Shown here one piece after another: positions 1 through 33,924 of a DNA stretch of 33,924 bases. The stretch spans positions 1 through 33,924 of the forward strand of contig SLSW01000353.1 in NCBI GenBank assembly GCA_007130245.1, in the 5' to 3' direction. The stretch comes from Micromonosporaceae bacterium (GTDB lineage Bacteria > Actinomycetota > Actinomycetes > Mycobacteriales > Micromonosporaceae). Under the pieces are notes generated by a model. That model did not search any database and was not told the DNA's origin. It saw only the letters and a program-made list of their open reading frames with translations. The position numbers and the translations under genes were made by a program. Every line of letters starts with the position of its first letter. Within the stretch, counting starts at the first letter, position 1.

Positions 1-2
1 AG

Positions 3-527
3 CAGGAGACCATCATGGGCAGCGTCAACGCCCTGATCCAGGCCGACGGCCGGCTCAGCGTCTCGGAGTACTGCCTGTCGCGGCTGCTGCACGAGGAGCT
101 GTACGAGGCGGCGAACCGGCGTCCCCCGTGGGGCAGGAAGCGCTACTCGCTGTCGGCCAGCCGGGCCGCCGCGGCCACCCTGCTGGCCACCCTGGCGCAC
201 GCGGGGCACGAGAGCGCCGCCGAGGCGGAGGCGGCCTTCCACGCCGGCACCGCCCGGCTGTTCTCCGGCCAGCGGCTGGCCTACCAGCCGCCGTCGGAGG
301 GGGTGCGGGCGCTGGAGTCGGTCTGGCCGCCGCTGGACGGGCTCAACCCGGCCGACAAGCAGCTGCTGGTGGAGGCGATGGTGACCGTCATCAGCCACGC
401 CGGCGAGATCCGGGTGGCCGAGCTGGAGCTGCTGCGAACGATCTGCGCCATGCTGCACTGCCCGCTGCCGCCGGTGGCGCACCAGCCCGGCGACGTGCGC
501 CCCTCCCCCGGCGGGGCGCACAGCTGA
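3..527 (+). CDS. C-terminal part of a probable M48-family metallopeptidase (TerB-like helical C-terminal region); 5' end outside window
   Basis: Frame is open to the window edge; the 'ALIQADGRLSVSEYCLSRLL...' and '...GEIRVAELELLRTICAMLHCPLPP' segments resemble the C-terminal region of bacterial M48 proteins. The HExxH region is outside the window. Confidence 0.5.
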   Translation, partial: QETIMGSVNALIQADGRLSVSEYCLSRLLHEELYEAANRRPPWGRKRYSLSASRAAAATLLATLAHAGHESAAEAEAAFHAGTARLFSGQRLAYQPPSEGVRALESVWPPLDGLNPADKQLLVEAMVTVISHAGEIRVAELELLRTICAMLHCPLPPVAHQPGDVRPSPGGAHS

Positions 528-582
528 GCGAAGCCGCCGGTAGCCGGAGATGATCGCCGCCGGTGGACGCGCTACCCCACGC

Positions 583-2019
583 TTACCCCGGTTCCGGGGG
601 GTAGCCCGTCCACCGGCGGTGATCATGGACGGGGACGACCCCGTTGCCACCAGCCCCTTCCCGTCGCCCACGGCGCAACCGCCACCAGCCGGCGAGCACG
701 ACGGTGGCCAGGCCGGCCGTCGCGACCAGCAGCCCCACCCACGCCCAGCCGGGCAGGGGACCGTGGCGCGGTCGTCCGGCCTCCCGGACCTCGGCTTCGG
801 CCAGCAACCCGCTCGCCAAGCGCAGGTCCGCCGCGCCGCCGTCCCGGTCGTCGACACCGAACTCGCTGATGGTGTGTTCGCGGACCCCGCGCAGGGCGGC
901 TCCGTCGGGCGGCACCTCCAGCATCCACCTCAGGACCATGGGTCCCCGGTACACCCCGATCAGCATCTCGTCCGGTCCGCGCCAACCCTGGAACTGCACC
1001 ATGCTCGGGTGGTCGACCCTGGACGGGCCCGGTACCGGAGCGCCCGACCCGGTGGCGTCGACGACACCGAAGGAGCGATCGGGGCCCGCGACGGCCAGGA
1101 ACGCGCCGTCCGGAGACCAGGCGGTGCCGTGTTCCGCCAGCCGGGAAAGGCGTGGCGGGTCGAGTGTCCGCAGCAACGTTCCCGACCGGTCGAACACCAT
1201 CACGACGCGGTCCCGCTGCCCGTCGCGGTCGACGAACGTGGACACCGCGACCTCCGTACCGTCCGGCGAGAACGCCACCCGTTGCCCCGGTGCGGCGTCG
1301 GTGTCAATGACCTCGACCCCGCCGGTGGTGGTGTCCAGCAGTGCCAGCCCGTAGCCCCGACGGGCGCTGTCCGGTGGCCGAGGCACCATGTCCGGCTCGA
1401 GCGGGTATGCCACCTGCCGGCTGTCGGGCGACCAGGCAAGCGCCGGAGCATCCGCGGCGCGGACGCCGTCGTCCGGCACCGGGTGCCGGGTGAGCTTGCC
1501 CGTGGTCAGGTCGAGCACGTGCCTGCTGACACCGGCGATCCGGGTGCCGTCCGGCGACAGCAACGGTGCCTGGCGGCCGTGGTCGGTCAGCGCCGCGTGC
1601 AGGTCGCCGTCGACCACCCGGTAGGTGCGGCCGTCGATCCCTACGACGACCATCTGTCCGGAAGCCGGCTGCTGACCGCGCACGGCAGTGTAGGCGGCGA
1701 TGGCTGGGCCGGGCGGCGCGTCGGCGACGGAGGCGGTCCGCCACGAGGCGCTGGCGAACTCCACCGGTAGCACCGGCGGTCCGTCGGTGGAACCGGCGGC
1801 TTGCGGCGCGGAGCGGGCCAGCCACGCCGGCGCCACCGCCACGCCGGCGAGCACCACCAGGACTGCCGCCGCTGCCAGCACCGGCACAGCACGCCGGGGC
1901 CCGGCCGGTGCACGCCGCCGCTCGGCACGGCCGCGCACCGCCGACGCCGCCGGGATCGCGACCGGCACGGTGTCGACCAGGTGCCGCACCGCGGCCCGGA
2001 CCCGCCGCTCAGTGCTCAT
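583..2019 (-). CDS. WD40/TolB-like beta-propeller membrane-anchored protein, partner of the adjacent sigma factor
   Basis: 478 aa ORF; N-terminal hydrophobic segment (AVPVLAAAAVLVVLAGVAVA), repeated 'SPDGT/SPDGA' propeller motifs, C-terminal TM (WAWVGLLVATAGLATVVLAGW). Overlaps the sigma gene stop by 11 nt. Confidence 0.75.
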   Translation of the reverse strand: MSTERRVRAAVRHLVDTVPVAIPAASAVRGRAERRRAPAGPRRAVPVLAAAAVLVVLAGVAVAPAWLARSAPQAAGSTDGPPVLPVEFASASWRTASVADAPPGPAIAAYTAVRGQQPASGQMVVVGIDGRTYRVVDGDLHAALTDHGRQAPLLSPDGTRIAGVSRHVLDLTTGKLTRHPVPDDGVRAADAPALAWSPDSRQVAYPLEPDMVPRPPDSARRGYGLALLDTTTGGVEVIDTDAAPGQRVAFSPDGTEVAVSTFVDRDGQRDRVVMVFDRSGTLLRTLDPPRLSRLAEHGTAWSPDGAFLAVAGPDRSFGVVDATGSGAPVPGPSRVDHPSMVQFQGWRGPDEMLIGVYRGPMVLRWMLEVPPDGAALRGVREHTISEFGVDDRDGGAADLRLASGLLAEAEVREAGRPRHGPLPGWAWVGLLVATAGLATVVLAGWWRLRRGRREGAGGNGVVPVHDHRRWTGYPPEPG

Positions 2020-2488
2020 CCAGATGCTCCTTCAACGTCGACAACCCGCGATGCAGCAGGGATTTGACCGTGCCGGGACGGCACCGGAGCGCCGGCGCGA
2101 TCTCCGTCTCCGGCAGGTCGAGGTAGTAGCGGAGAAACGCCGCCGCCCGCTGGCGGTGGTTGAGCCGGTGCAGCGCCGACCGCACCGCCGCAGCGTCCGC
2201 GCTCGGCGGCGTGGCGTACGCGAGCGGTCCCTGCTCACCGTGCCGGCGCTCCAGCACCCGCCGCCGCACCCACGACGTACAGCGTGACACCACGGCTCGC
2301 CGCAGGTATGCCGCCGGGGTGAGCACCTGGTCTCGGCGGCGCCACCACTCGACGAAGGCGTCCTGAACCACATCTTCCGCCGCAGCCGTGCTGCCGGTCG
2401 TCAGATAGGCAAGCCGAACCAACGGGACATAGTGGGTGGCGTAGACCATATTGAACTCCGAGGTCTCGACCGCCGTCTCCACCGTCAC
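2009..2488 (-). CDS. SigE-family (ECF-like) RNA polymerase sigma factor
   Basis: 'FNMVYATHYVPLVRLAYLTTGSTAAAEDVVQDAFVEWWRR' (region 2) and 'LPETEIAPALRCRPGTVKSLLHRGLSTL' (region 4). GTG start at 2488 preferred over the track's 2923 start. Confidence 0.85.
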   Translation of the reverse strand: MTVETAVETSEFNMVYATHYVPLVRLAYLTTGSTAAAEDVVQDAFVEWWRRRDQVLTPAAYLRRAVVSRCTSWVRRRVLERRHGEQGPLAYATPPSADAAAVRSALHRLNHRQRAAAFLRYYLDLPETEIAPALRCRPGTVKSLLHRGLSTLKEHLDEH

Positions 2489-2556
2489 ACTTTCCCAGGC
2501 GCACGAGTCGCCTGGTTGGTTCCCTGAGGTGGGGACGCGTGGCTCGCCGATGTCGC

Positions 2557-2589
2557 ATCCAGCGGATGTCCAGTGACAGCGCCTAGGTT
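2557..2589 (+). promoter_or_regulatory. Predicted heptad-repeat promoter: ATCCAGC-N4-GTCCAGT-N9-TAGGTT
   Basis: Heptads at 2557-2563 and 2568-2574 (11 bp period), then 9 nt, then TAGGTT at 2584-2589, upstream of the FAD oxidoreductase ATG at 2646. Confidence 0.6.
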
Positions 2590-2645
2590 CAAGCGGTAAC
2601 CCGACCGGCCGCCGGGTTCCTCCCACGTCGTTGAAAGCGAGCAAC

Positions 2646-4076
2646 ATGGCCGACGCCACTGAACTCAAGAGTTTGGCCGATTCCCTGACCGGGTCGCTGG
2701 TGCTGCCGGACGACGACGAGTTCGCGTCGCTGCGCAAGACCTTCCTCAGCCACGTGGCGGAGGTGCTGCCGCAGGCGGTGGCACGGTGCGAAACGCCGCA
2801 GGATGTGGCGCGCGCGGTGAGGTTCGCCCGCGCCCACCAGATGCCGTTCGCCGTGCGCAGCGGCGGGCACAGCTTCGCCGACTTCTGCTGCACCGACGGG
2901 CTGCTGGTCGACCTGGGCCGCATGGACTCGGTTCACCTCGACGGGGAGCTGGTCACGGTCGGTCCCGGTGTGCGACTGGGCCCGCTGGCCCGGCAGCTGG
3001 TCGACCAGGGCCGGATCCTGCCGTGCGGGTGGAACCCGCTGGTCGGCATCGGTGGGCTGGTGCTCGGCGGCGGGTACGGCGCGCTGAGCCGCTATTACGG
3101 CCTGGGCAGCGATCACCTGGTGGCGGCGCAGGTCGTGCTCGCCGACGGCAGTGTGGTGTGGACCGACGAGGACCGCGAGCCGGACCTGTTCTGGGCACTG
3201 CGCGGCGCCGGTTGGGGGAGCTTCGGCGTGGTCACGGCGCTGCGGCTGCGCACCTTCGCAGCGCCACGGGTGACCACCTTCGTGCACCGCTGGTCGTGGC
3301 CACGCGTGGCCGAGGTCCTCGACGCCTGGCAGCGGTGGGCTCCGACCGCCCCGGCCGAGCTGAACGCGGAGCTGGTGCTGCAGTCGCTCGGCCCGCAGGA
3401 AGATCCGCGCGTCACCCTGTTCGGGGTGGTGCTCGGCAACGCGGCGGACGCGCGGCCGCTGGTGGAGGAGTTCATCTATCGGATCGACGCCCACGACGAC
3501 CTGGAGGAACTCACCGAGCTGTCTCCGCGCGCCGGCGCCACCCGCCACACGTACGCAGGGCTGCCGGTGATGGACCGGCAGCCTCCTGGGCCCCCGACCG
3601 GGATGCGGCAGTGGATGCGAGCGGTCAAGTCCGAGTTCTTCGACCGCGCGATGCCGGCGGAGGCCATCGAGGCGCTGGTCGACACGTTCGTCGCCGACCG
3701 GCCCCGCGGTCAGTACCGCGAGCTGGAGCTGATCCCGTGGGGCGGCACGTTCCGGCACGTGCCGGCGGACGCGACCGCGTTCGTGCATCGAGACCCGTTG
3801 TTCCAGATCGGACATCACGCGATGGTCATGGCCAGCGCGGGTGATCCGGAACGTGTCTCGGCGCGGCAGTGGGTGGACCGGTCCTGGCAGGCGGTGCACC
3901 CCTGGGCCTCCGGCATGGTCTACCCGAACTATCCCGACGCCGATCTGCCCGACTGGGCCAGCGCCTACTACGGTGACAACCTGCCGCGGTTGGTGCGCGT
4001 CAAGGCCCGCTACGACCCGGACAACGTGTTCCGGTTCGCCCAGTCCATCCCGCTGCCCGAGGATGCCGGAGGCTAG
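2646..4076 (+). CDS. FAD-binding oxidoreductase, BBE-like (FAD_binding_4 + BBE domains)
   Basis: 'PFAVRSGGHSFADF' (8alpha-His FAD motif), 'VGIGGLVLGGGYG', C-terminal 'NYPDADLPDWASAYYGDNLPRLVRVKARYDPDNVFRFAQSIP' BBE motif. ATG at 2646 preferred over TTG at 2631. Confidence 0.9.
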   Translation: MADATELKSLADSLTGSLVLPDDDEFASLRKTFLSHVAEVLPQAVARCETPQDVARAVRFARAHQMPFAVRSGGHSFADFCCTDGLLVDLGRMDSVHLDGELVTVGPGVRLGPLARQLVDQGRILPCGWNPLVGIGGLVLGGGYGALSRYYGLGSDHLVAAQVVLADGSVVWTDEDREPDLFWALRGAGWGSFGVVTALRLRTFAAPRVTTFVHRWSWPRVAEVLDAWQRWAPTAPAELNAELVLQSLGPQEDPRVTLFGVVLGNAADARPLVEEFIYRIDAHDDLEELTELSPRAGATRHTYAGLPVMDRQPPGPPTGMRQWMRAVKSEFFDRAMPAEAIEALVDTFVADRPRGQYRELELIPWGGTFRHVPADATAFVHRDPLFQIGHHAMVMASAGDPERVSARQWVDRSWQAVHPWASGMVYPNYPDADLPDWASAYYGDNLPRLVRVKARYDPDNVFRFAQSIPLPEDAGG

Positions 4077-4153
4077 GAACGACCCCGGTCGGCCGTGGCT
4101 GGCAGGTTGCGCACCGGACCACCCGGCGCCACTGCGCTACAGACGTGTGTAAT

Positions 4154-4188
4154 GCCCGGTGGCCGGCACGGTGGCCAGCCCACCGGGC
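4154..4188. terminator. Hairpin between convergent FAD oxidoreductase and precursor P1
   Basis: GCCCGGTGG (4154-4162) / CCACCGGGC (4180-4188), perfect 9-bp stem between gene ends at 4076 and 4201. Confidence 0.55.
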
Positions 4189-4200
4189 GGACCTCAGCGG

Positions 4201-4338
4201 TTACCCGACAAGGTCGGATGCGACGACGTAGGTGTCGAAGTTACATGAGACGGCCCCGCAGGTCAGCGTCTCACACCCACCTCCGGTCAACTGATGTTCT
4301 TCGCTCAGCAGCTCCAGCGCTTCCAGCTCAAGCTCCAT
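4201..4338 (-). CDS. Lanthipeptide precursor P1: MELELEALELLSEEHQLTGGGCETLTCGAVSCNFDTYVVASDLVG
   Basis: Manually translated; leader shared with P2-P4; LTGG then Cys-rich core; SD AAGGAG upstream. Alternative ATG at 4347. Confidence 0.85.
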   Translation of the reverse strand: MELELEALELLSEEHQLTGGGCETLTCGAVSCNFDTYVVASDLVG

Positions 4339-4498
4339 CGTGTTCATCTCCTTCCGGCGCTACGGCGCCTCGTTGTCGGTGACTGGTCCGGCACGGTGAA
4401 ACCGGTGACGCACCGCCTCACCATGCCGTACCATCGCTAATGGTGGATGTCTGCGACCAAGGGCATGGGACGTTGATGCCGCCGGAAAGCAGCCGACA

Positions 4499-4533
4499 CC
4501 CGGGCGGACCGGCCCGAACCCGGCCCGCCCGGG
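4499..4533. terminator. GC-rich hairpin between P2 and P1
   Basis: CCCGGGCGG (4499-4507) / CCGCCCGGG (4525-4533) with an additional 4-bp inner stem. Confidence 0.45.
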
Positions 4534-4541
4534 GCGTCACA

Positions 4542-4685
4542 TCACAGCTGCGTGTGAGCGTCGCTGACGAACCCGCAGGACAGGGCGTCGGCGCAGGAGA
4601 GCAGGCCACATGAGACCATGTCACATCCACCGGTGAGAGCGGACTCCTCCTGGAGAAGCTCCAGTGCGTCGAGTTCGAACTCCAC
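4542..4685 (-). CDS. Lanthipeptide precursor P2: (V)MEFELDALELLQEESALTGGCDMVSCGLLSCADALSCGFVSDAHTQL
   Basis: GTG start preceded by AAAGGAGGTGA; leader homologous to P1/P3/P4; core has four Cys, three of them preceded by Ser. Confidence 0.85.
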   Translation of the reverse strand: MEFELDALELLQEESALTGGCDMVSCGLLSCADALSCGFVSDAHTQL

Positions 4686-4757
4686 GGCGGTCACCTCCTT
4701 TCCGCATCCACGGGACCTGCCACGGCGGTAAACCGCGACGATGCCGCCGCCGATCTT

Positions 4758-4773
4758 TGCCGGCGCGCCGGCA
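4758..4773. repeat. Perfect 16-bp palindrome TGCCGGCGCGCCGGCA between P3 and P2
   Basis: Read directly; lies in the ~100-nt gap between P3 stop and P2 start. Confidence 0.7.
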
Positions 4774-4786
4774 CCGCTTGGGTGGA

Positions 4787-4921
4787 TTACCGCCTCGTAA
4801 ACAGGTCTTCACTGGTGATGTGGCACGGGTCCGAGTCCAGGTAGCAGGTCTCCACCGTGCACCCTCCGGTCAGCGGCTGCTCCTCGTGCAGCAGCTCGAG
4901 CGCGTCCAGCTCCATCTCCAT
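4787..4921 (-). CDS. Lanthipeptide precursor P3: MEMELDALELLHEEQPLTGGCTVETCYLDSDPCHITSEDLFTRR
   Basis: ATG preceded by AGAGGAGGTGA; shared leader and LTGGC junction. Confidence 0.87.
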   Translation of the reverse strand: MEMELDALELLHEEQPLTGGCTVETCYLDSDPCHITSEDLFTRR

Positions 4922-4972
4922 GATCGATTCACCTCCTCTCCGTATGTTCCTCGTTCCGGTGCAGCTCCACCG

Positions 4973-6808
4973 CTAGGCGTGCGCCCGCAGATAAGGCGGA
5001 CGCTGCCGCCCGGCACGGTGTCGTCTGCCGTCCGGCTCTGGGCGAGCAGGGTCGTCAACGTCCCCTGCTACATCCCCGCAGTGGCTGAGAAAGTCGGTGA
5101 TCTCGGTGGCGAGCGGGTCGGTGCCAGGTCCGACCGGTTGATGCCCACGGCCGGGCACTTCCCGGTAGGTGACGGTGGCACTCGAGCGCTCGCGCAACGC
5201 TGCTATCAGTGCCCGCGAGTGTGACACCGGGATAGTGAGGTCATTCTCGCCGTGGATGAGCAGGATGCGCCCGGTGACGCTCCCCGCCAGCGACAACAGG
5301 TCACGTGCGCCCACACAGCCGGGTGGTTCACTGGTCGCGTCGAGGCGTTCGATCAGTGCCCGGACACCCGGCGACGCCTCCGGGTAGAGACGCCGGGCGG
5401 AAAGGAACGGCGCCACCGCGACACACGCCGACCACAGTTCCGGCGCGTAGGCCATGGCCAGCAGTCCGAGGTATGCGCCGTAGCTCACGCCGAACAGGCC
5501 CGGCGCACGGCTGCCGGCCGGTCGCACCGAGTGGACATGACGTGCGACCGCGAGCACGTCCGCCAGATCAGGATGGCCCCAGGCGCCCTTGATCGCGTAC
5601 TCGTGGTCGTGACCGTAGCCGGTGCTGCCGCGCTGGTTGACGGCGATCACGCAGGCGCCGTCCGCGGCCAGCTGCTGCAGACGGTGATCGAAAGCCAGGC
5701 TCCAGTGCTCCGACGGTCCACCGTGCAGGGCGACGATGACCCGCGAGGCGGTCGCCCAGTCCGGCCCATACACCACCGCCTCAAGTGGTCCCTCGGCGCC
5801 CGGCAGCATGGTGGTGACCCCCGGTGTCCACCCGCCCGGGTCGGGCTCCGCCGGCTGCGGCCGGTCCTCTCCCGGCGACTGCCACCACCACGTGGTGGGC
5901 GCGGTGGGAGTGGAGTGCGCCAGCCAGGCCCCGTGGCAGGTGAAGGCGGCCACCGAAGCGGTCACGCCGGGGGGAAGCGGCAGCGGCCGCGACCGACCGC
6001 TCGACAGATGGTGGCGCAGCACCGAGGTGGCCGCACCGTGGTGCACCCGCAGCAGCACCTCGTCGCCGTCCGGAGTGAGGGCGATCGGGAGAACGGAACC
6101 GTTGACGTGCTCCGGGCCGGTGAATTCCCGGACGGCACCCGGGTCGCCCACGCGCGCGCGGCCCAGCCGATGCCCGTGGCGGGTATCCAGACCGAACAGC
6201 ACCGCACCGGCGCTGGCGAGCAACGGCACGATGCGTCCCCCGCCCGTGGGCTCTGCCAGAGTGGACAGTGTTCGTCGGCTCAGGTCGAGCTCCAGCACTC
6301 GCTGCTGACCATCCCGCTGCCCGCTCATCAACAGCCGGTGGCCGACGACCACGGCGTTGCCGATGCGGTCCGGTGTGTCCGCCACCATCTCGACGCGCGA
6401 CAGATCGTCACTGATCAGGTAGAACCCGGTGCCGGCCTGGGCGCCACCCTCGCCGTTGGCGGCACCGATACCAAGGGCGGCGCCGTAGCCGGCGGGTACA
6501 GCCAGTAACCGCAGGCCGGGGCCGGTCAGCGGCGTGTCCGCTCCGTCCGGGAAGACTGCCAGGTGCTGCCTGGCAGGCTGTCCTGACCGCCACCGCGAGC
6601 ACAGCAACCGCCCGTCGCTCAACGGCAGCATCATGGCCGAATACGGGTCGCCGTCGAGCCGCCAGCGGCTGTGCCGCTGCGGGCCCGCGGCGCTCAGCTC
6701 CCACTGCTCCACATGGCCACGGCCGTGGTCGTCGACCGTGACACATCCGGCGCGCAGACCGTCCAGGGACAGGCGGAGGCTGATCCGCGAGATGACCGGT
6801 GCGGTCAT
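4973..6808 (-). CDS. S9-family (prolyl oligopeptidase/acylaminoacyl-peptidase-type) serine peptidase, putative leader-processing enzyme
   Basis: C-terminal alpha/beta-hydrolase with 'LHGGPSEHW', 'GLFGVSYGAYLG' (Ser), 'IHGENDLTIP' (Asp), 'VPGRGHQ' (His); N-terminal propeller-like region. 6 nt downstream of the synthetase stop. Confidence 0.88.
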   Translation of the reverse strand: MTAPVISRISLRLSLDGLRAGCVTVDDHGRGHVEQWELSAAGPQRHSRWRLDGDPYSAMMLPLSDGRLLCSRWRSGQPARQHLAVFPDGADTPLTGPGLRLLAVPAGYGAALGIGAANGEGGAQAGTGFYLISDDLSRVEMVADTPDRIGNAVVVGHRLLMSGQRDGQQRVLELDLSRRTLSTLAEPTGGGRIVPLLASAGAVLFGLDTRHGHRLGRARVGDPGAVREFTGPEHVNGSVLPIALTPDGDEVLLRVHHGAATSVLRHHLSSGRSRPLPLPPGVTASVAAFTCHGAWLAHSTPTAPTTWWWQSPGEDRPQPAEPDPGGWTPGVTTMLPGAEGPLEAVVYGPDWATASRVIVALHGGPSEHWSLAFDHRLQQLAADGACVIAVNQRGSTGYGHDHEYAIKGAWGHPDLADVLAVARHVHSVRPAGSRAPGLFGVSYGAYLGLLAMAYAPELWSACVAVAPFLSARRLYPEASPGVRALIERLDATSEPPGCVGARDLLSLAGSVTGRILLIHGENDLTIPVSHSRALIAALRERSSATVTYREVPGRGHQPVGPGTDPLATEITDFLSHCGDVAGDVDDPARPEPDGRRHRAGRQRPPYLRAHA

Positions 6809-6814
6809 GTCGCG

Positions 6815-9598
6815 TCATGCCCCCGGCCGCGGGTCGCCGAGGTGCCCGGTGCTGCCGTCGGCATCACCGAGCCAGGCGGTGTCCGCCATCCACCAGCGCG
6901 GACCGCCGTACCGCAACCGCAGCAGGAACCCGACCACGCCGGCCAGGCCCGTGTTGTAGGACAGGTTGGCGGCGGCGTTCAACTCGTCAGGAACGACCAT
7001 GCGGCCGTCCCGAACCGCGTGCCGCGCGTGTAGGCAACCGGCCAGTTCCTCTGCCCAGGCGCGGTAGTCACCTGCCGCGGCGTCGGCCATGTCCAGCAGA
7101 AACTCACCGTTGCCGGCCAGCCCGTGGCACGCTGCGGCGCCGGACGTCCACCGTCCGCGATGCACCATGACCGCTGCCTCGTGTGCCAGATCAAGGTAGG
7201 CCGGTTCCCCAGTGGCGCGCCACAGCCGCACCAGGAAGGTGCCCACCCCGGAGGCGCCGCTACACCAGTGGTAGCGCAGGTCATCCTCTGCCTGCGCCCC
7301 GGACACGCTGTTGGGCCAGTACGCCCCACCGTGCTCCCGGATCGCCGCGGCCACCAGGGTGTCACCGGCCCGGCAGGCCGCCTTGACCGCGTCGTCGTGC
7401 CCCACCGCGGTGCCCGCGGCGAGCAGGAACGATCCCACCCCGGCGACGCCGTGCGCGAAGCCGTAGTGGTTGACCCCGGCCAGTTTCGAGTCGAACCACT
7501 CCGGCACCGGCCAGTGCAGGCGGCCGTCCGCGGTGGTCTTGGCCGCCTCGAGCACCCCGTCCACGCAGTCCTCGACCCGCTGGCGCCATTCGGCGCCCCC
7601 GGTGACGTGCCACAGGTGCAGACTGGTGAACCCGGCGCCGGCGGCGCCGTGACACACATCCGGGTTGGGCCACCGCACCGGCAGTGCCCGCGCCAACATC
7701 AGCGCCCGCTGGGCGAGCGCGTCGTCCTGCAGGTGGCCCGCGGCGTCGTACAGTGCCCAGGCGGTGCCGGTACGGCCGAAGTAAAGCCCGGGCAGCAGCT
7801 TCGGCGCGCTGGTCAACCGTTGGTCGATCCAGCGCGCCACCCGGGTAACCGCGTCGCGCAGCGACACCGGGGCATCGCCACCGGCAGCACCTTCGAGCGC
7901 GGCGGCGCGGGTGAGCACCGCCAGCACGCCGGCCGCCCCGTACTGCACATTGCAGGCGTCGCTGGCCTGGCCGTTGTCGCCGGTCGGGAACAGCCGGTTC
8001 CCGGTGAGGGCCAGGTTGTCCACCAGGTAGGCCAGGCCGTCGTGGAGCATCCGCTCCTGGACCGTGGACTCCAGGCGAGCCGTGGACCTGTCCGGATCCG
8101 GTGCCGAACCCGGTGACACCGAACCGGATGGCCCGGATCCGGTCGCCCGGTCGGACAACCATTGCCGCAGGTCGGCGGTGGACCACCGCTCCTGCGGGTC
8201 CGGGCGGGTCAGGCCCGACACCGCGGGCGCCATAGCCGCCGCCGTGGTATTGCGTGTGCCGACGTAGCGCAGCAGCAGCTCGATGCGCTCACACGCGGAC
8301 CGGGCCGGCTCCGTGTCCGGCACGAAAGCCGGTGCGACCCCGGTGGCGAGATAGCACAGGACGGCTCCGAGCGAGAACCAGTCCGATGACGGCGGCGGTG
8401 CCGGCGCGATAGCGCGTTGCGCGACCACCTCCGGCGCGCCGAAGCCCGGGGTCTGCGCCGGCAGGACCCACTCGTCCTGCCGGGCGGCCATCTCCGCATC
8501 GATCAACCGGACCTGCTGGTCGTCGGTGATCATAATGTTGTTGGCGGTGAAGTCGCGGTAGACCAGTCCCCGCGTGTGCACCTCGTCGAGCAGGTCAGCG
8601 AGCTTGCCTGCCATCGACAACACCTCGTCGACCGGCAGGCCCTCCTCGCCCTCCTCGGTCAACCGCTGCAGCCAGCGCTCCCGCACCCACACGAGCAGCG
8701 ACCGGCCGGGCACCTCCTCCAGGACGGTGAACAGGTTGTCGTCCTTTTCGAAGGTCGTCAGCGGTTGCGCGGCGATACCCTCCAGCTCCTGCAACAGGCG
8801 GAACTCGCGCCGCAGCCCTTCCCGCGCGTCTCCTTGCCACACCAGTCCGCTGATGTGCGGTCGCGCGCGTTTGATGATCACGTTCTGTCCGGTGCTGGTG
8901 TCGAGCGCCCGGTAGACGCCGCCGCGCGCCGAGCTGGTGATGCTGCCGCGGACCTCGAAGCGGTCGGCCAGCAGCACCGACTTCGGCTCCCGCGGTCGGG
9001 CCGCGGCACGCCCGGGCTGGCCGTCGAACGGCAGCTCCGCCCACGACGGTGGGCAGAACCACGGCTGGCGCACGTCCTCCACCAGCGTCCCGTCCGGCGC
9101 CTCCAACCGGACCTCGAACGAGCCGTCATTGGTCAGCACGCGAGTGCCGGCGAACGCGCCGTACCGGTAGTGCACGAGGCTTCCGGGACGGTACGGCCGG
9201 TCCGACATGATCGTCGGGCCTGGCAGTCCTGCGGTAGCTTCGTCGAGCAGCCGGGCTAGCTCACGAAGGTGGTCGTCGTCGCGGGGGTAGGCGGCGATCA
9301 CCTTGCCCGCCTGTGGACGGTCCGACTGCTTGCTGGTGATCTGGCTGACCCGACCCAGGGTGCGCGCGAACTTGAAGGCGCACTCCTGCTCCACCAGCAC
9401 CTGCGCCGCACGCTGCAGCACCAGCGGGGCCGAGACCATCGTCGCCGACACGTGCAGCTTCCACCCCTGCAACCGGGGCGGATTGTCGGGCGGTGCGACG
9501 TGACACCAGAACTCGTCGTCATGCACCTGCCACGGCCGGCCGGCGAGGATCAGCTCCACCAGGCCACGCAACGGGAAGGTGTCCACGGGGGTGTGCAT
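6815..9598 (-). CDS. Lanthionine synthetase with lyase-kinase-cyclase organisation, class IV LanL-like (Zn-ligand motifs intact)
   Basis: N-terminal 'LQGWKLHVSATMVSAPLVLQRAAQVL...CAFKFARTLGRV', '...IMSDRPYRPGSLVHYRYGAF'; kinase 'GGVYRALDTSTGQNVIIKRA', 'GLVYRDFTANNIMI', 'RLIDAEMA'; cyclase 'VCHGAAGAG', 'YGFAHGVAGVG', 'HWCSGASGVG', 'ACHGLAGNG'. Confidence 0.9.
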   Translation of the reverse strand: MHTPVDTFPLRGLVELILAGRPWQVHDDEFWCHVAPPDNPPRLQGWKLHVSATMVSAPLVLQRAAQVLVEQECAFKFARTLGRVSQITSKQSDRPQAGKVIAAYPRDDDHLRELARLLDEATAGLPGPTIMSDRPYRPGSLVHYRYGAFAGTRVLTNDGSFEVRLEAPDGTLVEDVRQPWFCPPSWAELPFDGQPGRAAARPREPKSVLLADRFEVRGSITSSARGGVYRALDTSTGQNVIIKRARPHISGLVWQGDAREGLRREFRLLQELEGIAAQPLTTFEKDDNLFTVLEEVPGRSLLVWVRERWLQRLTEEGEEGLPVDEVLSMAGKLADLLDEVHTRGLVYRDFTANNIMITDDQQVRLIDAEMAARQDEWVLPAQTPGFGAPEVVAQRAIAPAPPPSSDWFSLGAVLCYLATGVAPAFVPDTEPARSACERIELLLRYVGTRNTTAAAMAPAVSGLTRPDPQERWSTADLRQWLSDRATGSGPSGSVSPGSAPDPDRSTARLESTVQERMLHDGLAYLVDNLALTGNRLFPTGDNGQASDACNVQYGAAGVLAVLTRAAALEGAAGGDAPVSLRDAVTRVARWIDQRLTSAPKLLPGLYFGRTGTAWALYDAAGHLQDDALAQRALMLARALPVRWPNPDVCHGAAGAGFTSLHLWHVTGGAEWRQRVEDCVDGVLEAAKTTADGRLHWPVPEWFDSKLAGVNHYGFAHGVAGVGSFLLAAGTAVGHDDAVKAACRAGDTLVAAAIREHGGAYWPNSVSGAQAEDDLRYHWCSGASGVGTFLVRLWRATGEPAYLDLAHEAAVMVHRGRWTSGAAACHGLAGNGEFLLDMADAAAGDYRAWAEELAGCLHARHAVRDGRMVVPDELNAAANLSYNTGLAGVVGFLLRLRYGGPRWWMADTAWLGDADGSTGHLGDPRPGA

Positions 9599-9604
9599 CG
9601 CCCG

Positions 9605-9648
9605 AACCTATGGCGCGCCGGTGGACAGTGACTGTACGTCCACTGGAC
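9605..9648 (-). promoter_or_regulatory. Predicted heptad-repeat promoter of the synthetase: GTCCAGT-N4-GTACAGT-N4-GTCCACC-N9-TAGGTT
   Basis: Minus-strand heptads at 9648-9642, 9637-9631 and 9626-9620 (exact 11-bp period), 9 nt, then TAGGTT (9610-9605), 6 nt before the ATG (9598). Confidence 0.65.
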
Positions 9649-9716
9649 GCCCCGCGTCGCGTCGCCGGTACGGCACGGCACCGATCCGCCGTTGCCCGGT
9701 GCGTCTCAAACAGAGC

Positions 9717-9747
9717 GCCGGCGGGCCGGTCAACCCGGCCCGCCGGC
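9717..9747. terminator. 13-bp perfect GC hairpin between P4 and the synthetase promoter
   Basis: GCCGGCGGGCCGG (9717-9729) / CCGGCCCGCCGGC (9735-9747), 5-nt loop. Confidence 0.7.
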
Positions 9748-9763
9748 ACCTGTCACGGCGGCC

Positions 9764-9889
9764 CTAGTTCTGAACCGCCGTCCAGTACATACACTGGGTG
9801 TGGTCCTGACACGTAAAGTTCACGCAACGGTCAGCACGCAGACCCTGCTCCTCCGGGAGCAGCTCCAACGCCTCCAGCTCGAGTTCCAT
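9764..9889 (-). CDS. Lanthipeptide precursor P4 (divergent core): MELELEALELLPEEQGLRADRCVNFTCQDHTQCMYWTAVQN
   Basis: ATG preceded by AGAAGGAGGTGA; leader nearly identical to P1; core C-x3-TC-x5-C without the LTGG junction. Confidence 0.85.
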   Translation of the reverse strand: MELELEALELLPEEQGLRADRCVNFTCQDHTQCMYWTAVQN

Positions 9890-10150
9890 CACTGTTCACC
9901 TCCTTCTGATTCTCGGTTTCCGTGGGCAGTGTCAGCGGCGGGCAGGCGGCACAACCGCCCACGCGCCCTGATTCACTGCTCCGCCGGTCTGTGGCCGTCG
10001 ACAGTCGGCGTCATCGGCTTCGGACGAGACGCTCGCTCCGCGGCACCGTGCGGTCCGGATCGTTCACGTAACCTGGTTCGGCCTCCACCCTCGGTGGTGG
10101 CGCCGCGCGCCGCGACCCGCGGCGGGCGAGTATGCCGTGAACATCCCACG

Positions 10151-10204
10151 ACCGTAGGGGATTCGCATGGACGCCGACTGGACGATGACTGGACGCCGCT
10201 GGAC
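10151..10204 (-). promoter_or_regulatory. Predicted heptad-repeat promoter upstream of P4: GTCCAGC/GTCCAGT/GTCCAGT/GTCCATG-N9-TACGGT
   Basis: Minus-strand heptads at 10204-10198, 10194-10188, 10183-10177 and 10172-10166 (periods 10, 11, 11), 9 nt, then TACGGT (10156-10151). A degenerate fifth copy lies at 10209-10215. Confidence 0.6.
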
Positions 10205-10389
10205 GACCTGTGGATCGTCCAGCGACGCCGCGGTCCGGATCATCAGGCCCGCGACCCTCCCCCACCGGGACGCACAGGATGACCCGTACCTCCCACGACC
10301 GGTGGGTCATCTCACCGATGTGACCAGTCCGCGCCGCCTCGTACCGTCGGATGGTGACACGCCCATAGCCCGGCAGGAGGCAAAACACC

Positions 10390-10809
10390 ATGACCCCACG
10401 CGAGCTGTTCGACCGCAACATCGCCGCTTTCAACGCGCATGACCCGGCGGCCTTCGGCAGGCAGTACGACGACGCCGCGCTCCTCTATGATCCGCAGTAC
10501 CCGGAGCCGCTAACCGGTCGGGCGAACATCGAGAAGGACATCGCCGCCTTCTTCACCGCGTTTCCCGACCTGCATGCCGTGGTCACGAACGTGATGGTCG
10601 ACGGCGCCACAGTGGCCGGTGAGATGCTGGTCACCGGCACCCACCAGGGGCCGCTGACCACCCCGAACGGCGACATCCCCGCCACCGGCAACCAGGCCAC
10701 CACCCGCTTTGCCAGCTTCGCCACCGCGGGACCTGATGGCACGTGGGTCGAGGAGCGTCGCTACTACGACCTCGCGGGGATGATGGCTCAGCTCGGTCTG
10801 ACCGGCTGA
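10390..10809 (+). CDS. SnoaL-like / NTF2-fold ester cyclase family protein
   Basis: 139 aa 'FDRNIAAFNAHDPAAFGRQYDDAALLYDPQYPEPLTGRANIEKDIAAFFTAFPDLHAVV...' typical SnoaL-like; GGCAGGAGG upstream. Confidence 0.82.
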   Translation: MTPRELFDRNIAAFNAHDPAAFGRQYDDAALLYDPQYPEPLTGRANIEKDIAAFFTAFPDLHAVVTNVMVDGATVAGEMLVTGTHQGPLTTPNGDIPATGNQATTRFASFATAGPDGTWVEERRYYDLAGMMAQLGLTG

Positions 10810-10826
10810 CGGCGGAGCCGGGCTTG

Positions 10827-12950
<2,124 letters not shown>

Positions 12951-13099
12951 ACCCCTACCGTACGCAGCCGGCCCGACATCCCCACCCGCCCGCCGCCACC
13001 ACCGCACCCCCGCATCTCGCCGATCTTGGTCGATGGCCGCCCGCGGGCGAGAGGCACCTCCGCGCGTCCAAGATCCACGCGAGCGACGACAATGAGCGG

Positions 13100-15235
13100 G
13101 TGCGCCAGCCCTTCCTGCACGACCTCGTCACCTGCGTACGCGCCCCCACCGTGGCGTTGTCCGGCGCGGACGGGCACATCCACGCCAGCGGCGCCCAAGG
13201 GCTCTTCCGGCACGACCTGCGGGTGCTGTCGGAGCTCGTGGTGGAGGTCGACGGCGCCCGGCCGGTTCCGGTAGGTCACGACCTGCACACCGCATCCGAT
13301 GCCCGGTTCGTGGCGGTCATCCGCCACCTGGGCGATCCGGGCGCCGACCCGACCGTGCGCCTCGAGCGGCAGCGGCACCTCACCGGCGACGGCCTGCTCG
13401 AGACCATCACGCTGGTCAACGCTTCCCGGCAGGAGATCTCGGCGTCGGTGAGCGTGCACGCCGCCGCCGATTTCGCCACCATGGACGCGGTCAAGCACGG
13501 TCGGGTCCCCGGCGGCGACGATGTCACGCGGCCGGCCGCCGACCTCACCGCCCCGGTGGCACACCCGGCCTCGTGCGCGGTCTGGACCGGTACGCGAGCG
13601 CGCACCGTGCTGCGGGCCACCGGCGACCCGCACCGCGCCCTCCACGACGACCAACGGCTCCACCTGACCTGGCCGGTCCGCGTACCGGCCCGCACCACCT
13701 GGAGCGCGACGCTGACCGTCACCGCCAGCGCGGTCGGGCCAGACTCTCCGGATCGGTTTCCGCCCGCTGGCGATGACCCGGACCCCGTCGGGCTGACGGT
13801 GCGTGGGCCGCGGGAACTGCGCAGTTCGGTGTCACGTGGCATCCGCGACGTCCACGCGTTGCGTCTGGCCGACCCGCGACGTCCGGCCGACACGTTCGCG
13901 GCCGCCGGGGTCCCCTGGTATGCCACCCTGTTCGGGCGAGACTCATTGTGGACGGCGCGCTTCATGCTGCCGTGCGGCACCGATCTGGCCCGCGGCACAC
14001 TGCACGCGCTCGCGCGCCGGCAGGGCACCCGACACGATCGGGCGACCGGCGAGGCGCCGGGGAAGATCCCGCACGAGGTCCGTGGGCCCGGGTCGGGCAT
14101 GCACGGACTGCCATCGGTCTACTTCGGAACCGTGGATGCCACCGCCCTGTGGGTCTGCCTGCTGTACGACGCCTGGCGGTGGGGCTTGCCGGCAGAGGAG
14201 GTCAACGACCTGCTCGGCCCGCTGGAGGCGGCGCTGACCTGGCTGGTCGACTACGGCGACGCCGACGGTGACGGGTTGCTGGAGTACCTCGACCGCACCG
14301 GCCGCGGCCTGGCCAACCAGGGCTGGAAGGACTCCGGTGACGCCATCCAGTTCCCGGACGGCACCATCGCTGAGCCGCCGATCGCGCTGAGCGAGGCGCA
14401 GGCGTACGCCTACCAGGCCGCCGTCCACGGTGCGGTGCTGCTGGAGACGTTCGGCCGGGGCGGCGCCACCCGGGTACGCCAGTGGGGACAACGACTGCGG
14501 GAACGCTTCCGCGAACGGTTCTGGGTCAGCGACGCGCGCGGGCGGTTCCCGGCGGTCGCGCTGGACGGTGGCAAGCGGCCCGTGGCCACCGCCACGTCCA
14601 ACCTCGGGCACCTGCTCGGCACCGGCCTGCTGGAGCCTGCGGAGGCGGCCGCGGTCGCTGACCGGTTGGAACAGGATGACCTGGACTGCGGCTACGGGCT
14701 GCGCACGATGAGCGCAGACGCGTCCGGGTTCAACCCGCTCGGCTACCACACCGGCTCGGTCTGGCCGCACGACACCGCCATCGCCGTCACCGGCCTGATT
14801 CGGGAGGGCCACGCCCGGGTGGCCGCGTCACTGGCCCGCGGCCTGATGCACGCCGCACCCGTGTTCGCCCACCGCCTGCCCGAACTGTACGCCGGAACCG
14901 GTGCGCGGGACGGACAACCGTTACTGGCGTATCCGGCAGCGTGCCAACCGCAGGCGTGGTCCGCGGCGGCCGCGGTGGCGGTGCTGACCGCCGCGCTCGG
15001 CATCGACGCGGACGTGCCCGGCGGCCGGGTCCGGGTCGCACCGTCGGTGGAGTTCGCGTCGTGGTTCCCCCTGGTTGCCGACGGTCTGCGCCTGGGAGGT
15101 CACCGGTGGCGGGTGGAGGTCGACGCCACCGGACGGATGCACACCGAGACCGCTGCGCCGGTGACGGTGGACCTAGCCACCACCGATCTGGTGCCGGCTC
15201 CGCGCCAACCCGAGCGCACGATAGACGTTGTGTGA
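13100..15235 (+). CDS. Glycogen debranching N-terminal domain protein / amylo-alpha-1,6-glucosidase-type
   Basis: '[22 protein letters not shown]', '[23 protein letters not shown]', '[18 protein letters not shown]', '[19 protein letters not shown]'. GTG start. Confidence 0.88.
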
Positions 15236-15450
15236 ACCGTCGGGCCGCGCTACCGTCATAGCCGTAGGCCGCTCGCGGCGGCCCACTGGCGACCGGGCCT
15301 CCACACCGGCCGGTCCTGCTGGTGCACCGGTAGCAGCCCTGGCTCCGGCCGGAGAGCGCACCAGGTGTGGTCGCGCTGACCGCGCGATCGGCCAGCCGCG
15401 AGCGGTCTGAGCGTGTCTACCGACTCGCGTCCGAATCGGCCGGAGCATCG

Positions 15451-16638
15451 CTAGGGCTGCCAGCCGACCTGCGCGGCCCAACCCTCGGCCCGCTCCCAGA
15501 CCTCGTCGAACCAGGGTTCCTTTGCCGCGGCGTACGCGGTGGTGGTCAGCCCTTCCCCGCGCAGCCGGCGCTTGAGCGCGGCGTACTCGGCGCGCGCCCC
15601 CTCGTCGGCGCGCAGCCAGTCCCGGAACATCAGGGCCGTCCGAACGCCCGGGGACCCCTCTCCCCGTACGTGCAGGTGCACCACCCGGCCGGGGTCGGCG
15701 CTGCCGTGCACCCGTTTCTCCCACGCCGCCGGGTCGGGTGTGCCCGGCTTCGGGTTGTCGTGCCACTGTCCGGGCGCGCGTGGAAAGCCGGCGTCGGCCA
15801 GCCGCGCCGCGAGCGCATCGGCGGTGTCCAGAGCGTCGACCGTCAGTTGGATGTCGATGACGTCCTTGGCCTCCAGACCCGGTACAGCCGTCGAGCCGAC
15901 ATGGTCCACCCGGTGGGTAACGTCACCGATCGCGTGCGCGATCCGCGCGGCCAGGCGCTGGTACTGCGCCGGCCACGTCGGGTCGTAGGGGACGACGCTC
16001 AGCTGCTCCTGGCGCCGGACTAAACGTCGGCGGCGCAGGTTCTCCTCGAACGGCACCAGCCGGTCGCGCCACAGCGCATCCACCGCGGTGTGCAGATCGG
16101 CCAGTGCCCTCTCGTTGATCAACAACACGTCCGCCGCGGCCCGCCGGGCGTCGTCGCTGGCCTGCGCGCGGATGCGGGAGCGCGCCTGCTCCTTGTCCAG
16201 GTCGCGGGTGCCCACCAGCCGCGCCACCCTGGTGGCCTCGTCCGCCTCCACCACGATGACCAGGTGGTAGGTCGGGGCGAGCCCGGACTCCACCAGCAGT
16301 GGTACGTCGTTGACGACCACCGCGTCGGGAGGTGCCGCGTCGATGAGCTGTGCGGTGCGTGCGCGCACGCGCGGATGGATGATGCTCTCCAGCCGTCGCC
16401 GGGCAGCCTCGCCAACGAAGACCTCCGCTGCCAGCGCCGCGCGGTCCAGCGTGCCGTCCGCGCCGAGCACGCCGGCGCCGAAGGCGTCCACCACCTCGCG
16501 CAGGCCGTCGGTGCCGGGCGCCACGACCTCCCGCGCCAGCTGGTCGGCGTCGATGAGGACGGCGCCGTGCGTGGCCAGGCGATGCGCCACCGCGCTCTTG
16601 CCGGCGCCGATACCGCCGGTCAGTCCGATCCTGAGCAA
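15451..16638 (-). CDS. coaE: Dephospho-CoA kinase fused to C-terminal GrpB/UPF0157 nucleotidyltransferase-like domain
   Basis: N-terminal 'MLRIGLTGGIGAGKSAVAHRLATHGAVLIDADQLAREVV'; C-terminal 'VVPYDPTWPAQYQRLAARI...VDHVGSTAVPGLEAKDVIDIQLTV'. Confidence 0.95.
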   Translation of the reverse strand: MLRIGLTGGIGAGKSAVAHRLATHGAVLIDADQLAREVVAPGTDGLREVVDAFGAGVLGADGTLDRAALAAEVFVGEAARRRLESIIHPRVRARTAQLIDAAPPDAVVVNDVPLLVESGLAPTYHLVIVVEADEATRVARLVGTRDLDKEQARSRIRAQASDDARRAAADVLLINERALADLHTAVDALWRDRLVPFEENLRRRRLVRRQEQLSVVPYDPTWPAQYQRLAARIAHAIGDVTHRVDHVGSTAVPGLEAKDVIDIQLTVDALDTADALAARLADAGFPRAPGQWHDNPKPGTPDPAAWEKRVHGSADPGRVVHLHVRGEGSPGVRTALMFRDWLRADEGARAEYAALKRRLRGEGLTTTAYAAAKEPWFDEVWERAEGWAAQVGWQP

Positions 16639-16657
16639 CGGGCTCTCCCTGAACGGG

Positions 16658-16710
16658 CGTCGATCCAGGAGCTGCCCCGGTGAACGAACTGCGCAACTCC
16701 TGGATCGACG
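16658..16710. terminator. 14-bp perfect inverted repeat between rpsA and coaE
   Basis: CGTCGATCCAGGAG (16658-16671) and CTCCTGGATCGACG (16697-16710), 25-nt loop; no T-tract. Confidence 0.5.
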
Positions 16711-16724
16711 GTGACGTCAGTGGG

Positions 16725-18236
16725 TCAGGACCCGGCCAGCTTCTCCTTCAGCGCCGCCAGGGCTTCATCGGTGGCGAGAGTGCCGGAGGGTTCGGCGCGC
16801 TTGGCGGCCGGAGCCTCCTGCCCGCCTTCGGGCCGCTCGGGCTCCGCAACACCGGCACCGGCACCGGCACCCGCGCCGGCCGCGCCGGCGCCCTGCTCCG
16901 CGGCCTCGCGGGCGCTCTGCACCTGACGCTGGTGGGCCTCCCAGCGCTCGCGAGCCTCGGCGTACTGCCGCTCCCACTCCTCGCGCTCGGAATCGTAGTC
17001 CGGCAGCCACTCGCCGGTCTCCGGGTCGAAGCCCTCGGGGTACTTGTAGTTCCCCTGCTCGTCGTACTCGGCGCTCATGCCGTACATCGTCGGGTCGAAG
17101 TGCTCCTCCTCCTCGACGAAACTCTCGTTGGCCTGCTTGAGTGACAGCGAGATCCGGCGCCGCTCCAGGTCGATGTCGATGACCTTGACCATGACCTCGG
17201 AGCCGACCTGAACGACCTGCTCGGGGATCTCCACGTGCTTTTCGGCCAGCTCGGAGATGTGCACCAGGCCCTCGATGCCGTCCTCCACCCGTACGAACGC
17301 GCCGAACGGCACCAGCTTGGTGACCTTGCCCGGCACGATCTGCTGGATCGCGTGGGTGCGGGCGAAGTGCCGCCACGGGTCCTCCTGCGTCGCCTTCAGC
17401 GACAGCGAGACCCGCTCCCGGTCCAGGTCGACGTCGAGCACCTCGACCTCGACCTCCTGGCCCACCTCGACCACCTCGGAGGGGTGGTCGATGTGCTTCC
17501 ACGACAGCTCCGAGACGTGCACCAGGCCGTCCACGCCGCCCAGATCGACGAACGCGCCGAAGTTGACGATCGAGGACACCACGCCTTTGCGGACCTGGCC
17601 CTTGGCGAGCTTGTTGAGGAACTCGGTGCGCACCTCGGACTGGGTCTGCTCCAGCCAGGCGCGGCGTGAGAGCACCACGTTGTTGCGGTTCTTGTCCAGC
17701 TCGATGATCTTGGCTTCGAGCTCCCGGCCCACGTAGGGCTGCAGGTCGCGCACCCGCCGCATCTCCACCAACGACGCCGGTAGGAAGCCGCGCAGACCGA
17801 TGTCGAGGATCAGGCCGCCCTTGACGACCTCGATAACGGAGCCGCGCACCACCCCGTCGTTCTCCTTGATCTCCTCGATCGTGCCCCAGGCGCGCTCGTA
17901 CTGGGCGCGTTTCTTGGACAGGATCAGGCGACCTTCCTTGTCCTCCTTCTGCAGGACCAGAGCCTCGATATGGTCGCCCGACGACACCACCTCGGCGGGA
18001 TCGACGTCATGCTTGATCGACAGCTCCCGGGAAGGGATCACTCCCTCGGTCTTGTAGCCGATGTCGAGCAGGACCTCGTCCCGGTCGACCTTGACGACGG
18101 TGCCCTCGACGATGTCGCCGTCATTGAAGTACTTGATGGTCTCGTCGATCGCGGCGAGGAAGGCCTCCTCGTCGCCAAGGTCGTCGACGGTGATCTGCTC
18201 GGTGGCGCTCGAGGTGGCCTCGATGCTGCTCGTCAT
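16725..18236 (-). CDS. rpsA: 30S ribosomal protein S1
   Basis: Repeated S1 domains ('GDIVEGTVVKVDRDEVLLDIGYKTEGVIPSREL', 'VVSSIVNFGAFVDLGGVDGLVHVSELSWKHIDHPSEVV'). ATG at 18236. Confidence 0.98.
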   Translation of the reverse strand: MTSSIEATSSATEQITVDDLGDEEAFLAAIDETIKYFNDGDIVEGTVVKVDRDEVLLDIGYKTEGVIPSRELSIKHDVDPAEVVSSGDHIEALVLQKEDKEGRLILSKKRAQYERAWGTIEEIKENDGVVRGSVIEVVKGGLILDIGLRGFLPASLVEMRRVRDLQPYVGRELEAKIIELDKNRNNVVLSRRAWLEQTQSEVRTEFLNKLAKGQVRKGVVSSIVNFGAFVDLGGVDGLVHVSELSWKHIDHPSEVVEVGQEVEVEVLDVDLDRERVSLSLKATQEDPWRHFARTHAIQQIVPGKVTKLVPFGAFVRVEDGIEGLVHISELAEKHVEIPEQVVQVGSEVMVKVIDIDLERRRISLSLKQANESFVEEEEHFDPTMYGMSAEYDEQGNYKYPEGFDPETGEWLPDYDSEREEWERQYAEARERWEAHQRQVQSAREAAEQGAGAAGAGAGAGAGVAEPERPEGGQEAPAAKRAEPSGTLATDEALAALKEKLAGS

Positions 18237-18519
18237 GTGGGTGGTTGCTCCGAACGGGTTATCGTGTTGGTCAAGTACGGCCTGTCGGCCGACCCGCGAA
18301 CCTGCCGCCGGACACGCCCGGGCGAACAGGTAATGATCGCTCGAGACGCCCCGCGGCCGCGAACCTGCTCCCTTCCGAGGCCGCCGGTCCACGAGCGCAT
18401 CGAACAGCTTACCCTGTGCGATACCAGACTGTGCAAGCCCTCCCGACCGCGGGGGTCGCGTCCGGTCCTGGGCTCACTGTCCGGTTCGCCGAGTACGGGT
18501 CGGTGCGTACGGTGGGGCA

Positions 18520-19335
18520 GTGGACGACGCACTGCCGCCGGCGACCAGGCGCCCGGTGACCGACGCCGAAGCGCGCGCCGCCGGACACCGCTGGTGGGAC
18601 TCCGACGCCGACGCCTACCTCGCCGCGCACGGCGACTTCCTCGGCGAGGTGGATCTTCGGTGGTGCCCCGAGGGCCTGCGCGAGGAGCAGGCGCGGCTGC
18701 TCGGCGACGTGGCCGGCGCCCGGGTGCTGGAGCTCGGCTGCGGTGCCGCCGCCGGCGCGCGCTGGCTGCGCACCCAGGGCGCGGCCGTGGTCGGGCTGGA
18801 TCTGTCGGCCGGGATGCTACGACACGCGCGCGCCGCCGCCGCACGCACCGGGGTGCAGGTGCCGCTGGTGCAGGCCGACGCGCTGGCGCTGCCGTTTCCG
18901 GACGACTGCTTCCACGTGGTGTTCACCGCGTTCGGCGCGGTGCCATTCGTGGCCGACTCGGCGGCGCTGATGCGCGAGGTGGCGCGGGTGCTGCGCGGCG
19001 GTGGCCGGTGGGTCTTCTCGATCACCCACCCGATGCGGTGGGTCTTCCTCGACGACCCGGGCGAGCGGGGGCTGGTCGCGGTGCACTCCTACTTCGACCG
19101 GCGGCCGTATGTGGAGCAGGACTCGCGCGGGGCAGCGACCTACGTCGAGCAGCACCGCACGCTCGGCGACCGGATCCGGGAGCTGGTGGCTGCCGGGTTC
19201 GTGGTCACCGACCTGGTCGAGCCGGAGTGGCCCGAGGGCCACGAACGCACCTGGGGGCAGTGGAGCCCGCTGCGCGGCCGGCTGTTCCCCGGCACGGCGA
19301 TCTTCGTCGCCGTCAAACCGGACGGGCACGGGTAA
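18520..19335 (+). CDS. Class I SAM-dependent methyltransferase
   Basis: 'ARVLELGCGAAAGARWLRTQGAAVVGLDLSAGMLRHAR', 'ADALALPFPDDCFHVVFTAFGAVPFV'. GTG start. Confidence 0.9.
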   Translation: MDDALPPATRRPVTDAEARAAGHRWWDSDADAYLAAHGDFLGEVDLRWCPEGLREEQARLLGDVAGARVLELGCGAAAGARWLRTQGAAVVGLDLSAGMLRHARAAAARTGVQVPLVQADALALPFPDDCFHVVFTAFGAVPFVADSAALMREVARVLRGGGRWVFSITHPMRWVFLDDPGERGLVAVHSYFDRRPYVEQDSRGAATYVEQHRTLGDRIRELVAAGFVVTDLVEPEWPEGHERTWGQWSPLRGRLFPGTAIFVAVKPDGHG

Positions 19336-19344
19336 GGTGACGGC

Positions 19345-19926
19345 ATGAGCGCGGAACCGGTCCCCCCCGACCCGCCACCGTGGCAGCCGGACCCGGTGCG
19401 GCAGCGGCAGGCTGCCTACACGATCGAGGACGTGCTCGACCTGCCCCCGGACGCGCCCCGGGTCGAGTTGCTCGATGGAGTCATCACCGTGGTCCCCTCC
19501 CCCAGCCTCGACCATCAGGACATCTCCTTCCTGCTGTGCGCCTGGCTGCGCCGGCACGCCCCGTCGCACTACCGCGCCGCCATCGCGGTGGGGGTAGCGG
19601 TCGGGGTGCGGACCACCTACGAGCCGGACGTGGTGCTCTACCGCACCGGCGCCAGCGGCTCCCACCACTACCTCACCCCGGAGGAGGTGGTGCTGGTGGC
19701 GGAGGTGGTCTCGCCGGGCACCAAGCGGCGGGACCGGATCACCAAGCCGGCCGGGTACGCCGACGCGGGCATCGCGCACTACTGGCGGGTGGAGCAGGAT
19801 CCCCTGCACGTGTACGCCTACCGGCTTCAGGCCGGCCGCTATGAGCTGGTGGCCGACAGCGCCGAGGCGCTCGAGGTGGCCGAGCCGTTCCCGGTGAAGC
19901 TGTCAGTTTCTGAGCTGCGCCCGTAG
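19345..19926 (+). CDS. Uma2-family (DUF820) putative endonuclease
   Basis: 'RVELLDGVITVVPSPSLDHQDISFLLCAWL', 'YEPDVVLYR', 'VLVAEVVSPGTKRRDRITKPAGYADAGIAHYWRVE'. Confidence 0.88.
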   Translation: MSAEPVPPDPPPWQPDPVRQRQAAYTIEDVLDLPPDAPRVELLDGVITVVPSPSLDHQDISFLLCAWLRRHAPSHYRAAIAVGVAVGVRTTYEPDVVLYRTGASGSHHYLTPEEVVLVAEVVSPGTKRRDRITKPAGYADAGIAHYWRVEQDPLHVYAYRLQAGRYELVADSAEALEVAEPFPVKLSVSELRP

Positions 19927-19963
19927 CACGCGGCAGCGCCCCGGGACCCGGCGTGATCGGCGG

Positions 19964-20249
19964 TCAGCGGACCACCCGGCTGCGGCGCTCCAGCAGCAGC
20001 ACGGTCCGACACCGGCGACAGCGCCGCCCAGCCGAGCACGTCACCGGTGTCCGGGGCGGCCGCAACCAGCCGGTGATCGGGCAACGTGCCGGCACAGAAC
20101 CCGGCCCAGTCCGGCGCCGCGGTCTCGAATGTGGCCTGGCCGGTATCGATGCCGGCCTGGTAGATGGCGAGCACCGGGGCGGCGTCGTGGTCGATCATCG
20201 CCCGGACGCTGACCTGGGCTGTGGTGCCGGATCGGCGGGGAGCGGTCAT
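19964..20249 (-). pseudogene. Internally deleted/frameshifted GNAT acetyltransferase (phosphinothricin acetyltransferase-like)
   Basis: N-terminal half 'VSVRAMIDHDAAPVLAIYQAGIDTGQATFETAAPDWAGF...VLGWAALSPVSD'; then a different frame reads 'RTVLLLERRSRVVR*', the expected C-terminal tail. The central acetyl-CoA-binding region is missing. Confidence 0.75.
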
Positions 20250-20626
20250 CCGGTCGCTCCCGCGGTGGACCGTAGCTGGTCGGCGTCGAGCACGCTGGCC
20301 AGCCTGTCCAGCACGCCGGGACGCATCCAGTAGTAGACCCAGGTACCGCGCCGCTCGCATTCGATCAGGCCCGCCTCACGCAGCACCTTGAGGTGGTGGG
20401 AGATGGTCGGCGCGGTCAGGGCGAACCACGGGGTGAGATCACAGACACAGACCTCGCCACCGCTGTGGGAGGCGATCAGGGACAGCAGCCGCAGCCGCAC
20501 CGGGTCACCGAGCGCCTTGAACATCGGCGCCAGGGAGCCGGCCTGCGCGGCTGTGAGTGGCTCGTTGGCCAGGGGTGTGCAGCACCCCGCGTCGAAGATC
20601 GACAGGGCCCGGGGCTGTTTCGTCAC
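20246..20626 (-). CDS. arsR: ArsR/SmtB-family metalloregulatory repressor
   Basis: 'FKALGDPVRLRLLSLIASHSGGEVCVCDLTPWFALTAPTISHHLKVLREAGLIECERRGTWVYYWM'. GTG start at 20626. Confidence 0.9.
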   Translation of the reverse strand: MTKQPRALSIFDAGCCTPLANEPLTAAQAGSLAPMFKALGDPVRLRLLSLIASHSGGEVCVCDLTPWFALTAPTISHHLKVLREAGLIECERRGTWVYYWMRPGVLDRLASVLDADQLRSTAGATG

Positions 20627-20634
20627 CCATCTAA

Positions 20635-20663
20635 CTTGACAGACATCCAAATAAGATGTCAAG
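20635..20663. promoter_or_regulatory. Probable ArsR operator between arsR and arsM
   Basis: GACATC-CAAATAA-GATGTC (20642-20660) nested in CTTGAC (20635-20640)...GTCAAG (20658-20663). Confidence 0.7.
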
Positions 20664-20706
20664 CTCGGCAGCGTACTTAGATGATTCTCGAAACAAGGAG
20701 GACGGT

Positions 20707-21489
20707 ATGACGAGCCCCGATGCCGTACGCGACGAGGTGCGGACCCGGTACGCCGAGGCCGCGCGCACGGTCGCCGAGGGAGGTTCCGGCTGCTGTGGCC
20801 CGACCGTCGCCGACGGGGACGGCGGGTGCTGCGGCCCCACCGCCGCGCGGGCCGGCACCGACACGTTCGGCGCCGGCCTCTACTCCGAGGCCGAGCTCGC
20901 CGAACTGCCCGACACCGTGCGCGAGGCGAGCCTCGGGTGCGGCAACCCGGTGGCCGTGGCCGAGCTGCACGAGGGCGAGACGGTGCTCGACCTCGGCTCC
21001 GGTGCGGGCGGCGACGTGCTGCTGTCGGCGCGCCGCGTCGGCCCGACCGGCACCGTGTACGGCCTCGACATGACCGACGAGATGCTGGAACTGGCACGTC
21101 GCCACGCCGCCGAGGCCGGACTCGGTAACGTGGAGTTCCGCCAGGGCACCATCGAGGACATCCCGCTGCCGGCGGCCAGCGTGGACGTGGTGATCTCCAA
21201 CTGCGTCATCAACCTGTCCACCGACAAGCCGGCAGTGTTCGCAGAGATGTTCCGGGTGCTGCGTCCGGGTGGCCGGATCGGTGTCACCGACGTGGTCGCC
21301 GACGACCGCCTCACCCCGGACGAGCGCGCCGTGCGCGGCGACTGGGTCGGGTGCATCGCCGGGGCGCTGTCGCGCGCGGAGTACGTCGCCGGCCTGAGCG
21401 CCGCCGGCTTCACTGACGTCGAGGTGACGTTCACTCATGAAGTGGCCGACCGGATGCACTCCGCCATCGTCAGGGCCATCAAGAGCTGA
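20707..21489 (+). CDS. arsM: Arsenite methyltransferase
   Basis: '[73 protein letters not shown]', '[13 protein letters not shown]'; AAGGAGG upstream of ATG. Confidence 0.93.
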
Positions 21490-21635
21490 CCCGACCGGCG
21501 CCGCCGGGCCATCGCTGAACACCCGGCGGCGCCTGGTCACCGACTCCGGACGATAGTAGCCTCGTAGGCTCCGCTTTCGTTACGGTGTGGTGCTGCTTCC
21601 GCAGCGATTCTGCTGGCAGGGGACCTACTAAGGAC

Positions 21636-24600
21636 ATGGCTGAACTGGTACGGTTCTCGATCCTTGGCGCTCCGGTCATCACCGTCGGCGACAGGGCCAT
21701 CGCATTGGGAGCGCCTCGAGACCTGACAGTCCTGGCGATGCTGCTGCTGCGCCCTGGCGAGACGGTTCCAAACACGGACCTCATCGACGCTGTGTGGGTG
21801 AGACCGCCCAAGCGGGCGCGCACCCAGATCCAGGGCTGCATATTCCGTCTCCGGCGGCTTCTCGCCGAGGCGGGCGGAGCCCCCGATGCCATTGAGACGT
21901 ACCCGAACGCTTACCGCGCCGCCCTCAGCGTGGGCCAACTGGACCTGCTGGAATTTCGCCAGTTACTCGCGCGGGCTCGCACTGCCAACCACGAGGGGAA
22001 GCACGCCGGCGCCCGCGCCAACTTTCGCGCTGCCCTCGCGCTCTGGCGAGCCCCGGCCTGCATCGGCATCGAGAGTGAGCTGGTGCAGCGCTACGCCCAT
22101 GCCGTGGACGAGGAGCGGCTCCAGGCTCAACAGGAATGCCTCGATGTCGAACGTGAGCTGGGTCTCGGACCCGAACTCGTCCCCGAGCTGACCAGACTCG
22201 TTCACGAACACCCATATCAGGAGGGGTTCCACGTCGCGCTGATGCACGCGCTTCATCGAGCTGGTCGGCCGAGTGACGCGTTGGAGGTGTACCGCCGGGT
22301 ACAAAGGCTGCTCCGGGAGGAACTGGCCACCGAGCCCGGTGACGCGCTTCAGCAGCTTCATCAGCGCATCCTCGCCGGCGACTCCACCCTTGCCGCGTCG
22401 CGATCCGACGCCGAACACCCGGAGGCGGGCCATTCCGTCCCGCAGGAGCTGCCCGCCGACGTCGCCGACTTCACCGGCCGCGCCGACGAGCTGCGGACTC
22501 TCGACCAGCAGCTAAGCCGGGCGCGGCGGGGCTCAGCGATCGTGCTCTGCGTCATCGCAGGCACCGCAGGGGTTGGCAAGACCGCCCTGGCGGTGAACTG
22601 GGCGCACCGGGTGGCCGACCGTACTCCTGACGGGCAGCTGTACCTGAACCTCCGCGGAGCAGCGCCGCAGCAGCCCTTGCGCATCATCGAAGCCCTGACC
22701 GCGATGCTGCGCTCCCTCGGCGTCCCGCCGGCACAGATCCCTACCGACGCCGACCAAGCGGCCGCGCTCTACCGCGGCCGCTTGGCCGGCCGGCGGGTGC
22801 TCGTGGTACTCGATGACGCCGCATCCGTAGAACAGGTACGGCCGCTGCTGCCCGGCACGCCCGGATGCCTGGTTATCGTCACCAGCCGGGACCGCCTCAG
22901 CGGCCTCGTCAGCCGCAACGGGGCCACCCGGGTCACGCTCGACGTCCTCCCGGCGAGTGATGCCGTCGGTCTTCTTACGCTGCTGCTCGGAGCTGATCGA
23001 ATCGCGGACGAGCGCGAAGCGACGGAGGAACTCGCCAGGCGGTGCGCTTACCTACCCCTGGCACTGCGGGTCGCTGCCTCGAACCTCATCAACCATCCGC
23101 ATCAGTCAATAGCCGGGTATCTTCGCCGGCTGGCCCACGAGGCCGCCATGGAAGAGCTTCGCAACGACGACGACGCCGAGGCCGCAATCCAAACCGCCTT
23201 CGATCTCTCCTACAGCCGCCTCCCCGGCGACGCGCAGCGCATGTTCGGGTTACTGGGGCTCGTACCCGGTCCTGACTTCACGCCCGAGGCGGCGGCCGCA
23301 CTGGCCCAGACCGACCTGCGCGACGCGCGGAGCCTCCTCGATCGACTCGCCCGCTCGCATCTGGTGACCGAACGCGCCCGCGACCGGTACACGTTCCACG
23401 ACCTGCTGCAGGCCTACGCTCGGACGAAGGGCGAAGCCGCCCTCGCGCCGGGGGAACGAGCCGCGGCAGTCGACCGACTGATCACCTGGTATCTGGCAAA
23501 CGCGCACGCCGCCGCGACCATGCTGAGTCCCGAGACACTTCAGCTTCCGCTCGACAGCCCTGTCTCACAGCCGGCATCTCCGACCGGCGACGCGGCACAA
23601 GCACGAACCTGGCTCGATGCGGAGGCACCGAATCTCATCGCCGCCATCCACCTGGCCGCAACCGACGGCACGCCGGAGGCCGCGTGGCGACTCGCCTTCT
23701 GTCTGCGCAGGTATTTCTGGAGCGGGGGGTACTCGGTCGAGTGGCAGGCCGCCGCCGAAACAGCGCTAGCCGCAGCGGTCGGCAGCCGCGACACGCTCGG
23801 TCAAGCGGCCGCCCGACTCAATCTCGGCGACGTCTACTTCAGGCTGTCACGTGCCGACGATTCGCTTGAGCAGTATCTGCTAGCCGCCTCGCTCGCCCGC
23901 GAGTGCGGTTGGACCGGTGGCGAGGGTGCCTGCCTCGGTTCGATCGGCATCCGATACATCCTCACCGGCGAGCTGGAACGAGCGGAGGCAGTTCTCACCC
24001 GCCGGCTCGACCTGACCGTCACGGACAAGCGACCCGGCGTCCTGGCGGCAACGCTCGGAAACCTGGCGAACGTTTACCGCGAACAGGGGCGGTTGCTGGA
24101 CGCTCTCGTCAACCACGAGCAAGCCCGGGCGCTGTACGCCGATCTGGGCGCACAGCGCGAGTTAGCAGGTGCACTGAGCAATATCGCTGACCTGGAACAT
24201 CTGCTCGGCAGAAGCGACGACGCGCTGGCACACCTGCAGCAGGGCATAACATTGGCCCGTGAGACGGGACATGGCAACGCCGAGTTCCACGCTTTCATGA
24301 TCCTCACTGGCGTGCACGCGGACAACGGCCGGACCGCGGCGGCCCTGGAGGCCGGGGACACGATGATGGCGCTGGCGAGAAGCATCCATCACCCGATGTA
24401 TACAATCATGGCCGCGAACATGATGGGCACCGCGTACGCCATAGTCGGCCGAGCCGGTGACGCGATTGACTCCCACACGGCTGCACTCGAACTCAGTCGT
24501 CATGCCGCTCATGTGGGTTACCAGGCACGAGCCCTCGCCGGCCTGGCCCAGGCCTACCTGATGCGAGGCGACACCGACGGTGCGGGCGCAGCCGGGCAGG

Positions 24601-24962
24601 AAGCGGTGACGGGTGCGCGCAGGTCAGGCTTTCGGCTGGTGGAGGGGCATGCGCTGACGACACTTGCGGCGGTTGCGCTCGACCAGGGACACCAGGTGGC
24701 CGCACAACGCTATGCAGAACGCGCGCTCACGGGTTACCGCGCCATGCAGTATCGACTCGGGGAGGCCCGCGTACGAGCGGTACTCGCCCCGGTCATGGCT
24801 GCGATCGGTGACACGGCCGCGGCGCGGCGACACTGGCGCACCGCCCTCGACATCTACTCGGACACGGGCGCCGAGCCACCGGATGAAGTGGCTCAGTGGT
24901 TGGCCGAGTCCCAGTCGCGGCCGACGCCGACGGACACGTCCAGCGGCACCGACAGCTCGTAG
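21636..24962 (+). CDS. AfsR/SARP-family transcriptional regulator (OmpR-like DBD + BTAD + NB-ARC + TPR)
   Basis: 'VRFSILGAPVITVGDRAIALGAPRDLTVLAMLLLRPGETV...', 'ELVPELTRLVHEHPYQEGFHVALMHALHRAGRPSDALEVYRRVQRLLREELATEPG', P-loop 'VIAGTAGVGKTALAVNWAHRV', TPR C-terminus. Confidence 0.93.
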   Translation: MAELVRFSILGAPVITVGDRAIALGAPRDLTVLAMLLLRPGETVPNTDLIDAVWVRPPKRARTQIQGCIFRLRRLLAEAGGAPDAIETYPNAYRAALSVGQLDLLEFRQLLARARTANHEGKHAGARANFRAALALWRAPACIGIESELVQRYAHAVDEERLQAQQECLDVERELGLGPELVPELTRLVHEHPYQEGFHVALMHALHRAGRPSDALEVYRRVQRLLREELATEPGDALQQLHQRILAGDSTLAASRSDAEHPEAGHSVPQELPADVADFTGRADELRTLDQQLSRARRGSAIVLCVIAGTAGVGKTALAVNWAHRVADRTPDGQLYLNLRGAAPQQPLRIIEALTAMLRSLGVPPAQIPTDADQAAALYRGRLAGRRVLVVLDDAASVEQVRPLLPGTPGCLVIVTSRDRLSGLVSRNGATRVTLDVLPASDAVGLLTLLLGADRIADEREATEELARRCAYLPLALRVAASNLINHPHQSIAGYLRRLAHEAAMEELRNDDDAEAAIQTAFDLSYSRLPGDAQRMFGLLGLVPGPDFTPEAAAALAQTDLRDARSLLDRLARSHLVTERARDRYTFHDLLQAYARTKGEAALAPGERAAAVDRLITWYLANAHAAATMLSPETLQLPLDSPVSQPASPTGDAAQARTWLDAEAPNLIAAIHLAATDGTPEAAWRLAFCLRRYFWSGGYSVEWQAAAETALAAAVGSRDTLGQAAARLNLGDVYFRLSRADDSLEQYLLAASLARECGWTGGEGACLGSIGIRYILTGELERAEAVLTRRLDLTVTDKRPGVLAATLGNLANVYREQGRLLDALVNHEQARALYADLGAQRELAGALSNIADLEHLLGRSDDALAHLQQGITLARETGHGNAEFHAFMILTGVHADNGRTAAALEAGDTMMALARSIHHPMYTIMAANMMGTAYAIVGRAGDAIDSHTAALELSRHAAHVGYQARALAGLAQAYLMRGDTDGAGAAGQEAVTGARRSGFRLVEGHALTTLAAVALDQGHQVAAQRYAERALTGYRAMQYRLGEARVRAVLAPVMAAIGDTAAARRHWRTALDIYSDTGAEPPDEVAQWLAESQSRPTPTDTSSGTDSS

Positions 24963-27571
24963 GCGCCGCCCATCTCGCGCCGCACCAGGTCGGTGAGCGT
25001 GTCCTGCTCCCCCGGCGCCACCTCGAAGACCAGCTCGTCGTGCACCTGCAGCAGCATCCGCGAGCGCATCCCGGCGGCACGGATCGCCTCGTCGACCCGC
25101 AGCATCGCCACCTTGATGATGTCGGCGGCCGAGCCCTGGATCGGGGCATTGAGCGCCATGCGTTCGGCCATCTCCCGCCGCTGCCGGTTGTCGCTGTTCA
25201 GGTCCGGCAGCCACCGGCGCCGCCCCAGCAGGGTCTCGGTATACCCCTCCCGCCGGGCCGTGGCCACCACCTGCTGCAGGTAGTCGCGCACCGGCGCGAA
25301 GATGGCGAAGTATTCCTCCATCAGCTCCCGCGCCTCGGCCGGGGTGATCTGCAGCTGTTGGGACAACCCGTACGCACTCAGTCCGTACGCCAGGCCGAAG
25401 TTCATCGCCTTGATCTTGCGGCGTTGGTCCGGGGTGACCTCGTCGGCGGCGACCCCGAACACCGACGCGGCGGTGACCGCGTGGAAGTCCCGCCCGGCCC
25501 GGAACGCCTCCACCAGCGTGACGTCCTCCGACAGGTGCGCCATGATCCGCATCTCGATCTGGCTGTAGTCGGCGGTCAGCAGCGACTCGTACCCGTCGCC
25601 GACCACGAACGCCCGTCGGATCCGGCGGCCCTCCTCGGTGCGGATCGGGACGTTCTGCAGGTTCGGGTCGGTCGATGACAGCCGGCCGGTGGCCGCCACG
25701 GTCTGGAAGAAGGTGGTGTGGATGCGCCCGTCCGGGCTTACCGACTTCAGCAGGCCGTCCACCGTCGACTTCAGCCGGGCCACATCCCGGTGCCGCAGCA
25801 GGTGCGCCAGCACCGGGTGCCCGGTCTGGGCGTGCAGGCTCTGCAGTGACTCGGCGTCGGTGGTCCAGCCGGTCTTGATCCGCTTCGTCTTGGGCAGCCC
25901 CAGCTCGGTGAACAGGATCTCCTGCAGCTGCTTCGGCGACCCGAGGTTGAACTCGCGGCCCACCACCTCGTACGCGGACTGGGCCGCCGCCTTGACCTCG
26001 GCGGCGAACTGCGTCTCCAGCTCGGACAGGTAGCCGGTGTCGGCGGCGATGCCGGCGCGCTCCATGCGCGCCAGCACCCGCACCAGCGGCAGCTCCACCT
26101 CATGCAGCAGTCGCTGGCCGCCCTCGCCCAGCTCGTGGCTGAGCGCCTCGACCAGGTCCAGGGTGGCGCGGGCCCGCAGCATCAGCCCCCGCTCCATCTC
26201 CCCCTGCTCGCCCAGGCCCTCCAGCGCCAATTGGCCGTCCGGTGCCGCGTCCACCTTCAGCTCGCGGTGCAGGTAGCGCAGGGCCAGGTCCACCAGGTCG
26301 TAGGAGCGCTGGTCAGGACGGGCCAGATAGGCCGCCAGCGCGGTGTCGGCGGCCAGCCCCGCCAGCGTCCATCCGGCGGCCTCGAACGCCAGCAGCGCCG
26401 GCTTGGCATCGTGCAGCACCTTCGGCCGCTCCGGGTCGGCCAGCCACGCCGCCACCGCCGCGTCGTCGGTCTGATCAAGCCCTGCCGGGTCGAACCACGC
26501 CGCCGGCCCGTCCGCGGTGGCCACGGCCACGCCGGTCAGCGCGCCGGTGCCGCGACCGAACGTGCCCGACACCGCCACGCCGACCGGAGCCGGACCGGCC
26601 GCGTGCGCGTCCAGCCATCCCGCCACCTCGCCGGTGGCGAGCACCTGCCCGGACACATCGAAGCCGGCGTCGGCCTCCGGTTCCACCGCCTGCAGGTACG
26701 AGTAGAGGCGGTCGCGCAGGACCCGGAACTCCAGCGCGTCGAAGACCCGGTGGACGGCTTCCCGGTCCCAGCCGTGCCAGCGGGTGTCGGCCACACCGAT
26801 CGGCAGCGCGAGGTCGTCCACCAGCCGGTTGAGCTCGTGGTTGCGCAACACGTCGGCCAGGTGGGCGCGCAGGCTCTCGCCCGCCTTGCCCTTGATCTGG
26901 TCGGCGTGCTCGACGATGCCGTCCAGCGATCCGTACTGTGCCAGCCACTTGGCGGCCGTCTTCGGGCCGACGCCCGGCACGCCGGAGAGGTTGTCGCTGG
27001 TCTCCCCGACCAGCGCGGCCAGATCCCGGTAGCGCTCCGGATCCACGTGGTATTTCGCGGTCACCGCCTCCGGGTCCATCCGCGCCAGCTCGGACACGCC
27101 CCGGATCGCGTACAGCACCGTCACGCCGTCGCCGACGAGTTGGAACGCGTCACGGTCGCCGGTGCTGATCAGCACCTCCATGCCCTCGGTGCGCGCCTGA
27201 CGGGTGAGCGTGGCGATCACATCGTCGGCCTCGTACCCCGGCGCCTCCACCACCGGGATCCGCAGCGCCGCCAGCACCTCCTGCACCAGGCTGACCTGGC
27301 CGGAGAAATCCGGTGGACTCTCCGCGCGACCGGCCTTGTAGTCGGCGTACCGCTCGGTGCGGAACGACCGTCGTCCCACGTCGAACGCGACGGCCACGTG
27401 GGTCGGCGCGGTGTCCCGCAACACATTGATCAACATCGAGGTGAAACCGTAGACCGCGTTGGTCGGCTGCCCGGTCTAGGTGGAGAAGTTCTCCACCGGC
27501 AGCGCGAAAAATGCACGGTATGCCAGAGAATGTCCGTCTAGCAGGAGCAGGCGTGTGGTAGGTGCCGTCAC
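24893..27571 (-). pseudogene. polA: DNA polymerase I with in-frame amber TAG at codon 32 (27476-27478); open downstream ORF from ATG 27436
   Basis: Full reading frame 'VTAPTTRLLLLDGHSLAYRAFFALPVENFST*TGQPTNAVYGFTSMLINVLRDTAPTHVAVAFD...DVSVGVGRDWDSANH'. Pol A and 5'-nuclease motifs continue intact after the TAG, so functional status is uncertain. Confidence 0.85.
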
Positions 27572-27797
27572 GCCTGTCGACTCTAGTGCGGAGGTGCGAC
27601 AGCGTGCGCCCGCCATGACAGCCGACGACTGGATGGACGACTACCGTGTAATACGGACACGTTAGGTCACGACTTAGCAACATCCACGCAGCAACCGAGC
27701 GAATCTCTGGTATGCACTTCGACAGATCATTAAGTTGTCCGCATCCGGCAAGGTTGCCGGTGCAGTCCGCGCCCGCAACGTGAATAAGGAGATAGCA

Positions 27798-29063
27798 ATG
27801 ATCCGCCCTAACTTCGCATGGCGCAGCGTCGCCGTGCTGGGCGTCGCCGCGCTCGCCCTCGGCGCCTGCGCCGACAATGGCGAGGAAGACGTCGGCCCCG
27901 GCGACGAGGCCTTCGAGGACACGCTCAACGTCGGCGTGATCCTCCCGCAGAGTGGTCAGCTCGCATTCCTGGCAGGCCCCATGTTCGCCGGTCTCGACCT
28001 CGCCGAAGAGGAGATCAACGCCGGTGGTGGCGTCTGGGGCAACGACATCCAGCTGACCGTCGTGGACGAGGGCGACCCGGAAACGCCGGATGTCGCGGTG
28101 ACCAACGCCGGCACGCTGGTGCGCGAGAACGTCAACGCCGTGGTCGGCGCCGCCGCCAGCGGCATCACGGTCAACATCATCGAGATCTTCCGGGACGCGC
28201 AGATCCTTCAGGTGTCCCCGTCCAACACCGGTATTCCACTGGACGACCACCCGGCGCGTGACTACTACTTCCGTACCGCTCCATCGGACGTCATGCAGGG
28301 CACCGTGCTCGCCGAGGAGATCCTGGCCGACCGCCACGAGAGCGTCGTGATCATGGCCCGCCAGGACGCCTACGGTGAGGGTCTGGCCGCCCAGACCGCC
28401 GAGGTCTACGAGGCCGGCGGTGGCCAGGTGCTCGACACCGTCATCTACGACCCGGGTGCGGCCGACTTCTCGTCCGAGGTCGCCGGTATCCGCGAGGCCG
28501 ACCCGGATGCGGTCGTGCTGGTCTCGTTCGAGGAGGGTCTGCGGATCATGTCGACCCTCATCGAGCAGGGTGTGGGCGTCGCTGACGGCAAGCAGTGGTA
28601 TCTGGTCGACGGTAACCACGAGGAGTGGGGCGACCAGCTGCCGGAGGGCGCGCTGGACGGCGTGAAGGCCACCGCTCCCACCCCGGCCGACGAGCCTGAG
28701 GCGTTCTACGACCGGATGGACGAGGCCGCCGATGAGGAGCTGACCACCAGAATCTACGGTCCGGAGACCTACGACGCGCTGATGCTGATCGCTCTGGGTG
28801 CCATCGCGGCCAACACCGACAACCCGGATGAGATCCGTGCCGCCATGATCGAGGTCAGCCGCGGACCGGGCACCGAGTGCTCCGGCTTCCAGCAGTGCGC
28901 GGATCTGCTCAACGACGGCGAGGAGATCAACTACATGGGGGCCAGCGGGCCGGTCAACTGGAGCGACATCGGTGACACGGGCCAGTCCACCATCGGTATC
29001 TACCTCTACGACGCCGACAACCTCTACACGCTGGACCGCATCGAGGAAGCACAGATCGGGTAA
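27798..29063 (+). CDS. livK: Branched-chain amino-acid-type ABC transporter substrate-binding lipoprotein
   Basis: Lipobox 'LALGAC'; 'DTLNVGVILPQSGQLAFLAGPMFAGLDLAEEEINAGGGVWG'; strong SD AAGGAG. ATG at 27798. Confidence 0.9.
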   Translation: MIRPNFAWRSVAVLGVAALALGACADNGEEDVGPGDEAFEDTLNVGVILPQSGQLAFLAGPMFAGLDLAEEEINAGGGVWGNDIQLTVVDEGDPETPDVAVTNAGTLVRENVNAVVGAAASGITVNIIEIFRDAQILQVSPSNTGIPLDDHPARDYYFRTAPSDVMQGTVLAEEILADRHESVVIMARQDAYGEGLAAQTAEVYEAGGGQVLDTVIYDPGAADFSSEVAGIREADPDAVVLVSFEEGLRIMSTLIEQGVGVADGKQWYLVDGNHEEWGDQLPEGALDGVKATAPTPADEPEAFYDRMDEAADEELTTRIYGPETYDALMLIALGAIAANTDNPDEIRAAMIEVSRGPGTECSGFQQCADLLNDGEEINYMGASGPVNWSDIGDTGQSTIGIYLYDADNLYTLDRIEEAQIG

Positions 29064-29093
29064 CAGCCGAACGCCACCGCCACGGTGGCGGTG

Positions 29094-29124
29094 ATGGGGG
29101 CCGGCCGGACAGGCCGGCCCCCAT
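29094..29124. terminator. 13-bp perfect hairpin downstream of livK
   Basis: ATGGGGGCCGGCC (29094-29106) / GGCCGGCCCCCAT (29112-29124), 5-nt loop. Confidence 0.8.
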
Positions 29125-29138
29125 CCGTGTCCGCGTTG

Positions 29139-29197
29139 AGCCGGGCAGAGTCAGCTGGCCCGTCAGGGTTAAGCCGGGCAGAGTCAGCTGGCCCGTC
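29139..29197. repeat. 26-bp direct repeat AGCCGGGCAGAGTCAGCTGGCCCGTC, two copies, 33-bp period
   Basis: Copies at 29139-29164 and 29172-29197, identical. Confidence 0.9.
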
Positions 29198-29208
29198 GAG
29201 GCGTACGG

Positions 29209-30114
29209 TCAGGCGGCCTTCGCCAGGGTCCCCAGATAAAGCTCGATGACCTTCGGGTCCTCAATGAGATCGGCTCCGGTGCCGGTGTAGGCGTTCCGGC
29301 CCTGGTCGAGCACGTAGGCACGCTGCGAGATCTGCAGGCACCGGCGGGCGTTCTGCTCCACCATCACCACTGTCACACCGGCGGCGTTGACCTGTTTGGC
29401 CTGGAAGAAGACCTCGTCCTGCAGCACCGGCGACAACCCGGCCGACGGCTCGTCCAGCAGCAACACCGACGGCTCCATCATCAGCGCCCGACCCATCGCC
29501 ACCATCTGGCGCTCGCCACCGGACAGCGAACCCGCCCGCTGGCGACGGCGCGCGGCGAGCACCGGGAAGATGGCAGCGACGAAGTCCATCCGCTGCCGGA
29601 ACGTCTTCGGGCGCAGAAACGTGCCCATCTGCAGGTTCTCCTCGACGGTCAGCCGGGGGAACACGTTGTTGATCTGCGGCACGTAACCGATGCCGCGGGC
29701 CACCAACCGGTGGGTGGGCAGGTTCGTGATGTCCTCGCCGCGCAGGGTGACCCTGCCCGAGCGGATGCGGACCAGCCCGAAGATCGCCTTGACCAGCGTC
29801 GACTTGCCGGCACCGTTCGGGCCGATGATGCCCACCAGCTCGCTCTCACGCACGTAGAGATCGGTCCGGTTGAGAATGTTCACGCCGGGCACGTACCCCG
29901 CCACCACCTCGTCGGCCCGCAGCAGCGCTCCTTCGGCACCGGCCAGATGAGCAGTGCGGTCCACGGCCTCCACCCCGGCAGTGTCGTCGATCAACACCGC
30001 GGCCGGCGCCTCCGCCTGCGGTGGGGTGGTGGCGCCGTCCGCGGGTGGCGGGTCGGTAAGCTTCCCGGACACCGCCTGCTCGCGGGCGGGCAGCTTGTCA
30101 GTGCCGTCGCTCAT
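29209..30114 (-). CDS. livF: Branched-chain amino acid ABC transporter ATP-binding protein
   Basis: 'LVGIIGPNGAGKSTLVKAIFGLVRIRSGRVTLRGEDITNLPTHRLVARGIGYVPQINNVFPRLTVEENL', 'LSGGERQMVAMGRALMMEPSVLLLDEPSAGLSP'. Confidence 0.95.
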   Translation of the reverse strand: MSDGTDKLPAREQAVSGKLTDPPPADGATTPPQAEAPAAVLIDDTAGVEAVDRTAHLAGAEGALLRADEVVAGYVPGVNILNRTDLYVRESELVGIIGPNGAGKSTLVKAIFGLVRIRSGRVTLRGEDITNLPTHRLVARGIGYVPQINNVFPRLTVEENLQMGTFLRPKTFRQRMDFVAAIFPVLAARRRQRAGSLSGGERQMVAMGRALMMEPSVLLLDEPSAGLSPVLQDEVFFQAKQVNAAGVTVVMVEQNARRCLQISQRAYVLDQGRNAYTGTGADLIEDPKVIELYLGTLAKAA

Positions 30115-31052
30115 CGTTGCTCACTCTCACTGACCTGTGGCGGTGGCGTGTCTCCGGCCTCGACCTCCTGACCGGCGACGGTCTTGACCGCTCCGTCGTG
30201 GTGGGCGCCGAGGTACGCGTCGATGACCTTCGGGTCACCCATCACCTGGTCCGGCGAACCTTCGGAGATGATCTTCCCTTCACCCATCACGACGACCCAG
30301 TCGCTGATGTCGTGCACCATGTCCATGTCGTGTTCGACGAACAGCACCGTCATGCCGTCCTCGCGAAGCTGCTTGACGTGTGTCAGCAGCGACTGCTTCA
30401 ACGCCGGGTTCACGCCGGCCATCGGCTCGTCGAGCATCACCAGTTCCGGCTGGACCATCAACGCGCGCGCCATCTCCAGCAGCTTGCGCTGGCCACCGGA
30501 GAGGCTGCCGGCGAAGTCCTCCCGCTTGGTGTCGAGCTGGAAACGTGCCAGCAACTGGTCGGCCCGCTCCGTGATCTCCTGCTCCTGTCGCCGCCACAGC
30601 CACGGCACCAGCGAGCGCCAGAAGTTCTCACCCCGCTGGCCGACCGCACCCAGCCGCATGTTCTCGATCACCGGCAGGCGTGCCAGCGCTTTGGTGAGCT
30701 GGAAGGTGCGCACCATCCCCAGCCGGGCGACCTTGTACGAGCGAACCCCCTCCACCGGCCTGCCGTTGAACGCCCAGCTGCCGGAGTTGGGACTGTCGAA
30801 CCCGGTGAGCAGGTTGAACAGGGTGGTCTTGCCGGCACCGTTCGGACCGATGATGGCGGTGATCGCCCCGCGCTGGACCTCCAGGTGCCCCACGTCCACG
30901 GCGGTGAGGCCACCGAAACGCCGCACCACATTGTCAGCGACCAGGATCGGGTCCGGCTTGGCGGCACCCGCCTCCGGGGCGACGCTGCTGAACGCCTCGC
31001 GGGCGCGCTGGCGACCCGGTAGGTCGACAGTGGTCATATCCTCAGCGTACAT
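30111..31052 (-). CDS. livG: Branched-chain amino acid ABC transporter ATP-binding protein
   Basis: 'VVRRFGGLTAVDVGHLEVQRGAITAIIGPNGAGKTTLFNLLTGF', 'LSGGQRKLLEMARALMVQPELVMLDEPMAGVNP'. ATG at 31037 is an alternative start. Confidence 0.95.
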   Translation of the reverse strand: MYAEDMTTVDLPGRQRAREAFSSVAPEAGAAKPDPILVADNVVRRFGGLTAVDVGHLEVQRGAITAIIGPNGAGKTTLFNLLTGFDSPNSGSWAFNGRPVEGVRSYKVARLGMVRTFQLTKALARLPVIENMRLGAVGQRGENFWRSLVPWLWRRQEQEITERADQLLARFQLDTKREDFAGSLSGGQRKLLEMARALMVQPELVMLDEPMAGVNPALKQSLLTHVKQLREDGMTVLFVEHDMDMVHDISDWVVVMGEGKIISEGSPDQVMGDPKVIDAYLGAHHDGAVKTVAGQEVEAGDTPPPQVSESEQR

Positions 31053-32076
31053 CGAGTGAGATCTCCCTACGGTCGCCGAAAATGCCCTGCGGGCGGAAGA
31101 TCAACAGCGCGATGATGCCGGCACCGAGCAGCACGAACACAATCGGACCCACCTGGGTGGGGTCGAGCACACCCGGCGGGAGGATGCCCTGCACCGACAG
31201 CTGGCGCAGCGCCTGGGTCAGGAACTGGAACATGAACCAGAAGATCATCGCGCCCACGAGCGGGCCGAACACCCTGGCCGCGCCGCCGAGAATCACCATC
31301 GCGTACACGAAGAACGTGAACTGCGGGCTGTAGGTGTCCGGAATGACGGTGCCGGTGGTCAGCCCGGAGATGAACCCGGCCAGCGCACCGATCACGCCGC
31401 CGAGGATCAACGCCTGCAGCTTGTAGCTGAACACGTTCTTGCCGAGGCTGCGCACCGCGTCCTCGTCCTCCCGGATCGCCTTCAGCACCCGGCCCCACGG
31501 GCTGCGCATGGCCAGCCACACCACCAGCATAGTCAACCCGACCAGGATCCAGCCGACCACCATCACCCACAACTGCGTGCCGGTGTAGAAGAACGGTCCC
31601 CAGGAGAAGCGGGCCCCCCGGTCGAACCCGAACACCATCCCGTACTCGCGGAACACGTCGGCGAACCCGCTGCGCCCGTCCGAGCCGCCGGTCCACTCGC
31701 GCAGGGTCGACGAACGAAACACCCGGCGGATGATCTCCGCCGCCGAGATGGTCGCGATCGCCAGATAGTCCGCCCGTAGTCGCAGGGTCGGTACCCCGAG
31801 CAGCAACGCGAGAACGACCGCACCGATCAGACCGAGCAGGATGCCGAGCCAGAACACCGCGCCGGCCGCCAGGCCGGGGAACCACATCGGGGCGAAGGTC
31901 ACCACCATCAGGGCCAGGCCGTAGGCGCCCACCGCCACGAACGCCGCCTGGCCGAAGTTGAGCATGCCGGTGTAGCCGAAGTGCACGTTGAGACCGATCG
32001 CGGCCAGCGCGTACACCAGCAGGGTCGGGCCGAACATCTCGGTGACCGCCGCGTTGAAGATGCTGACGAAGTCCAT
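31042..32076 (-). CDS. livM: Branched-chain amino acid ABC transporter permease
   Basis: Multi-TM; 'GYTGMLNFGQAAFVAVGAYGLALMV', 'RLRADYLAIATISAAEIIRRVF', 'SPWGRVLKAIREDEDAVRSLGKNVFSYKLQALILGGVIGALAG'. Confidence 0.95.
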   Translation of the reverse strand: MDFVSIFNAAVTEMFGPTLLVYALAAIGLNVHFGYTGMLNFGQAAFVAVGAYGLALMVVTFAPMWFPGLAAGAVFWLGILLGLIGAVVLALLLGVPTLRLRADYLAIATISAAEIIRRVFRSSTLREWTGGSDGRSGFADVFREYGMVFGFDRGARFSWGPFFYTGTQLWVMVVGWILVGLTMLVVWLAMRSPWGRVLKAIREDEDAVRSLGKNVFSYKLQALILGGVIGALAGFISGLTTGTVIPDTYSPQFTFFVYAMVILGGAARVFGPLVGAMIFWFMFQFLTQALRQLSVQGILPPGVLDPTQVGPIVFVLLGAGIIALLIFRPQGIFGDRREISLDVR

Positions 32077-32092
32077 GACGTCTCCCTGGCCC

Positions 32093-33469
32093 TCAGCCGA
32101 CCCGCACCCGGCGACCCAGGATTCCCTGCGGTCTGACCAGCAACACCACGATCAACAACCCGAGCGCCGCGACGTACTTGAATTCGTCCGGGATCCACAG
32201 GGTGGAGACCTGGATGAACAACCCGACGATCAGTCCGCCGAGGATCGCGCCGAACGCCGTGCCCAGTCCCCCGACGATCACCGCGGCGAACAACAGCAGC
32301 AGCATCTGGAAGCCGGCGATGAAGCTCGCACCCTCCTGCATCGCCAGGAAGACACCGGCCAGGGCCGCGAGCCCGGTGCCGGTGGCCCACACCAGGCGGA
32401 TGATCCGGTCCACGTTGATGCCGGAGGCCGAGGCCAGCGACGGGTTGTCGGCGACCGCCCGCACCGCCTTGCCCAGGCGGGTGAACACCAGCGCAAACGC
32501 GACCGACAACAGCACCACGATGGCGATGCCGTCGACGATCAGGTTCCGCGGCACCACCAGCAGCGGCCCGATCTCGATCGGCACCTGCGAGGTGAAGTCG
32601 CGGTACACGATGCGACGGGAGCCGAAATAATACTGGTAGACGTTGCGCAGCAGCAGCGCCGCGCCGATCGAGATGATCATCATGGCGATGATGCCGGTGC
32701 CGCGCTTGCGTAACCAGCCCCAGAAGAACCGGTCCTGGGCGTAGCCGAACAGCACCCCGAGCGCCACGGCCGCGGGTGTGGCCACCAGCAACGGCAGCCC
32801 GAAGGCGTACGCCGGGACGTGGAAGAACACCGCCGCCAGTGCGCCGAACGAGACCAGCTCGCCGTGCGCGAAGTTCACCAGCCCCATGGTGCCGAACACC
32901 AGCGACAGGCCGAGCCCGGCCAGCGCGATGATCAGGCCGAGGTGGATACCGCTGTAGACGTGGCTGACGACCCGGTTCAGTCGCGTCGGGCCGGTGATGA
33001 TCTCCACCTCGCCCTCGGGATCCTCCGGGATGATCTCCTCGGGTGGCGGCTCACCGTCGCCAGGTGGCGGCTCTTCCTCATCCCCCAGGGCCTCGTCCGG
33101 CTGCTCGAGCACCTCGGTGCCGAGCGGGAACAGGATAGTGCTCGCCCGCCCGATCGGTACGTTCTGCTCGCGGACGTTGCCGCGCGAGGCCACCAGCCCT
33201 TCCGGCAGCGTGGCCTCGTCGAGCTCCACCCGGTAGAGGCCGGCACCGGGCAGAGGCAGGGACCACTCGCCATCGGCGTCGGACTCGGCCGAGCCGACCA
33301 GCTGATCCTCGGCGAAAACATTGATCACGGCACCCGCCACCGGCTCGCCGTCGTGGCTCAGCCGACCCTGGACCCCTTCGCCGTCGGCCCACGCCGGCGT
33401 GCTGGCGATGCCGAGCGCGACGATCACGCTGCCCACCAGCGCCGTCAGGAAGATCGCAGCTCTGCGCAA
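32093..33469 (-). CDS. livH: LivH-type ABC permease with N-terminal signal peptide, carboxypeptidase-regulatory-like domain and Pro/Glu-rich linker
   Basis: 'LRRAAIFLTALVGSVIVALGIASTPAWA' signal; 'VQGRLSHDGEPVAGAVINVFAEDQLVGSAESDADGEWSLPLPGAGLYRVEL'; linker 'EEEPPPGDGEPPPEEIIPEDPEGEVE'; then 'LGLIIALAGLGLSLVFGTMGLVNFAHGELVSFGALAAV'. TTG start at 33469 after GAGGAG is inferred. Confidence 0.85.
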   Translation of the reverse strand: MRRAAIFLTALVGSVIVALGIASTPAWADGEGVQGRLSHDGEPVAGAVINVFAEDQLVGSAESDADGEWSLPLPGAGLYRVELDEATLPEGLVASRGNVREQNVPIGRASTILFPLGTEVLEQPDEALGDEEEPPPGDGEPPPEEIIPEDPEGEVEIITGPTRLNRVVSHVYSGIHLGLIIALAGLGLSLVFGTMGLVNFAHGELVSFGALAAVFFHVPAYAFGLPLLVATPAAVALGVLFGYAQDRFFWGWLRKRGTGIIAMMIISIGAALLLRNVYQYYFGSRRIVYRDFTSQVPIEIGPLLVVPRNLIVDGIAIVVLLSVAFALVFTRLGKAVRAVADNPSLASASGINVDRIIRLVWATGTGLAALAGVFLAMQEGASFIAGFQMLLLLFAAVIVGGLGTAFGAILGGLIVGLFIQVSTLWIPDEFKYVAALGLLIVVLLVRPQGILGRRVRVG

Positions 33470-33639
33470 CGGTGCTCCTCGAATGGGGTCGGCGATGATC
33501 CGGCTGTCGTCAACGGCACCGGATCGGAAGATCCTAACGGCTGTGCCGGTCGGGCGGTATGGGGCACCCCGATCTGTTACCGGACGGTGGCCGACCGGAG
33601 GTCGCACGGGTCACGGGAGCACCAGCCCTCTCCCACGCG

Positions 33640-33924
33640 TCAGCCCTCGTCGGATCCGCTGGTCTCGGCGATGATCCGCTCGGCGACCTCGCGCATGCCC
33701 AGGCGGTGGTCCATGGCGGTGCGCTGGATCCACTTGAAGGCCTGCGGCTCGGTCATGCCGTACGTGGTCATCAGGGCTCCCTTGGCCCGCTCCACGCTCT
33801 TGCGGGTCTCCAGCCGCTCGGTCAGTCCGGCGACCTCCGCCTCCAGGGCGGACACCTCGGCGAAGCGGGACATCGCGATCTCAATTGCCGGCACCAGGTC
33901 GGTCTTCTGGAACGGCTTGACCAG
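33640..33924 (-). CDS. ANTAR-domain response regulator (AmiR/NasT-like), C-terminal portion; continues past window end
   Basis: Frame open to the window end: 'LVKPFQKTDLVPAIEIAMSRFAEVSALEAEVAGLTERLETRKSVERAKGALMTTYGMTEPQAFKWIQRTAMDHRLGMREVAERII'. Confidence 0.85.
   Translation of the reverse strand: MVKPFQKTDLVPAIEIAMSRFAEVSALEAEVAGLTERLETRKSVERAKGALMTTYGMTEPQAFKWIQRTAMDHRLGMREVAERIIAETSGSDEG

Follow-up and report, generated by a model that had tools for sequence, protein, structure and literature searches.

One might ask of this locus which peptides it makes, and whether all of the genes lying next to one another take part in making them. The window, by which we mean the whole stretch of 33,924 nucleotides analyzed, holds on its minus strand, in this order, the precursor gene P4, a lanthipeptide synthetase gene (LanL), an S9 peptidase gene, and the precursor genes P1, P2, and P3; a flavoenzyme gene on the plus strand is convergent with P3. 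As a class IV lanthipeptide cluster, the locus is of a kind already described, and everything said here of its products is predicted. Unusual are the number of precursors, the regular spacing of residues in their cores, and a flavoenzyme whose lanthipeptide-bound clade spans class II and class IV. We consider it probable that four paralogous precursors are given rings at +4 (from each Cys to a residue four positions downstream) by LanL, lose their leader to the S9 peptidase, and are tailored by a flavoenzyme that came from class II clusters.

The synthetase and its genomic setting

A sequence-only reading of this DNA had listed four precursors, a class IV-like synthetase, an S9 peptidase, and a FAD enzyme of the BBE type, and all of these are present as judged by ORFs and profile matches. 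The LanL gene (6815..9598, minus strand) encodes, in a single chain, a RamC_N lyase (PF25816), a kinase (PF00069), and a LanC-like cyclase (PF05147). The protein scores 1015.6 bits against the class IV model NF038150 (cut-off 650) and 431 bits against the class III model (cut-off 575). Its lyase and kinase residues are conserved, and the zinc ligands C779, C824, and H825 are in place, as they are in 22, 22, and 23 of 24 class IV sequences, respectively; the corresponding positions of the two class III enzymes of this genome read A/N, Y/A, and Q/Q, that is, the ligands are absent. A class III assignment was therefore rejected, given the score below the cut-off and the zinc ligands, and the profile score together with the Cys-Cys-His ligands identifies the enzyme as a true LanL.

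The same 4.15 Mb genome encodes further synthetases. Two class III LanKC-like enzymes (L003 and L004) score 414 and 386 bits against the class IV model, and a second class IV LanL, 53–55% identical, lies at L030:7493-10473 (G000:C115) with one precursor just downstream (MERDLELDPRALEALPGGENPSAWGRACTYPTTCSCSSCTLIEVE); no S9 peptidase was seen there on its short contig. One LanL scan of the genome contigs returned only a kinase fragment.

The S9 peptidase gene (4973..6808, minus strand) lies on the same strand as LanL after a gap of 6 bp, and P1 starts 51 bp past it. In the same-genus genome G002, none of the other genes of the window were found within ~20–25 kb of the LanL locus (L031), so the cassette occupies a different genomic place there. 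A search of a plasmid collection gave no match. Elsewhere in the window (21585-24962) is a gene for a SARP-type regulator (BTAD, NB-ARC, TPR), homologues of which occur near several LanL and flavoenzyme loci.

Precursors, predicted rings, and leader removal

The four precursor genes, all on the minus strand, are P1 (4787..4921; MEMELDALELLHEEQPLTGGCTVETCYLDSDPCHITSEDLFTRR), P2 (4542..4685; MEFELDALELLQEESALTGGCDMVSCGLLSCADALSCGFVSDAHTQL; GTG start), P3 (4201..4338; MELELEALELLSEEHQLTGGGCETLTCGAVSCNFDTYVVASDLVG), and P4 (9764..9889; MELELEALELLPEEQGLRADRCVNFTCQDHTQCMYWTAVQN; ATG start, with an alternative GTG at 9892). Each is preceded by a strong AGGAGGTGA-like ribosome-binding site, and the positions of these sites led us to move three start codons, after which P1–P4 all begin ME[LMF]EL[ED]ALELL. 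That the leader is common to all four, as had been proposed, is borne out by the strict motif E[x]E[x][ED]ALELLxEE: a six-frame search of the window (33.9 kb) gives four occurrences, and 100 Markov-shuffled copies give none.

The statement that this precursor family was not recognizable went too far. Against the leader model NF038157 (ALQxL family class IV lanthipeptide), P4 gives a weak match of 10.7 bits (cut-off 19) and P1–P3 give none, and the relatives at L035 and L036, which are neighbors of other LanLs, pass with 23.4 and 26.0 bits. Because of these scores on both sides of the cut-off, we read P1–P4 as Gln-to-Glu relatives of the family, their leader being ALQxL in a diverged form, AL[E]xL; they lie below the family cut-off and are relatives, not members, of a kind of precursor already described.

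Leaders of this kind are encoded next to LanLs elsewhere as well, among them the second one of this genome and that of the same-genus L031. We compared 25 LanL loci (the window, L030-L047, and L098-L103), the genomes of the relatives being drawn from order and class samples. Approximately 19 of the 25 have such a precursor ORF; homologous loci consistently lacking one, the finding that the sequence-only reading had set against itself, were not what we saw. Two precursors are found in L032, L039, and L099, and three in L040 and L043, so that the four of the window are the maximum in this sample. The three at L040 (13333-13982) are closely similar to one another, adjoin a LanL and an S9 peptidase, and have cores that we take to be venezuelin-like (..CIGLLT..C.GITCA).

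LanL would recognize the common ME[x]E[L]xALELL leader, and would phosphorylate and eliminate Ser and Thr in the core. The evidence favors the earlier suggestion that a single synthetase may give rise to several lanthipeptides, and a LanL with four substrates of its own would lend itself readily to a specificity assay.

Where the rings would form is suggested by the spacing of residues in the cores. In P1–P4 and the precursor of L031, 13 of the 14 Cys are followed by Ser or Thr precisely four residues on (+4; the mean after shuffling is 2.2, and 0 of 5000 shuffles match), the sole exception being one Cys of P2 with Ser at +5. The other precursors favor a downstream Ser or Thr at +3 (45 of 64 Cys; 0 of 5000 shuffles). 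Most characterized lanthionines have the Ser or Thr N-terminal to the Cys, and one might expect the same here, with rings closed from the residue just before each Cys or from further upstream. The only other enrichment in these cores is in fact a Ser or Thr directly before the Cys (7 of 14), though a ring between adjacent Ser and Cys would be sterically unusual, and at offsets −2 to −7 Ser and Thr are not enriched in the cores of the window. Moreover, the first Cys of P4, which consists of three Cys-x3-Thr units, has no Ser or Thr upstream of it in the core, whereas the last Cys of every core has a partner at +4. The offset counts do not support the usual ring direction, and we consider it unlikely.

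The simplest reading of the unpartnered first Cys of P4 and the partnered last ones is one small, non-overlapping ring per Cys, with the Cys N-terminal. LanL would then close thioether rings from each Cys to the Ser or Thr four (once five) residues downstream, which predicts three rings in P1, P3, and P4 and four in P2. Non-overlapping rings are already known in class IV products, to go by the title of the SflA paper that PMC10885120 cites. A rule of one ring per Cys at +4 (or +3) would be an unusually sharp prediction of ring topology.

Leader removal is probably the task of the S9 peptidase, as had been suggested. S9 peptidases have already been implicated in class III/IV lanthipeptide maturation; the window protein has a C-terminal alpha/beta-hydrolase catalytic domain (PF00326, E 9.4e-27) with the triad S442, D523, and H556, and its gene lies within the cluster. 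An S9 gene adjoins LanL in 11 of the 25 loci, with the catalytic Ser motif intact in all 11. Its site of cleavage is likely to differ from that of its relatives. The S9-linked loci L036, L038, L039, and L098 have ALQxL-type precursors in which L[YF]P leads straight into the first core Cys, and cleavage after this Pro is therefore likely in them. P1–P3 and the L031 precursor carry LTGG in its place, so that the window enzyme probably cuts differently; P1–P4 have no Pro at a consistent leader position, and the closest PDB relatives of the S9 protein are acylaminoacyl peptidases, neither of which points to FlaP-type cleavage after Pro here. The enzyme would cut within the leader, perhaps close to the LTGG segment, and an unclustered M1 aminopeptidase may do the final trimming.

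The whole leader could also be removed by such an M1 enzyme of the AplP type, leaving the S9 protein an accessory or self-protection role. Two full-length M1 peptidases are encoded elsewhere in the genome, AplP/SflL provides a precedent for leader removal in class III/IV (PMC10885120), and no S9 peptidase was seen at 14 of the 25 LanL loci. We nevertheless find this doubtful, given an S9 gene that is separated from LanL by 6 bp and immediately precedes P1, the recurrence of S9 beside LanL in 11 loci, and an L[YF]P before the first Cys in four S9-linked loci, as post-Pro cleavage would lead one to expect.

The flavoenzyme and its clade

The flavoenzyme gene (2646..4076, plus strand) encodes FAD_binding_4 (PF01565) and BBE (PF08031) domains, and the predicted structure (pLDDT 87) has the VAO fold and matches BBE-like oxidases and EncM. 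The FAD-linking His75 is conserved. At the second FAD-linking (6-S-Cys) position, the enzymes of the window, L031, and L056 have Asn where the other clade members have Cys, so that they lack the residue for a second covalent link, a feature that is typical of BBE-like oxidases though not universal among them. Glu361 is present in 13 of 13 clade members of the first survey and in 3% of other homologues.

By position alone, the link between this gene and the operon is weak: it stands on the opposite strand, convergent with P3, and a flavoenzyme gene occurs near LanL in 2 of the 25 LanL loci (the window and L031), both of this genus. The sequence-only reading had called the enzyme co-regulated and the peptides possibly oxidatively modified. 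The first part was rejected as stated, since the gene is convergent with the operon and a hairpin separates it from P3 (4154..4188, minus strand; −32.3 kcal/mol, z −2.7); only in L031, where the enzyme lies beside the LanL-S9-precursor set with different flanks and orientation, is it co-directional. The second part stands on firmer ground than before, the enzyme being a likely tailoring enzyme because of the clade-wide linkage described below. A gene for a SigE-type ECF sigma factor (2009-2467) is divergent from the flavoenzyme gene and could regulate it.

In the genome G002, a second copy of the flavoenzyme lies directly after a class II LanM (L056), which led to a survey of homologues. The final tree comprises 54 of them and leaves aside two long-branched, unlinked rows (L094 and L095). 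Fifteen have a lanthipeptide synthetase in their neighborhood (13 class II LanM, 2 class IV LanL), the other 39 have none, and these 15 form one clade (support 97/94; found in 99% of bootstrap trees); the linkage label changes once on the tree, versus 13.2 times when shuffled. The LanM-linked members L106 and L107 come from outside the order of the window. The enzymes of the window and L031 branch from within the LanM-linked clade, where L056 is their closest relative, so that transfer from class II to class IV within the genus is the simplest history, and the flavoenzyme looks to have been recruited from class II clusters.

Clusters of the LanM-(ABC transporter)-flavoenzyme type are found at L056:9269-13746, L057, L059-L064, L066, L068, L088, L106, and L107, and in most of them the three genes are adjacent on one strand. 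Most of their precursors have CC or CCC at the C-terminus, and many have NPAGPLF in the leader; of six compared with NCBIfam, five gave no match and that of L059 was a borderline mersacidin-type. Comparison by eye with P1–P4 revealed no common core motif, and with their CC or CCC ends these precursors look so unlike P1–P4 that one sees no obvious target residue common to both. Neither LanM nor LanL adjoins the sister flavoenzyme L058; it lies (L058:3907-10596) near a large radical SAM and class II tRNA-synthetase-like protein and a carbamoyltransferase.

Could the flavoenzyme simply be an unrelated neighbor, and the locus make plain, unoxidized class IV lanthipeptides? The convergent orientation, the intervening hairpin, and the absence of the gene from 23 of the 25 LanL loci are what one would expect in that case, and Walker et al. 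2020 (PMC7268733), who noted FAD-dependent oxidoreductases in some class IV clusters, cautioned that it is uncertain whether these belong there. Against this stand the 15 of 15 clade members found beside a synthetase versus 0 of 39 other homologues, the retention of the gene beside LanL-S9-precursor in L031 despite changed orientation and flanks, and the fact that it is the only homologue in its genome at E <= 1e-60. We judge an unrelated neighbor rather improbable. In the tailoring role that we favor, the enzyme would carry out a two-electron oxidation on the modified peptide.

Expression of the cluster and comparison with known systems

A GC-rich hairpin lies 3′ of each of the four precursors. 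In addition to the one after P3, these are a strong hairpin between P4 and LanL (9709..9754; −46.4 kcal/mol, z −5.7), one after P2 (4494..4539; −40.3 kcal/mol, z −3.1), and a weaker one after P1 (4732..4783; z −1.7), all on the minus strand. Both precursors of L032 are also followed by a hairpin (z −2.8 and −5.2); none was found in the S9-P1 gap, at the LanL-S9 junction, or in the tested stretches of L030 and L031. The P4-LanL hairpin is probably an attenuator or 3′ stabilizer and may let P4 be made in excess over the enzyme. A search for sigma-70-type promoters found none, a result that is uninformative for an actinobacterial-type genome.

It is very improbable that LanL acts on P1–P3 only, P4 being a duplicate in decay or a peptide that is expressed separately and serves regulation or immunity. 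P4 does lack the LTGG segment and is set apart from LanL by its very strong hairpin, but it shares the leader of the others and has a complete ribosome-binding site and the three Cys-x3-Thr units.

If our reading of the flavoenzyme is true, it installs oxidative tailoring on class IV products, of which no secondary modification had been reported at the time of the 2020 survey (PMC7268733), and it is a candidate for a kind of finishing step as yet unreported. The linkage points to BBE-type enzymes acting on ribosomal peptides. The words "RiPP" and "ribosomally" are both absent from a 2024 review of BBE-like natural-product oxidases (PMC11375781), and our literature search for a lanthipeptide together with a berberine-type enzyme found no relevant paper, an absence that is no proof since subscription papers mostly fell outside its coverage. 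More broadly, we tentatively propose a BBE-like clade dedicated to lanthipeptides of two mechanistically different classes, native to LanM clusters and recruited to class IV, where it may oxidize peptides with Cys-x3-Ser/Thr rings (Cys N-terminal). The clade-wide linkage makes the cluster membership of neighboring FAD enzymes directly testable with one small gene set.

How, then, does the locus compare with known systems? LanL resembles the characterized class IV enzymes (SflA and streptocollin systems) in domain order, in catalytic and zinc residues, and in its adjacent small precursor genes. However, a predicted class IV precursor is alone in its cluster in 83% of cases (Walker et al. 2020, PMC7268733), and the window has four. 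With the ALQxL precursors (NF038157), P1–P4 share a short acidic-hydrophobic leader with AL-x-x-L, but they have Glu for the signature Gln, a score below the cut-off, and a Cys-x3-Ser/Thr core where the relatives mostly have Cys-x2-Ser/Thr. The S9 protein is like the FlaP/LanPB leader proteases in its family, clustered gene, and intact Ser-Asp-His motif; it differs in being closest to acylaminoacyl peptidases, and in precursors without a conserved Pro at a plausible cut site. Finally, the flavoenzyme shares with the BBE-like oxidases (EncM, PpBBE1, and plant BBE) its two domains, the FAD-binding His, and the whole fold (TM 0.83–0.86), and departs from them in the Asn that replaces the second FAD-linking Cys, in the clade-specific Glu361, and in the genomic partner of its clade, a lanthipeptide synthetase.
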